Shown: positions 1-56,080 of the stretch, piece by piece
Layout: each line of letters opens with the position of its first letter
Position numbering within the stretch: the stretch's first letter is position 1
Assembly: GCA_003140235.1 (NCBI GenBank)
Contig: PLJN01000081.1
Coordinates: 1 to 56,080 of the forward strand
Source: Acidobacteriaceae bacterium
GTDB lineage: Bacteria; Acidobacteriota; Terriglobia; Terriglobales; Acidobacteriaceae
DNA length: 56,080 nt
Reading direction: 5' to 3'
Notes under the pieces: model-generated
Database searches by the model: none
Told to the model about the DNA's origin: nothing
The model's input: the letters and a program-made list of their open reading frames with translations, nothing else
Program-made: the position numbers and the translations under genes

Positions 1-1526
1 AAGGTGCAATCGTCGCTCGGGTCAATCTGCATGGCGCTATAGTCGCCCCAGCGAGTCAGCGGCCTTGGGGGGTTACTGAAATTGCCCAACTGCGACCCGG
101 TCCCCACCATGACCGAGGCCTCCGCCTGCATGGTGTTCAAAGGATCGGAAGCTAAACGGCCGGTCATGCGAATGGAAGGAAAGGTCGTGCCACTGGAAAC
201 ACTGTATCCCAGGGCCATATCACCGAGCTTATCCATCGCGATGCTGCCCATCCAACGGAAGTCGGAATCGGGGGCAAAGGTGCTCTGCTGGGCCACAACG
301 GGAGTGCCTCTGAGGTTCTGGATTTCATACCAGCGAACACCTCCACTCACCGAGTGGCTTAGTACCAGCGATTCGTGGTCACCGAAGTTGCGATAAGCAA
401 TGCGAAACATAAGGTCGTCAGCAAGGGAGTCCAGTTGCGAGTTGGGAAATCCATTCACCGGGGGCTGCGTCACGCATACTCCGCCGTTGCAGAGCGGAGC
501 AAACGTCGACACGGGAATAATCGTCGGAGTGGAGTCGAAGGTGGAGTTTCCAGGTGTGGCAAAATCCACATGAAACCTGCGGAACTCCAGACTGCCGGTG
601 TCATTCCAAGCCATCACATAGTTGGGTGAACCGCGTGGCGGAAGGGTGGTGCCGTCAAAGTCGGTCGGCAGAAAGCCGAAGTCGTTGGGCATTTGGAAGC
701 ATAATTGCGTCGCATTTCCGCCGCTCAACATTGCGATGCGGTCGTAGGCACAAACCTGGGCGCCGATGAAATTGCCGGTTGTGCCGCTAAATAAGTTGAA
801 GGTTTGGTAGTAGGCATCCGGCCAAACGCCCATTTTCGGGTAATCGTCAAAGTTGGCATATTGGAACGAATAGCGATTGTAAGTGCCCGTGGCGTCCGAG
901 GTCGTGGAAACAGCAACACACTGAAAGAACGAGCCAGTGTTGACGGAGAACTGGCTGAAGACCCAGCGGTTGGCCATCTTGTCGTACACCACAACCGGAT
1001 CGCCATCGTTCGTAGACTGGCAGGGGCCGCCAAATCCTGCCCACAGTACGTTGCCGCTAAAGGGTCCACCACCCGCAACCACAGTCCCCGTCGATTTGTT
1101 GAAAATAACAAAAGAACTGTTGACCCATTGGACATACTGCGTCAGACCAACGGCGCCGTTGGTATCCGGCGGAGCAACATTCACAGGGAAGCTGGGAAAG
1201 CCAGTGCCCAGCCCTTCAAAGTTGATCCCGAGCGTGGGAGCAGACTCCGCCGGGGGCCGGACCGCGCTGGTCTGGAGCGTAGGATCAGGATCGGGTACGG
1301 GATTGGGACTAATGCGCATATGGACCGTGCGCACTGGTTCAGCTTCTCTTTTAATGTCCGATTCGGGCTCTCTTGGAGTCATCGCTGCCATCTCGGACAA
1401 TGGCGCAGAAACATCGTGATGTACTTCCTGGCGCACGGTCATGACCTGCGCGGAAGACGGCAAAGCAAAAGAAAGGAACAGGACTGCTGCCAGATAAAAA
1501 TGTGCGAAACGAATTTGTCGGAACAT
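1..1526 (-). CDS. Secreted hypothetical protein (C-terminus beyond window)
   Basis: The minus-strand frame is open from an ATG at 1526 to the window edge, giving 508 codons without a stop, so the C-terminus is missing. The first 27 residues form a signal peptide (positively charged start, hydrophobic core, PSSAQ cleavage region), so the product is exported. The mature part is rich in Gly, Ser, Asn and Pro and contains segments such as NFEGLG, PPDTNGAVG, YDKMANRWVFSQ and, near the edge, RWGDYSAMQIDPSDDCT. These resemble large acidobacterial secreted repeat or beta-propeller proteins of unknown function. It has a roughly 200-base upstream gap containing a TATAAT box and a foldable leader. A long plus-strand frame over the same region is an antisense shadow. 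The coding call is firm; the function is unknown. Confidence 0.8.
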   Translation of the reverse strand, partial: MFRQIRFAHFYLAAVLFLSFALPSSAQVMTVRQEVHHDVSAPLSEMAAMTPREPESDIKREAEPVRTVHMRISPNPVPDPDPTLQTSAVRPPAESAPTLGINFEGLGTGFPSFPVNVAPPDTNGAVGLTQYVQWVNSSFVIFNKSTGTVVAGGGPFSGNVLWAGFGGPCQSTNDGDPVVVYDKMANRWVFSQFSVNTGSFFQCVAVSTTSDATGTYNRYSFQYANFDDYPKMGVWPDAYYQTFNLFSGTTGNFIGAQVCAYDRIAMLSGGNATQLCFQMPNDFGFLPTDFDGTTLPPRGSPNYVMAWNDTGSLEFRRFHVDFATPGNSTFDSTPTIIPVSTFAPLCNGGVCVTQPPVNGFPNSQLDSLADDLMFRIAYRNFGDHESLVLSHSVSGGVRWYEIQNLRGTPVVAQQSTFAPDSDFRWMGSIAMDKLGDMALGYSVSSGTTFPSIRMTGRLASDPLNTMQAEASVMVGTGSQLGNFSNPPRPLTRWGDYSAMQIDPSDDCT

Positions 1527-1588
1527 CGGATGTCTCCTGGGGTTGTCTTGGGTTGGATGGTCTGTTTGCCGCTGGGGTTGACCGTGAG

Positions 1589-1664
1589 CCTGCGTAATCA
1601 TGACTGCCACCTTGTAGGCCTGACTTTGCAAGCCGTGAGCAAGACGGCCTTTATGTTCTGCAGG
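1589..1664 (-). other. Possible structured RNA leader
   Basis: Between the TATAAT box at 1692-1687 and the ATG at 1526 the minus strand can fold into a three-helix junction. P1 pairs CCTGC (1664-1660) with GCAGG (1593-1589). P2 pairs seven bases around GCCGT (1648-1644) with ACGGC (1636-1632) over a seven-base loop. P3 is a short hairpin near 1618-1606. The joining segment GCAAAGTC between P2 and P3, and AGTC with GATTAC after P3, resemble the core of the c-di-GMP-I (GEMM) riboswitch. However, the GNRA loop and the usual 5' CAAACC are absent, so identity is unproven. Confidence 0.3.
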
Positions 1665-1686
1665 AAGCTACTACTCCCACTTATAG

Positions 1687-1692
1687 ATTATA
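1687..1692 (-). promoter_or_regulatory. -10 box TATAAT upstream of secreted-protein gene
   Basis: A perfect TATAAT lies on the minus strand about 160 bases upstream of the ATG at 1526. A TTGACC at 1720-1715 is 22 bases further upstream, too far for a standard spacer, so the -35 element is unclear. The position implies a long untranslated leader. Confidence 0.4.
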
Positions 1693-1733
1693 TTCCAAAG
1701 CCAGAGAAAAAACTGGTCAATACGCTACTGCTT

Positions 1734-3122
1734 TCACAGCGGCGGAATACCGATGCGCGCCAGCAGATTCTGAAACGCCGGATCACCGTGCAAGCCGTTC
1801 ATGGCGGAATCGTTCCAAATGCCGATAATCCGCGGATCATGCTGGTCAAACTCCGCCTGCAAGTAGCGCAGAGCCTCATCGTTGCGTCCCAGCATCGCGC
1901 AGGTCCTGGCCAGGTCGTGGCCGGAAACGTCTCCCTGGGCAAAATACTTTTCCTGGGCCTGACGCATATTCTCCAGCATGCCCTTGGCCCCGCCGGCGTT
2001 ATAGCCTTTTTCCGCTGCCTTGGCGATTTCCGTGGCCGGCTTGCTCTTCAGGATTTCAGCCACCCTCTTCGACTCGGCAAGATACGTTGGATAATCCTTG
2101 CTGTCCATGGCGATCCCTGCCAGATAAGCGTGCGGAGAGAGGAAATCAGGGCGGGCCCGCTCTATTTGTTTCAAAAGGGCCATAGCCTCGGCAGGCCGAG
2201 TGGCGTAAAGGATCAATCCTTTATCGGCCAGGATGGAGTCGGAACTGGGATCCAGCTCGCGCGCGCGTTCGATTTCTTTAAGGGACTCGCGAGACCGTCC
2301 CAGAACCAGCAACGACGTAGCATACCAATGATGATTGACCGCAGCATTGGGATCCAGTTCGATGGCCCGCTTGAACTCGCGCTCAGCGCCCGCAAAGTCC
2401 CAACTCCAATAGAAAGAAGCGAACGCCAGCGCCCGGTGAGCGTCCGCGAGAGAGTCATCGAGCTCCAGCGCTTTTCGGGCTTCCGACTCGGCTTTGGGAA
2501 AGGCTTCACGGTCAGGCATGGTGGTGTATTCCCGCAGCAGATTGTGGGTTTCGGCAAGGCCGGCGAAGGCCTTGGCGCATTTAGTGTCGAGCACGATGGC
2601 CTGGGTGTAGTCCTCAGCCGCTTTGTTGAGACTCTCCGCAGTGCGCTGGGTCCATTGATACTTGCCTTTGAGGTAGAACTCATTGGCTTCCGCATTAGCA
2701 CAAGCCGAAGGGTTGGCTCCCTTAGCCGCAGGCGACGGTCCGCGGAAGTGAACAACGAGAAATACCGCCAGCCCCAGGACCACGACCGCGGCGCCGCCCG
2801 TAGCCAGCAGCCATGACTTAGGGAGCTTAGGTGCTGGAGGAGCGTCCTCCTGGAACGGAATGTCGTCCGGTTCTGTCTGCTGACCTGGAGGCGCGGCCTC
2901 TTCTGACCACGCTTCGATAAAGGCAGGAGTCTTCAGCCACTGTGATAGTTCGTCAGTAAAAGCATAGACGCCGGATTGACCGGGCACGCGGTGGACGGGG
3001 AGAGACCTGGTTTTCGCCCAACGCCTTACGGTGGGCTCATCGCGATCGAAGAAGGCCCCGATTTCCGTCCATGAGTCCAAACGACGGTTCGCCGTATTAC
3101 TGGTTCGTTCAGAGTTATCCAT
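1734..3122 (-). CDS. HTH-domain membrane TPR protein
   Basis: 462 residues. The N-terminus carries a MerR/excisionase-like helix-turn-helix (RLDSWTEIGAFFDRDEPTVRRW, split here as RLDSW...TVRRW). A conserved LPVHR...VYAF...ELSQWL stretch follows. A single hydrophobic segment near residue 120 (WLLATGGAAVVVLGLAVFLV) would place the TPR region outside the membrane. The rest contains several tetratricopeptide repeats with A/L/Y spacing. The start at 3122 was chosen because the upstream extension is Arg/Pro-rich and overlaps the intergenic region, while the HTH begins soon after this ATG. Its N-terminus is clearly paralogous to the gene at 8399. It is probably a membrane-tethered regulator or scaffold; target genes are not visible. 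Confidence 0.82.
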   Translation of the reverse strand: MDNSERTSNTANRRLDSWTEIGAFFDRDEPTVRRWAKTRSLPVHRVPGQSGVYAFTDELSQWLKTPAFIEAWSEEAAPPGQQTEPDDIPFQEDAPPAPKLPKSWLLATGGAAVVVLGLAVFLVVHFRGPSPAAKGANPSACANAEANEFYLKGKYQWTQRTAESLNKAAEDYTQAIVLDTKCAKAFAGLAETHNLLREYTTMPDREAFPKAESEARKALELDDSLADAHRALAFASFYWSWDFAGAEREFKRAIELDPNAAVNHHWYATSLLVLGRSRESLKEIERARELDPSSDSILADKGLILYATRPAEAMALLKQIERARPDFLSPHAYLAGIAMDSKDYPTYLAESKRVAEILKSKPATEIAKAAEKGYNAGGAKGMLENMRQAQEKYFAQGDVSGHDLARTCAMLGRNDEALRYLQAEFDQHDPRIIGIWNDSAMNGLHGDPAFQNLLARIGIPPL

Positions 3123-3217
3123 GACTGGAATTTTTCCGCAACGTTGGAGCTGAAGTCTGTTAACCCTGATGGATTGGGTGTTCTGAGTATAACGCAGGCC
3201 AAGATGCGCGCTCCACG

Positions 3218-4627
3218 CTATCCGTTCAGCGGGTTCCTCTTGTGCCAATCGGTCTCGCGCTGATAAGCGTGCGCCAGCGCCAGCACCATTCCTTCCGCGC
3301 CGGGCGCGCCGGTGATCTGCAGGCCAATCGGCAGACCGGACGCAGAGAATCCGCAACAGAGAGAAATTGCAGGTAGCCCGAAAACGTTGAAGGGACGCGT
3401 GTTTCTCAGCATCAGCAATTCTTTGGGGCGCAGGTCTTGCGGTTCCGCCTCTAGCTCCGCGAAGGAAGGCGGCAGGAGCGGGCAAGTGGGAGTAATGATG
3501 AGGTCCACTTGGTTGAAGAGTTGCAGGACGTCGCGTCGCATTCGCAGTAGATCTCGATATTTCTCCACATACTGAATCGCGGTGATGTCTGTCCCAGTGC
3601 GAATGCGTCTGAGAGTTTCTGGATCGTATTCATCCGCGTGGGCAGGTAAATATCTTTGGTGATAAACGTAAGGCTCGCAGCGCACCACCGTGTAGTCGTT
3701 TTCCGCCGAGAGAGCAATCTCCTGAGTGCCGGCAGTGATTTCGGCTAGCGTCGCGAGCGCCTGCTTTGCGGCTTGCTCAATTTCTGCGTCGATGGTGCTC
3801 CAGAAATCCTGCGGCACTCCCAGTCGCAGAGCAGCGGTCGGTTCTTCCAGCGCCGATGGATAATGCACGGGAGGAAACTTCTGGGAACAAATATCGGATG
3901 CATCGTAGCTGGCGATGACTTGCAACATCAGCGCAGCATCGGCCGCGGTGCGCGCCATGGGGCCAACATGGTCCAGCGTCCAGGAAAGAGGAATCACGCC
4001 GCGTGTGCTCACCAACCCGTAGGATGGTTTCAATCCAACAATGCCGCAACACGCTGCCGGAAGCCGGATCGATCCGGCGGTGTCGGTCCCAATGGTCCCA
4101 TAGCAGAGTTGTGCGGCCACGGCAGCCGCGGAACCGGAAGATGATCCGCCGGTAATATGTGCCGTGTTCCATGGATTGCGCGCGGGGCCGTAATGTCCAA
4201 TCGTCCCGCTGCCGCCGTAGGCGAACTCGTGCAGGTTCAGCTTGCCCAGCATCACAGCGCCCGCGGCCTTGAGCCTGCGCACAACTTCAGCATCGCGCCC
4301 GGGAACATTGTTATTGAGCACCGCGCTGGCCGCCGTAGTGCGGACGCCCGCAATATCAACCAGGTCTTTGACGGCGAGCGGAATTCCGTGCAATGGTCCG
4401 CGCCACTCGCCGCGACTGATTTCGATTTCCGCCGTTCGCGCTTCATCCAGCGCTGATTCCGCCGTTACCGTGATAAATGCGTTGACTTCCGGATTGAGCC
4501 GGTCAATGCGGTCGAGACAGGCCTGGGTCAGCTCGATGGGAGAAACAACCTTCTGTTGGACCATCCGACTGACGTCAGTCAGATCGAATTGATGTAATTC
4601 ACGGGAAGAATCGCTGGCGGATGTCAT
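3218..4627 (-). CDS. Amidase family protein (GatA-like)
   Basis: About 469 residues with the amidase-signature fold. The AVKDLVDIAG segment supplies the catalytic Lys, ITGGSSSGSAAAVAA the cis-Ser region, and GTDTAGSIRLPAACCG the nucleophile Ser motif. It would hydrolyse amide bonds in the cytoplasm. It resembles GatA, but no gatB or gatC is adjacent, so a stand-alone amidase (amide or ureido substrate) is more likely than the tRNA amidotransferase subunit. Two starts are possible, 4645 and 4627; 4627 (MTSASDSS) is taken because the five extra residues add nothing conserved. It lies 95 bases upstream of the HTH/TPR gene in the same direction. Confidence 0.88.
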   Translation of the reverse strand: MTSASDSSRELHQFDLTDVSRMVQQKVVSPIELTQACLDRIDRLNPEVNAFITVTAESALDEARTAEIEISRGEWRGPLHGIPLAVKDLVDIAGVRTTAASAVLNNNVPGRDAEVVRRLKAAGAVMLGKLNLHEFAYGGSGTIGHYGPARNPWNTAHITGGSSSGSAAAVAAQLCYGTIGTDTAGSIRLPAACCGIVGLKPSYGLVSTRGVIPLSWTLDHVGPMARTAADAALMLQVIASYDASDICSQKFPPVHYPSALEEPTAALRLGVPQDFWSTIDAEIEQAAKQALATLAEITAGTQEIALSAENDYTVVRCEPYVYHQRYLPAHADEYDPETLRRIRTGTDITAIQYVEKYRDLLRMRRDVLQLFNQVDLIITPTCPLLPPSFAELEAEPQDLRPKELLMLRNTRPFNVFGLPAISLCCGFSASGLPIGLQITGAPGAEGMVLALAHAYQRETDWHKRNPLNG

Positions 4628-4661
4628 CAGGAACGAGGATATCATCAGGCCGTGAGGACCA

Positions 4662-4685
4662 TCACTCCGTCACTCCGTCACTCCG
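4662..4685. repeat. 8-bp tandem repeat, three copies
   Basis: The octamer TCACTCCG occurs three times head to tail. The third copy begins with the stop codon of the upstream minus-strand gene, so the repeat forms the gene end and the spacer before the amidase. Confidence 0.8.
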
Positions 4686-5580
4686 TTGGAAACACTTCTG
4701 CTGCTGTCCTATAAGTGTTGGCGTGGGCCTGCACACTGAGCTCAATCGGGCGGGAGTACCCGCCGCCGGCAGTCAGAACCAGCGGGATGCGCAGTTCACG
4801 GGCCGCATTCATGACTTTGCGATCACGTTCCTTGAGACCTTCAAAACTAAGCGAAAGCCGGCCCAGCACGTCAGCGTAGAGCGGATCGACTCCTGACTGA
4901 TAGAAGATGATGTCCGGACGGAACGCCAGGGCCTTCGGCAAGGCTTGATCGAGTTGGCGAAGATACTCCGCGTCTTCAGTCTTGTCCGGCAAAGCGACAT
5001 CCAAGCTGCTGATTTGTTTGCGAAAAGGAAAATTACTCTCGCCGTGAAAGGAGAGTGTGAAGACATCGGGATCTTCGGCGAAAATCTCCGCTGTGCCGTC
5101 GCCTTGATGCACGTCCAAATCAATTACGCTGACGCGGAGAGCCAGGCCGTCTTTGCGCAACGACTGAATGGCGACAGCAATGTCGTTGAACACGCAGAAA
5201 CCGGAACCCGCAACTCGGAACGCGTGGTGCGTCCCGCCGCTCAAACTTCCTCCCCAACCGTAATCAACAGCATCGCGTGCCGCACTCAGTGTGCTGCCGA
5301 CCGAGGCCAGGGCGCGCCGGACCATGGCTTCCGACCACGGCAGTCCAATGCGCCTCATCGCTGCGTGGGGGAGTGCTCCGGTGAGGAATTGCTCGATATA
5401 GTCGCGACTGTGGGCCAGCGCAATCGTCGACGGGTCGGCGAAGGGAGCGGGTTCAAAGCTGAACTGGCCTTCACTCTCCAGCAGATGGCGAAGCATTCTG
5501 TATTTTCCGGCAGGGAATTTATGTCCTTCAGGCAGCGTCAGTTCGTGCTGGTCGGTATAGAAAAGACGGCGTAAGACCAT
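4678..5580 (-). CDS. Histone deacetylase family hydrolase
   Basis: About 300 residues of the arginase/deacetylase fold. Zinc and catalytic residues are present in GGTHHAF (paired His), DLDVHQGDGT (Asp-His-Asp region), YQSGVDPL (Asp) and GGGYS (transition-state Tyr). The GTHHA form is typical of the class IV-like bacterial branch. It probably removes acetyl or other acyl groups from small amines or proteins in the cytoplasm; the substrate cannot be told from sequence. The start at 5580 (MVLRRLFYTD) fits the family N-terminus. An ATG at 5628 is possible, and a GTG at 5697 would run into the divergent regulatory region. It is divergent from the efflux genes beginning at 5823. Confidence 0.88.
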   Translation of the reverse strand: MVLRRLFYTDQHELTLPEGHKFPAGKYRMLRHLLESEGQFSFEPAPFADPSTIALAHSRDYIEQFLTGALPHAAMRRIGLPWSEAMVRRALASVGSTLSAARDAVDYGWGGSLSGGTHHAFRVAGSGFCVFNDIAVAIQSLRKDGLALRVSVIDLDVHQGDGTAEIFAEDPDVFTLSFHGESNFPFRKQISSLDVALPDKTEDAEYLRQLDQALPKALAFRPDIIFYQSGVDPLYADVLGRLSLSFEGLKERDRKVMNAARELRIPLVLTAGGGYSRPIELSVQAHANTYRTAAEVFPTE

Positions 5581-5666
5581 GGGCTTTTTCGGCGGACCAG
5601 CGGTGTGCTGCGTGGGAAAAGAGGCCATAGTAAAGGAAACCTGAGGGTTATAATGTACTTGATCGA

Positions 5667-5687
5667 ACGGACAGCACAACTGTCCGT
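5667..5687. repeat. Inverted repeat in divergent intergenic region
   Basis: ACGGACAG (5667-5674) and CTGTCCGT (5680-5687) are a perfect 8-bp inverted repeat with a five-base loop and four T residues after it. Further GGACA copies follow at 5692 and near 5712. The repeat lies between two divergent genes, so an operator is as likely as a terminator. Confidence 0.4.
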
Positions 5688-5822
5688 TTTCGGACACGGC
5701 TTTTCAGGAATGGACAGTGCCCGTGTCTTGACCGCACCAGCAAAGTGGGATTTCTCCTGAAGAATCAATAGTTTGCAGCCAGTCGTATTTTGGCATGACA
5801 GGTGCATTTAATCTGAGCTGAT

Positions 5823-7085
5823 ATGGATATAGTTCGCGATGAATCGGTGAAAAAGAAGCGTCGCCTGAAGCGAGTGCTGCTTCTTGCGGGATTGGTTGTG
5901 GCGCTCGCGGGCGGTACCCTTGCTGTGAGCAAGCTTAAGCCAGCCGCGCCCGGCGTGGACAGCGGAACCGTCTGGCCCGGAACAGTGCTGCGTGGATCCA
6001 TGCTGCGCCAAGTCCACGGGATCGGAACACTGGTGCCAATTCCCGCCGACATCCGTCTAATACCTGCGGAGACCGATGTTCGCGTGGAGCGAATTCTGGC
6101 TTTGCCGGGAACGCAAGTGAAGGCCGACACCGTGATTATGGAACTCTCCAATCCGCAGGTGGAGCAAGAGGCGATGGACTCGGACCTGCAAGTGAAGTCC
6201 GCCCTGGCGGACTACCAGAACACCAAAGTCAAAGTGAACAGCGATCTGCAGACACTGAGGGCCGGCGCCGCTACCGTTGGAGCGGATTACGCGAACGCCA
6301 AGAGAGATGCCAAGGCGAACCGGGAACTCATGAAGATCGGCGTGATTTCCGACACGGTGCTGCAGACCTCACTGGAAAAAGAACGCGAAATGGCCACCCG
6401 CTATCAGATCGAGCAGGACCGCATCAAGGACAATACTGCGGCCATTAGCACGCAACTCGCGGTCCAGCAGGCCAACATCGAACAGAAGCAGGCCATGGCC
6501 CAGCTCAAGCATAAACACCTCGACTCGCTGAAAGTCCGCGCCGGCATCAATGGCGTTTTGCAGGAAGTGCCGGTCCAGGTCGGCCAGCGTGCTGTGCAGG
6601 GCACCATCCTGGCGAAGGTTGTTGATCCTGATCACCTGAAAGCTGAGTTGAAGATCCCTGAGACCACGGTGAAAGACGTCACCATTGGTCAGACAGCCGA
6701 GGTGGATACACACAACGGGATCATCAAAGGCATTGTTATTCGCAGAGATCCTTCCGTGCTCAACGGCACTGTGGCCGTGGATATCCAGCTGGAAGGCACA
6801 TTGCCCAAGGGCTCCGTGCCTGATCTGAGCGTGGACGGCACCATCACTTTGGAGCGCCTGGACAACGTGCTGTATGTTGGTCGCCCGGCTTTTGGCCAGG
6901 AAAAAAGCACCGTTACGATGTTCAAGATCGAACCGGATGGCAAGACCGCCATACGGGTCCCGGTGGAACTGGGACGCATGTCTGTAAGTACGGTTGAAAT
7001 TATTCGCGGCCTGAAGGAAAACGACAAGGTCATACTTTCCGACATGTCGCGCTACGACAATATTGACCGCATTCGTCTGGAATAA
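5823..7085 (+). CDS. HlyD/MacA-family efflux periplasmic adaptor
   Basis: 420 residues. A basic N-terminus (KKKRRLKR) and one membrane segment (about residues 17-36) anchor the protein in the inner membrane. A split lipoyl/barrel-sandwich domain follows (GTLVPIPADI...VERILALPGTQVKADT), then a long helical hairpin (about 110-235, Gln/Lys/Ala-rich), a second barrel part (VRAGINGVLQEVPVQVGQ) and a beta-barrel/membrane-proximal end. It would link an inner-membrane ABC transporter to an outer-membrane channel. The ATPase gene starts 47 bases downstream in the same direction, which supports a MacAB-like export operon; the permease downstream is decayed. Confidence 0.9.
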   Translation: MDIVRDESVKKKRRLKRVLLLAGLVVALAGGTLAVSKLKPAAPGVDSGTVWPGTVLRGSMLRQVHGIGTLVPIPADIRLIPAETDVRVERILALPGTQVKADTVIMELSNPQVEQEAMDSDLQVKSALADYQNTKVKVNSDLQTLRAGAATVGADYANAKRDAKANRELMKIGVISDTVLQTSLEKEREMATRYQIEQDRIKDNTAAISTQLAVQQANIEQKQAMAQLKHKHLDSLKVRAGINGVLQEVPVQVGQRAVQGTILAKVVDPDHLKAELKIPETTVKDVTIGQTAEVDTHNGIIKGIVIRRDPSVLNGTVAVDIQLEGTLPKGSVPDLSVDGTITLERLDNVLYVGRPAFGQEKSTVTMFKIEPDGKTAIRVPVELGRMSVSTVEIIRGLKENDKVILSDMSRYDNIDRIRLE

Positions 7086-7132
7086 GAACTAGCTTGCGCC
7101 GAAATTCTTAAGGAAGAACAGGAGATCATACT

Positions 7133-7855
7133 GTGGCCACTGCACAAACGCTGATCAATCTGGAGAATGTCACCAAGGTTTTCTATACCGATGAAGTGGA
7201 GACACATGCGCTCTCCGGGATTCATCTGGATATTCAGAAAGGCGAGTACGTGTCCATCGCCGGCCCCTCGGGCTGCGGCAAGTCGACGCTGCTCTCCATC
7301 ATAGGACTTCTGGACTCACCCACCGACGGCTCGTACGTGCTCAACAGCAAGACCGTTCAGGGGCTGGACTTTTCCGAGAGAGCGCGCATACGCAACCAGG
7401 AGATCGGTTTCATTTTCCAGAGCTTCAACCTCATCGGCGACCTCACTGTGTACGAGAACGTTGAACTGCCGCTGACCTACCGCTCCATGTCGTCACCGGA
7501 GCGCAAGAAACGCGTGCAGGAAGCGCTGGAGAAAGTCGGCATGGCGCACCGCATGCGGCACTATCCTTCACAACTCTCCGGCGGTCAGCAACAGCGCGTG
7601 GCTGTCGCTCGCGCTTTGGGTGGATCGCCGTCAATCCTGCTGGCGGACGAACCGACAGGAAACCTGGATTCCCGCAACGGCGAAGCGGTGATGGACCTCT
7701 TGCAGTCGTTGCATCGGGAAGGCGCCACCATTTGCATGGTCACCCACGATACCCGTTTCGCCAAGCACGCCGAGCGCACCATTCATCTTTTTGACGGTAA
7801 AGTAGTCGAAGAGACAGAAGCCGAGCAGTACGCCGCCAGCAGTCCGTCGTCGTAA
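7133..7855 (+). CDS. ABC transporter ATP-binding protein (MacB/LolD type)
   Basis: 240 residues with a GTG start preceded by AGGAAG and AGGAG. Walker A is GPSGCGKST, the Q-loop lies in IFQSFNLIGDLTVYENV, the signature is LSGGQQQR, Walker B is ILLADEPTGNLDS and the switch His is in MVTHD. The sequence is of the LolD/MacB group that powers mechanotransmission-type export rather than classical import. It follows the adaptor gene closely. A strong palindrome lies 21 bases after its stop codon, and the permease that should come next is a remnant, so its present partner must be encoded elsewhere. Confidence 0.92.
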   Translation: MATAQTLINLENVTKVFYTDEVETHALSGIHLDIQKGEYVSIAGPSGCGKSTLLSIIGLLDSPTDGSYVLNSKTVQGLDFSERARIRNQEIGFIFQSFNLIGDLTVYENVELPLTYRSMSSPERKKRVQEALEKVGMAHRMRHYPSQLSGGQQQRVAVARALGGSPSILLADEPTGNLDSRNGEAVMDLLQSLHREGATICMVTHDTRFAKHAERTIHLFDGKVVEETEAEQYAASSPSS

Positions 7856-7876
7856 GCCACAGAAATTCCGATTCTT

Positions 7877-7905
7877 CTGGCCGCGTCACGGCGTGACGCG
7901 GCCAG
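7877..7905. terminator. Palindromic hairpin after ABC ATPase gene
   Basis: CTGGCCGCGTCACG (7877-7890) and CGTGACGCGGCCAG (7892-7905) pair perfectly over 14 bases with a one-base centre. There is no T-run on either side, so it may act as a Rho-independent-like stop, an RNA stabiliser or a protein-binding palindrome. Confidence 0.5.
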
Positions 7906-7945
7906 TTCGCAAATCAGGAACAAATCACAATATCGGAGGTGAAGC

Positions 7946-8328
7946 ATGCTTACGCTGCTTCAGGATCTTCGCTTTGGCCTACCGCCCTCGGACTCTATGG
8001 TGTAGTGTCTTACACGGTGGCCCAGCGCACACACGAAATCGGGGTGCGCATGACGCTTGGCGCCAGTCGTGCCACTGTTACGCAAATGGTGCTGGGGGCG
8101 GGCTTCAAGCTCACCGCGATCGGCATCGCGATAGGCGTTGTGGGCTCGCTCGTTGCTGCCCGTTTTCTTACGGCGTTCACCAGCTTACTTTTCGGCGTGA
8201 AACCGACTGACGCGCTGACCTACGTCGCGGTGGTCGCCATACTGGCTGCCGTCTCATTGCTGGCCTGCTATATCCCGGCCCGGCGCGCGGCGAAAGTCGA
8301 TTCCATGGTCGTGCTGCGCTACGAGTGA
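7946..8328 (+). pseudogene. Internally deleted MacB/FtsX-type permease remnant
   Basis: A ribosome site (GGAGGT) precedes an ATG at 7946 that reads MLTLLQDLRFGL, the usual N-terminus of acidobacterial MacB-like permeases. The frame then stops at 8005. From about 7985 the next frame encodes the last ~115 residues of such a permease: ALGLYGVVSYTVAQRTHEIG, GVRMTLGAS, two or three membrane segments, and IPARRAAKVDSMVVLRYE at the end. Roughly 650 or more residues, including the periplasmic domain and first membrane helix, are missing. The simplest reading is one out-of-frame deletion joining codon ~11 to the C-terminal third. A GTG at 7939 opens the second frame but is probably fortuitous. Confidence 0.8.
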
Positions 8329-8398
8329 TTGTCGGCACGCTCAGGCAAACTCTGAATCCCGTGCGGTATGATGGATACCCCATGGCGGAATTTGCCCG

Positions 8399-10066
8399 AT
8401 GACGACCAGCAACCTTCCCGATCGCCTCGACTCCTGGAAGGAAATCGCCACATTCCTGCGCCGGGACGTGCGTACGGTCCAGCGCTGGGAGAAGAAAGAA
8501 GCACTGCCCGTCCATCGTCACCAGCATGACAAGCTGGGCTCCGTGTATGCGTTTCGGGCCGAGCTTTCTTCGTGGTTCAATGGACGTCTGCAAGCCGGGG
8601 CAGGAGCTACAGCGTCCGCGCAAGCCCTGGCCCATCCTAGCGAGGGTCCCAAGGTCAAACTGGCAGTGCTGCCGTTCGGCAACCTCAGTGGACAGGAAGA
8701 CGACAACTATTTCAGCGACGGCCTGACCGAAGAGATGATCACCCAGCTCACGCGGCTGGAGCCCGGGCGTCTCGCGGTGATTGCCCGCGCCACGGCAGCA
8801 AACTACAACTCGAGTGCCGAGTCCCTCCAACAGTTAAAGCAAAACTTGAATGTTGACTACGTTCTTGAAGGCAAGGTACGGCGAGCAGGGAAGCGTGTGC
8901 GCATTACCGCACAGCTCATCGATTTGGAAGAGCACACCCATCTCTGGGCCGAGACTTACGAACGCGACTTAAGTGACATCCTGACCGTACAGGCGGAAAT
9001 TGCCCAGGCGTTTGCCAGCGAGATCAATCTAGCGGTAACGCGGTCGGAGCAAAGCCGATTAGTGGACCTTCAGGCCAGCAGCGGCAGAGTAAATCCCGTC
9101 GCGTATGAAAGCTACTTGAAGGCCCGGTACCACTTGCAGGGACTTACGCCGGCCAGTCTGAAGAGCAGCCTTGTGGACTTCGAGCATGCCATCAAGGAAG
9201 ATCCGCGCTACGCGCCAGCTCACGCTGGTCTGGCATACGCGTATGGATTGCTGGCCATTGCGCCTTTTGATCTGCTTCCGCCCCGTCAAGCCATGCCCCA
9301 GGCTGAAGCCGCCGCAAAGCGCGCGCTTGAGTTGGACAATACTCTAGCCGAAGCCCACGGTGCGCTGGCGCTCGTGCTTCATCATTATCACTGGGATTGG
9401 GCGAAGGCCGAATCCAGCTACCAGCAAGCGCTGGAATGTAATCCTGATTATTACGTCACACACCTTTGGTACTCGTGGCTACTGCTTGCCTTGGGACGCC
9501 GCAAGGAAGCTTTCGCGGAACTCAAGAAGGCCCAGGTGACCGCGCAGGAAACCGATCCGGAGCGGATGGTGACGGTCCACGCCACGCGCGCCGCTGCCCA
9601 TTATCTGGGACGCGAATATCCTCAGGCTGCTGAAGAGTTCGGCAAAGCACTGCAGGTTAGCCCGGATTATTTCATGCTGCACTACGTCCTTGGCAGGTCT
9701 GCCTCACAGTCCGGCTCTGAGCAATCCGAGACCGAATCAAAGCAGGCGCCGAAGTCACCCGGTGAAATTCCACTGATGGATACAGCGTGGGGACTCGTGA
9801 ACGCGGTCAATGGGAGAAAAGACCAGACGGAGGAGACAATCCGCACGCTAGAGGCCGCCGCAAAAAAGCGCTATGTTCCGGCAACTTATTTTGGGATGTT
9901 ATACGCCGGTCTGGGCAAGAAAGACCTGGCACTGACCTGGCTGGAAAAAGCCTACGAAGAGCGCGCTGACGGCTTGACCTGGCTGAATGTGCTGCCGGCA
10001 CTTGATGGCCTGCGCTCCGAACCCCGGTTCCAGGACTTGCTCCGACGGATTGGGTTTACACGTTAA
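8399..10066 (+). CDS. HTH / TolB-like / TPR regulator
   Basis: 555 residues. The N-terminal helix-turn-helix (RLDSWKEIATFLRRDVRTVQ) and LPVHR...VYAFRAELSSWF match the paralogue at 1734-3122. Residues about 83-220 form the TolB-like/FlgO-type domain seen in CadC-like regulators (KLAVLPFGNLSGQEDDNYFSD, DYVLEGKVRRAGKRVRIT). Several TPR repeats follow from about 240 to the end. No clear membrane segment separates HTH and TolB-like parts, unlike the paralogue. Such proteins probably bind DNA and sense partners through the TPRs. It starts 70 bases after the permease remnant and is divergent in function from it; no operon partner is evident. Confidence 0.85.
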   Translation: MTTSNLPDRLDSWKEIATFLRRDVRTVQRWEKKEALPVHRHQHDKLGSVYAFRAELSSWFNGRLQAGAGATASAQALAHPSEGPKVKLAVLPFGNLSGQEDDNYFSDGLTEEMITQLTRLEPGRLAVIARATAANYNSSAESLQQLKQNLNVDYVLEGKVRRAGKRVRITAQLIDLEEHTHLWAETYERDLSDILTVQAEIAQAFASEINLAVTRSEQSRLVDLQASSGRVNPVAYESYLKARYHLQGLTPASLKSSLVDFEHAIKEDPRYAPAHAGLAYAYGLLAIAPFDLLPPRQAMPQAEAAAKRALELDNTLAEAHGALALVLHHYHWDWAKAESSYQQALECNPDYYVTHLWYSWLLLALGRRKEAFAELKKAQVTAQETDPERMVTVHATRAAAHYLGREYPQAAEEFGKALQVSPDYFMLHYVLGRSASQSGSEQSETESKQAPKSPGEIPLMDTAWGLVNAVNGRKDQTEETIRTLEAAAKKRYVPATYFGMLYAGLGKKDLALTWLEKAYEERADGLTWLNVLPALDGLRSEPRFQDLLRRIGFTR

Positions 10067-10175
10067 AGAGATGTACGTTTGCCAGGCTTGTAATTGTGTC
10101 CAGACGCAATTCGCCCCCCGCCCTACATTCCACTTCTTTAGCACTGCGGATTCTTGCGCCAACCTGAACGCCAGC

Positions 10176-12914
10176 TTACTCCTCAAGCACGGCTTTTCCG
10201 AAAACCGGACGGCCGCCCAGAGAGGTGTAGAAGGCATAGAACGTTATCGCAGCCATCAGCACAATCCCGGTCAGACTGATGCCCGCATACCAGGATGACA
10301 TTTGGGTCGTCAGGGGACAACGATGCAGAATACTGACGACCATGAAATTAACGACCAGCGCCAGCAAGCCGAAGCGGATCATCACAAACACGGCCAAACT
10401 ACTAAAGATCAGAGCGCCCACCACGGCACCCAGATCAGAGCCAAGGGGAAAGACAATCCCAAATAAAAGGACCCATGCGACCGCCGCCGCCCACTCCTTG
10501 CGCAGCAAGGTCCGCAAAAGGAACAAGACAAACAGTAACGCAAGCCAGAAAATAGGGGCAAGCATCAACGAGCCGGCTACATCAGCAACGATGGTCCGCG
10601 CTCCCAGAAACTGCCATTGTGGGCCCGAAGATGGTTGCGTAGGAGGATAGCCGAGCCAGAGGGGAAGCAACAATCCGACGAGTTTCCCAAGAGCGAGCGT
10701 AAACGGCGCCAGGAAACAACCGGCAAGTACATCGCGTCCCACCAATGGATCGCGAAAACCTCCCGCCAGCAAGCGGCTCCAGGAAACCAGCGTAGCGGGC
10801 CAGCGGCGGCGCACATAGGGCTCCAAAGCAATGTAAAGGACCCACAGAAAACAGGACCAGAAAAGCCCCCAGGACAAAAAATCAAGAAAGAGCCCGAATT
10901 CGTCAAAATTCGGGACGTGATGCGCGCCAAAGAGCCACGCCACCGCCGAGGCCGCAAGAACAAAAGCCGCCAGACGAAATGCTCCGCGGCGATCGCCCCG
11001 GCCCAGGCGCAGGTTCCGCCGAGCGAGTAACGCGCCGACCACCAGGACCGAAAGCGTCAGTATGATCAAAAACACCCCAGTTGCCCGTTCGCCGGCGGTC
11101 AGCTGATACTGCTGCATGCGCTCGGGACGGGTCCAGGGGCCAATCAACTCGAAGTAGACGGGCCTGCCACGGTAGGCCGCGGCTTCGATCCGCATCTGAA
11201 TATCGGGGCGCTCGGCCAGCGGTCCTGTCCACGCAGCGCGTGTGTCGCTATCAACAGGAGGCGTCCACATCGGCTGCGCTGTTGTCCACTTCGACGGATC
11301 GAGCCCCGCGGCAGAGAATAGCGGCGCCCAGTCAGGTGGCGACGCCGCGCCTGCCGGTTTGTCAACCTGCGGAGGAACTGCGATGAGCTGCGTAAGGCGA
11401 CCGCGCGGATTGAGCTGGACCAGCGTCATCCCGGACTTATCGAGCGGCGGGTCGTTGGTCCACACGGACCCCAATACAGGTGCATCCGAGAAGTAGACCG
11501 AGGCATAGGCCGCGAGCGGCTGAGGGCTGCCGCGATACCAAAACACGAACGCCCCGGTATCGAGGTGGTCCCAGCGCGTCTTTGATTTGTCGTGTTCCGC
11601 GATATACCGTAGAAACTCCTTCCCCTCGTAGAACCCCATCGCTGTGTCCACCGGCAGCTCGGAATATCCCACACTCTGCAGGATCTCACGCGCGTGTCCG
11701 GCAAGCTCCTCGGGCGGCTTTTCGAGGGGCACGCGCCGGTAGAGCATGGTTGGTGCACTCAACAAAATCGTAGCGGTGACGGACACAATGACTCCCGCCA
11801 GCACAACCCAGGCCACCGCCGGACGCAGACCCTCGGTTTCTCCCGAAGCAGCGACCATCTCGGGCGACGGCGTTTCCCCTGCCGCGAGCGCAGCGGCCAG
11901 CGGATCGCCTCCCGGCAGTGCGGCCGCAACCTGCAACGCCGAAGCGGGGCGCTTCTTGGGATCTTTTTCCAGGCAGCGCAGGATCACCCGCTCGACGAGC
12001 GGATCGATGTCCTTCACCAGCAGCGAAGGAGTTGTCGGAGAGGAGGTCTGGTGCTGGCGGATCAGCTCGACAAGTGTGGCGGCTTCGAACGGGCGCTTCC
12101 CAGTGAAGACTTCGTAGAGCACCAGGCCCAATGAGTAGATATCGCTCTGGACCGAGGCGTCTTTGCCCGCCAGTTGTTCGGGAGCCATGTAGGCAGGCGT
12201 GCCGGCGCCTGATTCCTCCGGCTTGAAACTCCCGGCCATTCCAGCCAGGCCGAAGTCGGTGATGCGCACCTTGCCGCGGCCGTCGATCATGATGTTGGCC
12301 GGCTTGAGATCGCGATGAATCACGCCATGGTCGTGCGCGGCCCCGAGCCCGGCACAGATCTGGCGCGCGATTTCGATGCCTTTGTCGGAAGGCAGACGTC
12401 CAATGCGTCGCAGCAGCGTGGCCAGGTCTTCGCCATCCACATATTCCATGGTAAGAAACGGAAGGCCATCGGCTTCGCCGATATCGAAGACGCGGCAAAC
12501 GTTGGCATGGGACACCTGACGAGCGATGCGAACTTCGCGGTGGAAGCGCGCCAATACTGTGCCATCTTGCGCGATGGATTCCGGCAGGAATTTCAACGCC
12601 ACTGTCTGGCTGAGTTTAAGGTCTTCCGCGCGATAGACTTCGCCCATGCCGCCGCGTCCGGCCATGGCCACGATGCGGTAGCGGTCTTCGAGGACTGTTC
12701 CGGGGATGAACCGGGCGCCATCGAAGGGGTCGGTGGAAGAGGAAATCCGGCCACTGGGAGATGGCTTGCGCGGAGAATTTCCTGGCGCACCGGGAACGCG
12801 AACCGTGGCTTCCGGATCCAGCGAGGCCGTGGCGCCGACCTCCAGCGCGCCACCGCAGGCAGGACAAAAGCGCGCTGCGCCCGGGACTTCACGTCCGCAG
12901 GAAGGGCAATTCAT
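10176..12914 (-). CDS. Membrane Ser/Thr protein kinase with zinc ribbon
   Basis: 912 residues. A zinc ribbon (CPSCGREVPGAARFCPACG) opens the protein. The kinase domain follows, about residues 70-335: glycine loop GRGGMGEVYRAED, Lys in VALKFLPE, catalytic HRDLKPAN, DFG in ITDFGLAGM and APE in GTPAYMAPEQL. A first membrane helix lies near residue 385. A soluble segment of about 220 residues and then seven or eight membrane helices complete the protein; this C-terminal part is not a domain I recognise. The start at 12914 places the ribbon at the N-terminus. It would phosphorylate cytoplasmic targets in response to an envelope or membrane signal. No cognate phosphatase is next to it. Confidence 0.9.
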   Translation of the reverse strand: MNCPSCGREVPGAARFCPACGGALEVGATASLDPEATVRVPGAPGNSPRKPSPSGRISSSTDPFDGARFIPGTVLEDRYRIVAMAGRGGMGEVYRAEDLKLSQTVALKFLPESIAQDGTVLARFHREVRIARQVSHANVCRVFDIGEADGLPFLTMEYVDGEDLATLLRRIGRLPSDKGIEIARQICAGLGAAHDHGVIHRDLKPANIMIDGRGKVRITDFGLAGMAGSFKPEESGAGTPAYMAPEQLAGKDASVQSDIYSLGLVLYEVFTGKRPFEAATLVELIRQHQTSSPTTPSLLVKDIDPLVERVILRCLEKDPKKRPASALQVAAALPGGDPLAAALAAGETPSPEMVAASGETEGLRPAVAWVVLAGVIVSVTATILLSAPTMLYRRVPLEKPPEELAGHAREILQSVGYSELPVDTAMGFYEGKEFLRYIAEHDKSKTRWDHLDTGAFVFWYRGSPQPLAAYASVYFSDAPVLGSVWTNDPPLDKSGMTLVQLNPRGRLTQLIAVPPQVDKPAGAASPPDWAPLFSAAGLDPSKWTTAQPMWTPPVDSDTRAAWTGPLAERPDIQMRIEAAAYRGRPVYFELIGPWTRPERMQQYQLTAGERATGVFLIILTLSVLVVGALLARRNLRLGRGDRRGAFRLAAFVLAASAVAWLFGAHHVPNFDEFGLFLDFLSWGLFWSCFLWVLYIALEPYVRRRWPATLVSWSRLLAGGFRDPLVGRDVLAGCFLAPFTLALGKLVGLLLPLWLGYPPTQPSSGPQWQFLGARTIVADVAGSLMLAPIFWLALLFVLFLLRTLLRKEWAAAVAWVLLFGIVFPLGSDLGAVVGALIFSSLAVFVMIRFGLLALVVNFMVVSILHRCPLTTQMSSWYAGISLTGIVLMAAITFYAFYTSLGGRPVFGKAVLEE

Positions 12915-13034
12915 AGCTGTCGCGCCGAGTATATCACTCCTCGCTATCAGGCTATTTGGCTGCTCGCATGTGGGTGAAACTCGGCTCCTGGAAGCCATAC
13001 GTCACGCGTGAGCTCGGCGTGTCAGGCGACAACC

Positions 13035-13136
13035 CCTCAACCACAAAGGGCACAAAAGAACACGAAGGAAGAAAGGGAACCAGTCAGGTTGTTTTGGGTT
13101 TTCCTTTGTGTTCCTTCGTGTCCTTTGTGGTTGAGG
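13035..13136. repeat. Long imperfect inverted repeat (CCACAAAGG family)
   Basis: A 36-base arm (13035-13070, starting CCTCAACCACAAAGG) is repeated inverted at 13101-13136 with four mismatches and a 30-base loop. The arms are purine-rich on one strand. Sequences of this CCACAAAGG...CACGAAGG type are dispersed intergenic repeats in several soil bacteria. Here it lies between divergent genes and could form a large RNA hairpin upstream of the secreted-protein gene. Confidence 0.8.
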
Positions 13137-13183
13137 TTCTTTGGTTGGGGTTTGCCGCGCTGTGCTACACTCCTGTTCCATTC

Positions 13184-13780
13184 ATGAAGTTGTCACGAAT
13201 TGTCGCTCTGTTTCTCGTGTTTGCCATCCCCGCTTTCGCTGCGGATGAATTCACGCTCTACGAACTCCTGCCGCCGGAAACGCATCAGTTCGCCATCACG
13301 TATGACGTGAGTGCAACCCGTGAGGGCGCGCGGTTTTTCTTCAATCCGGTGCGACCGGGTTCGACTGCGTCCAAAGAACGCGTGATCGCGCGGAGCAGCG
13401 GCAAAGACCTGAAGTTTGAGCTGGTCAGCGGCAAAGACGCGAAAGCCACAGGACTTGTCCCGGCGCAAACTTCCGACGACGCGCAGTTCATCAAAGTCTA
13501 TCTGCCGGGCCCGGTCCCCAAAGGCGGCGAGTCTCGGATTCGCATCTTCAAGACATACACTGACGCTCCATCGTATTACGTAAAAGACGGCTTGCTGGTT
13601 TTTGACCGTCCATTCGGCATCAAGCGCAACGTGGTGGTCTTGCCCGCAGGATGGGAACTCGTGGGCAGTACTTCTCCAGCGATTGTGTCTACGGATGCGA
13701 ACGGCCGTGTTCGTGTCAGCTTTGTGAATGATCGTGACGATCAACTGCCGGTCAAGATTACGGCGCGGAGGTTGCCATGA
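13184..13780 (+). CDS. Secreted hypothetical protein, first of tandem pair
   Basis: 198 residues. The ATG at 13184 begins a signal peptide (MKLSRIVALFLVFAIPAFAA). The mature protein is beta-rich, with ETHQFAITYDVSATREGARF at its front and FKTYTDAPSYYVKDGLLVFD and VVVLPAGWELVGSTSPAIVS later. The longer open frame upstream is rejected because it runs through the inverted repeat. The following gene overlaps by four bases (ATGA) and encodes a related protein, so the pair is translationally coupled. Function unknown; probably periplasmic or surface-exposed. Confidence 0.85.
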   Translation: MKLSRIVALFLVFAIPAFAADEFTLYELLPPETHQFAITYDVSATREGARFFFNPVRPGSTASKERVIARSSGKDLKFELVSGKDAKATGLVPAQTSDDAQFIKVYLPGPVPKGGESRIRIFKTYTDAPSYYVKDGLLVFDRPFGIKRNVVVLPAGWELVGSTSPAIVSTDANGRVRVSFVNDRDDQLPVKITARRLP

Positions 13781-14409
13781 AGAAAGTTTGTATATTACTG
13801 CTGGCGTTCTTTCCGCTCGCGCTGAGCGCGCAGACAGAATCATTCCACCGCGCCGAGCAAGATCGCGAGATCACCTACTGGCTGCTCGATCCCGCAAGTC
13901 ATCAATTCCGTTTCTCGCACGATCTTACCGTCACCAGAGTGGGACAGAAGTCCGTGCACAGCTTCGTGCGAAAGGGAAGTGCGGTCTCCCCGGACTCCAG
14001 GATGACTGACCTGGACACCGGCAAACCGCTCAAGACCTATACGGTAACCGGCAAACAGGTGAACACTCTCGGCTATTATCCGGAGCCAGCCGATCCGGAT
14101 TCGGTCGTGGTGCAAGGAGACCTTGATCATCCAGTTGGCGAAGGCCAATCCGCGCGCGTCAGAGTTGAAGAAACATACACCGACCCGGTTGGCTATGTGG
14201 TGAAAGATGGAGAACTGGTTTGGACGCGAACGCTGGGCCGCCCCCTGAATTTCGTAGCGCTTCCCCCCGGATGGATGCTGACCTCCGTCAACACGCCGGC
14301 AGTCATTTCGCTCGATAGTGAAGGCCGGGTTGTGCTGCGCTTTACCAATACGCGGAATGGCGATCTTGCAATCGTGATCAAGGCGAGGAAGAGGGCAATT
14401 GGCAAATAG
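13777..14409 (+). CDS. Secreted hypothetical protein, second of tandem pair
   Basis: 210 residues with a signal peptide ending near ALSAQT. It shares the plan of the preceding protein: SHQFRFSHDLTVTRVGQKS, EETYTDPVGYVVKDGELVW and VALPPGWMLTSVNTPAVISL match the equivalent blocks of the upstream gene. This points to an old tandem duplication. The start ATG overlaps the previous stop as ATGA, so the two are co-translated. The family is not one I can name; both partners probably act in the same exported complex or on the same substrate. Confidence 0.87.
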   Translation: MKKVCILLLAFFPLALSAQTESFHRAEQDREITYWLLDPASHQFRFSHDLTVTRVGQKSVHSFVRKGSAVSPDSRMTDLDTGKPLKTYTVTGKQVNTLGYYPEPADPDSVVVQGDLDHPVGEGQSARVRVEETYTDPVGYVVKDGELVWTRTLGRPLNFVALPPGWMLTSVNTPAVISLDSEGRVVLRFTNTRNGDLAIVIKARKRAIGK

Positions 14410-15745
14410 CAGTGCTCGGGACATAACACACAACAACGGTAAAACCCGGATCAGAACTGCAAACCTGCTTGTTGGCCTGTTTCTGGCTGTGATTTCATCG
14501 GCGGCAACCTTGTGCCAGCCGGTTTTGCCTGCGCCGGCTACGCGGACGGGTGCGAGTGTGCTCCAGTCTCTTCTCGATAAGAAACAATACCTTGAGCTGG
14601 ATATGGCCTTGAGGCAGGGAACCATCGCTCAGGAAGACGCGGTTTTCTTTCGCGGCGTTCTGGCGAACCGAAAAAACCAGGTCCAGCAATCGATCCAGAT
14701 CCTTTTGCCGATGGCCCGGAAATTGACTCATAGCGCTCCGTCGGTCCGGGAAAGAGATGTCCTGCTTACGCTGGCGGATGATTACGCAAAACTTTTCGAG
14801 TATTCCAAGGCAGAAGCGGAATTTGCCGCGCTTTTGCGAAGGCATGGCCGGTCGCTGAATCGCAAGCAGCGCGTGAATGTCAGCGACCGATTGAAAGAAA
14901 TGCGCGTATTACGGAGTGCTCCGCTCCAAACACTGGAACAGAGCGCCTCCTTTACTCTTCCGGTGACCCACAATCAGCTTGGCTTGCTAGAAATACCGGT
15001 GGGAATCAACGGCCAGACCGAATCCTGGGTTCTTGATACAGGCGCCAACACTTGCGTCATCACGGAGACCACTGCCCGCCGCATTGGCCTGCCACTCCTC
15101 AAGGGCACGGCAACCACTCGGGGCGTGGGGGGAATGCCGCTTTCCTTTCACATCGGCGTTGTTTCCGAAATGAAAATCGGAACCGCCGTTCTTCACAATG
15201 TTGAGCTTGATGTCACAAGTGATAAGAACTTGAACCTGGCGGGGATCCAGCTGCAGGGCATCATCGGTTTCCCAGTCCAGGCAGCTCTGGGAAACATCAC
15301 GTTTTATGCAAATGGCAAGATTGGCATCAACACAGAACCACCGGGGCCGATGGATTCTGAACTCTTCCTGGAAAATCAGACTCCGCTGGTTGCGGTCCAT
15401 GTAGAGGGAAGCAACCTGCTTTTTTCTCTGGACACCGGGGCGGCGGTTTCCACTTTCGACGTGCAATTTTATAACGTCGTGAAAGCCAAGCTCCGGGGAG
15501 AGAAGCGCAGCTTGTTTACGTTCAGCGGGACAGGAGGCCGCCGTTCCTCCCCGGCCTACAACATGTCTAATCTGCGGCTCTCTTTAGGCGGAGAGGAGAC
15601 AACACTGGAAAACGCTTCCGTCTTTGCCGGCTCAACTCAGGCCAGCAGTGGCGACTTCTTCGGAAACCTCGGGCAGGACGCTCTCCGCTCATTTACTTCG
15701 TATAGTGTCGACTTCACTCGAATGAAATTCACCGCAAGGAAGTAG
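14399..15745 (+). CDS. Secreted aspartic protease with two DTGA motifs
   Basis: 448 residues from a TTG at 14399 that overlaps the preceding gene by 11 bases; no better start is visible. An N-terminal hydrophobic segment (LLVGLFLAVISSAATLC) suggests export or lipid anchoring. Residues about 50-165 are helical, TPR-like. Two retropepsin-like halves follow: WVLDTGANTCVIT (Asp213) and LFSLDTGAAVSTFD (Asp345), each ending with a hydrophobic Gly-rich strand (GIIGFPVQ, FGNLGQDAL). Two catalytic Asp in one chain would allow a single-chain pepsin-like active site instead of a dimer. Its overlap with the two secreted paralogues suggests a shared role. The start is uncertain. Confidence 0.83.
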   Translation: MANSSARDITHNNGKTRIRTANLLVGLFLAVISSAATLCQPVLPAPATRTGASVLQSLLDKKQYLELDMALRQGTIAQEDAVFFRGVLANRKNQVQQSIQILLPMARKLTHSAPSVRERDVLLTLADDYAKLFEYSKAEAEFAALLRRHGRSLNRKQRVNVSDRLKEMRVLRSAPLQTLEQSASFTLPVTHNQLGLLEIPVGINGQTESWVLDTGANTCVITETTARRIGLPLLKGTATTRGVGGMPLSFHIGVVSEMKIGTAVLHNVELDVTSDKNLNLAGIQLQGIIGFPVQAALGNITFYANGKIGINTEPPGPMDSELFLENQTPLVAVHVEGSNLLFSLDTGAAVSTFDVQFYNVVKAKLRGEKRSLFTFSGTGGRRSSPAYNMSNLRLSLGGEETTLENASVFAGSTQASSGDFFGNLGQDALRSFTSYSVDFTRMKFTARK

Positions 15746-15810
15746 ATGAGCAGGCAAAAGAAACTGTCCTTTGAGTGATGCTGCAAGAGTGTCGTGGACC
15801 TCGCTGTTTG

Positions 15811-16560
15811 CTATTTGATATTTGCTAATTGCTTTTCCCGCCTCTGACGCGCCACCTCGTACATCACAACCGCCGCCGCAACGGACACATTCAACGACGG
15901 CACCTTGCCCAGCATGGGAATTGACACCAGAAAATCGCATTTCTTGCGGACTTGCTCGTGCAGACCGTCGCCTTCGGCGCCTAATACCAGGGCGCAATCC
16001 ATGCGGTAGTCGATCTGGTCATAGCGTTTGTCGCCGCGTTCGTCGAGTCCCACGGTCCAGATGTTGCGGGATTTCAAGTCTTCAATGGCCCGGCTAATGT
16101 TCGTCACTTTTGCAATCGGCAAGTACTCTGACGCGCCCGCCGACGCCTTGACCACGGTGGCTGTAACGCCCACCGCCCGGCGCTCGGGCAGCACAACTCC
16201 GTCCGCTCCCGCTCCTTCCGCCGTGCGGACAATGGCGCCAAGGTTGTGGGGATCTTCAATTCCATCCAGAACAATGATGAAGGCGTATTGCCCGCGCTTC
16301 TGTGCCAGCAAATCTTCGACGTCGCCATATTGCTTCTCGCCGGTCACCGCGACCACGCCCTGATGTGACGCCGTCTTGGCCAGGCGGGTCAACTGATCGC
16401 GCGGCACGGTGCGCAACGGTACACCGGCCGACCGGCAGAGGATGGCGATCTTCTGAATGCGCGCATCGCCCCGGCCGGGAGCGACGGCGACATATTCAAA
16501 ACGGCGTCCGCGAGCGGTCAAAGCTTCTTCGACTGCATGGATTCCAAAGATGATCTGCAT
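15811..16560 (-). CDS. rlmB: 23S rRNA (guanosine-2'-O)-methyltransferase RlmB
   Basis: 249 residues of the SpoU/TrmH family. The N-terminal substrate-binding part begins at MQIIFGIHAVEEAL. The knotted SAM-binding domain has DPHNLGAIVRTAEG, CALVLGAEGDGL and IPMLGKVPSLNVSVAAAVVMYE, which are the three SpoU motifs. It methylates the 2'-OH of a guanosine in 23S rRNA. The start at 16560 fits the family; the extension to 16623 does not. The last codons lie in a short A/T-rich repeat (TTTGCTA-like units), so the C-terminal KQLANIK may be repeat-derived. Confidence 0.93.
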   Translation of the reverse strand: MQIIFGIHAVEEALTARGRRFEYVAVAPGRGDARIQKIAILCRSAGVPLRTVPRDQLTRLAKTASHQGVVAVTGEKQYGDVEDLLAQKRGQYAFIIVLDGIEDPHNLGAIVRTAEGAGADGVVLPERRAVGVTATVVKASAGASEYLPIAKVTNISRAIEDLKSRNIWTVGLDERGDKRYDQIDYRMDCALVLGAEGDGLHEQVRKKCDFLVSIPMLGKVPSLNVSVAAAVVMYEVARQRREKQLANIK

Positions 16561-16725
16561 TGAGAAATAAGTATAAGCGGATTCCAGAGCTGAGGCCCGG
16601 GTGCGGTCACTCACTTTGAGCATTGTGCACGACGAACTCGTGAATCACATTAGGTACTTGCGACCGGCATTAAACGAACTTAATGTCGAGAACAACTGCT
16701 TCAAAAACCATGTTTAAGGAGAATT

Positions 16726-17496
16726 ATGAATGAATCAATCGTTGCCACTTACGACTTTCGTCTAGTGGCGCTCTCTGTGCTGATTGCCGTCTGTGCTTCG
16801 TACGTTGCGCTCGACGTGGCAGGGCGTGTCGCTGCCACACGCGACCACGCGCGCCGGGCCTGGCTAATTGGCGGCGCTATCGCCATGGGCACCGGCATCT
16901 GGTCCATGCACTACACCGGAATGCTGGCCTACCGCATGTCCATTCCCGTTTATTACCACATCCCAACCGTAATTCTGTCCCTGGTGGCCGCGGTTGTCGC
17001 TTCTTTCATCGCGCTTTTCATTGTCAGCCGCCCACAACTGAACTGGTTTCACTTCACAGCGGGAAGTCTGCTGATGGGCGCCGCGATTGCCGCGATGCAC
17101 TACACCGGAATGGACGCGATGCGGCTCTCTGCGATGCACCATTGGGACACCGGTTTGGTCATGATGTCCGTAGGAATCGCCGTGGTCGTTTCTTTGGCCG
17201 CGCTGGTCATGGCGTTCCTGTTCCGCGAAGAGAAGCTGGGGGTGGTGCCGAAGATCGCTTGTGCCCTCATCATGGGCTCGGCAATTCCGGCCATGCACTA
17301 TACAGGAATGGCCGCAGTGACCTACACGTCCATGCCCGGCGCTCCGGACCTGAGCTACTCCATCGATATTTCCGGTGTGGCCAATACTGCGATTGTCCTG
17401 GTGACGTTTGTCATTCTCGGCTGTGTCCTGCTGTTTCGCTGGAGAGACGCGGCTGCTTTGCGTAACGCCGTCGTTGTGCCGGCGCCAGTACGGTAG
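16726..17496 (+). CDS. MHYT-domain integral membrane sensor
   Basis: 256 residues with seven predicted membrane segments. Three MHYT motifs (WSMHYTGM, AAMHYTGM, PAMHYTGM) occur about 60 residues apart, each at the membrane face and able to bind a metal such as copper; this is the YkoW/CO2-O2-NO sensory module. No GGDEF, EAL or kinase output domain is fused, so it must work through a partner. It has an AAGGAG ribosome site and a strong terminator hairpin behind it, so it is probably monocistronic. The genes that follow are a receiver and two histidine kinases, which are possible partners. Confidence 0.92.
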   Translation: MNESIVATYDFRLVALSVLIAVCASYVALDVAGRVAATRDHARRAWLIGGAIAMGTGIWSMHYTGMLAYRMSIPVYYHIPTVILSLVAAVVASFIALFIVSRPQLNWFHFTAGSLLMGAAIAAMHYTGMDAMRLSAMHHWDTGLVMMSVGIAVVVSLAALVMAFLFREEKLGVVPKIACALIMGSAIPAMHYTGMAAVTYTSMPGAPDLSYSIDISGVANTAIVLVTFVILGCVLLFRWRDAAALRNAVVVPAPVR

Positions 17497-17569
17497 CCTG
17501 CGTACGGCAGCAACTGCGCGGAAAGTTCGTGAAAGTTAAGAGCGATTTCATAAGAAACAATTTGCTTGG

Positions 17570-17604
17570 GAAAGAGCGCCGGCGTTCATCGCCGGCGCTC
17601 TTTC
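17570..17604 (+). terminator. Hairpin terminator after MHYT gene
   Basis: A perfect 15-bp stem (GAAAGAGCGCCGGCG at 17570-17584, its complement at 17590-17604) with loop TTCAT. The stem ends in CTCTTTC, so a partial U-tract is supplied by the stem itself. Confidence 0.8.
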
Positions 17605-17702
17605 GATTTCGCGGGGACAATAACCGCGGCTCCGAGGCCTCAGAGACGACTGGGCTCCTGGCTTCCTTCATTCCCATTTCCGAGTTTAAAGCAATTTAAC
17701 GC

Positions 17703-17729
17703 TTAACCTATTCCCGGGTCTGCCGATAT
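17703..17729 (+). promoter_or_regulatory. Sigma-28-like promoter before receiver gene
   Basis: TTAA (17703-17706), a 15-base spacer and GCCGATAT (17722-17729) match the sigma-28/SigD pattern TAAA-N15-GCCGATAW with one mismatch in the -35. The -10 is 37 bases before the ATG at 17766. The context TCTGCCGATATAACCGGTGA is nearly repeated before the next gene, which supports function. Confidence 0.55.
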
Positions 17730-17765
17730 AACCGGTGAGGAGTTTATTGCACCGTCAGTTTTAGA

Positions 17766-18314
17766 ATGGCCGAAAAAATGGGCATCGGGGAAGCCAATTC
17801 CGGAGTGATACGCATTTCGCTCAAGCCAGAGCAACGCGGACAGGACATCGCTGCCGCTGCGCCGGACCCGCAACCGCAGGAGAGTGTCCAGCCTTTAAAC
17901 ATCTTGCTGGCGGAAGATAACGTGTTGAATCAGAAACTGACCGTGCGCCTGCTGGAGGGGTTGGGCCATCAAGTGGTCGTAGCCAATAACGGGCTGCAGG
18001 TATTGGAACGATTAGACACGCAATCCTTCGATCTGGTGCTGATGGACGTGGAAATGCCGGAGATGAACGGCTGTGCGGCCACTACCGCCATTCGCGCGCA
18101 GGAAGAGCACACGCAACTCCACATCCCGATCATTGCCATGACCGCGCATGACATGAGCGGCGATCGTGAGCGATGCCTGGAAGTGGGAATGGATGACTTT
18201 CTTGCCAAGCCTATTGATGCCACAAAACTGGGCGCCATCATCAAAAGGACCATGGAAAAGCACTCAGCTTCCAGTCTCCAGGCGGTCTCTGATTCGGCTG
18301 TGCGGCCTGCTTGA
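17766..18314 (+). CDS. Stand-alone receiver (REC) domain protein
   Basis: 182 residues. A Pro/Gln-rich leader of about 44 residues is followed by a complete receiver: acidic pocket LLAEDNVLNQ, phospho-acceptor Asp94 in LVLMDVEMPEMNG, Thr in IIAMTAHDM and Lys in FLAKPI. There is no DNA-binding or enzymatic output. The receiver is very similar to the C-terminal one of the hybrid kinase at 19987 (same LLAEDNVxNQxL, GDRERCLE, GMDDxxAKP blocks). It may be a phosphate sink, a shuttle, or the detached receiver of a once-hybrid kinase. It precedes the kinase genes but has its own promoter. Confidence 0.9.
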   Translation: MAEKMGIGEANSGVIRISLKPEQRGQDIAAAAPDPQPQESVQPLNILLAEDNVLNQKLTVRLLEGLGHQVVVANNGLQVLERLDTQSFDLVLMDVEMPEMNGCAATTAIRAQEEHTQLHIPIIAMTAHDMSGDRERCLEVGMDDFLAKPIDATKLGAIIKRTMEKHSASSLQAVSDSAVRPA

Positions 18315-18352
18315 TGGTTCTTTCATTTCCCATCTCTAAACTTCAAGTTATT

Positions 18353-18379
18353 TAAGCCCCAGCTCGTCTCTGCCGATGT
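18353..18379 (+). promoter_or_regulatory. Sigma-28-like promoter before histidine kinase
   Basis: TAAG (18353-18356), a 15-base spacer and GCCGATGT (18372-18379). The surrounding CTCTGCCGATGTACCCGTTG closely resembles the site at 17703-17729, and TTCATT-CCCAT upstream is also shared. The predicted start point near 18386 leaves a very short leader before the kinase ATGs at 18392, 18404 or 18419. Confidence 0.5.
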
Positions 18380-18391
18380 ACCCGTTGAGGC

Positions 18392-19990
18392 ATGCTCCGG
18401 CACATGGAAATCACAGCGATGACATACCCTAACTCCACGCTAGTTCGTCCCGTTTCAGAGACGGAAGAAGAGCAGATGCGCGGCCTCCTCGATATGGCCT
18501 TCCATGCATTTGTGGAGGTGGACGCCGAAGGGTTGATCACTGTTTGGAATCTGCAGGCCGAGAACTTGTTCGGATGGCCGCGGACGGAAGCCGTGGGACA
18601 AGGTCTTGTTTCCTTGATCGTCTCTCCGGGAGATCGTAGTTTTCTTCACAAGAGTGTGCACGAATGTTTTCACGCGGGAGCAGATTCAGACCAAAGCAGG
18701 CGGCTGGAAATCACCGCTTTGCACCGCGACGGGCATGAATTTCCGATTGAGCTGACCGTTTTTCTCACGAATTGCAGCGAAGCACCCCGGCTGAGCGCGT
18801 TCGTCCGCGATCTCCGTCCGCCGAAGCCGCTGGAGGAAGAGATTGAGGAACGGCGGCGGTTTATTGCCGACCAGCTTCCTGAGGCGTATCACGAGGTGGA
18901 TCTACGCGGAACTTTTCTTTTTGTGAACAAGCATCTGCGTAGTGACATCTGGAACACTTCTCCTATCGGCGTCAGCTACAAAGAAGTATTTAGTCCCGAA
19001 GAGGCTGCATGCTTGCGAGCGCACTATCAGGAAGTTCACCGGACCGGAAATTCGGCCAGGATCGAATACCAGAAAACGCACAACGGACAGACCCGCTTTT
19101 TCGAGCAGTCTGTGTCTCTTCTGAGAGACGCTGGCGGGAACCCTACTGAGTATGCTGTGGTGACCCGTGATTGCACCGAGCGCAAACTGAATGAATTCGA
19201 AGTGGTGAAGGCCAAGAAAGCTGCTGAGGCGGCCAGCAAGGCCAAGAGTGAATTCCTGGCCAATATGAGCCACGAAATCAGGACGCCTCTCAACGGAGTT
19301 ATGGGAATGCTTGAACTGGCCGCTCAGACCGAGCTCACCGCAGAGCAGGGTGAGTTGCTGAGGATGGCCGACGAGTCTGCCAAAACTTTACTGTCGGTAA
19401 TCAATGACATTTTGGATTTTTCCCGGATTGAGGCGGGCATGCTGGAGCTGGAGTGCGTCGAGTTTGAGCTGGCTGCAGCCGTTGCCGCAGTCATACACGA
19501 CCACGTCCCGAGCGCGCACCTAAAGGGGCTGAAACTGACGTATGACATCGCACCGGAGGTCCCGTGCTCGCTGGTAGGCGACTCTCCGCGATTGCAGCAG
19601 GTGTTGATGAACCTGGTGGGGAATGCAGTCAAGTTCACTGAGCGCGGAGAAGTGGTATTGCTGGTCGAGCGCGTCGTTGCGTACGACTTGAAGCCAGACG
19701 AAGTGCAGCTCCATTTCTTCGTAGTTGACACCGGAATTGGAATTCCAGTCGACAAACAATCACTCGTCTTTGAGGCCTTCTCCCAGGCAGACAGTTCTCC
19801 GAGTCGGAAGTATGGCGGTACAGGCCTGGGACTGGCAATCTGCTCACGCATTGTGAAGCTGATGAGCGGCGACATCCAGGTGGAAAGCAAAGTTGCTCAA
19901 GGGTCAACATTCCATTTCACCGCCACTTTTGCCATGGCCCAGGCAGCCTCAGGCGGCGGGGCCCTGGTCAGTTCAGGTCCGAAGGCATGA
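18392..19990 (+). CDS. Cytoplasmic PAS-PAS histidine kinase
   Basis: Up to 532 residues, no membrane segment. Two PAS domains (about 25-150, with FVEVDAEGLITVWNLQAENLFGW split as FVEVDAEGLI and FGWPRTEAVG; and about 155-265) precede a HisKA dimerisation domain (His294 in NMSHEIRTPLNGVMGM) and an HATPase domain with N box LMNLVGNAVKFTERG, DTGIGIP, and GTGLGLAI. There is no receiver domain, although its close paralogue just downstream has one. The start could be 18392, 18404 or 18419; the promoter at 18353-18379 would favour 18404 or 18419. The next gene overlaps by four bases (ATGA). Confidence 0.92.
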   Translation: MLRHMEITAMTYPNSTLVRPVSETEEEQMRGLLDMAFHAFVEVDAEGLITVWNLQAENLFGWPRTEAVGQGLVSLIVSPGDRSFLHKSVHECFHAGADSDQSRRLEITALHRDGHEFPIELTVFLTNCSEAPRLSAFVRDLRPPKPLEEEIEERRRFIADQLPEAYHEVDLRGTFLFVNKHLRSDIWNTSPIGVSYKEVFSPEEAACLRAHYQEVHRTGNSARIEYQKTHNGQTRFFEQSVSLLRDAGGNPTEYAVVTRDCTERKLNEFEVVKAKKAAEAASKAKSEFLANMSHEIRTPLNGVMGMLELAAQTELTAEQGELLRMADESAKTLLSVINDILDFSRIEAGMLELECVEFELAAAVAAVIHDHVPSAHLKGLKLTYDIAPEVPCSLVGDSPRLQQVLMNLVGNAVKFTERGEVVLLVERVVAYDLKPDEVQLHFFVVDTGIGIPVDKQSLVFEAFSQADSSPSRKYGGTGLGLAICSRIVKLMSGDIQVESKVAQGSTFHFTATFAMAQAASGGGALVSSGPKA

Positions 19991-22005
19991 AGCTGAAGGA
20001 TCAAAAGATGGGAAACGTTCCCGCAAGGCAGTTTTCGCCGGGTGTTGGCCGCGTCAGCGACCGCAGGCGTGCCATTCTGGAGCATGCCGTGGATGCTTTT
20101 GTCGAAGTGGATTCCATTGGACTGATTCGAGGCTGGAATGCTCAGGCCGCGGCCCTTTTCGGCTGGTCATGTGCGGAAGTGCTGGGCCGAAACTTCTCGC
20201 AATGCGTCGTGGCCCCGGGCGGTCGTACGGCCTTTGATAATAGGGTGAAACGGTTCCTGAGTCCTGGAACAAAGCCAGTTCGGAACGACTGGATCAAAGC
20301 GACCGCCTTGCACCGCAACGGGCGTGAATTCTCCGTTGAATTGGCGGCTTTGGCGATACCGCAGGATGAGGTCTTTCGCCTGACGGTGTTCGTGCGCGAC
20401 GTGACCCGCGAAGAAGAAATAGAAGAAGAGGCGGAGAAACGGCACCGCGCGATCATGGACCAACTCGAGGAAGCTTACACGGAAACTGATCTCCGCGGAA
20501 CGTATGTCTACACGGGCAAGAGCTCCTACCAGTTGTTTAACCGGCTCACAGAGAACGCCGGCGGTCTAAACTATAAAGACCTGTTCGACCCGGAAACCAC
20601 CGAATTTCTTCGCGCTACTTACAAGAAGGTTTATGACACGGGACAATCCGTGAAAACGGAGCACCTGGCTCGCCGGCGTGAGGGTGGCTCCGGAAAATTT
20701 GCGGAACTGTCCACTTCCTTGCGCAGAGATGTCCGCGGCACGCCCGTTGGGTTCATTACAATCAGTCATGATTGCACCCGGCGCAAGCGCGCTGCAATTG
20801 AACTCGTCCAGGCGAAAGACGAGGCTGAAGCAGCCAATATGGGTAAGAACGAATTCCTGGCCAACATGAGCCATGAGATCAGGACTCCCCTTAATGGTGT
20901 GCTCGGTATGCTGGAGCTGGCAGGCCACACGGACCTCACCATCGAGCAGAGAGAGCTGCTCGACCTGGCGCACAGCTCAGCGGACAGCCTGCTGGAAGTG
21001 ATCCATGACATTCTGGACTTCTCGAAGATTGAAGCCGGCCAGTTGAAATTCGACCACGTGGAATTTGACCTGCGCGACACCGTGATCGAGGCCATACGCA
21101 CCATCACCATCAACGCCCACAGCAAGGGCCTGGGACTGACGTTTGCCGTTGCCCCGGACATTGCCCAATTCTTTCTCGGCGATCCGATGCGGCTGAAGCA
21201 AGTGTTGATCAATTTACTGGGGAACGCGGTCAAGTTTACGGAGACTGGCGCCGTGACTCTCCGCGTCCAGCCTGGGAAATGGATCGGCGAAAAAACGGAG
21301 CTGGTTTTCTCGGTTTCCGATACTGGCATTGGTATTCCGGCGGAAAAACAAAAACTGATCTTTGAAGCATTCTCCCAGGCCGAGGCGACGACCACGCGCA
21401 AATTCGGTGGCACCGGTCTGGGGTTGGCAATAAGCTCCCGCATCGTCCAACTCATGGGCGGACACATCTGGGTGGAGAGTGAGCACAACGTGGGTTCCAC
21501 CTTTCATTTCACCGCTGCGTTGGAAACCGCGGAAGGCGTGGACGTCAAGCCGGCAATCTCTGACGTTGCTCGTCGGCAAGAAGAAGATGCAGAAGAAGAT
21601 GAAAAGTTCAGAATACTTTTGGCAGAAGATAACGTAGTGAATCAAAGGCTGGCAGTGCGGTTGTTGGAAAGATTTGGACATCAAGTTTTCGTGGCGAACA
21701 ATGGCCGGGAAGCGCTGGTGGCTGTCGAAAAGCAGGATTTTGATCTGGTGCTGATGGACGTACAAATGCCGGAAATGGACGGTTGCACCGCTACCCTGGC
21801 CATTCGCCACCAGGAAACGCAAACCAAGGCGCACCTGCCGATCATCGCTCTGACGGCGCACGCCATGAAAGGCGATCGCGAACGCTGCCTGGAGGCCGGC
21901 ATGGACGATTACATTGCCAAGCCAGTCAATCCCCTCGAGCTCAGGCAAACCATCGCACGAGTGATGCAGTCTCGCGTCCAGAATCTGATCTCAAAACGGG
22001 CCTGA
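19987..22005 (+). CDS. Cytoplasmic PAS-PAS hybrid histidine kinase
   Basis: 672 residues with the same order as the upstream paralogue: PAS (FVEVDSIGLIRGWNAQAAAL), second PAS, HisKA (His296 in NMSHEIRTPLNGVLGM), HATPase (LINLLGNAVKFTETG, DTGIGIP, GTGLGLAI). A C-terminal receiver is added (LLAEDNVVNQ, phospho-acceptor Asp591 in LVLMDVQMPEMDG, IIALTAHAM, YIAKPV). No Hpt domain or DNA-binding output is encoded nearby. The ATGA overlap with the previous gene indicates coupled translation, so both kinases are probably made together and may heterodimerise. It ends three bases from the convergent DAHP synthase gene. Confidence 0.94.
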   Translation: MKLKDQKMGNVPARQFSPGVGRVSDRRRAILEHAVDAFVEVDSIGLIRGWNAQAAALFGWSCAEVLGRNFSQCVVAPGGRTAFDNRVKRFLSPGTKPVRNDWIKATALHRNGREFSVELAALAIPQDEVFRLTVFVRDVTREEEIEEEAEKRHRAIMDQLEEAYTETDLRGTYVYTGKSSYQLFNRLTENAGGLNYKDLFDPETTEFLRATYKKVYDTGQSVKTEHLARRREGGSGKFAELSTSLRRDVRGTPVGFITISHDCTRRKRAAIELVQAKDEAEAANMGKNEFLANMSHEIRTPLNGVLGMLELAGHTDLTIEQRELLDLAHSSADSLLEVIHDILDFSKIEAGQLKFDHVEFDLRDTVIEAIRTITINAHSKGLGLTFAVAPDIAQFFLGDPMRLKQVLINLLGNAVKFTETGAVTLRVQPGKWIGEKTELVFSVSDTGIGIPAEKQKLIFEAFSQAEATTTRKFGGTGLGLAISSRIVQLMGGHIWVESEHNVGSTFHFTAALETAEGVDVKPAISDVARRQEEDAEEDEKFRILLAEDNVVNQRLAVRLLERFGHQVFVANNGREALVAVEKQDFDLVLMDVQMPEMDGCTATLAIRHQETQTKAHLPIIALTAHAMKGDRERCLEAGMDDYIAKPVNPLELRQTIARVMQSRVQNLISKRA

Positions 22006-22008
22006 GTA

Positions 22009-23046
22009 TCAGCGCGCCACCACACTTCGCGCAGCCGGATTGAACACTGCCCGCAACGGCTTCTGAAGATCAAGCATCAGGGATTCAAAGCCGGCGAAGT
22101 CCAAAGACTGCGGTCCATCCGACAGCGCCCTCTCAGGACAAGGGTGTACTTCCACAATGATTCCATCCGCCCCAATCGCAATGGCCGCGCGCGAGGCTGC
22201 TGCGATGAGCTCGCGTTTCCCCGTACCGTGCGAAGGATCAGCAATCACCGGCAGATGAGAAAGCTCGCGAGCCAGCGCCACCGCGGCCAGGTCCAAAGTG
22301 TTGCGCATCTCGGTCTCAAAGGTCTTGATGCCACGCTCGCAGAGCACAACTTGCGTGTTACCTCCGGACAGCAGATATTCGGCAGCCAGCAGCCACTCTT
22401 TCACGGTCGCCGAAGGACCACGTTTGAGCAGCACCGGCTTGTCTACACGGGCCAAGCGCCGCAGTAAGACAAAGTTCTGCATGTTGCGCGCGCCCACCTG
22501 GAGCATGTCCGCATATTCGGAGATTACGTCCACATCTTCCGTCCCCATGACCTCAGTGACCACGGGCAGCCCAGTCTCGTCGCCGGCCTCGCGGAGAAGG
22601 GAAAGCGCTTCCACGCCAAGTCCCTGAAATTCATAAGGCGACGTCCGAGGCTTGTAAGCGCCTCCGCGAAGCATGCACGCACCGGCAGCTTTGACCGCGC
22701 GCGCGGTAGAAAAGATCTGCTCACGAGATTCCACCGAGCAAGGCCCGGCAATCACAATGGCCTCCGGCCCGCCAATGCAGACGCCGCCCACATCCACCAC
22801 GGACCGAGCACCCCGCGCCTGCCGGCTAACCAGCTTGAACGGATGCGCGATAGCCACCACGTCATCCACTCCCGGCGCGGCCTTCAAGGCTTCCAATTCC
22901 GAGCGGCGTCCACTACTGCCCACGGCGGCAATAATCGTGCGCTCCGCCCCTTGCGTGATATGGGCCTGGTACCCAAGTTCGCGTATGCGGTCCACAACGT
23001 GGGCAATCTGGAGTTGGGTGGCTTGGTCAGACATATTAACGATCAT
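22009..23046 (-). CDS. aroF: DAHP synthase, type I-beta with regulatory domain
   Basis: 345 residues. The first ~70 residues are the ferredoxin-like regulatory domain (MIVNMSDQATQLQIAHVVDR and following), known in relatives to bind Tyr or Phe. The barrel has IAGPCSVESREQ, LRGGAYKPRTSPYEFQG, QVGARNMQNF, LLKRGPSATVKEWL, CERGIKTFE and DPSHGTGKRE. It condenses phosphoenolpyruvate and erythrose-4-phosphate to DAHP, the first step of aromatic synthesis. The start at 23046 was chosen on family length; it overlaps the chorismate mutase gene by 11 bases. A Phe/Tyr-rich leader and terminator stand upstream of both genes. Confidence 0.94.
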   Translation of the reverse strand: MIVNMSDQATQLQIAHVVDRIRELGYQAHITQGAERTIIAAVGSSGRRSELEALKAAPGVDDVVAIAHPFKLVSRQARGARSVVDVGGVCIGGPEAIVIAGPCSVESREQIFSTARAVKAAGACMLRGGAYKPRTSPYEFQGLGVEALSLLREAGDETGLPVVTEVMGTEDVDVISEYADMLQVGARNMQNFVLLRRLARVDKPVLLKRGPSATVKEWLLAAEYLLSGGNTQVVLCERGIKTFETEMRNTLDLAAVALARELSHLPVIADPSHGTGKRELIAAASRAAIAIGADGIIVEVHPCPERALSDGPQSLDFAGFESLMLDLQKPLRAVFNPAARSVVAR

Positions 23047-23416
23047 GTGTGGTCTCCTGTTTTGTTGCGAGTGTGTCTTTAGGGTGAGATTCACGAATGT
23101 GAGCTTCAAGCTGAGGTTCGAGTTGCAGCTCAAGTTGACGTTCAAGAAATTGGCATTCAAGCCGCCGTTCAAGCTGGCGCGATTCTTCAATCACCGCACG
23201 AAAAATCCGGGCCACAGCCAAGTTATCGAGCGGACCAGTATTCGAATGCTGCGCCCGCTGCACAACTTGCAGCTCCCGTTGCGGATCACATACAGGCTCA
23301 CCGTTCGCACGCTTCAGCGCAAAGACTTCGCAGGCAACCTGCGCCCGCAGGCTGACGATTCGTAGTAATTCGGCGTCAATACGGTCAATCTCCGCGCGCC
23401 GTTCTTCAATGGTCAT
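23036..23416 (-). CDS. aroQ: Chorismate mutase (AroQ type) with repeat tail
   Basis: 126 residues. Residues about 1-85 form the all-helical AroQ fold: IDRIDAELLRIVSLRAQVAC with its conserved Arg, VFALKR with the active-site Lys, and VARIFRAVIEESR. It converts chorismate to prephenate for Phe and Tyr. In Bacillus-like bacteria this domain is fused to DAHP synthase; here it is a separate gene that overlaps the synthase start by 11 bases, so a complex is likely. The tail after residue 80 is unusual: about six tetrapeptides of the form (Q/R)LEX encoded by a 12-base repeat. It may be a coiled-coil docking segment. Confidence 0.88.
   Translation of the reverse strand: MTIEERRAEIDRIDAELLRIVSLRAQVACEVFALKRANGEPVCDPQRELQVVQRAQHSNTGPLDNLAVARIFRAVIEESRQLERRLECQFLERQLELQLEPQLEAHIRESHPKDTLATKQETTHDR
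23102..23176 (-). repeat. 12-bp repeat coding (Q/R)LEX tetrapeptides
   Basis: Six consecutive units on the minus strand have the form CAR-CTY-GAR-NNN (one carries an extra Phe codon), giving QLER, RLEC, QFLER, QLEL, QLEP and QLEA. The third position varies while Leu-Glu is kept, so the peptide is probably selected. Confidence 0.75.
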
Positions 23417-23452
23417 GGCTGTTCTCCTGATAATCGTTCTTGTGAAAGCCCC

Positions 23453-23491
23453 CAAAAAGTAAAAGCCGCAACCCTTGTGGAGTTGCGGCTT
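23453..23491 (-). terminator. Attenuator terminator before aroQ-aroF
   Basis: On the minus strand AAGCCGCAAC (23491-23482) pairs with GTTGCGGCTT (23472-23463) over a nine-base loop, followed by a T-rich tract (CTTTTACTTTTT down to about 23454). A competing pairing exists: GTGGATTGCG in the leader can pair with CGCAA-C-TCCAC in the 5' arm and loop with one bulged C, which would prevent the terminator. The same GATTGCG also matches CGCAATC near 23514-23508. The terminator lies 37 bases before the chorismate mutase ATG. Confidence 0.82.
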
Positions 23492-23525
23492 CAGTTGAAC
23501 TTTATGATTGCGTCTTACGTTTTTC

Positions 23526-23633
23526 TTATACCCCAGGCCCCGCTGCGCAATCCACATAGTTCGACTCGGCCGCCACTCCGGTAAAGAAGTAGCTGGCGGC
23601 AAACCGAACGTATGTAAATCGCTGACTGTTCAT
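23526..23633 (-). CDS. Phe/Tyr-rich leader peptide (attenuator)
   Basis: A 35-residue frame from the ATG at 23633 begins MNSQRFTYVRFAASYFFTG and ends before TAA at 23528-23526. Seven of its residues are Phe or Tyr (F at 6, 11, 16, 17; Y at 8, 15, 26), clustered as F-x-Y-x-x-F and Y-F-F. The expected start of transcription is only about 12 bases upstream, and there is no good ribosome site, so translation may be nearly leaderless. It lies between a strong promoter and the terminator before chorismate mutase and DAHP synthase. The position and composition match pheA/pheST-type attenuation, where stalling on Phe or Tyr codons permits read-through. Confidence 0.7.
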   Translation of the reverse strand: MNSQRFTYVRFAASYFFTGVAAESNYVDCAAGPGV

Positions 23634-23651
23634 GGTGGATCTGTGGAGAAC

Positions 23652-23681
23652 AATGTAACGGAGCAGCGGAGGCGATGTCAA
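23652..23681 (-). promoter_or_regulatory. Sigma-70-type promoter of aromatic operon
   Basis: TTGACA (23681-23676), an 18-base spacer and TACATT (23657-23652) on the minus strand. The -35 is perfect and the -10 matches four of six positions. It lies directly upstream of the leader peptide. Confidence 0.72.
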
Positions 23682-23844
23682 CCAAAGATGTCTCCAAACT
23701 GCTTTGGCGTCGCGCGCTGCACTCTCAGTCCATATTGGGACACTTGTTCCAAAAACGAACCAAAAGCTTGAACGTCCTTAAAAAATAATCCATGGCCAGA
23801 CGGCGCGGTGGTAAGTTAACCGGCGAGTAAACGAGGAGATAAGA

Positions 23845-25362
23845 ATGCCTGCACGAATGATTACCTATAATAAACTAGCGGCCAAGGGCACGCCGGTGTC
23901 GGCTCGAGTGTTGTCAAACGCACTCTGGCAGAAGCTCATTGAGTCGAATCGAGATGTGCCGCGGAACTTCAGCCAACTCCGCCTTCTGGGCTATAGAATA
24001 TTTAATGTCCACCCGAAGCCCTCACCCAAAGCCCCGCCCGCACCTGAGTTCGCAAAAGTAGTCCATAACTACGATCTCGATGATCCTTGTGGTACAGGAC
24101 TGCTGGATTCTTTCGTGCAGGCGCTGGCCAATCCCGCCATCACGCCCGCGCAACATAAGCAACTGGACGAAGAGCTGGCAGCGGCAGTGCCGAAGTTGCC
24201 TAACAAGATGTCCACCACCCATTTCGACCTCCATTGGACGGAAACCGATCCCGACCCAAAGAACAACATCTCGCGCGCCCTCGTGGAAGCAACATCGCGA
24301 GACCTGGAGACAGCCTGGAGCGCTTACAATGCAGCATTCGGCCGCGCTCCGTATGTTGCGAAGAATCAAACAAAAATCCAGATCCAGTTCTATCTGCTGG
24401 CGGACGGCACGTCTGGTGTGACCAGTCCCGAGGGTCCCATTGACTTTAACTCGGAGAAGTTCACCGCGAATCCCGGCCTCTGCAAGCCCATCTCGGCGCA
24501 CGAACTTTTCCACCGCGAGCAGTACAGCTTCGGACTCAGCGTGAAGTACCGTCCGCCCGACCCAAAAGCGTGGTTCATTGAAGGGACGGCGAACTGGGGA
24601 TCGGTCTTTGTCTGGCAGACCGTTGCGCAGACGCGCGCCATCGAGCCGCTGTTTACCGACCCCAACCAGTCGCTCTTTGAAGCCAGTTACAAGGCCACGC
24701 CATTTTGGATTTTTATCCAAGGCATGCAATCGGACAAATACAGCAATGCCATCGTCGAGCTCTTCAAGCAGTTTGAAGACCTGACAGGAAGCATTATGGG
24801 CGCGGTGGAAACAGTCCTGGAACTCGCCTGGAACAGCGCGCAGCCTTACTCCAGGTTCGACTTCAACTTCATGCTGTTCAATTGGGCCCGCATCAATGAC
24901 CTGTGGCGGCAGAAGCGCAACGGCTACCTCAGCCTCGGACCGCTTTACCCGGTCATCAAGACCTCAGACGGTGCGACTATCACGCCCAAGCTTACGATCA
25001 GCACGCATAATCTCTCCAAAGACCAATCATTTTCCACAGCCGCTTCCGTCGAGGAGTACGGGACCCAGTATTACCAGGTCAATCTCGGAAATAACACGAG
25101 TGGAGTGGGGCTCTATGAGGAAACCAAGACGGACGGCGTGAAGTATCTTTATACAAACAGCTGGCTGCTCAATGGCCAGGTCCAGCTTTCCGACGTGAGT
25201 GACATTTCGCGTCTTGTGCAAGGCAACCTCGGCACAATGTACAGTATCACTCTGTCCTACGCCAACCAATTTGTTTTTACCGTGTCCGCGGACCAGCTTG
25301 GACCCAACAATTATCAGATCTACTTGTCGCCGACCAATAGTCCCAAGCCGCCCTGGAGATGA
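23845..25362 (+). CDS. Putative gluzincin metalloprotease, no signal peptide
   Basis: 505 residues with a good ribosome site (GAGGAGAT). A zinc motif HELFH starts at His219 (SAHELFHREQYSFG), and Glu246 in WFIEGTANWGSV is a plausible third ligand, as in gluzincins. The N-terminal 200 residues are mixed and not recognised. From about residue 370 the sequence is beta-rich (Ig-like repeat style, ending near SPTNSPKPPWR). No signal peptide is visible, which is unexpected for this sort of protease. It is convergent with the giant gene at 25584 and separated by two hairpins. Substrate unknown. Confidence 0.75.
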   Translation: MPARMITYNKLAAKGTPVSARVLSNALWQKLIESNRDVPRNFSQLRLLGYRIFNVHPKPSPKAPPAPEFAKVVHNYDLDDPCGTGLLDSFVQALANPAITPAQHKQLDEELAAAVPKLPNKMSTTHFDLHWTETDPDPKNNISRALVEATSRDLETAWSAYNAAFGRAPYVAKNQTKIQIQFYLLADGTSGVTSPEGPIDFNSEKFTANPGLCKPISAHELFHREQYSFGLSVKYRPPDPKAWFIEGTANWGSVFVWQTVAQTRAIEPLFTDPNQSLFEASYKATPFWIFIQGMQSDKYSNAIVELFKQFEDLTGSIMGAVETVLELAWNSAQPYSRFDFNFMLFNWARINDLWRQKRNGYLSLGPLYPVIKTSDGATITPKLTISTHNLSKDQSFSTAASVEEYGTQYYQVNLGNNTSGVGLYEETKTDGVKYLYTNSWLLNGQVQLSDVSDISRLVQGNLGTMYSITLSYANQFVFTVSADQLGPNNYQIYLSPTNSPKPPWR

Positions 25363-25389
25363 GTGAAGCTGAAAGCCGCAGGTGGAAGA

Positions 25390-25408
25390 ACGGCCTTTTC
25401 AAGGCCGT
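25390..25408. terminator. Hairpin after metalloprotease gene
   Basis: ACGGCCTT (25390-25397) and AAGGCCGT (25401-25408) pair with a three-base loop, 28 bases after the plus-strand stop codon. No clear T-run follows. Confidence 0.45.
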
Positions 25409-25436
25409 GAAAGGTCGAAAGATTATTGATAAGCGC

Positions 25437-25478
25437 TTTAGCGCTGCCGCGGCCTTTGCGGGTTCGCGGAGCGCTAAA
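25437..25478. terminator. Second hairpin between convergent genes
   Basis: TTTAGCGCT (25437-25445) and AGCGCTAAA (25470-25478) are a perfect 9-bp inverted repeat. Together with the hairpin at 25390 it probably ends transcripts from both sides. The remaining spacer to 25583 holds no gene. Confidence 0.45.
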
Positions 25479-25583
25479 AAGTCTTTCGGTGAGATTCGGT
25501 TAGCGTGCCGGGGATGGCCAGCCGGGTCCTTGCGCCCTTGAGGAGACAACCAAAAACTGCTGCTGAGTGTCAAAAGGCGGGAT

Positions 25584-28500
25584 TCAATCCATTGCGCGCA
25601 GCTTTATCTGAATTGGCCAAAAATGGCGCCCTGCGGCATTAGGAAGACCATCCGCGAGGTGTCGAACAAGACTGGTTGATTCGTGCTTCAGCGACGACCA
25701 CACGCCGAGCAGCTCGTCGACCAAGGAAGCCAGCTCTGCAAATCTTTCCATTGAGGGCTGCAAAGCGGCTGCAACATTGAATGCCGCAGAAAGAACAAGC
25801 TGTTGCTCGGCCTTGCGGATTGCCGCTGTTGATTCGGAACGGCCCAAGTGACCAGCCAGCCTAACCAGCTGGCTTCGAACATAGATTGCTACGTCCGGTC
25901 CCAAATGAGGAGTTTGCATGGCCGCCACCGTAATCGGTACCAATCCGTCATTCGGGGTCCTTTCATAGAACTGCAGGAAGTCTGTCGCAAGCACAGCCTC
26001 TCGAAATTGAGGAACCAGCTCAGGGAATGGCTCTAGATCACCTAGCACGGCGGAAATATATGCCCAAATCTCAACGTCCGAATTTCCTTTTCGGATTTGC
26101 TCGATAGCTTGCTCTAGCATCAGTCGTGCGCCAGTCGGGGAGAAACCCTCGCGGATAGAATCTGGCAGGAAAACCAACCAAGAAGGGGCGAAGCACAGCA
26201 GTGAACCAAGAACATTAGGTGCGCGAGTCCTGTCCCGAACCAATCGTGCGAGAATCGCGTGGTTATTTCCGATGAACTCCGAGATCATTTCCCGGAAAGG
26301 GTCTTTCGGATTGCTTAACTCGCCTATCGCATAGACAGCACTTGCAAGGCCAAAAACCGACGCATCGACACGCCTTGGATAGGCCACATCGGAGGTATAT
26401 TCCGAATCCGCAAAGACGACTTCTGCGGGCAATCGCGCCCCCACGGTTCCAATATGTTCGCCAATCCAATCTGCGGGCACACCAATGTTGCGCAATAAAC
26501 GAAATAGGCGGTCGCTGTGATACCACAGAACGACGAAACGCTCAACAGCTCCTAGTTTCCTGAATGCCTCTACGAACATTAGGTCCTCGGAGCATCGTTG
26601 GACCACGGAAATCCAGGTTTCGACATAGGCGGTCGATGTCAAGTTACGCAGGGCTAATCGGCGGGCAAGTCTTGGATAGCTGGGACGGTCTTTTCTGAAT
26701 TCCAGCAAGATTCTTGCACAATGCGCAATCCCTAGGGGAGACTTGGACAGCGAATTAAGCAGCCTTTTAATTATCTCGGTTCGATTATCCGCCGAGAGTT
26801 TGCCAAGAGTGTCGACGATGCATGCCGGAAGGTGAATGGGCAAGGCTGCCAGCCTAACTGTTGCTGCTTCTACACCTAGCTCATCAATTAGCTGTTCGCC
26901 CGCCCGCCCAATTGCAGTCCCGCAGTCCACGACAGAACCGGTGTCTAGGCGCCAGCGCAAGTGGCGGAGAATTGAGGTGACGTCCGGTGGCATTAGCTCG
27001 GTGGGGCGCACCGGATGCTGCTGCTGAATCGATGTCCGCAGATCCGCGTAAAAGGATTCGGCACTACATCGTCTGACACGAATGAGCTCCGTCATTCGTT
27101 GTGCTGGATCATCGATGATAGCAATCTTGGCAATTGTGGCGTAGCACTCTGTTGAACTGCAGTCGAACCAGTCGCGAACTGTGTGCAACGCTCTCTCACG
27201 CTCAGGGGCAGAGCCGGCAAGCACATCAACTGCGTCTGGAAGTACTATGTACGCGCAATTTGCTTTTCGGTCGTAGGCGATTAGTCGTCGGTACTCCTTG
27301 TCAGTCTCTATTTGCAGCTCAAGTTCTGAATTGTCATCTGCCTTAAGCGTCGCCTTTCCGTCTGTAGAGACCAGACTTGCAGCAGTCGTCCAAAGTTCCT
27401 CAGCTGAGAACGTATGCCCCCCCAACGTTAGAATCTCCCTCTGAGACGCGCCAATCTTCCCCAGAAAATGTCCATCGCGAGCGATCTCTTGATTCAGTTC
27501 ATAAGGCAAGTCGGCGAAGAATGCTCCCGCCACTGCACACGCGGCCCTTCTATGTACCAACGAGTCAGAGGTTGAATCGACAGACATTTCTAATAGCCGC
27601 TTTAAGCTGTCGAGTGTCAGCAATGCCAAGTGCGGATCGGCACCGAATCGGGGTTGAATGAGTCGGACATATATCCACTCTAAATACGCTCGTCGCGTAC
27701 GCCTCTCGTCCGCATCGGTCGGTGAAAAGACGGTAGCGCGAGCGAGAAGCGCGGAAAGCGCATTCGCTTCCATTTGTAAGTCGAGATCCGCTCTACGTTG
27801 TGCCACAGTAAACGAGCGGCCGCGATCTGGCGCGTACAAATTCGACAATACCCATTCTGATCTCACGCGGGCCGAATTGAAATCGCCCTTCGATTCCTGC
27901 CAGATCTCAGCAATCGCGTTAATGGCCGCTTGCCCTGAACTAAGGATAAAAGGCCACTCTAAACTGCCATTCCCAGTGCGCTCCGGAGTCGAAACGACAC
28001 TTAATATCTGGCCGTCCACTAGACATCTGGCGTAATATCTACGCAACGTGCGCAGCAATCGCGTGTCGACCAAGCGCCCGTCCTCAATTGTTGCCTCATT
28101 GACCGCTGCCTTTATTTCATCCTCATTCAATGCGATGAAACGAAAATCGCTCTCACGAGCAACTCGAAGAACTTCAAACAATTCTTTCGGCGTAATGCTC
28201 CCTAGCTTGTGCAGTGCTCCCATCAGATCAATCGTGTCAAGGACCAAAGCGCCATCTCGATGAACATATCCGTTGAACCAGCGATCGTCTGCCCAAATGA
28301 CGTCGCCAGGCATTGGCGTAAATTTCATCAAGTCTAAGAAGCAGTTCAGCGTCGGGTCCATGGCGGCACCGTCTGCCAGTGCCGCGTGCTCGTGGTTCAA
28401 AACAGGCATCAAGCGATATGTCCCATTCTCAATGCCGCTACTCACATGGCCGATGAGTTCTGTCAGCCATTTGGCATCGGCGTCTCCAAGAGTATGGGAA

Positions 28501-31500
28501 TCAATCATTGCGGTAACGGATTGGCTGAATTCATGCGCGTCAACCATCAGCTGAAATGCTTGGGCAGCACGATGTAAGACTTTCGCGCTAGCCAATAACT
28601 CTAAGATATACGACCGGCACACAATCGTTTCGTGCATATCAATATGTTGAATCGTTGGAGTCGCAGGCCGCGATCCCATCGCTTCTATTGCTCGTTGGTA
28701 CTCCCGCTCGGAAATCTCTCCAAAACGGCGAAGCGACTCAACAATGCAGTAGCCATCTCGGAGAATCGCCTCGTACTGCGAAGGAAATGACTGCATGATT
28801 GGAAGCCCACTTTTGTCAACTAATGGCAGCGACAAAGCACACTTCCAGCCTTTGCTTACCGCAAGATTCATGAGGCGTCTTGTATGAGTCTCAGGCTCAA
28901 CATCCAGGACTTCAAAATCAACATTGCTGGCAGAATCTATTGTTGAGTCTATGGTTGTTATCTGGCCCTGGCGTACTAGGGCTGCGATAGTCTCAAGGGC
29001 GTGGGCTCGTAAGGGCTGAAGCGGTTTCACGGCATCGCGCATCGCGGCAAGCGCAATCAATGTTGGATGCGGCAGGGCAATCGGCTTGAACGCAAGTTCT
29101 ATGGTTGAAAGGATTCCCAAGGATGTGGCGGTGAGTAGCGCCGTAAGGTCGGCATGAAGGCGCGGTTGAGTCTGTCCGTCTAGTTGTATTCTTGGGCCTC
29201 CGCGCGAACCATGGCGGCTCAGGGCAGAAGCGGCCCCTATGTCGGCAGTAATATTTCTAACCGGCGACCGATGATACGGCACAACAAGTGGCCATCCGGC
29301 TGGTTTGGTGATCATATGTACGGGGACTTGTCCCTCTCGGTATAAACGATAGAGGCGGGTGGTGGCATCCATTTGGTCTCTAAGCAGCTCGACCGTTTCC
29401 TGCAATGTAACCAATCGCACGTGACTCTCCGAGCTGGCCGCCAGGCTGGAAAGACGCTCAAGGAGTGGGCGCAAGTCAACATCCAGTCGAAGCTTATATC
29501 CCACATCAAGGGCAGTTGTGATATCGGTATCATCAAATCCTGCCAGGGCGGCGCGTCGCCAGAGTTCGGTGCCCAAGTTTTGGTCTTCGTCAAGAACACG
29601 CATAGACATTAGCAGCAAATCTCTTGTGGCGAGGTTCGCATACGCAATGTGTCTTCGGTACAAAAGGGCAAGCGCCTTGAAATCGCCTTTTTCAAAATAT
29701 AAATCTCCGAGTATCCAATAGTTTCTCTCGGATGGTTCGCGCTGAAAAAGTTCCTCTGCGCGCAGAGTAGCTTCGGGCACAATCCCCAGCGCCCGCTGCG
29801 CAGCAATGCGCACGCGTTGCATCTCGTTGGGAAGTTCGGCGCGTGGATAGTGCGACCGATGATTTTCTAACAATTCCAAGCAGCGTGGATATTGACCAGC
29901 GTTGTATAAGCAAACGCTGGCGAGACAAACAGCTTCGGCTGTGCAGACCCGGTCGACCAAGGAGGTTGCTAGCTCCGCAACCTCAGCCCATTTTCCCTGT
30001 CCCGCCAGAACACGACATAGTTCCAGAAGTCTGACGCCATCACTGGACGCTCGTCTCCTTAAGGCTTCAATGAGAGCCGCGCAGTTGCCAGTCCTTGCTG
30101 CGTTAGCGTGAAGCGCGACAAGCTCAATATCGCTGCCCTCCAATGCCGTCTCTCTCTCGGACTCGGGCAGCGATGTAAGGCCGCCGGTCAACACTGAGAA
30201 CTGTGCACGCCATAGGCCCCACAATGGAAGGGCGTTCGCCTTAGCGAAGACCGCTTGATTTCGCTCTAGCAGCTCCATTGCTGTGGCTCCGTCTGCATTC
30301 TGTGCGTGCCAAATCCCCAAAGCGATGATCTCAGGAATATCGGCCTCACTCTGTGAGACTCTGTTCTTAAGCATCTTGATCGCCTCCTCGATCCGGACCT
30401 GTAGCCTTCGCGCCAGCGCCCACAGCACAAGGACGTAGTGGTGAGGATCGGAAGCGAGCGCCTCACTGCAGAACGCTTCTGCTTCGTGTCTGCGCTCGGG
30501 ATCGTTCGCCAAACAAGCGAGGTGCCAAACTTCATAGAGCCGCCCTTCGTCTTCTCGTATTTCGTTTCCGCGCCCCAACTCCGCAAATCCTTCAGCCGCA
30601 GAATGAAGCGAGTTTCGACTATCGTCGTCAACCTTAACGAGGGCCCAGTCAACTGGTTCCGGCCACTGAGGAAGACCTGAGGGCAAAGCGCAGGGTGAGA
30701 TGCTAACGAAGTACAGAATCACTGAGCGTGCGTATTGGACGGAGCGCCACCGAGGCTTCAGTACGACCGCCTTCTCGATTTCAAGACGCGCCCTTGGAAT
30801 GTCACGCTGAAGAAGAAAGGCAAGGGCAAGTAATCTGTGGGTTTCAGCAGAGTCTGGCAGGCTTTCTAGTATCGCGATGGAATCAGTCACTTGGTGGCTC
30901 TCCAATAGGAGAGCGGCAAGGAGGGTCTGGGAGTCGATGTCCTTTTCTGCTCTGAGGAGAGCCACCGCGGTATGAAGGCGGCCCAGTGCTCTGTGTACTA
31001 GAGCACTGGTGCGCCTGTTCTCCTCGGGGTCGAGATCCCCCGCCTCAGAGACCAGCGTCTCGGCCGATTCAAGATTGCCACTCTCCAAATCTAACTGAGC
31101 TTGGAAGCGCAGGGCCTTGGCGCGAACTGACGCAGGAAGTATCCGCCACCGCGATGGTTCCCGTAATTTGCCGATTGCGGCTCGGATCTCTGAAGGGCGA
31201 CCCTCGCGCCAACTCTCCCGGAGTTTTTCGAGCTCATCGTTTGCATCGTCCGACAGATGTCCTGCTAATTTCTCAGAGAGCTCTGCATACGCCGCGATGT
31301 CAATGCACGAGCCACCGCCCGTGGGAAGATTGCTTATTCCCTCGCCGCACAATTCCTTCTCCCAATAAGGCGGAAAATGACTCCGAACGGTCTCTGGGGA
31401 AGTTCTTAACTTACCCGTTAAGGTCAGATTCGACCAAGGCTCGTACTCGATCCCGAGATTCTGAAATCTTCTCTTCTGCTCGGTGATCTCTTCCTGAACT

Positions 31501-31871
31501 TGGCGATTAGAGAGGCTGCAGCCGACGTAGAGGATAAACTTGCGGACCTCAAGAGCTTTCCAATAGTCGAGATGCTGGAGAAACTCGTCTGAAGCATTCT
31601 TTATCAAGGACGGCTTGCATCGTGTTTCGCTTATGCGTTTACACTGTCCTACTTCGATACCATCCCCTGAACGGAGGTAAGCAACAATGTCAACGCCTTT
31701 CTGCGATTGCCCATTAATTCCAAATACATCCGCTGTTGAAACATGTGTCTCCTTCTGATGGAGTTCGCAGCAGAGCTGCTGGAACATGAGCGGGTCCAAC
31801 TTATGGAAGTCCGGGAGCTGGCCCCGGACCGTCGGCGGCGGAAGAGTGTCGCGCGCGTTCGAACCTTGCAT
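25584..31871 (-). CDS. Giant Mrr-like nuclease / TPR / PIN-like protein
   Basis: 2095 residues from the ATG at 31871; upstream in-frame codons hold no other start. Residues about 20-165 look like a PD-(D/E)xK nuclease of the Mrr branch: Glu36 (FQQLCCELHQKE), Asp61 (QKGVDIVAYL) and Gln76-x-Lys78 (EVGQCKR). Residues about 200-850 are TPR-like helical pairs. From about 840 a YRxGxxPxH segment leads into a PIN-like half (Asp908 in LHADLTALLTATSLGIL). After about 240 residues the second half follows (WADDRWFNGYV, Asp1195-1196; LDTIDLMGAL). Residues about 1260-2095 are helical and unrecognised. The architecture recalls TPR-GreAB-C-PIN conflict proteins, though no GreAB-C domain is seen. Composition looks lower in GC than neighbours, suggesting transfer. 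Role in defence is inferred. Confidence 0.8.
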   Translation of the reverse strand: MQGSNARDTLPPPTVRGQLPDFHKLDPLMFQQLCCELHQKETHVSTADVFGINGQSQKGVDIVAYLRSGDGIEVGQCKRISETRCKPSLIKNASDEFLQHLDYWKALEVRKFILYVGCSLSNRQVQEEITEQKRRFQNLGIEYEPWSNLTLTGKLRTSPETVRSHFPPYWEKELCGEGISNLPTGGGSCIDIAAYAELSEKLAGHLSDDANDELEKLRESWREGRPSEIRAAIGKLREPSRWRILPASVRAKALRFQAQLDLESGNLESAETLVSEAGDLDPEENRRTSALVHRALGRLHTAVALLRAEKDIDSQTLLAALLLESHQVTDSIAILESLPDSAETHRLLALAFLLQRDIPRARLEIEKAVVLKPRWRSVQYARSVILYFVSISPCALPSGLPQWPEPVDWALVKVDDDSRNSLHSAAEGFAELGRGNEIREDEGRLYEVWHLACLANDPERRHEAEAFCSEALASDPHHYVLVLWALARRLQVRIEEAIKMLKNRVSQSEADIPEIIALGIWHAQNADGATAMELLERNQAVFAKANALPLWGLWRAQFSVLTGGLTSLPESERETALEGSDIELVALHANAARTGNCAALIEALRRRASSDGVRLLELCRVLAGQGKWAEVAELATSLVDRVCTAEAVCLASVCLYNAGQYPRCLELLENHRSHYPRAELPNEMQRVRIAAQRALGIVPEATLRAEELFQREPSERNYWILGDLYFEKGDFKALALLYRRHIAYANLATRDLLLMSMRVLDEDQNLGTELWRRAALAGFDDTDITTALDVGYKLRLDVDLRPLLERLSSLAASSESHVRLVTLQETVELLRDQMDATTRLYRLYREGQVPVHMITKPAGWPLVVPYHRSPVRNITADIGAASALSRHGSRGGPRIQLDGQTQPRLHADLTALLTATSLGILSTIELAFKPIALPHPTLIALAAMRDAVKPLQPLRAHALETIAALVRQGQITTIDSTIDSASNVDFEVLDVEPETHTRRLMNLAVSKGWKCALSLPLVDKSGLPIMQSFPSQYEAILRDGYCIVESLRRFGEISEREYQRAIEAMGSRPATPTIQHIDMHETIVCRSYILELLASAKVLHRAAQAFQLMVDAHEFSQSVTAMIDSHTLGDADAKWLTELIGHVSSGIENGTYRLMPVLNHEHAALADGAAMDPTLNCFLDLMKFTPMPGDVIWADDRWFNGYVHRDGALVLDTIDLMGALHKLGSITPKELFEVLRVARESDFRFIALNEDEIKAAVNEATIEDGRLVDTRLLRTLRRYYARCLVDGQILSVVSTPERTGNGSLEWPFILSSGQAAINAIAEIWQESKGDFNSARVRSEWVLSNLYAPDRGRSFTVAQRRADLDLQMEANALSALLARATVFSPTDADERRTRRAYLEWIYVRLIQPRFGADPHLALLTLDSLKRLLEMSVDSTSDSLVHRRAACAVAGAFFADLPYELNQEIARDGHFLGKIGASQREILTLGGHTFSAEELWTTAASLVSTDGKATLKADDNSELELQIETDKEYRRLIAYDRKANCAYIVLPDAVDVLAGSAPERERALHTVRDWFDCSSTECYATIAKIAIIDDPAQRMTELIRVRRCSAESFYADLRTSIQQQHPVRPTELMPPDVTSILRHLRWRLDTGSVVDCGTAIGRAGEQLIDELGVEAATVRLAALPIHLPACIVDTLGKLSADNRTEIIKRLLNSLSKSPLGIAHCARILLEFRKDRPSYPRLARRLALRNLTSTAYVETWISVVQRCSEDLMFVEAFRKLGAVERFVVLWYHSDRLFRLLRNIGVPADWIGEHIGTVGARLPAEVVFADSEYTSDVAYPRRVDASVFGLASAVYAIGELSNPKDPFREMISEFIGNNHAILARLVRDRTRAPNVLGSLLCFAPSWLVFLPDSIREGFSPTGARLMLEQAIEQIRKGNSDVEIWAYISAVLGDLEPFPELVPQFREAVLATDFLQFYERTPNDGLVPITVAAMQTPHLGPDVAIYVRSQLVRLAGHLGRSESTAAIRKAEQQLVLSAAFNVAAALQPSMERFAELASLVDELLGVWSSLKHESTSLVRHLADGLPNAAGRHFWPIQIKLRAMD

Positions 31872-32214
31872 GTCGCCCAGTGTGTCGATTGGTGGTTCCT
31901 TCGTTTGTCCGTCGGCCTCGGGTTTGTGCCTGGGGTTGCTCAGTGGCTGGCCTCCGTCACTATCTTAAAGCGCGCGCACTATAGCTGCGAAATGTAGAGC
32001 AAAGGCCATCAATGGCCAAATTGCATAAGGATGCCTTGATCGAGGTAAGGAATGTGACATTTTAACTGTGGTATGACATGACAAAATAGATTTTGCCTCT
32101 TGACTTGGAATTGTGCGGCGTGTTATCAGACTCATACAAAATCGCGAATGGCCATTGGCAAATTGACCAAGCCAGACGCAAAGCCCTTCTCCCTCTGCTG
32201 GGTCACTCGGTTGT
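31872..32214. other. Intergenic, no gene seen
   Basis: The spacer upstream of the giant gene is relatively A/T-rich and holds only short unconvincing frames. A TTGACT-N17-TTATCA pair near 32100 on the plus strand resembles a weak promoter but leads to no gene. No tRNA or integration site was recognised. Confidence 0.5.
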
Positions 32215-32254
32215 GAGTGGGGTCGAGTGGGGTCGAGTGGGGTTGAATGGGGTC
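32215..32254 (+). repeat. 10-bp G-rich tandem repeat, G-quadruplex motif
   Basis: GAGTGGGGTC repeats four times (last two with one change each). This puts four GGGG tracts at 32219, 32229, 32239 and 32249 with six-base loops, a textbook G-quadruplex pattern on the plus strand. Two more G-runs follow at 32260-32272. Confidence 0.8.
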
Positions 32255-32282
32255 AAACCGGGGGTGGGGGGGTGCGAGAATT

Positions 32283-32380
32283 GGGTAATCGGGAAATTTG
32301 GTAATTGAGTAATTTTGGGGCACACCGATCAAGGCGGGCGCATCCAAATTCTGGCAATTACCCGATTTTGGCAATTACGG
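32283..32380. repeat. Imperfect inverted repeat of GGTAATTG units
   Basis: Left arm about 32283-32319 and right arm about 32344-32380 contain GGTAAT/GTAATTG and its complement CAATTAC several times. They could fold into a long imperfect hairpin just beyond the Ku gene end, possibly its terminator. Confidence 0.5.
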
Positions 32381-32388
32381 CGATTCTT

Positions 32389-33219
32389 CTAATCTCCTGC
32401 GCTTTTTCGGCCGCGTGGCTCTGTTCCGGTCGCAGCTTCTGAGGCGACGGGCTTTTTGGCTTCCTTCAGGCTCATCTTCAGGGCTTCCATGATGTCGATG
32501 ACCTGGGCTTTATGCTGCGGCGCGGCGGTTTCGACAACCTCTTTGCCCGCGACTTTGGTTTCGACCATCTTCAGCAGGTTTTCGCGGTAGTTGTCTTTGT
32601 ATTTGTCGGGATCGAAAGCGGCTTGCAGGGAAGCGATGAGCATGCGCGCCAGATCAAGTTCTTTGTCTTTGACCAGCGTCAGGTCGGTGCGGAACTCGTC
32701 AACCTGGCGGATTTCGTGGCGATAGTACATGGTGTGCAGCATGAGTCCTTGCGGGCCGGGGCGCAGGATCACGATGTGTTCTCGGTTGTGCATGGCGATT
32801 TTGGCCACGCCGACGCAGCCGGTTTCCTTCAGGGCGGCGAACAGCAGGGCGTAGGGCTTTTCGCCGGCGTCGTCGGGGGCCATGTAGTAGGAGCTTTCGA
32901 AGAAGATCGGGTCGACTTCGTCCGATTTTACGAACTCCTGGATTTCCATGGTCTTGGCGGTCTTGGGCGCGACTTTCTTGATGTCTTCGTCGTCGATGAC
33001 TACGTATTTGTCTTTTTCGTATTCGTAGCCCTTGACGATCTCGGCGCGGGTGATGGGTTTATCCTCGGCCTGGCAGAACAGGACCTGTTTGACGCGTGAA
33101 TTGTCGGTCTTGTGCAGTTGGTTGAAGCTGATCGATTCACTGCGGGCGGCGCTGTACAATTTTACGGGAAGTGACAGCAGACCAAAGGTCAGGTGTCCTT
33201 TCCATACGGTGCTGGCCAT
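32389..33219 (-). CDS. ku: Ku DNA end-binding protein
   Basis: 276 residues. The bacterial Ku core is complete: MASTVWKGHLTFGLLSLPVKLY at the N-terminus (first 20 residues diagnostic), KGYEYEKDKYVVIDDEDI, and the bridge region HTMYYRHEIRQVDEF. A Lys/Arg-rich C-terminus of about 30 residues fits the tail that engages DNA or LigD. It forms a homodimeric ring on double-strand ends and recruits LigD for non-homologous end joining. It is divergent from ligD with a 107-base gap, so both may share regulation. The downstream neighbour on the same strand is the giant nuclease-like gene. Confidence 0.96.
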   Translation of the reverse strand: MASTVWKGHLTFGLLSLPVKLYSAARSESISFNQLHKTDNSRVKQVLFCQAEDKPITRAEIVKGYEYEKDKYVVIDDEDIKKVAPKTAKTMEIQEFVKSDEVDPIFFESSYYMAPDDAGEKPYALLFAALKETGCVGVAKIAMHNREHIVILRPGPQGLMLHTMYYRHEIRQVDEFRTDLTLVKDKELDLARMLIASLQAAFDPDKYKDNYRENLLKMVETKVAGKEVVETAAPQHKAQVIDIMEALKMSLKEAKKPVASEAATGTEPRGRKSAGD

Positions 33220-33326
33220 GAGGTTTCTCCGAGTCGAGTCTTTTATGTCTGCTGCCAGGGCTCAAAACGCGACGAGACTACCTGTTTAGCACAAAAAACA
33301 GTGCATTACAATGCTGTTGGTACCCT

Positions 33327-35813
33327 ATGTCACTAGAAGAATACCGGCGAAAACGAGTTTTCTCGCGTACTCCTGAGCCCCCGGCCAAGGTGGAGGCCGG
33401 CGCGGGTAACCAGTTTTTTATTCAACGACATAGCGCAACACGTCTCCACTATGACTTGAGATTGGAAATGGACGGAGTTTTGAAGTCGTGGGCGCTGCCG
33501 AACGGCCCCACCCTGGATCCGGCAATCAAGCGGCTGGCGGTGCTGGTGGAAGACCATCCGATGGACTACGGCAGCTTTGAAGGAACGATTCCCAGCGGAA
33601 ATTACGGCGCCGGTAACGTGATTCTTTGGGACCGTGGGTCGTATGAGTGGCTGGGAACGAAGCCTCCGGCGCAGCAGTGGGAGGCTGGTGATCTGAAGTT
33701 CCGGCTGCATGGACAGAAACTGATGGGCGAGTTTGCTCTGGTCCGGACGGCGCGCGGCAAGGGCAAAGACTGGTTGCTCATTAAGAAGAAGGACTTTGCT
33801 GTACGCGAAGGTTGGGACCCGGAGAGTGATATACGCAGCGTGCTGCGGGCGTCGGCCGATCCGTCGTCGATTGAAGGTGCGGTGAAAGCTGCCATGCCAG
33901 CATCGCTGGAGCCGATGCTGGCTATGCCGGTTGGTAGATTGCCTTCGGGAACGGGCTGGCTTTATGAAGTCAAGTGGGATGGGTACCGTGCGCTGTGTTT
34001 TATCACGGAAGGAAAGATAAGAATGATGTCGCGCCGCGGCAATGCGATGGAGAAGCAGTTTTCGGAAGTTGCCGACGCATTGCTGGTATGCGTGAACGCC
34101 GACACTGCAATTCTCGACGGCGAGGTTGTGGCCAAGGACGATAACGGTGTTCCCAGTTTTCAGTTTTTGCAGCAGCGCACGGGATTTTCGAAATCGGTCA
34201 AAAGTGAGACGGCGCACCCGTTGAGCTTTTTTGCTTTCGATCTGCTGTATCTGAATGGCTACGATCTGCGCAACGCTGCGTTGATTGACCGTCGTCAACT
34301 CTTGGCTTCGATCCTATTGCCCAGCGAGACGGTGCGCTATTCAGAACATTTTGCGGGGAAAGGCGAAGAGCTATTGCAAGCAGTCCGGGCTAAAGGGATG
34401 GAAGGCATTTTGGCCAAGCAAGCGCAGAGCAAATATGAATCGCGGCGGACCGGCGAGTGGCTCAAGATCAAGATTGCTGCGCAGCAGGACTTTGTCATCT
34501 GCGGATTCATTCTGGGTGAGCGCGAGCCGTTTGGATCGCTGGTGCTTGCGTACTATCAGGACGAAAAGCTGGTCTACGCCGGGAACGTTGGATCGGGATT
34601 TACACAGGCGTCACTGAAATCCGTTTTCGAAAAGATACAGCCATTGATTACATCCGAACCCGTGCTGACCGATGTCCCCAAAGATGTTGGCGCTGTTATC
34701 TGGGTCAAGCCGGAACTGGTCTGTGTGGTGAAGTTCAATTCCTGGACCGGCGAACTTCGGCTACGTGCGCCGGTGTTTCAAGGATTGCGAGAAGACGCGA
34801 CGCCGCTCGACGTGGTGCGAGAAGTTAGCTCGCAGCCGGATGAGTTACCACCACCGTCCGTGGCGAAGAGGGAAGCGTTTCTTCCGGAAGGACAAACGGA
34901 AGTTACGCTCACGGTGGATCGCTGTCCGCTTAAATTTACGAACTTGAAGAAAGTCTTCTATCCCGCGGACGGCTACACCAAGAGCGACGTGATCAACTTT
35001 TATGCCGCAGTGGCTGACCTGTTGGTGCCGCACTTGCAAGCACGGCCGCTTTCGTTGAAGCGCTATCCCGACGGAATCGAGAAGGAGTTTTTCTTTCAAA
35101 AGGCCGCAGCCGCGAGTTTTCCAGACTGGCTGCACATGGAAGAGATCGCGACGAGTGAAGATTCGGCCACGCGATTTGTGATTTGCGATGACCAGGCGTC
35201 GCTTTTGTACCTGGCGAATCTGGGCTGCATTGATCAAAATCCCTGGATGAGCCGGCTGGGCTCGCTGGAGAATCCGGATTTCATTTTGATTGATCTTGAT
35301 CCTTATCACTGCGGCTATGACCGCATTGTTGAAACAGCACAGCTCATTCGTCACAAGCTGGATTTGATCGGATTGAAAGGATATCCCAAGACCACCGGCG
35401 GCAACGGCATGCACATTTACGTTCCTGTCCAACCGCGCTACACGTACAGCCAGACGCGGTCATTTGCGGAAATTCTGGCGCGGTGGGCGGTGGCGGAGCG
35501 TCCGGAGCTTTTCACGATGCCGCGAACCGTCGCGTCGCGCGAGAAAGGCAAAGTGTACTTTGACTGGATGCAGAACGCAGAAGGCAAGACAATTTCCGCG
35601 CCGTATGTATTGCGCGCGTATCCCGGCGCGCCGGTGGCTACGCCGCTAACGTGGGACGAAGTGCGGCCCGGGCTTACTCCATCGCAATTTCACATCGGCA
35701 ACGTGCTGCGCCGGTATGAACGCGTGGGAGATTTATTTGCCGGAGTGTTGAACCAGCCGCAGGAAATCGAGCCCGCGCTGGAGAAAATGGAGCAGCTCAT
35801 CATGGGGACTTAA
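33327..35813 (+). CDS. ligD: LigD multifunctional DNA ligase
   Basis: 828 residues in the order phosphoesterase-ligase-polymerase. The N-terminal 3'-phosphoesterase (about 1-180) has RHSATRLHYDLRLE and VEDHPMDYGSFEG with the catalytic His/Asp. The ATP-dependent ligase (about 195-490) has the adenylated Lys216 in EVKWDGYRAL, plus GEVVAKD and KIKIAAQQDFVI. The primase-polymerase (about 530-828) includes FYPADGYTKSDVINFY and DLDPYH with metal-binding Asp. It processes, fills and seals ends held by Ku. It faces Ku across a short divergent region. Confidence 0.97.
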   Translation: MSLEEYRRKRVFSRTPEPPAKVEAGAGNQFFIQRHSATRLHYDLRLEMDGVLKSWALPNGPTLDPAIKRLAVLVEDHPMDYGSFEGTIPSGNYGAGNVILWDRGSYEWLGTKPPAQQWEAGDLKFRLHGQKLMGEFALVRTARGKGKDWLLIKKKDFAVREGWDPESDIRSVLRASADPSSIEGAVKAAMPASLEPMLAMPVGRLPSGTGWLYEVKWDGYRALCFITEGKIRMMSRRGNAMEKQFSEVADALLVCVNADTAILDGEVVAKDDNGVPSFQFLQQRTGFSKSVKSETAHPLSFFAFDLLYLNGYDLRNAALIDRRQLLASILLPSETVRYSEHFAGKGEELLQAVRAKGMEGILAKQAQSKYESRRTGEWLKIKIAAQQDFVICGFILGEREPFGSLVLAYYQDEKLVYAGNVGSGFTQASLKSVFEKIQPLITSEPVLTDVPKDVGAVIWVKPELVCVVKFNSWTGELRLRAPVFQGLREDATPLDVVREVSSQPDELPPPSVAKREAFLPEGQTEVTLTVDRCPLKFTNLKKVFYPADGYTKSDVINFYAAVADLLVPHLQARPLSLKRYPDGIEKEFFFQKAAAASFPDWLHMEEIATSEDSATRFVICDDQASLLYLANLGCIDQNPWMSRLGSLENPDFILIDLDPYHCGYDRIVETAQLIRHKLDLIGLKGYPKTTGGNGMHIYVPVQPRYTYSQTRSFAEILARWAVAERPELFTMPRTVASREKGKVYFDWMQNAEGKTISAPYVLRAYPGAPVATPLTWDEVRPGLTPSQFHIGNVLRRYERVGDLFAGVLNQPQEIEPALEKMEQLIMGT

Positions 35814-35838
35814 CCCGTTTAATATTAGAGCTTTCCAA

Positions 35839-35908
35839 GGAAAGTCTAATGAATTACAAGAAGAGCTTAATTGCTCTGCTTGCGATACTGAACAAGTCTA
35901 GACTTTCC
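35839..35908 (+). repeat. 10-bp inverted repeat in leader of NtrC-type gene
   Basis: GGAAAGTCTA (35839-35848) and TAGACTTTCC (35899-35908) pair perfectly. An inner AGAGC/GCTCT hairpin (near 35861-35876) lies in the loop, so the region could fold as a two-tier stem. It may be the ligD terminator or a leader element. Confidence 0.45.
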
Positions 35909-35938
35909 CTAATGCCGCTGATTAGAACAGCGGACTGA
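35849..35938 (+). CDS. Possible 29-residue hydrophobic small ORF
   Basis: An ATG at 35849 is preceded by AAGGAA with a seven-base gap. The peptide MNYKKSLIALLAILNKSRLS continues to a TGA at 35936-35938. The KK start and hydrophobic core resemble a small membrane peptide or the stub of an exported protein. The reading overlaps an inverted repeat, which could instead explain the sequence. There is no homologue I recognise, so this is tentative. Confidence 0.25.
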   Translation: MNYKKSLIALLAILNKSRLSLMPLIRTAD

Positions 35939-35987
35939 CGATCCTACCGCGCTTCGGTGAATCCCAGGAAAGGCGGCGGCGATTGGA

Positions 35988-37367
35988 GTGAACTCCACAG
36001 GTGCTGGTGTGAATCAAGCGAAAATACTTCTTGTCGATGACGACCCTGCGATCCTGGCGGCGCTGGCTGAGTACTTGCAGTTGCACGGCTATCTGGTTGA
36101 GCAGGCGATGAATCTGAAAATGGCGCACGCCGCTCTGGAAAAAGACATGCCGGACATCGTTCTTATTGACTACCAACTGCCGGACGGTGACGCGATTGAA
36201 TTCCTGACGACCCTTAAACATATGAACGCACCGACCAAGTGCATTGTCCTCACAGGATACGGCACGATTGATCTTGCAGTGCGTGCCATCAAAGAGGGCG
36301 CCGAGCAGTTTGTTACCAAACCGGTGTTGCTCTCCGTGCTGACTTCTTATGTGCGTGCCTGCCTGGAGAAACAACAAAGCCAGCGGAAAATACTGGCGCA
36401 TAAGCTGGTTGGTCCACGCTATGAAAAAGATCCCTTTCAGGGCTCCAGCGTGTTGATCCAGCGCCTGGCCGAGGAAGCGCGCAAGATCGGGCAGACGGAG
36501 CGGCCAATCCTGCTCCAGGGCGAGACAGGCACAGGCAAAGGCGTACTGGCGCAGTGGCTTCACAGAAATGGACCGCGCGCTGAAGAAGCGCTGGTCGACG
36601 TGAATTGCGCCGGATTGTCCAAAGAGCTTCTGGAATCTGAATTGTTCGGTTATGAAAAAGGAGCTTTTACCGGCGCCGGCAGCAGCAAGCTGGGCTTGGT
36701 GGAAGTGGCGCACCGCGGCATCTTGTTTCTGGACGAACTGGGAGAGATGGACTTGCAGGTACAGCCGAAGGTTTTGAAAGTCCTGGAGGACAAACGCTTT
36801 CGCAGACTGGGCGACGTCCGCGAACGCGTGGTTGATATTCAAGTGATCGCCGCCAGTAATCGAGATCTGAGGCAATCTGTAAAAGAAATGAAATTCCGAG
36901 AAGACCTTTATTTTCGTCTCAACACATTCCAGTTGCGCGTTCCGCCCTTGCGGGACAGAGCGGAAGACATTCCGGTGATTGCCAACTCTTTGTTGCGCGA
37001 CCTGGCGAAAGATCTGGCCCGCGAACAGCAGGAATTGGCGCGCAGCGCCGAAGACGCGTTGAAGGCGCATTCCTGGCCCGGGAATATTCGGGAACTGCGC
37101 AACATCCTGGAGCGTGTGGCGCTTACCTGCGACGACTGCGTCATAGAAGCCAGAGATCTAGGTCTGGCGAAAGGGGTTTCTTCGTCAGGCGGACACTCGT
37201 TTGGGTCAGGGCTCACCCTCGCCGAGTTGGACCGCCAGTATATTGTCCGGATATTGGAGGAAGAGTCGGGAAGAGTGGAGCAGGCAGCTCTGCGACTGGG
37301 AATTCCTCGCAGCACTCTCTATCAAAAGATCAAGATGTACGAACTGGCCGACGCACAAGCCAGTTGA
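35988..37367 (+). CDS. NtrC-family sigma-54-dependent response regulator
   Basis: 459 residues from a GTG at 35988 (a GTG at 36009 is also possible). The receiver has ILLVDDDP, phospho-acceptor Asp61 in VLIDYQLPDGD, IVLTGYG and VTKPV. The AAA+ domain has Walker A GETGTGKG, the sigma-54 contact loop GAFTGAGSS (near residue 225), Walker B ILFLDELGEM and arginine-finger region FREDLYFRLN. A Fis-type HTH ends the protein (QAALRLGIPRSTLYQKIKMY). It activates sigma-54 promoters after phosphorylation. No histidine kinase is adjacent; the kinases at 18.4-22 kb are possible partners. It is convergent with the LuxR-type gene. Confidence 0.93.
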   Translation: MNSTGAGVNQAKILLVDDDPAILAALAEYLQLHGYLVEQAMNLKMAHAALEKDMPDIVLIDYQLPDGDAIEFLTTLKHMNAPTKCIVLTGYGTIDLAVRAIKEGAEQFVTKPVLLSVLTSYVRACLEKQQSQRKILAHKLVGPRYEKDPFQGSSVLIQRLAEEARKIGQTERPILLQGETGTGKGVLAQWLHRNGPRAEEALVDVNCAGLSKELLESELFGYEKGAFTGAGSSKLGLVEVAHRGILFLDELGEMDLQVQPKVLKVLEDKRFRRLGDVRERVVDIQVIAASNRDLRQSVKEMKFREDLYFRLNTFQLRVPPLRDRAEDIPVIANSLLRDLAKDLAREQQELARSAEDALKAHSWPGNIRELRNILERVALTCDDCVIEARDLGLAKGVSSSGGHSFGSGLTLAELDRQYIVRILEEESGRVEQAALRLGIPRSTLYQKIKMYELADAQAS

Positions 37368-37377
37368 GGACAAAGGC

Positions 37378-38043
37378 CTAGATAACCACCGCGCGCGGAT
37401 TGGTTGGCGTTGGCACGATCGATTTTTCTGCGATTGGCACAAATTCCGCGGGCCATGGCACTTGAGAGGCCGCGTTCTCTGGCAGACCGGGATTGAGTTC
37501 GGCTGGCGCGCGTCCGTTCCTGACTAAGAGCGCCAGCTCAACACGGTTCCACACGCCGATCTTCTTGAATATGCGCGAAACTTCGTTGCGTACGCTTTGT
37601 TCTTTGATCCTGAGGCGACGTGCAATCTCGCGATTGGGATACGCCTGGGCTATGAGTTGCGCCACACGTTTTTGGGCCGGCGTCAGGTCATAAAGCTCGA
37701 GCGCCAAATGTGGCTGGGCGGCCGCGCGCTCGGCGCTTACGGTCTGCAGGGTTTGCACCAGGCTCTGAGTCGCCGCGCCAAAGAGGTCCGCGCCCGCATG
37801 CAGCATGATCACTAAAGTTGTCGGGCAAAACTCATGGACGAATCTCAGAATCTTGAAGCGGTCGGCCGCGTTGTCTGCGGCGCCGAACTCGATCATGACG
37901 CCAGAGACATCGCCTTTTAGCAATAACTGCTTGGCCCGTACCGTGTCTGGTGTAACAGTGACCCGCCAGCCGGATTGGTTCAGCGATTCCAAAAAGTCCT
38001 GTGGGACGCCTTGTTTCACAGGGACAACCAGCAAATGATCCAT
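37378..38043 (-). CDS. LuxR-type regulator with degenerate receiver
   Basis: 221 residues. The C-terminal half holds a LuxR/NarL HTH (LTPAQKRVAQLIAQAYPNRE, then IARRLRIKEQSVRNEVSRIF and KKIGVWNRVELALL). The N-terminal ~115 residues look like a receiver fold in which the phospho-acceptor is replaced (GVMIEFGAAD), the Thr is lost (VIMLHAG) and the Lys is missing, so phosphorylation is unlikely. A Pro-rich tail of about 40 residues follows the HTH. The ATG at 38043 is 32 bases downstream of a sigma-28-like promoter. It ends ten bases from the convergent NtrC-type gene. Probably a phosphorylation-independent transcription regulator. Confidence 0.85.
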   Translation of the reverse strand: MDHLLVVPVKQGVPQDFLESLNQSGWRVTVTPDTVRAKQLLLKGDVSGVMIEFGAADNAADRFKILRFVHEFCPTTLVIMLHAGADLFGAATQSLVQTLQTVSAERAAAQPHLALELYDLTPAQKRVAQLIAQAYPNREIARRLRIKEQSVRNEVSRIFKKIGVWNRVELALLVRNGRAPAELNPGLPENAASQVPWPAEFVPIAEKSIVPTPTNPRAVVI

Positions 38044-38075
38044 TGCAGACTCCGTTCTCTTTGTTGCTGGCTATG

Positions 38076-38102
38076 CTATCGGCAGATTGCATCCAGACTT
38101 TC
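38076..38102 (-). promoter_or_regulatory. Sigma-28-like promoter of LuxR-type gene
   Basis: On the minus strand GAAA (38102-38099), a 15-base spacer and GCCGATAG (38083-38076). This differs from TAAA-N15-GCCGATAA at one position in each box. The -10 ends 32 bases before the ATG at 38043. Confidence 0.5.
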
Positions 38103-38202
38103 GTGCTTCCGCAAATGATTTCTGCGTTTTCTTTTTCGGTGGCCATTCCGGCGCGCGGAGTCGAATCCGGCGCATTAGCTTTCACTTATGTTCCAGCACG
38201 TG

Positions 38203-38221
38203 GAGTCTGATTTCTAGACTC
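38203..38221. repeat. Small inverted repeat between regulators
   Basis: GAGTCT (38203-38208) and AGACTC (38216-38221) with a seven-base spacer lie in the divergent gap between the LuxR-type regulator and the sigma factor. It could be an operator; no further support. Confidence 0.3.
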
Positions 38222-38335
38222 TGCACAAGGGCGCAAACGTCCTGAAGTACTCTTGTCCTTCGTTATTAACAACTTGGCAGTACGCCTGTTTTGGCCAGCA
38301 GCATGCATTAGTAAAAGACCTGAGGGCAAAAAAAA

Positions 38336-39085
38336 ATGGCTACCAACACAGTGAATCCAGCGTCATCGCAACTGGTCGTGCAGAATTATTTCAACCTCGT
38401 GCAGGCCATCGCCCGCAAGATCAAGCGGCGTCTTCCGGCGCACGTGGATGTGGCCGATCTGGTCCAGACCGGCATGATCGGATTGTTGGAAGCCTCGCGC
38501 CGCTTTGACATTTCGCGCCGCGTGGATTTCTGCAGTTACGCCAATGCCCGCATCACCGGGGCCATTCTGGACGAGTTGCGCAAGTGGGACACCTGCTCAC
38601 GCCAGGACCGCAAAACCGCGCGCGAAGCAGAAAGCACAAAGAACAGTCTGCGGGCCACCATCGGCCGCGAACCGAGCCGCGAGCAGGTTGCCGCGTCCGT
38701 CGGTCTGGGACTGGCGCAATACGAGCGCACGCTGCAGCGTCTGGAGTCCGGCAAGCAGCCGGCGATGCAGTCCGCTGATCGTGACATGGATACATCGGAC
38801 GAAATGAGCAAGCTCCCGTCCAAAGATGAGAGCCCGTATGAGACATGCAGCAAGCGCGAAGACTTCAGTGCGCTCCGGTCCTACGTGAGCCAGCTGAAGC
38901 CCCGGCATCGGGAAGTCCTGCAGTTCTACTACTTTAAAGATATGGGATTGAAAGCGATTGGCGAGCGCCTGGGCGTTGGCGAAGCCAGAGTCAGCCAGAT
39001 TCACAAGCAGGCAATCATTGATCTTCGCCGGCTGGTCGCAACCGCCAGACGCATGCCTGCCAGCGCAAGCACCATGGTGCAATAG
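38336..39085 (+). CDS. FliA/WhiG-family sigma factor
   Basis: 249 residues. Region 2 (about 15-95) includes HVDVADLVQTGMIGLLEASR, FCSYANARITGAILDELRKW and the SRQDRKTARE transition, typical of sigma-28 rather than housekeeping sigma. Region 3 is present (GREPSREQVAASVGL). Region 4 has LKPRHREVLQFYYF and GLKAIGERLGVGEARVSQIH (HTH that reads the -35). The ATG follows a run of nine A residues with GAGGG upstream. No flagellar or anti-sigma gene is visible. Three sigma-28-like promoters lie in this window, one before the divergent neighbour, which suggests a signalling regulon. Confidence 0.9.
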   Translation: MATNTVNPASSQLVVQNYFNLVQAIARKIKRRLPAHVDVADLVQTGMIGLLEASRRFDISRRVDFCSYANARITGAILDELRKWDTCSRQDRKTAREAESTKNSLRATIGREPSREQVAASVGLGLAQYERTLQRLESGKQPAMQSADRDMDTSDEMSKLPSKDESPYETCSKREDFSALRSYVSQLKPRHREVLQFYYFKDMGLKAIGERLGVGEARVSQIHKQAIIDLRRLVATARRMPASASTMVQ

Positions 39086-39408
39086 CCGCGAGCTTGACAC
39101 CGCCAAATGGCCAGAGAGACTCCCCCGTCCTCTATGGCCTTTTTGCGGAAGTGCTCATGGCCATGGAAAAAATTCTCTGCCTGAGGAATTTAGTACATGT
39201 CCCAGCGGGGTCTTTGAAAAGGTTCGTCCTTTATTTCCAACAAGATCCAGTTTGGCATCAGGGATGCAATAACAGACAGCAAGACGAAGTGGCGCGCTTC
39301 TGTTGTCTTGTGAAATCGGAACTCAAAGAACAGCATGCGTTCCTATGGATCTGATGAACTGACGACCTGAGCGGAACTGCTCAGATCGGACGACTCGCCT
39401 GACGTAAG
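39086..39408. other. Intergenic with one hairpin, no gene seen
   Basis: A short open frame (39094-39354) has no convincing start or family resemblance. Near the end, GACCTGAGC (39364-39372) and GCTCAGATC (39379-39387) form a 9-bp hairpin with one G-T pair that may terminate the minus-strand gene at 39409. No other structure was recognised. Confidence 0.5.
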
Positions 39409-39636
39409 CTAAACCAGTTGTACTTTTTCCCGCAGATCGATTCCTGCGCGGCGGAGGATTGCCGCGATCTCTTCACCATTCATCCGCGTGGCATCGTATT
39501 CAACGCGAATGGTGTGTTCCTTCTCATCGAACGTGATCTTGCGGACGCCGTACACTTCGCGCGCATTGTTCAGCGCCATCGTCTCTTTTTCGCCTGGAGG
39601 CGTTCCGTATTTGAAAACCACATCGAGCAGGGTCAT
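39409..39636 (-). CDS. Small HMA-like protein lacking CxxC
   Basis: 75 residues from an ATG at 39636 with GAGGAAA eight bases upstream. The beta-alpha-beta-beta-alpha-beta pattern (ALNNAREVYGVRKITFDEKE, then TIRVEYDATRMNGEEIAAIL) fits a heavy-metal-associated ferredoxin-like domain. The metal-binding CxxC is absent, so it probably does not carry copper in the usual way. It is divergent from the copper ATPase gene 101 bases away. It may be a regulatory or degenerate chaperone; the longer open frame to 39702 is not favoured. Confidence 0.75.
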   Translation of the reverse strand: MTLLDVVFKYGTPPGEKETMALNNAREVYGVRKITFDEKEHTIRVEYDATRMNGEEIAAILRRAGIDLREKVQLV

Positions 39637-39737
39637 TCGATTTCCTCGCAGCGTTTCCGTGGGCCTGTGACCGGCATCACGGAATGTGAATCGTAGAACC
39701 ATCTAATATAGTCCAATCTGAGCAAAGTCAGAACCCC

Positions 39738-42212
39738 ATGGCGGATGATAAGCAAATAGACGGAGTCTCTCCAGCGAAAGCAGGCACGGTCCTCGACCCC
39801 GTGTGTGGTATGTCCATCGACCCGGCGAAAGCGCGTGGCTCAGCCGAGTACGAGGGCAAAACATATTTTTTCTGCAGCCCGCGATGTTTAGAACTCTTCA
39901 ATGCTGAGCCGAAGAAGTACCTGGCGCCGAAGGCTCCCGCAGTGACGCAGATTGTTCCCATCGCCGCAATTGCCACGAATCAGCCACCAGAGGAGTCCGG
40001 TTCGACCATCACCTATGTGTGCCCGATGGATCCCGAAGTGCGCGAGCACCAACCTGGCCCTTGCCCGAAGTGCGGCATGGCGCTGGAAGCTGAAGCTGTG
40101 GAATATACCTGTCCCATGCACCCGCAGATCGTGCGCAGCGCTCCGGGGAACTGCCCGATTTGTGGCATGACATTGGAGCCGCGCATCGCGGCACACGCAG
40201 GCCAGGACGACGACTCCGAACTGCGCTCCATGCAGCGGCGGTTCTGGGTCGGCGTTGGACTGAGTATTCCTTTGCTGGCGCTCTCCATGGGAGGCATGCT
40301 CGCGGGCAGTCCGCTACGCAATCTTCCTATGGGCTGGTTGGAGTGGATTCAGTTTGTGCTGGCCACGCCTGCCGTCATCTGGGGCGGATGGCCCTTCTTC
40401 CAGCGCGGTTGGGCCTCCATTATCAATCGCCATCTCAATATGTTCACGCTGATTGCCATGGGCACCGGCACAGCGTACGCCTATAGCGTGATTGCGACGA
40501 TTGCTCCCGGAATTTTCCCCGCATCGTTCCTCGGCCCGGGCGGACGACCGGATGTTTATTTTGAAGTAAGCGCCCTCATTGTCACTTTGGTGCTGCTCGG
40601 GCAGGTTCTGGAGTTGCGGGCCCGGCGGCAGACCAGCGGCGCGATAAAGGCGCTTCTCGATCTTAGTCCCAAGACGGCGCGACGCATACAACCCGACGGA
40701 TCCGATGCCGAGATTTCTCTAGACAGCATTGTCGTGGGTGATCGCCTCCGCGTCCGTCCGGGCAATCGTGTGCCCGTGGACGGTTCCGTGGACGAAGGCA
40801 GCAGTGCGGTGGATGAATCCATGATTACCGGCGAATCGATCCCCGTAGCCAAAGCACTCGGCGATAAGGTAATTGGTGGAACGATTAATCAGACCGGTGG
40901 ATTTGTGATGCGCGCGGAAAAACTTGGCGCGCAGACTTTGCTGGCGCAGATCGTGCGCATGGTGGCAGAAGCCCAGCGCAGCCGCGCTCCCATTCAATCA
41001 CTCGCGGATACGGTCTCGGGATATTTCGTTCCAGCGGTGATTCTTGTGGCCGCAGTCACATTTGTGGTCTGGGGCTTGTGGGGACCGGAACCGCGTTTGG
41101 CCCATGCTCTGATCAACGCCGTAGCAGTGCTGATCATTGCGTGCCCGTGCGCGCTGGGTTTGGCGACTCCTATGGCCATTATGGTCGGCACGGGACGCGG
41201 CGCCAGTGCTGGCGTTCTGGTCAAGAATGCAGAAGCCATCGAGACAATGGAAAAAGTGGACACACTGGTCATGGACAAGACCGGAACTCTGACGGAAGGA
41301 AAGCCTCAGTTGATGCAGGTGGTCACTACAGGCGATCTGCCGGAGAACGATTTACTGAAACTGGTGGCCTCTCTTGAGCGGTCAAGTGAACATCCCCTCG
41401 CGGCTGCCATCGTGAAAGCCGCGGAGGAACGCAGTCTGCAACTCCAGGACGTGTCGAATTTTCAGTCACTCACGGGGAAAGGCGTTGTGGGACGAATTGG
41501 CGCACGCGAAGTTGCAGTCGGCAATCCAGCGCTATTTGCAGCAAAGCAGATTGAAGCGGGAAGCCTCATCACTCGCGCTGATGAGCTGCGCGCACTGGGA
41601 CAAACCGTGATGCTGGCGGCCGTGGACAACAAGCCCGCAGGTCTATTCGCGGTCGCTGATCCCATTAAGCCGTCGTCGAAGGAAGCTCTTCAAGCGCTAC
41701 GGTCGAGCGGACTGCGTCTGGTCATGCTGACCGGCGACAGCAAAATCACCGCGCAAGCAATCGCCCGCGAACTGGGCATCGACGAGTTCGAAGCCGAAGT
41801 CTTGCCGGAACAAAAACTGGAAGCCATCAAGAAACTACAAGCGCAAGGCCGCATTGTGGCAATGGCCGGTGACGGCGTCAACGATGCTCCAGCGCTGGCC
41901 CAGGCCAACGTCGGCATTGCGATGGGAACCGGTACAGATGTTGCGATGGAAAGCGGGGACATCACGCTGATCAAAGGCGATCTGCGGGCGATTGTCCGTG
42001 CGCGCAACCTGAGCCGCGCCACTATGCGCAATATTCGCCAGAACCTGTTCTTTGCTTTTATCTACAATCTGCTAGGCGTACCGATTGCCGCCGGCGTTCT
42101 GTATCCGTTCTTTGGATTGCTGCTGCAACCAGTCTTTGGGGCCGCGGCTATGAGTTTTAGTTCGGTCTCAGTGATTGCGAATGCGTTGCGGTTGCGAAGA
42201 ACTCGTCTTTAA
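39738..42212 (+). CDS. copA: Copper-translocating P-type ATPase (CopA-like)
   Basis: 824 residues. An N-terminal YHS metal-binding domain (DPVCGMSID...[10 protein letters not shown]) precedes two tandem MDP/CPM...CPKCGM metal-binding segments (residues about 95-150). Eight membrane helices follow the P1B plan. The ion motif is Cys469-Pro-Cys471 ([15 protein letters not shown]). The phosphorylated Asp513 is in [11 protein letters not shown], the HP motif in SSEHPLA, and the hinge in [13 protein letters not shown]. No classical CxxC HMA is fused at the N-terminus. It exports Cu(I) or Ag(I) from the cytoplasm. A divergent HMA-like gene lies upstream. Confidence 0.94.
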
Positions 42213-42248
42213 CGATTGCCGCTATTTCTCGCGGGCCAGGAAATCTGC

Positions 42249-43088
42249 CTATTTCTGTCCAGGCATGTGATGACGGATATCCGGCCAGAACTCTTTGAGG
42301 ACGTTGGCAGCGCCGGTAACTAAGGTCATTGTTGCCCAGTTCGTCACCGTATTATGCAAGCTACGCTCCCGTGCGGGGTAATAAAGGTTGGACAAACCGG
42401 CTTCCAGTCCATTTCCCACAATCTCAGAGAAATTGAATTCTGAGCCTCCGGAATCGGTTTTGGTAACCACGACACGGGACAATGCGTACATTGTTCGACG
42501 GCGAAAACCGCCATGGCCGAGAGTATAGTAACGTGGGTCTTCATGCGTTATGGCCGGCACAATTGCTTCCGTGAAGAAAGTTCCCGATGCCTGGTCGGCA
42601 AACGCCCGCCAATAATAGCGGCTATACCCAGCGACTCCGCGATGGAACTCCGGGTACGACTTCAGGACCATGCTTTCGGCTGACAACAGTCCTACTAAAG
42701 CGAACGACGAATAATCCACGCTGTCATGCATCGCAAGGTCGAATTTCCCCCGGGTGGTTAGCGGAGGAACTTCGGTGCGGGCGCTCACGGCCGTATAGTT
42801 CGGAACGAACCCAAAGATACGCTTGGTCTGCTTAAGTTCGGAATCATCGGTCTTCTGGGCGACTGGGGCTGATACGAGGGCGGGACTAACTTCCGCGGTC
42901 TGGGACTTTGACTGGGTGCCGGCGTCCGCTGGCGATGCGGAACCTCCAGTGTTTCCCGATTGCCGCGTCTGTTGATCATGTGCCGGGCCGCTCTGCTTGT
43001 CTGGAACTGCTGCCTGGGGCCAGACGAGTGCCGGAGACAGAAGAAGAACCAGAGACACAGCAGCATTTCTTGTTGTGAGCATCCCCAT
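42249..43088 (-). CDS. Secreted hypothetical protein
   Basis: 279 residues with a signal peptide (first ~24 residues, ending near VWPQA). A low-complexity Ser/Gln/Pro stretch (about 25-75) is followed by a conserved-looking region with FGFVPNYTAVSA, DYSSFALVGLLSAESMVLKS, GYSRYYWRAFADQASGTFFT and THEDPRYYTLGHGGFRRR. It resembles proteins common in acidobacteria with no assigned role; hydrophobic segments may insert in a membrane. Starts at 43088 and 43082 are both possible. It is divergent from the M16 peptidase operon. Confidence 0.8.
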   Translation of the reverse strand: MGMLTTRNAAVSLVLLLSPALVWPQAAVPDKQSGPAHDQQTRQSGNTGGSASPADAGTQSKSQTAEVSPALVSAPVAQKTDDSELKQTKRIFGFVPNYTAVSARTEVPPLTTRGKFDLAMHDSVDYSSFALVGLLSAESMVLKSYPEFHRGVAGYSRYYWRAFADQASGTFFTEAIVPAITHEDPRYYTLGHGGFRRRTMYALSRVVVTKTDSGGSEFNFSEIVGNGLEAGLSNLYYPARERSLHNTVTNWATMTLVTGAANVLKEFWPDIRHHMPGQK

Positions 43089-43295
43089 TCCAATCGACCG
43101 TTGCGTTAGCGAGGAGCGCTACATGACTAATGTTTTCAATTACGTTTATCTCACATGATCCGATTCAAGACTGGTCCCTATTGCTCAGCTGTTTGCCAGA
43201 CATTGGCTGCGACTCTCGGAATTGCTCTGACGAAAGGCCGATGCCAAAAAAGAGATTTGGCTTGGTCCGGGGTTACGATATTACCCAGTTGCAAT

Positions 43296-43324
43296 TTGAC
43301 AACGCCCTTGCCGCGCTTTAGCTT
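43296..43324 (+). promoter_or_regulatory. Possible promoter of M16 peptidase operon
   Basis: A perfect TTGACA (43296-43301), a 17-base spacer and TAGCTT (43319-43324), 36 bases before the ATG at 43361. The -10 matches only three of six positions. Confidence 0.35.
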
Positions 43325-43360
43325 CCTTGGTTGAGCGAACCTGCGGTTTGAGGAGGCACG

Positions 43361-44902
43361 ATGCGGCGTAGTTTCTTTGTTTTCACACTAGCAATCATGG
43401 CGCTCTTGTTACGGAGTAGCGCTCCGGCACAGGACATGGCTTCTTTTGAAAAACGCATTACGGTCAAGGTCCTCAAGAATGGACTGACGGTGATCCTGTG
43501 CGAACGCCCGGAAGCTCCGGTTTTTTCCTTCTTCACTATTGTGGATGCTGGCGCGGTGCAGGACCCGCAGGGCCAGTCCGGCATGGCGCACATGTTTGAG
43601 CACATGGCCTTCAAGGGCACGGACCGCATTGGCACCACGGATTACGCCAAGGAGAAAGTGGCGCTGGAAAAAGTGGACCGGGCGTGGGCGGCCTACGATC
43701 ACGCCGACCGTAAGCAGACCGGACGTGACGCCAAGGAGGTGGCCGTGCTGAAGACGGCGTTTGACAATGCCGTGGAAGACGCCAACCAATACGTGATCAA
43801 GAACCGCTTTGGCGAAATCGTGGAGCGCGAAGGCGGCGTGGGACTGAACGCCAGCACCAGCATGGACAGCACGCAATACTTCTATTCGCTGCCGGCCAAC
43901 CGCTTTGAGATTTGGGCTTACCTCGAGTCGGCGCGCTTCAGCAATCCTGTGCTGCGCGAGTTTTATAAAGAGCGCGACGTAGTGCATGAAGAGCGCCGCC
44001 TGCGCACCGACAGCAGTCCCGTCGGGAAAATGATTGAGCAGTTCATGGCCGCCGCCTATACGGCGCACCCTTACGGGCGTTCCGGCGTGGGCTGGCCTTC
44101 CGAACTCGACCACTTGACGGCCCCGGAAGCGGCCCAGTTCTACCGCAAATACTACACGCCCTCCAACACCGTGATCGCACTGGTGGGCGCCCTTAAGCCG
44201 GAGCAGGTTTTTCCCATCGTGGAGAAATACTTTGGCCCCATTCCGTCGGGACCCAAGCCGGAGCCGCTGACTACAGTGGAGCCGGACCAGTTCGCGGAGC
44301 GCACGGTCGTCATGCGCGAAAAGTCGCAACCTTTTTATATTGAGGGCTACCATCGTCCCAGCGATCTTGATCCGGACGACGCCGTCTATGACGTAATTTC
44401 CGACCTCGTCTCACAAGGCCGCACCTCGCGTCTCTACCGCTCAATGGTGCGCGACCAAAAAATCGCGGCCGGGGCCGCCGGCTTCTCCGGTTTGCCGGGC
44501 ACGAAGTATCCGGGGTTGTTCAGCTTCTTTGCCATACCTCTGCCTGGACACACGACGCAGGAAATGGCCCAGGCCATCCATGAGCAGATTGAACGCCTGA
44601 AGAACGAAGACGTGAGCGACGAAGAACTGCAGATGGTGAAGACCCGCACGAAAGCCAACCTGATCCGCCAGTTGGCCAACAATCAGGGTCTGGCCATACA
44701 GTTGGCTTCTTCGCAACAACGGTACGGTGACTGGCGCGAATTGTTCCGCAGCGTGGACAAGATTGACAAAGTAACCAAGGCCGACATTCGCCGCGTGGCC
44801 AACAAAACGTTTGTCGCCGGCAACCGCACCGTAGCCATGATTGAAAATGATCCGGCCCCGCCGAAGGCCGCTACGGCTGACAAGCAGAAGGAGAAGCACT
44901 AA
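43361..44902 (+). CDS. M16 zinc metallopeptidase, catalytic subunit
   Basis: 513 residues with a signal peptide (to about residue 25, APAQ). The inverted zinc motif HMFEH begins at His77 (MAHMFEHMAFKG), and a downstream Glu in VVHEERRLRTD supplies the third ligand. An insertion of about 50 residues (Asp/Lys/Ala-rich) sits after the motif. The second half is the M16 C-terminal fold (FFAIPLPGHTTQEMAQAIHE). It is exported and probably degrades peptides in the periplasm as a heterodimer with the next protein. The stop and next start overlap by one base. Confidence 0.93.
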   Translation: MRRSFFVFTLAIMALLLRSSAPAQDMASFEKRITVKVLKNGLTVILCERPEAPVFSFFTIVDAGAVQDPQGQSGMAHMFEHMAFKGTDRIGTTDYAKEKVALEKVDRAWAAYDHADRKQTGRDAKEVAVLKTAFDNAVEDANQYVIKNRFGEIVEREGGVGLNASTSMDSTQYFYSLPANRFEIWAYLESARFSNPVLREFYKERDVVHEERRLRTDSSPVGKMIEQFMAAAYTAHPYGRSGVGWPSELDHLTAPEAAQFYRKYYTPSNTVIALVGALKPEQVFPIVEKYFGPIPSGPKPEPLTTVEPDQFAERTVVMREKSQPFYIEGYHRPSDLDPDDAVYDVISDLVSQGRTSRLYRSMVRDQKIAAGAAGFSGLPGTKYPGLFSFFAIPLPGHTTQEMAQAIHEQIERLKNEDVSDEELQMVKTRTKANLIRQLANNQGLAIQLASSQQRYGDWRELFRSVDKIDKVTKADIRRVANKTFVAGNRTVAMIENDPAPPKAATADKQKEKH

Positions 44903-47106
44903 TGAGCCGCCGCAAAATTCTTTCCACTGCTGTTTTCATTGCCTCCTTGGGTCTAAGCGCACTGCTTGCTTTCGCCCAAACCAGTACTCCAGCCAAGCCC
45001 GATGCAGCCAAGGCTGTACCCCAGGGCGAGAAGCAGGACCTGGCCGCCGCGGACCTGCGCGCCATCAAGAAGCCGGCTCTGCCGGAGTTCCATCCCCAGC
45101 AGCCCAAGCGCATTCAGCTGGACAACGGCATGGTGATCTTCCTGCAAGAAGATCATGAGTTGCCGTTGATTGGCATGGGGATCAATATCCGCGGAGGATC
45201 CAAGAGCGAACCTGAAAACAAGGCAGGACTGGTGAGCATTTACGGTAGCGCATGGCGGACCGGTGGAACCAAAACCAGGACCGGCGACCAGTTGGATGAT
45301 CTGCTGGCAACCCGGGCGGCCACGCTGGAAACCAACGGCAGCGCACTATCGACTTTTGTTTCACTTTCCAGCCTGAAAGGGGATTTTGATTTTGTTCTGG
45401 ATCTGACGAATGATCTGCTGCGCAATCCGGAGTTTCGCCAGGAAAAAATCGATCTCGCCAAGGACCAAATCAAAACCGGAATCTCTCGCCGCAACGACGA
45501 TCTGGGGCAAATCTCCGGGCGGGAGGCTAACAAGATCGGCTACGGGGCCAGAAGTCCGTATGCTCGCGTGCCGGAGTACTCTACGGTCGCTGCCATCACG
45601 CGCCAGGACCTTCTGGATTGGCATGCCCGGTACGTCCATCCCAACAACATCATCCTTGGCATCTCCGGCGACTTTGATTCTGTGGCCATGGAAGCCAAAC
45701 TGCGCAGCCTGTTTGGGAACTGGCCCAAGGGGCCGGCGGTCCAGGTCTCGCCGGTTCCGATAACACCGCCCACGCCGGGTATTTATTTTGTAGCCAAAGA
45801 CGATGTAAACCAGAGCGAGATTCGCATGATCGCCGCCGGCATCCGGCGCGACGATCCCGACTACTACGCGGTGGATGTGATGAACCACATCTTCGGCGGC
45901 GGCTTCTCTTCGCGTTTGTTCTCCAACCTGCGCACCAAAGCCGGATTGGCGTACTCCGTGTTCGGCTCCGTCTCCGCGCAGTTCGACCACCCTGGACTGA
46001 CGATTCTGGGCATAGGCACCAAGAGTGGTACTACCGCACAGGCCATTGATGGCCTGTACAAAGAGATCGAAGGCATGCGCACCAACCCGGTCACGGAGGA
46101 GGAATTGCGGCGCGGCAAAGAAGCCATTTTGAATTCTTTCGTTTTTGAATATGACTCCAGAGTCAAGGTGATGAACGCGCACTCGAACTATGAATTTCAC
46201 GGCTATCCCCAGGACTTTCTGGAGCGTTACCAGAAAGGGATAGAAAAAGTCACCGCTGCAGACGTGGATCGCGTGGCCAGGAAGTATCTGGACAAGAATA
46301 AGTTCGCCGTCCTCGTGGTCGGCAAAGCAGCAGACTTTGACAAGCCGCTGAGCACGTTTGGCCCCGTTACTACGTTGGACATCACCATCCCGCAGCCGGG
46401 CGCTGCCGCTGCTGCCGCCGGCTCAGCGCCGGCAGCTAGTAATCCGGAAGGGAAGGCGCTGCTGGCCAAGGTGTTGGAGGGCGCTGGTGGCGCAGCCAAG
46501 CTACGAGCGATCAAGTCCCTGCGAGAGAAGTCCACAATCACGCTAAAGGCCCAGGGCATGTCTGTAGACGCCGATATGACACAGCTCGGCGACGATAAGG
46601 TCCACATGAAACTCAACACACCGGGCGGCGAGATGACCATGGTAGTCACTCCTCAGGCGGCATTTATGTCCATGGCCGCCATGGGCGACCGCGACATGCC
46701 TTCTTCACAACGGGATGATCAACTCAAAGCCCTGCGCCGGGAACTGTGGTACATCGCGCAGCACTCCGACGATCCGCAGTTTATCTTTTTCGCGCAGGGA
46801 AAAGAAAAAGTGGGTGATATAGAGACCCTTGTCCTGGATATTACCGGCGGAGGCCAGCAACTCCGCTGGTTTGTGGACCCGAAGTCCGGGCACGTGTTGC
46901 GTGCTCAGTTCCAGGGCACATCGCCCACAGGGCCAGCGACCGAGATAGTGGACTACTCTGACTGGAAGACCGTGGACGGCCTGAGCCTGCCCTTTCACGT
47001 GGAGAGCAGCTTGAACGGCCAGCCGAACATGTCGGCGGTTATCAGCAGTTATGAGTTTAATCCTGTAGTGGATGCCAGCATATTTGAGAAACCGGCGCCG
47101 AAATAG
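44902..47106 (+). CDS. M16-family partner subunit with C-terminal extension
   Basis: 734 residues with a signal peptide (LSALLAFAQ). The M16 fold is evident (IQLDNGMVIFLQEDHELPLI, NHIFGGGFSSRLFSNLRTKA, GLAYSVFGSVSAQF) but the HxxEH motif is replaced by LVSIYGSAWRTGG, so it is the non-catalytic partner. After an Ala-rich linker near residue 510, about 210 residues form a beta-rich domain (LREKSTITLKAQGMSVDADM, VETSSLNGQ-like end) that resembles LolA-type lipid-binding folds. The one-base overlap (TAATG) with the upstream gene supports co-translation and heterodimer formation. Confidence 0.9.
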   Translation: MSRRKILSTAVFIASLGLSALLAFAQTSTPAKPDAAKAVPQGEKQDLAAADLRAIKKPALPEFHPQQPKRIQLDNGMVIFLQEDHELPLIGMGINIRGGSKSEPENKAGLVSIYGSAWRTGGTKTRTGDQLDDLLATRAATLETNGSALSTFVSLSSLKGDFDFVLDLTNDLLRNPEFRQEKIDLAKDQIKTGISRRNDDLGQISGREANKIGYGARSPYARVPEYSTVAAITRQDLLDWHARYVHPNNIILGISGDFDSVAMEAKLRSLFGNWPKGPAVQVSPVPITPPTPGIYFVAKDDVNQSEIRMIAAGIRRDDPDYYAVDVMNHIFGGGFSSRLFSNLRTKAGLAYSVFGSVSAQFDHPGLTILGIGTKSGTTAQAIDGLYKEIEGMRTNPVTEEELRRGKEAILNSFVFEYDSRVKVMNAHSNYEFHGYPQDFLERYQKGIEKVTAADVDRVARKYLDKNKFAVLVVGKAADFDKPLSTFGPVTTLDITIPQPGAAAAAAGSAPAASNPEGKALLAKVLEGAGGAAKLRAIKSLREKSTITLKAQGMSVDADMTQLGDDKVHMKLNTPGGEMTMVVTPQAAFMSMAAMGDRDMPSSQRDDQLKALRRELWYIAQHSDDPQFIFFAQGKEKVGDIETLVLDITGGGQQLRWFVDPKSGHVLRAQFQGTSPTGPATEIVDYSDWKTVDGLSLPFHVESSLNGQPNMSAVISSYEFNPVVDASIFEKPAPK

Positions 47107-47204
47107 GGGTTGCGGAAGTAGTGGAGCTTCGCCGAGATGCATTGCAGCTTGTCTGGCTTAGCTGTGCTGACTCCTTCTATAATCCTGCGCGAGGATCGCC
47201 AATC

Positions 47205-48224
47205 ATGAAATCAGTTTTCGCCGTGCTGTTATTCACAGCCGTGAGTTTTGCCCAAACCGAGCAACCCAGAGTTGTCCGCTATTCGCCTAAGCCCAACGAT
47301 CTCAAGTACACGTATTCGGCGTCCTATACTCCAGTAGCGCGGCTGAAGTCTGGCGACATTCTTGAAACCAATACCGTGGACTGTTTTGGTAACGCCATCA
47401 AAAAGCCTGGCGACACGCTCAGTATGGCCCCCGGCGACAATCCGCTGACTGGGCCTTTTTACATTGAGGGTGCGGAACCGGGAGACACGCTGGCGGTGAA
47501 GATCCTCGACATACAGGTGGACGGCAATCAGGGTATCGGCGCTCTTGCCCCGGGATTTGGCGCCATCAACGCTACCAACTACACGCCTATGATCAATCCG
47601 CCGATTCCCGAAAAGATTTGGTTCTATCCCATTGATCACACCACGAACACGGCCACGTTCCAGGCGCTCGATTCCAAGTTCACGGTGAAGATTCCGTTGC
47701 ATCCGTTCTTTGGCTGTATCGGCGTAGCGCCCGCCGGCGGTGAGGCCCGCAGTTCGGTCGTGCCCGAGGCGTTCGGCGGGAACATGGATTCGCCTGAAGC
47801 CAGTGTGGGCAATACGGTTTACTTTCCCGTGAACACGCCGGGCGCCATGCTTTTCCTGGGGGACGGGCATGCAGCCATGGGTGATGGCGAAGTTGCGGGC
47901 ACAGCCATTGAGGTCCCGCTGCGCAGCCGTGTGCAGGTCCGCGTGATCAAAGGCAAGAAGATCAACTGGCCGCGCTTTGAGAACGACGACTACATCATGA
48001 CTGTCGGCGCGTATCGCCCGGTGGACGACGCACTTCGCATCGCCTTCACGGAGTTAGTGGGATGGATTCACAACGATTACGGACTCTCGGAACTCGACGC
48101 CTACGAACTGTTATCCAAAGTAGCGGAAATTCATCTGAACGAAATGGTGGACCCGAATTACGTGGTGGTGGCGAAGATCAATAAGAAATTTCTGCCGGCG
48201 CTGATCGTCAAATCCAGCAAGTAG
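47205..48224 (+). CDS. Secreted acetamidase/formamidase family protein
   Basis: 339 residues from an ATG at 47205 (ribosome site GAGGA). A signal peptide (KSVFAVLLFTAVSFAQ) directs export. The FmdA/AmdA fold is recognisable in NPLTGPFYIEGAEPGDTLAV, PFFGCIGVAPAGGEARS, GGNMDSPEASVGNTVYFPVN, GAMLFLGDGHAAMGDGEVAG and the C-terminal LSELDAYELLSKVAEI. It would hydrolyse short-chain amides such as formamide or acetamide, though export is unusual for characterised relatives and the natural substrate is uncertain. It ends one base from the convergent TlpA-like gene. Confidence 0.9.
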   Translation: MKSVFAVLLFTAVSFAQTEQPRVVRYSPKPNDLKYTYSASYTPVARLKSGDILETNTVDCFGNAIKKPGDTLSMAPGDNPLTGPFYIEGAEPGDTLAVKILDIQVDGNQGIGALAPGFGAINATNYTPMINPPIPEKIWFYPIDHTTNTATFQALDSKFTVKIPLHPFFGCIGVAPAGGEARSSVVPEAFGGNMDSPEASVGNTVYFPVNTPGAMLFLGDGHAAMGDGEVAGTAIEVPLRSRVQVRVIKGKKINWPRFENDDYIMTVGAYRPVDDALRIAFTELVGWIHNDYGLSELDAYELLSKVAEIHLNEMVDPNYVVVAKINKKFLPALIVKSSK

Positions 48225-48225
48225 G

Positions 48226-48708
48226 CTAGAGTGTCTTCAGGTACTCGATCATCTCCGAGCTGGTCCAGTCCATGGGGCCAACGAGTTTTCGGCGGAGGAT
48301 TCCAGCGGAGTCAATGATGAAAGTCTCCGGCTGCCCGGTTGTGCCGTAGAGGTCGGCGCTTTTGTCCTTGTCGTCGCGGACGGTGAGCAGATCAACATGA
48401 TATTTCACCAGAAACTTGTGGTACTCCGAGTCTGAGTCCCGGATATCCACCGCCAGCACCACAACCTTTGTTCCCATCCGCTTCTGCATTTCAATGAGCG
48501 ACGGCATTTCGTCGATACACGGCCCACACCAACTGGCCCAGAAGTTGAGCACCACGGGCTTACCGCGAAAGTCGTGCAGTGAGACTGTCCGCTCGGGATC
48601 CGTGATGGTGAAATCGGGCGCGGGCGAACCTATCATCCGGGGATGCGTACCGCGGTCGCATCCGCTCAGGACGGCCAATGCTGCAAGAATAATGGTCAGG
48701 CGCTTCAC
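48226..48708 (-). CDS. TlpA-like thioredoxin-fold lipoprotein
   Basis: 160 residues. The signal peptide ends in a lipobox (AVLSGC, lipidated Cys17), so the protein is membrane-anchored outside the cytoplasm. The thioredoxin fold has the redox motif WCGPC in NFWASWCGPCIDEMP and the cis-Pro in GQPETFIIDSAG. It probably reduces disulfides or assists cytochrome maturation. It is divergent from the glycosyltransferase gene with only 23 bases between start codons. Confidence 0.9.
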   Translation of the reverse strand: MKRLTIILAALAVLSGCDRGTHPRMIGSPAPDFTITDPERTVSLHDFRGKPVVLNFWASWCGPCIDEMPSLIEMQKRMGTKVVVLAVDIRDSDSEYHKFLVKYHVDLLTVRDDKDKSADLYGTTGQPETFIIDSAGILRRKLVGPMDWTSSEMIEYLKTL

Positions 48709-48731
48709 ACCCGTATAATAAACACATTCGC

Positions 48732-49799
48732 ATGGAAGTCCGCCAGCCAGCGCCCAATGTGCAAATAATTGTTCCTGCCCGCAACGAGCAGGATTGCGTC
48801 GATCGCTGCCTGGAATCGCTGGTTGGACAGCAGGGAATTGATTTCCAAATCACAGTCGTGGACGATAGTTCAACGGACAGGACACGCGCCATCGCCGAAT
48901 CTTTTTCTGGAGTGCGCGTTCTTGCTGCGGGTGAGCCGCCTGCCGGCATTATGGGCAAATGCAATGCTCTGATGACCGGCGCTAACGGCGTAACGGCTAA
49001 ATGGTTGTTGTTCGCTGACGCCGACACGTTTCACTATCCCGAATCGCTGGCCACTGCCGTGCGTGAGGCCGAGGAGCGCAGCGTTGATCTGCTTTCCTAT
49101 TCGCCGGAGCAGGAAACCGGTTCATGGGCGGAAATGGCGTTAATGCCGATCGTGTTTGCTGATCTCGTCCGGACGTATCCGCCGGAGCGAGTGAACGATC
49201 CGCGTGACCCCGTCGCCGCGGCCAATGGACAGTACTTGCTGGTACGCCGCGAAGTGTACGAAAAGCTGGGCGGACATTCGGCCGTCGCCGGCAAGCTGTT
49301 GGAAGACGTGGAGCTGGCTCATCTATTCAAGAGTGCCGGCCGCAAGATCTGGTTCCGGCATGGCGCCGGTTTGGTGCGGACAAGAATGTATCGCGACTTC
49401 CGGACAATGCGCGAGGGCTGGACTAAAAACCTGGCGTTGCTGTTCCCGCATCCTCTACGCCTGGCCTTTTATCGCGGATTGGAATTCGTGGTGATTGCCG
49501 GAACGCTGATCAGCTCAGCCGTTCTTGCGAAGGACGGTTACTATGGAGCAGCAGGAGCTTTTCTGGGATTCTGCATTTTGCGCTACATGCATTTTATTGG
49601 ACGCATCAGCAAGGCGCACTTTCCCATGAAGGCCAACATCGCGGCGTTTTTCGGGCTGCCTTTGTTTGTCTGGCTGTTGGTGCGGTCCTGGTTGCATGCG
49701 AATGTTCGCGGAGCTGTCACCTGGAAGGGACGCACATACAAACAATCAGCAACTTCCGCTCCTGTGGAGTCATCTATCCGAAAGGGAAGTCTCTCGTAA
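48732..49799 (+). CDS. Family 2 glycosyltransferase, membrane-bound
   Basis: 355 residues. The GT-A domain opens with IIVPARNEQDCVDRCLESL; VVDDSSTDRT and FADADTFHYPES contain the nucleotide and metal Asp residues. LLEDVELAHLFKSAGRKIW and a RxxQW-like MREGWTKN follow. Three membrane helices fill the C-terminus. It resembles HpnI/CrtQ-type transferases that act on lipid acceptors; the acceptor cannot be told. A TATAAT at 48714-48719 lies 12 bases before the ATG. The pterin genes follow 12 bases downstream, so it may be transcribed with them. Confidence 0.88.
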   Translation: MEVRQPAPNVQIIVPARNEQDCVDRCLESLVGQQGIDFQITVVDDSSTDRTRAIAESFSGVRVLAAGEPPAGIMGKCNALMTGANGVTAKWLLFADADTFHYPESLATAVREAEERSVDLLSYSPEQETGSWAEMALMPIVFADLVRTYPPERVNDPRDPVAAANGQYLLVRREVYEKLGGHSAVAGKLLEDVELAHLFKSAGRKIWFRHGAGLVRTRMYRDFRTMREGWTKNLALLFPHPLRLAFYRGLEFVVIAGTLISSAVLAKDGYYGAAGAFLGFCILRYMHFIGRISKAHFPMKANIAAFFGLPLFVWLLVRSWLHANVRGAVTWKGRTYKQSATSAPVESSIRKGSLS

Positions 49800-49811
49800 A
49801 CGAGCACCTGA

Positions 49812-50222
49812 ATGGTCTATCTCACACGAAAAGCCGAGTTCTCCGCGTCGCACTTTTACCATAACGACGAATTCACTGCGGAAGAGAACCAGCGGATTTT
49901 CGGCAAGTGCAACAACCCCAACGGTCACGGTCACAATTACACACTAGAGGTGACTGTGAAAGGGCAGGTGGACCAGCGCTCCGGATTCGTGGTGGACCTG
50001 AAGCAACTCAAAGACGTGATGAATCGCGAAGTGATCGAAGCCATGGACCATCGCCACTTGAATAAGGAAGTGGCGGAATTTCGCGACCGCATTCCGACCA
50101 CGGAGAATCTGGCGATTAGTATATGGAACCGCTTGAAGCCGAAGCTCCAGGTGGCCGAGCTGCATCGTGTACGCGTATATGAAACGCCCGACTTGTTTGT
50201 GGATTTCTACGGAGAAGAATGA
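49812..50222 (+). CDS. 6-pyruvoyl-tetrahydropterin synthase, copy 1
   Basis: 136 residues of the PTPS/QueD family. Zinc ligands are in FSASHF and HGHNYTLEV, the catalytic Cys in FGKCNNPNGHGH and the pterin-anchoring Glu in RVYETPDLFV. The GKCNNPNGHGHNY block and the VYET ending are close to animal PTPS rather than typical QueD. It would convert dihydroneopterin triphosphate to 6-pyruvoyl-tetrahydropterin. The next gene is a paralogue that overlaps by four bases (ATGA), and GTP cyclohydrolase I follows. Confidence 0.9.
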   Translation: MVYLTRKAEFSASHFYHNDEFTAEENQRIFGKCNNPNGHGHNYTLEVTVKGQVDQRSGFVVDLKQLKDVMNREVIEAMDHRHLNKEVAEFRDRIPTTENLAISIWNRLKPKLQVAELHRVRVYETPDLFVDFYGEE

Positions 50223-50641
50223 AGGCTTATCTCACACGACGCTACAAGTTCTCAGCCTCGCATCGGTTGCATTCGGACTCGATGTCTGACGAAGAGAACC
50301 GCTCCGTCTATGGCAAGTGCAATAATCCGCATGGCCACGGCCACAACTACACGCTGGAAGTCACCGTAGCCGGTCAAGTGGAGCAGAAAACGGGCATGAT
50401 CTGCAATCTCGTGGACCTTGATTCGTTTGTGCAGAAGAACGTCGTGCAGCATTTTGATCACGAGAACCTCAATGTGCTGGCCGACTTCAGCGCCACGGTA
50501 CCGACGACGGAGAATCTCTGCATTGAGGTCTACAACATCCTGGAGGAAGGTTTTCATCACGCAAGTGTAGAAAAAGTCCGTATGGAAGAAACCATGCTCA
50601 ACTCTTTTGAATACGCAGGAGGAAGGGAACTCCGAACTTAG
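50219..50641 (+). CDS. 6-pyruvoyl-tetrahydropterin synthase, copy 2
   Basis: 140 residues, a tandem paralogue of the upstream gene. Motifs [35 protein letters not shown] and [13 protein letters not shown] retain zinc ligands, Cys and Glu. The ATGA overlap implies coupled translation. Two synthases may form a mixed hexamer or have separate activities (biopterin-type and queuosine-type), but both keep the PTPS-like Cys context. It is followed 17 bases later by folE. Confidence 0.9.
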
Positions 50642-50658
50642 GTTCCGGAAACAACATC

Positions 50659-51264
50659 ATGAAGCAAGCCGATGAATTACTCACGTTAACGTCCGCCAGC
50701 ACGCCCGAACTGGTCCGCGAACTCTTGGTCCGCATGGGAGAAGACCCCGAGCGCGACGGCCTGGTCAAAACGCCGGAGCGCGTGGAGAAGGCGCTGGCCT
50801 ACCTGACCAAAGGCTACCGGGATGACCCCAGCCAGATTCTGCGTGACGCGCTCTTTGACGTGACCTACGATGAAATGGTCATTGTGAAAGACATTGAGAT
50901 GTTTAGCTTGTGCGAGCACCACGTGCTGCCGTTCTTTGGCAAAGTCAACGTGGCCTACATTCCCAACGGCAAGGTCATTGGACTCAGCAAAATTGCCCGT
51001 CTGGTCGATGTATTTGCGCGCCGCCTCCAGGTGCAAGAACGTTTGACCGTCCAGATCGCGGAGACCATTCAAGATGCCATTCATCCGCTGGGCGTGGGCG
51101 TGGTGATTGAGGCGCGCCATCTCTGCGTGATGATGCGTGGAGTCGAAAAGCAGCACTCTGCCGCGATCACCTCACACATGCTGGGCAGTTTCCGCAGTTC
51201 GGACAAGACGCGCAAAGAATTCCTTTCCTTGATCTCCACCGGGAAAAACGGGAGTTCGTTTTAG
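50659..51264 (+). CDS. folE: GTP cyclohydrolase I
   Basis: 201 residues. Zinc and catalytic residues are in [34 protein letters not shown] (first 20 residues), and [12 protein letters not shown]. It opens GTP to dihydroneopterin triphosphate, the substrate of the two PTPS genes directly upstream. The stop overlaps the GTG of the reductase gene by one base. This context favours tetrahydropterin synthesis over folate alone. Confidence 0.96.
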
Positions 51265-51983
51265 TGGCGCAATCTGAAACTAACAAGCGCAAAGTAGCTG
51301 TGATCACCGGCGGCAGCCGCGGCATTGGCCTGGCTATTGCCCGCGCTTTCGCCCATGCTGGGTTTAAGGTCGTGATCACTGGACGGGATGAATCCAAATT
51401 GAAAGCAGTTGTCGCAGCCACCGGGAGCGCCGAGATTACCGGGATGCCCTGTGACGTCACCGATCCGGCTTCGGTCAAGAAGCTGTTTGCATCGGTCCGC
51501 GAGCAGTATTCTGCAATCGATGTTCTCGTCAACAACGCTGGCGTGGCGCACGCTCTGGCTCCGGTCGAAACTCTTCCACTCGAAGATTGGAAGAAGGCAA
51601 TCGACACCAATCTGACTGGAATATTTCTATGTGCGCAAGCCGCTTTGCCGTTGATGTCGACGGGCGGCACGATTGTCAACAATCTTTCGGTTGCTGCCAT
51701 ACGTCCGTTCGCCGGCATGTCTGCTTACAACGCCTCGAAGGCAGGCGCGCTGGGCTTCACCAACGCTCTTCGAGAAGAAGTCCGCAAGCGCGGCATACGA
51801 GTGGTGGCGCTGCTACCCGGGGCTGTGGCCACTGAAATCTGGGACCAATTCTGGGCGGACGCGCCTAGAGAAAAGATGTTATCCGCCGACACGGTCGCTC
51901 AGGCAGTGCTGCACGCAGTTTCTGCGCCAGCCGAGGCGAGCATCGAAGAAATACGCATCGGGCCAACCGTCGGTGTACTCTAA
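51264..51983 (+). CDS. Short-chain dehydrogenase/reductase, possible sepiapterin reductase
   Basis: 239 residues from a GTG that overlaps the folE stop. The NAD(P) loop is TGGSRGIGLA, the NNAG motif is VLVNNAGVAHA, and catalytic Ser, Tyr and Lys occur in NLSVAAI and YNASKAG. It is a cytoplasmic oxidoreductase of the classical SDR fold. The position at the end of a folE-PTPS operon suggests the reductase step from 6-pyruvoyl-tetrahydropterin to tetrahydrobiopterin or a related pterin. Sequence alone cannot separate this from other SDR activities. The end overlaps the convergent rhomboid gene by four bases. Confidence 0.88.
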   Translation: MAQSETNKRKVAVITGGSRGIGLAIARAFAHAGFKVVITGRDESKLKAVVAATGSAEITGMPCDVTDPASVKKLFASVREQYSAIDVLVNNAGVAHALAPVETLPLEDWKKAIDTNLTGIFLCAQAALPLMSTGGTIVNNLSVAAIRPFAGMSAYNASKAGALGFTNALREEVRKRGIRVVALLPGAVATEIWDQFWADAPREKMLSADTVAQAVLHAVSAPAEASIEEIRIGPTVGVL

Positions 51984-52666
51984 CCTTCGTAGGAGAAAGC
52001 TTGCTGCCGCGCGGGTATCAGCTTAATCAGGATGAGTCCGCAGATAAAGCCTCCAACGTGGGCCCAAACTGCTATTCCACCGGTTGCTTGGGGAGTATTG
52101 CTGATGGCCTTTGCGGCACCGCTCAAGAACTGCACGACAAACCAATAGCCCAGTACCAGCCACGCAGGAAGCCAAAAAACAAAAAATATGAACCAAGTCA
52201 GCACGCGAGCGGAAGGGAAGAGGAGAAAATAAGCTCCCATCACTCCGGCTATCGCGCCACTGGCGCCGAAGGCCGGCACAGGGGAATGCAGGTTAAAGAG
52301 CAGGTGCGTCAAATTGGCTACCAAGCCAGCCGCCATATAAAAGAGCAAATAGCGAAAGTGTCCAAGGTGGTCCTCAACGTTGTCGCCAAAAATGACCAGA
52401 CCCCACATGTTCGAAATCAGATGCCACCAACCCGCGTGGAGAAACATTGCGGTAAAAAAGGGAACCAGCGCAGAGGCGGCTGGCACCGCGCCTGCGAACC
52501 AGGCATCCACGCGCGCGAGTACAAGCCCAAATGTAAAATCAAAATTCGCGAGGGCCGGTTTCGTCAAGGACATTTGAAACAGAAAAACGCCCACGTTCAG
52601 CGCGATCAGAAAATAATTGACGAACGGCGTGCTGGTGCGAGGCGCGTCGTCGCGGATGGGAAGCAT
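51980..52666 (-). CDS. Rhomboid family intramembrane serine protease
   Basis: 228 residues with six predicted membrane segments. The catalytic Ser is in GASGAIAGVMGAY and the catalytic His in VWAHVGGFICG. AMFLHAGWWHLISNMWGLVI (residues near 75) contains the conserved loop His/Asn region. It cleaves membrane-spanning substrates in the lipid bilayer. It is convergent with the reductase gene and divergent from truB. Confidence 0.92.
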   Translation of the reverse strand: MLPIRDDAPRTSTPFVNYFLIALNVGVFLFQMSLTKPALANFDFTFGLVLARVDAWFAGAVPAASALVPFFTAMFLHAGWWHLISNMWGLVIFGDNVEDHLGHFRYLLFYMAAGLVANLTHLLFNLHSPVPAFGASGAIAGVMGAYFLLFPSARVLTWFIFFVFWLPAWLVLGYWFVVQFLSGAAKAISNTPQATGGIAVWAHVGGFICGLILIKLIPARQQAFSYEG

Positions 52667-52705
52667 CTCTACTCAGTATGCCAGACTTAGTATGATGCTT
52701 GATAG

Positions 52706-53599
52706 ATGGGAGTATCTCAAGTGGATGGCGTCCTGATCGTCAACAAACCGGCTGGCATGACCTCGCATGATGTGGTGGCCCGTGTGCGGCGCATTACGGG
52801 CGAGAAGTCCGTGGGGCATCTGGGGACTTTGGACCCCATGGCCACAGGCGTACTGCCGCTGGTTCTGGGCCGGTTTACCCGCCTCGCCCAGTTTTACACC
52901 GACGCCGACAAGCGCTACGAAGGCGTGATGCGATTTGGCTGGGCCACGGACACCTACGATGCCGATGGCGAGGCTGCCGGGCCGGAAGAGCCTGTCAATC
53001 TCTCACGGGAGCAGATTTGCTCCGCCGCAAAGCAGTTTGTGGGCCGTCTGGAGCAAGTCCCGCCGCCGTTTTCCGCCAAGAAGATCGCCGGCGTCCCAGC
53101 CTACAAGCTCGCCCGCAAGAAGCAGTCGGTCGAGCTAGCCGCCAAGCAGGTTGAGGTCAGGGAATTTGAGATTCTGGAGTGGGACGGCACTAGCGCCCGG
53201 TTCAGCGCCTGGGTCACTTCGGGGACTTACGTCCGATCGATCGCACATGAGTTGGGGATCGCGCTGGGTGTAGGCGCGCATCTCTCCCAGCTTACTCGGA
53301 CTGCCGTACGTGAATTCACAATCGCAGAGGCCCACAGCCTGGAAGAACTGGCCGAGGCGGCTGCCGGCAAGACCGTTGCAGACCTTTTGTTACACCCTCG
53401 GCTGGTGCTGCCTGAGTTTCCGGCAGTCACCGCGTCACCGGAGAGCGCCGCCAGGATCAAGCATGGCGGAGCAGTCAATCTGCCGGAATTCAGTAAAGCC
53501 GGAACAGTCCGTGTGTTTGCCAGCCAGCGTGAGATGCTTGCCATTGCCAAGAGGGTGGCGGGGACGCTGTTTCAGCCTAAGGTGGTGTTGGCGGGATAA
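52706..53599 (+). CDS. truB: tRNA pseudouridine(55) synthase TruB
   Basis: 297 residues. The catalytic domain has VDGVLIVNKPAGMTSHDVV, the nucleophile Asp in GHLGTLDPMATGVLPLVLGR, RYEGVMRFGWATDTYDADGE and GTYVRSIAHELG. A C-terminal PUA-like part follows (GGAVNLPEFSKAG, VFASQREMLAIAKR). It makes pseudouridine 55 in the T-loop of tRNAs. No ribosome factor gene is adjacent, unlike many bacteria where truB follows rbfA. Confidence 0.96.
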   Translation: MGVSQVDGVLIVNKPAGMTSHDVVARVRRITGEKSVGHLGTLDPMATGVLPLVLGRFTRLAQFYTDADKRYEGVMRFGWATDTYDADGEAAGPEEPVNLSREQICSAAKQFVGRLEQVPPPFSAKKIAGVPAYKLARKKQSVELAAKQVEVREFEILEWDGTSARFSAWVTSGTYVRSIAHELGIALGVGAHLSQLTRTAVREFTIAEAHSLEELAEAAAGKTVADLLLHPRLVLPEFPAVTASPESAARIKHGGAVNLPEFSKAGTVRVFASQREMLAIAKRVAGTLFQPKVVLAG

Positions 53600-53725
53600 C
53601 TCTTGGCCATTAGGTTAACGTCCGATAATGAGTATTATGTTAAATACAGTCAACCGGCACTGAATCCGGCCTTGGAGCAACCTGATTACTGCGAATTCCC
53701 TGCGTGGTGTCTATGTACTAACACT

Positions 53726-54202
53726 ATGAGCAGACTCTGGCGATTCCTCTTGCCCATTTGCGGATTGGCTCTCTTCCTAGCCATTAGCGTACGCTCGGCG
53801 CGCTGGCACGCTCAGCACCCATCCAACCGCTACTTTTGGTGGGGCAGCCAGCGATTGGTCTCCGATCCTCTCGGCAAACGATATCCATCGCCACCGTGCA
53901 CGGCTCCGTCGAATGACCCGGGAAACCCCGTCTGCTGGAATGAACCCGTGTCGATTCTCGTTGAACCGGGCTGGATGGAGAGTGTGTTCGTACTCACCGC
54001 CTTTCCGGCATTTCTCTTGGGAACCGCCCTGATCGCAGGACTCGGCAAGCTGGGCGTCAGCCAGGTCTGGACTTTCATGCTGTCCATGCCACTGCTGATT
54101 GGCGCATGGTTCCATTTTGTGGGCTGGCTTATTGATCGTTGGCGAGGTCGGCGCATCAGACGAGCGGTCCTCCGCGGAGCAGCTCCTTCAAGTCAGACTT
54201 AA
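53726..54202 (+). CDS. Hypothetical membrane protein
   Basis: 158 residues from an ATG at 53726 (MSRLWRFLLPICGLALFLAI). Three or four hydrophobic segments are present: an N-terminal one and two near residues 90-140 (FVLTAFPAFLLGTALIAGL, WTFMLSMPLLIGAWFHFVGW). A loop of about 55 residues has PSNRYFWWGSQRLV and two Cys. No family recognised. The longer frame from 53603 is not favoured. Its last 47 bases overlap the convergent gene. Confidence 0.6.
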   Translation: MSRLWRFLLPICGLALFLAISVRSARWHAQHPSNRYFWWGSQRLVSDPLGKRYPSPPCTAPSNDPGNPVCWNEPVSILVEPGWMESVFVLTAFPAFLLGTALIAGLGKLGVSQVWTFMLSMPLLIGAWFHFVGWLIDRWRGRRIRRAVLRGAAPSSQT

Positions 54203-54473
54203 AGCGCTCCAGAATGGCGATTCTCTTGGGCGTAGCTTCTATGATCTCCTGCTTGTGAACAAAGACCTTGCGCCCGCCACGCTCGACCAGCGGGCCGTAA
54301 CTCTCGCCCATTCGCCAGCCGACGTTTCCCAGGATTTGCAGGCCGTCCGGTCCCGGCACGAGAAATGCCAGGCAATTGTCGCGCAGGACGCCTATCGCTT
54401 TGGGAAAGCGGTCGAAGGTTTGTAGCTCGAAGCCGGCCACATATAACCGCTGGAGTTGTTCTTCAGGAAGCAA
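54156..54473 (-). CDS. Conserved-looking hypothetical protein
   Basis: 105 residues with GFELQTFDRFPKAIGVLRDN, CLAFLVPGPDGLQILG, GNVGWRMGESYGPLVE and KVFVHKQEIIEATPKRIAIL. The pattern of small beta strands and a charged helix suggests a compact soluble protein. No function is known to me. It lies 16 bases downstream of the bifunctional-nuclease gene on the same strand, so it is probably in that operon. The end overlaps the membrane-protein gene on the other strand. Confidence 0.7.
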   Translation of the reverse strand: MLPEEQLQRLYVAGFELQTFDRFPKAIGVLRDNCLAFLVPGPDGLQILGNVGWRMGESYGPLVERGGRKVFVHKQEIIEATPKRIAILERFKSDLKELLRGGPLV

Positions 54474-54488
54474 TCAGTGGCCCAGTGC

Positions 54489-54974
54489 TCACATTTTGTA
54501 GCGGCCGAGGTCCTCGTCATTGAGTCCCTCCAGCCACTTGCGCAGGTCGTCGGACGAAACTTTGTCTGGCGACGCGCTGGTCAGCTTGGAGTTCTTGAGG
54601 ACCTGCTCATCCACATAGATAGGACAATCCAGCCGCAGGGCCAGCGCCAGTGCGTCTGACGGGCGGGAATCTATGCTGATGATCTTTCCCTCACGCTCCA
54701 TCCAAATCACAGCGAAGAACGTATCGTCGCGCAGCTCGCTCACCACGATCTTGTGGACCTGCGTGTCCAAGCCGATGATCAGGTTCTTCATCAGATCATG
54801 GGTCATGGGGCGAGGGGTGGTGACTTTCTCAATCTCCAGGGCAATGGCGTTGGCTTCGTAGACCCCTACCCAGATGGGCAGTACCGTATCTCCGGTGCTG
54901 TCTTTCAGCACCACGATCGGCATGTTGGTTACCGGGTCCATCATCAACCCGCGGATCTTCATTTCCACTTCCAT
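54489..54974 (-). CDS. Bifunctional nuclease family protein (DUF151)
   Basis: 161 residues. The BFN domain is evident in PIVVLKDSTGDTVLPIWVGV, EANAIALEIEKV, RPMTHDLMKNLI and SIDSRPSDALALALRLDCPI. Members are small proteins linked to RNase/DNase activity, but the role in bacteria is unclear. A start at 54974 or 54962 is possible. It lies 8 bases after the miaB stop on the same strand, so it is probably co-transcribed with miaB. Confidence 0.92.
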   Translation of the reverse strand: MEVEMKIRGLMMDPVTNMPIVVLKDSTGDTVLPIWVGVYEANAIALEIEKVTTPRPMTHDLMKNLIIGLDTQVHKIVVSELRDDTFFAVIWMEREGKIISIDSRPSDALALALRLDCPIYVDEQVLKNSKLTSASPDKVSSDDLRKWLEGLNDEDLGRYKM

Positions 54975-54982
54975 GGCCCCTC

Positions 54983-56080
54983 CTACCGTACTTGCTCACC
55001 GACGAGACTGTTAGGGAAACTTTTGGTCACGAGCACATTAGCATAAGAACCCGACTCTGGCGCAGGTTCTTGCGCAGTGAAATTCAGCGTGATGTTCTGG
55101 GACGTACGCCCGATGATCTGCCCGCGGGCCGCGTTCTTCCCTTCAACCATCACTTCAAATGTCTTGCCGACTCGTTTCTCGTACGTGGCTCGTTGAATCT
55201 CTCGCTGGCGGTCTTGAAGAACCAGCAGGCGCTTGGATTTCTCCGGGTCGGCAATGCTGTCGTCCATGCTGATGGCCGGCGTGTTCGGTCGTGGTGAGTA
55301 CTTAAAGCTAAAAACACCGTCGAACTCGCATTCATGGAGCAGAGTGAGGCTTTCCTCAAATTCCGCCTCAGTCTCGCCAGGGAAGCCGACGATCACGTCG
55401 GTAGTGATGGCAATGTCCCTTTTGGCGGCTTTGATCCATGCAATCTTCTCCAGATACATCTCACGCGTGTATTCCCTGTTCATGGCCTTAAGCACGCGGG
55501 ACGATCCGCTCTGCACCGGGAGATGCACGTGGTTACACAGCGTCGGCAGGCTATCAATGGCGTCAACAATATCTTTGCCAAAGTGCCGCGGGTGAGACGT
55601 CGTGAAACGCACACGGCGAATCCCTTTGACGTCCCCGACCGCGAGCAGCAGCTCGGCGAAAGTTTTCTTGCCCATCGGATCGTGGAAGGCATTCACGTTC
55701 TGGCCCAACAGTTGGATGTCCGTGTAGCCGAGGTCCGCCATCTGCCGTGCCTCCGCCAGTACGGAATCTGACGTGCGGCTGCGTTCCTTGCCGCGAGTGT
55801 ACGGAACAACGCAATACGCGCAGAACTTGTCGCAGCCTTCAATGATCGTGATGTAGCCACGGTGCGGATTGGTGCGGGCGGTGAACTCGGTTTCAAATGT
55901 CAGGTCGGTCTCGCGGTCGTCCAGTCCGGTTACGCGGTTGTTTCCTGCTTCAATCTGCACCAGCATTGCCGGAAGATTGCGATACGACGCCGATCCGGCA
56001 ACGAGCGAGACATACGGCGCCTTCTCGAAAATCTTTTCGCCTTCCTGCTGGGCTACACAGCCGAGCACGCCAAACTTCTT
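54983..56080 (-). CDS. miaB: tRNA methylthiotransferase MiaB (N-terminus beyond window)
   Basis: 366 codons are visible from the window edge to the stop at 54983. The end of the UPF0004 domain (GVLGCVAQQEGEKIFEKAP), the radical-SAM motif CDKFCAYCVVPYTRGKERSR, TDIQLLGQNVNAF and a C-terminal TRAM domain (YEKRVGKTFEVMVEGKN) are present. MiaB adds a methylthio group to i6A37 of tRNA using two iron-sulfur clusters. The first ~80 residues lie outside the window, so this is a partial gene and not a fragment. Confidence 0.95.
   Translation of the reverse strand, partial: KKFGVLGCVAQQEGEKIFEKAPYVSLVAGSASYRNLPAMLVQIEAGNNRVTGLDDRETDLTFETEFTARTNPHRGYITIIEGCDKFCAYCVVPYTRGKERSRTSDSVLAEARQMADLGYTDIQLLGQNVNAFHDPMGKKTFAELLLAVGDVKGIRRVRFTTSHPRHFGKDIVDAIDSLPTLCNHVHLPVQSGSSRVLKAMNREYTREMYLEKIAWIKAAKRDIAITTDVIVGFPGETEAEFEESLTLLHECEFDGVFSFKYSPRPNTPAISMDDSIADPEKSKRLLVLQDRQREIQRATYEKRVGKTFEVMVEGKNAARGQIIGRTSQNITLNFTAQEPAPESGSYANVLVTKSFPNSLVGEQVR

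Follow-up and report, generated by a model that had tools for sequence, protein, structure and literature searches.

A predicted one-protein conflict system with an exchangeable N-terminal effector and two PIN-like modules in an Acidobacteriaceae bacterium

A 2095-residue protein encoded on contig PLJN01000081.1 of an Acidobacteriaceae bacterium is, in our moderately confident assessment, a one-protein variable-effector conflict protein, probably anti-phage, and belongs with the TPR-GreAB-C-PIN systems as a double-PIN variant. The stretch of DNA that was analysed, here called the window, comprises 56,080 nucleotides. Domain order, effector exchange, the occurrence of the C-terminal part as a separate gene and a sparse, partly plasmid-borne distribution follow directly from the computational comparison; a role in defence is probable and is predicted from computation alone. 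In the collection of literature searched, no listed paper gives this double-PIN system a name.

Domain organization

Profiles and alignments, together with two AlphaFold2 models, gave the anatomy of the protein (Table 1). The open reading frame starts with ATG and contains no internal stop. A chance ORF is ruled out because homologues match over the length of the protein, and the gene described in the initial annotation is thus real. The whole protein found no match in a sequence search of the PDB, and neither it nor its relative L028 matched in PADLOC. Pfam detected neither an NTPase domain nor a modification-reader domain in the window protein.

Table 1. Features of the gene and its protein product, with window positions.
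Feature	Residues	Positions	Strand	Basis or remark
Whole gene	2095 aa	25584..31871	-	ATG start; stop at 25584-25586
Mrr-like PD-(D/E)xK nuclease, exchangeable effector	1-175	31347..31871	-	Model, alignment and hhalign
TPR superhelix	192-812	29436..31298	-	Model helices and Pfam TPR-type matches
HTH upstream of double PIN (PF24407)	823-876	29244..29405	-	Pfam
First PIN-like module, with D908	904-1065	28677..29162	-	Strand/helix order in model
Second PIN-like module	1082-1290	28002..28628	-	Related to PF20698 PIN-TPR-GreABC
Beta/alpha module at the Permuted GreAB-C (PF24388) place of relatives	1478-1545	27237..27440	-	
Helical C-terminal region	1548-2095	25587..27230	-	Model

The long TPR region, proposed earlier from the sequence, is borne out by both the modeled helices and the Pfam matches. 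In a Foldseek search with this body, chains of Ctr9, Ski3 and the APC/C rank on top among the best 50 of 1455 matches; the resemblance to Ctr9 and Ski3 is generic. The superhelix is followed by an HTH, for which the window protein scores 28.7 bits against PF24407 (cut-off 27). This profile matches 13/17 family members at E<=1.

An exchangeable N-terminal effector

The model of the N-terminal domain begins with a helix (27-39) and three strands (44-49, 62-66, 72-78) and continues with a helix (87-98), a strand (109-116), a second helix (123-138) and a final strand (142-146). Both the fold order and the catalytic D and K of Mrr-like PD-(D/E)xK nucleases are present. Among the 13 aligned copies picked for carrying an Mrr-like head, from which the broken copy L016 was excluded, D61 and K78 are kept in all 13 and Q76 in nine, while 12 have an acidic residue at position 36. 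The assignment of an Mrr-like domain with Glu36, Asp61, Gln76 and Lys78 is therefore upheld. Pfam Mrr_cat stays below its cut-off of 21, with 13.1 bits for the window protein and 20.2 bits for the best relative in the scan. In hhalign, the window head aligns with that of the PF20698 protein L083 (prob 95%, E 1.7e-8, run without shuffle control). A PDB profile search with the nuclease alignment gives Card1 as its best match, which is weak (E 0.036).

Over one core, seven N-terminal types occur: Mrr-like nuclease, caspase, trypsin, HNH, DUF4297/LmuA-like, nucleoside phosphorylase and alpha/beta hydrolase. Pfam identifies a caspase head in L014 (PF00656, 1.6e-10), a trypsin head in L030 (PF13365, 3.8e-8), a PNP head in L035 (PF01048, 2.5e-13) and a DUF676 hydrolase head in L033 (2.6e-6), while the L032 head reaches HNH_2 at 4.6e-4 and 20.4 bits, under the cut-off of 21. 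The HNH heads of L031 and L032 also match three PADLOC models, namely 'Effector, Endonuclease' (1.2e-16 and 2.4e-22, respectively), SAVED-HNH (2.9e-15 and 2.4e-21) and PDC-M68A (1.6e-23 and 1.5e-31); the first two models we take to describe CBASS effectors. The head of L024 matches LmuA (5.2e-9) and DUF4297 (3.1e-5) in PADLOC.

The clear case of exchange is the caspase copy inside a cyanobacterial nuclease clade, where it is nested with 100/100 support and the other five members all have the Mrr-like nuclease as their head. Parsimony on the tree requires seven changes of effector and five of phylum, but these counts prove neither exchange nor transfer because they are the minimum for the eight effector states and six phylum states that were coded (the window and the G genomes being entered as Acidobacteriota by assumption).

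Two successive PIN-like modules

The secondary-structure order in the model fits two PIN folds. The initial annotation described one PIN-like domain split by about 240 residues. Its PIN-like character is supported by D908 and D1196, each of which is Asp in 22/23 aligned copies, but the two modules in the model and PF24407 speak against the split; a single PIN around an insert was dropped, as two successive modules fit the model better. The second module contains D1190, D1195-D1196-R1197 and E1252, of which R1197 and E1252 are invariant (23/23).

The identity of the first PIN rests on its predicted fold order. Compared with the canonical PINs it scores 13.4, and the best of 40 shuffles scores 19.6; this negative result is weak since two of the three comparison rows lack the first strand. 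The profile of the second PIN scores 28.0 against three PF20698 proteins, above the best of 40 shuffles (18.3), with an hhalign prob of 13%. Likewise, the HTH profile beats all 40 column-shuffled controls against these proteins at an hhalign prob of only 11%. PF20698 does not match the window copy directly; it matches 9/17 family members at E<=1 and exceeds the cut-off in L014, L032, L033 and L034 (28.4-43.7 bits). These profile results uphold the proposed resemblance to TPR-GreAB-C-PIN proteins. PDB profile searches with both PIN alignments found no PIN. Foldseek of the core model is neutral on this point: judged by their titles, the best 50 of its 545 hits are large proteins of helical type, and they superpose very poorly.

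Whether the modules catalyze is uncertain. A column with Glu in 19/23 copies is T1127 in the window protein, and its second PIN lacks the first-strand Asp present in L032-L034, which makes PIN catalysis doubtful. Hence, we consider it possible, if on the doubtful side, that the pair is a nucleic-acid sensor devoid of RNase activity and that all chemistry is left to the exchangeable N-terminus. In line with this, an enzyme-type domain was recognized in every complete N-terminus that was read, except that of L015, which is unassigned. However, the conservation of D908, D1196, R1197 and E1252 exceeds the apparent need of a purely structural role. Moreover, DS-3 of DefensePredictor, a defence system that consists of a single protein and whose PIN is split in sequence, requires its catalytic residues, and auto-inhibition was suggested for it (PMC13092281). 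The likeness of DS-3 to the window protein is one of description.

The GreAB-C-type module and the C-terminus

Strands and a helix at residues 1480-1544 of the model form a small beta/alpha module. PF24388 does not match the window copy directly, and to this extent the earlier remark that no GreAB-C domain is visible stands. In relatives, however, the profile matches after the PINs: L028 reaches 39.3 bits in the columns of window residues ~1478-1530, L011 reaches 14.7 bits, and 4/17 family members match at E<=1. A GreAB-C-type module is thus probably present after the PINs. The family segment 1440-1570 gave no alignment with the three PF20698 proteins L082-L084 (prob 0.2), in which a canonical GreAB-C is expected.

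From about residue 1430 on, the window protein is similar to what L032, L033 and L034 encode in a second, downstream gene. Two settings of the profile comparison between the C-terminus and this gene, both run without shuffle control, gave prob 97% with E 1.7e-10 and prob 94% with E 1.1e-7. The roughly 800 residues that could not be placed before are now partly placed as the beta/alpha module and the helical region. The description as a single gene holds in the window and fails in these three genomes, where the C-terminal part is a gene of its own.

Relation to TPR-GreAB-C-PIN systems

TPR-GreAB-C-PIN conflict systems are known as a sequence-based prediction and, in the portion of the source consulted, have the domain order TPR, GreA/B-C and C-terminal PIN, with N-terminal effectors that include REase, HNH, PNPase, TIR, SIR2 and trypsin (PMC8195603). 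Docking on RNA polymerase, transcript cleavage and an effector acting as lethal back-up are predicted for them as well (Kaur et al., 2021, PMC8195603). They are outlined there as a variable N-terminal effector on a constant, fast-evolving TPR/GreA/B-C/PIN body that is mostly standalone (PMC8195603), and the window family resembles them in this layout, its GreA/B-C part being only probable. The exchangeable effector and the TPR region are found in the window family, the PF20698-type PIN at the family level only, and the Mrr-like head is shared in related form with the PF20698 protein L083. Furthermore, PF24407, PF24388 and PF20698 match family members in place and order, Pfam providing domain names only.

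The window protein does not follow the order TPR, GreAB-C and one PIN. Its order is TPR, HTH, PIN, PIN, GreAB-C-type module and long helical C-terminus, so that two PINs precede the GreAB-C-type module. At 2095 aa it is also about 800 residues longer, in agreement with the far greater length claimed for it. The PF20698 proteins L082-L084, taken here as canonical, have 1142-1285 aa and carry the PIN 164-199 residues from the end; GreA_GreB was detected before the PIN only in L083, at 12.5 bits and under the cut-off of 26.9.

Composition, surroundings and distribution

The G+C content of the gene is 0.537; the 31 other long ORFs selected from the window average 0.569 (sd 0.023), two short ones among them lying lower (0.511 and 0.521). 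Its GC3 (0.546 vs. 0.668, sd 0.039) is the lowest among the 32 ORFs compared, and its codon-use distance is 0.318, whereas 200 stretches of the same length from the comparison ORFs reach 0.136 at most. The lower GC suspected in the initial annotation is thus confirmed, and the composition, together with a sparse and often plasmid-borne distribution, fits the transfer that it proposed.

A Pfam scan of ten neighbouring ORFs yielded, among others, Ku, LigD, DAHP synthase, histidine kinases and a sigma factor. Three of the ten ORFs matched nothing and no recognised defence gene is among them all, so the defence-island association that was looked for did not appear. Convincing direct repeats flanking the gene were not found, and an empty site in same-genus genomes was not definable as the flanks are too little syntenic.

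The family is sparse, with members in six named phyla. Within the phylum of the window, the core profile matches 6/396 genomes, its own included; among its own genome and 60 relatives the protein is present in its own only, two more matches being short TPR stretches. PF24407 matches 7/396 genomes, of which the match in G138 (L010) is taken as false, since its frame reads as ankyrin repeats and lacks a core-profile match. PF20698 matches 12/396 (11 over cut-off, four in two-gene form, own genome absent) and PF24388 matches 3/396, one over cut-off. A scan of genome contigs found relatives, some partial, at 11 loci; it needed an alignment as query, as a single sequence confirmed nothing. In the plasmid search, 5/72,556 records match at least 80% of the protein length, and no near-identical DNA was found on plasmids. 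None of 50,697 phage records matched, and viral contigs gave no confirmed match. By eye over the loci read, the gene is standalone with few conserved neighbours, and some rhizobial copies share ScpB or RHE_PE00001 neighbour genes.

Possible function and alternatives

In the mechanism that we propose, the conserved body of TPR superhelix, HTH, two PIN-like modules, GreAB-C-type module and helical C-terminus would act as sensor and regulator, and the exchangeable N-terminus, an Mrr-like DNase in this copy, as executioner. The GreAB-C-type module and the solenoids might bind to RNA polymerase or to a complex of RNA and protein. When a phage infects, an abnormal complex or its RNA would be engaged by the HTH/PIN pair, which may also cut this RNA. 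A change in the TPR superhelix could then release or cluster the nuclease, which would cut phage and/or host DNA and stop the infection, possibly via cell death. Polymerase docking, transcript cleavage and the lethal back-up effector are carried over by analogy from the prediction for the sister system by Kaur et al. (2021); auto-inhibition, activation by infection and DNA as the target we infer.

A narrower version appears unlikely. It envisages a transcription-coupled, NTPase-free receptor in which the double PIN and the Gre-type module sit on RNA polymerase, the extruded RNA 3' end is read and the TPR superhelix signals to the plugged-in killing domain; one PIN might be the sensor and the other the cutter, or D908 and D1195/D1196 might form a joint active site. 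We rate it lower because no alignment was obtained between the GreAB-C-type segment and the canonical proteins.

Three other readings would assign the protein a different role. A gene for plasmid or element maintenance or competition, addiction-like and acting between mobile elements instead of against phages, is quite improbable, even though 6/10 plasmid records examined are typed conjugative and L011, L013, L016 and L019 have partition or replication genes nearby: L021 is found on a 4.7 Mb contig and the copies of G154 and G241 each on a single contig, 4.5 and 4.6 Mb long, all three therefore being chromosomal, and no partner gene recurs by eye beside copies outside rhizobial plasmids. The intact D61 and K78 of the Mrr-like N-terminus would suit type IV-like restriction, with the long body recognising a modification and the nuclease cutting modified foreign DNA. 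This is very improbable, as the same core carries proteases, a phosphorylase or a hydrolase in place of the nuclease, so that DNA cutting is not its constant function, and no modification reader was matched in Pfam; effector exchange led us to drop a plain type IV restriction enzyme. The combination of TPR, PIN and Gre-like parts, the likeness of the TPR body to Ctr9 and Ski3 scaffolds and the adjoining DNA-repair genes Ku and LigD might point to a protein that serves in cellular stress or RNA quality control and is not dedicated to conflict. Such a role is highly improbable given the failure to find the gene in 60 relatives and 390/396 genomes of the phylum, the presence of Ku-LigD in five same-genus regions that lack the giant gene and the generic nature of the TPR resemblance.

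If the conflict reading is correct, bacterial transcription would be guarded by a modular single-gene alarm with a constant sensor, its weapon swapped like a cartridge. One core with a nuclease, a caspase or a trypsin head would offer a ready set for asking whether the core alone sets sensing. Unlike Avs and NACHT proteins, which use an NTPase, such an alarm would have no matched NTPase domain. Avs2 gives a weak match to the window N-terminus (E 0.0031), and the window nuclease also matches inside plasmid genes annotated as NACHT domain-containing protein (H16, H17, H19 and H20).

Exchange of the N-Terminal Head

In a model of residues 1–900 (mean pLDDT 83.4), the strands and helices of residues 1–175 of the window protein follow the order of a PD-(D/E)xK-type fold. 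The 13 copies chosen for their nuclease head all retain D61 and K78; nine have Q76 and 12 an acidic residue at position 36. The match to Mrr_cat is only suggestive (13.1 bits in the window protein and at most 20.2 in relatives; cut-off 21). Other relatives (L numbers denote their loci) carry other heads. The common core is preceded by a caspase in L014 (PF00656, 1.6e-10) and by a trypsin-like protease in L030 (PF13365, 3.8e-8); L035 has a nucleoside phosphorylase head (PF01048, 2.5e-13), L033 an alpha/beta hydrolase head (DUF676, 2.6e-6), and L032 and L034 an HNH nuclease head just below the Pfam cut-off. Both L031 and L032 have an HNH head that matches PADLOC models of endonuclease effectors and SAVED-HNH proteins, types known as parts of CBASS. 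The L024 head groups with the LmuA and DUF4297 models of PADLOC, and no domain type was assigned to the L015 head.

In a tree of 21 rows covering the region equivalent to residues 200–1290, the caspase copy falls inside a clade of six cyanobacterial copies (100/100), the other five of which are nuclease-headed, and the sister of the window protein is an Acidobacteriaceae copy (96/99). Change counts on this tree are the lowest possible and thus add no further proof. The Leptolyngbya caspase version lies downstream of genes annotated as multiubiquitin, ThiF adenylyltransferase and DUF6527, with one hypothetical gene between (L014 5654–8020). Two further genes that by eye resemble trypsin-like proteases follow the trypsin-headed copy (L030 15987–17201 and 20851–22149).

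PIN-Like Modules and HTH

Pfam finds TPR-type repeats in the window protein and, at residues 823–876, PF24407, "HTH upstream of double PIN" (28.7 bits, cut-off 27). The core model (residues 896–2095, 13 rows, mean pLDDT 81.4, pTM 0.69) shows two consecutive modules of alternating strands and helices at residues 904–1065 and 1082–1290, followed by a helical stretch, a strand-strand-helix-four-strand module (1480–1544) and a long helical region. Of the 23 copies in the alignment, all have R1197 and E1252, 22 have aspartate at position 908, 22 at position 1196, and 20 retain D1190; at position 1127, 19 copies have glutamate and the window protein has threonine.

The Pfam entry for the PIN of TPR-GreAB-C-PIN systems, PF20698, hits nine of the 17 members of the family at E<=1; in L014, L032, L033 and L034 the hit passes the cut-off and lies within the second module. 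Three PF20698 proteins from genomes of the window's phylum (L082–L084, 1142–1285 residues), taken as canonical, served for comparison. Against them the second PIN of the family scored 28.0 (at most 18.3 in 40 column shuffles; hhalign probability only 13%) and the HTH 21.8 (best shuffle 14.4; hhalign probability only 11%). Because these scores exceed the shuffles, despite the low hhalign probabilities, both modules look like distant kin of their canonical counterparts. The first PIN scored 13.4 (best shuffle 19.6), a weak comparison, as two of the three rows it was scored against had been trimmed of their first strand; its identification as a putative PIN is based on D908, the Pfam name and the order of strands and helices in the model. 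Neither Foldseek nor PDB profile searches added to this.

The C-Terminal Region and a Probable GreAB-C-Type Module

In L032, L033 and L034, from the window's phylum, the homologous core stops some way past the second PIN, and an overlapping second gene of 645–675 residues comes next. A three-row profile of this gene aligns to the family of the window protein, starting near residue 1430 (probability 97%, E 1.7e-10; with another setting 94%, E 1.1e-7; neither shuffle-controlled). PF24388, Permuted GreAB-C, matches L028 (39.3 bits; aligned to window-protein residues ~1478–1530) and, with 28.0 bits against a cut-off of 27, the second gene in L033; at E<=1 it hits four of the 17 members of the family, and it gives no match in the window copy. 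The family segment 1440–1570 did not align with L082–L084 (probability 0.2). The initial annotation had called GreAB-C lacking, which is probably wrong because relatives match PF24388 at this position, though the window copy, having no match itself, leaves the claim short of disproof. Of the ~800 residues it could not place, the part from ~1430 now corresponds to a separate gene in the two-gene relatives, with GreAB-C itself undetected in the window copy. The Chloroflexota copy L030, interrupted at 13435, consists of two overlapping frames joined near residue 1290, through gene fission or a broken frame; another Chloroflexota copy, L029, is interrupted at 3074–3198, with the same two explanations.

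Comparison With Known Systems and Proposed Mechanism

Kaur et al. (2021; PMC8195603) predict a conflict system in which the N-terminal effector varies while TPRs, GreA/B-C and PIN stay constant; they propose that its target is RNA polymerase taken over by viruses and that the effector is a lethal back-up. By its anatomy, the window protein would work in the same manner. Among L082–L084, the PIN is located 164–199 residues from the C-terminus, GreA_GreB precedes it in only L083 (12.5 bits, below cut-off), and the nuclease heads of L083 and the window protein are related (probability 95%, E 1.7e-8). The different domain order, the additional PIN-like module and the long C-terminus keep us from filing the window protein as a canonical member. 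Double-PIN HTH and permuted GreAB-C have already been seen by Pfam curators, as the domain names show; our literature search found no paper naming a double-PIN system. DS-3 is reported (PMC13092281) as a single-protein defence system that has a split PIN and depends on its catalytic residues; the likeness to the window protein is one of description.

The window protein is best read as a sensor-effector in a single, auto-inhibited chain. Its constant body would face RNA or RNA polymerase, possibly docking on the polymerase as predicted for the sister TPR-GreAB-C-PIN system, and the exchangeable N-terminal domain would be the killer; phage may be the trigger, and the nuclease head may cut DNA. 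The anatomy, the head exchange and the separate C-terminal gene have computational support. The sensor-effector reading is weakened by the changed residues in the PINs, by GreAB-C going undetected in the window copy and by finding no recognised defence gene among the neighbors.

Genomic Context and Distribution

Features at the locus (window coordinates)
Feature	Position	Strand	Description
Window-protein gene	25584–31871	-	ORF, 2095 residues
505-aa ORF	23845–25362	+	adjoins window-protein gene
Ku and LigD genes	32389–35813		divergent; non-homologous end joining
Tandem motif	32215–32254		GAGTGGGGTC, ten bases, about four units; between window-protein gene and Ku

The seemingly lower GC relative to the neighbors was borne out against 31 other long ORFs hand-picked within the window: G+C is 0.537 (mean 0.569, sd 0.023; two short ORFs fall below it) and GC3, 0.546, is the lowest of the 32 (other 31: 0.668, sd 0.039). 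Its codon-use distance is 0.318, against a maximum of 0.136 in 200 equally long stretches of the other 31. PADLOC did not match the whole protein, and none of the ten neighboring ORFs checked against Pfam was a recognised defence gene. Ku and LigD, the next genes upstream, stay together without the window-protein gene in five same-genus regions fetched. The 505-aa ORF has no match in Pfam or in the eight other same-genus genomes searched; its HELFH stretch resembles, by eye, a metallopeptidase motif.

Among 61 genomes (its own and 60 relatives) the gene occurs only in its own, two other matches being short TPR stretches, and a 17-row core profile matches six of 396 genomes of the phylum, its own included. 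Genome contigs scanned with an alignment query, which was confined to two short patterns, gave 11 loci in Acidobacteriota, Cyanobacteriota, Nitrospirota, Chloroflexota and Bacillota. With tblastn, 23 of 72,556 plasmid records match, five over at least 80% of the protein at 25–28% identity (Allocoleopsis, Nostoc, Gloeocapsopsis and two Leptolyngbya); none of 50,697 phage records matches, and none of 24 candidate viral contigs was confirmed. Alphaproteobacterial copies of 2039–2048 residues reside on rhizobial and Martelella plasmids. The L021 copy may sit in an integrated element, since three tandem genes that by eye resemble tyrosine recombinases lie directly upstream on the opposite strand (L021 6754–9874). 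On Rhizobium beringeri plasmid pRlX4 (L016 9908–16180), the copy is split into several frames, a decayed member.
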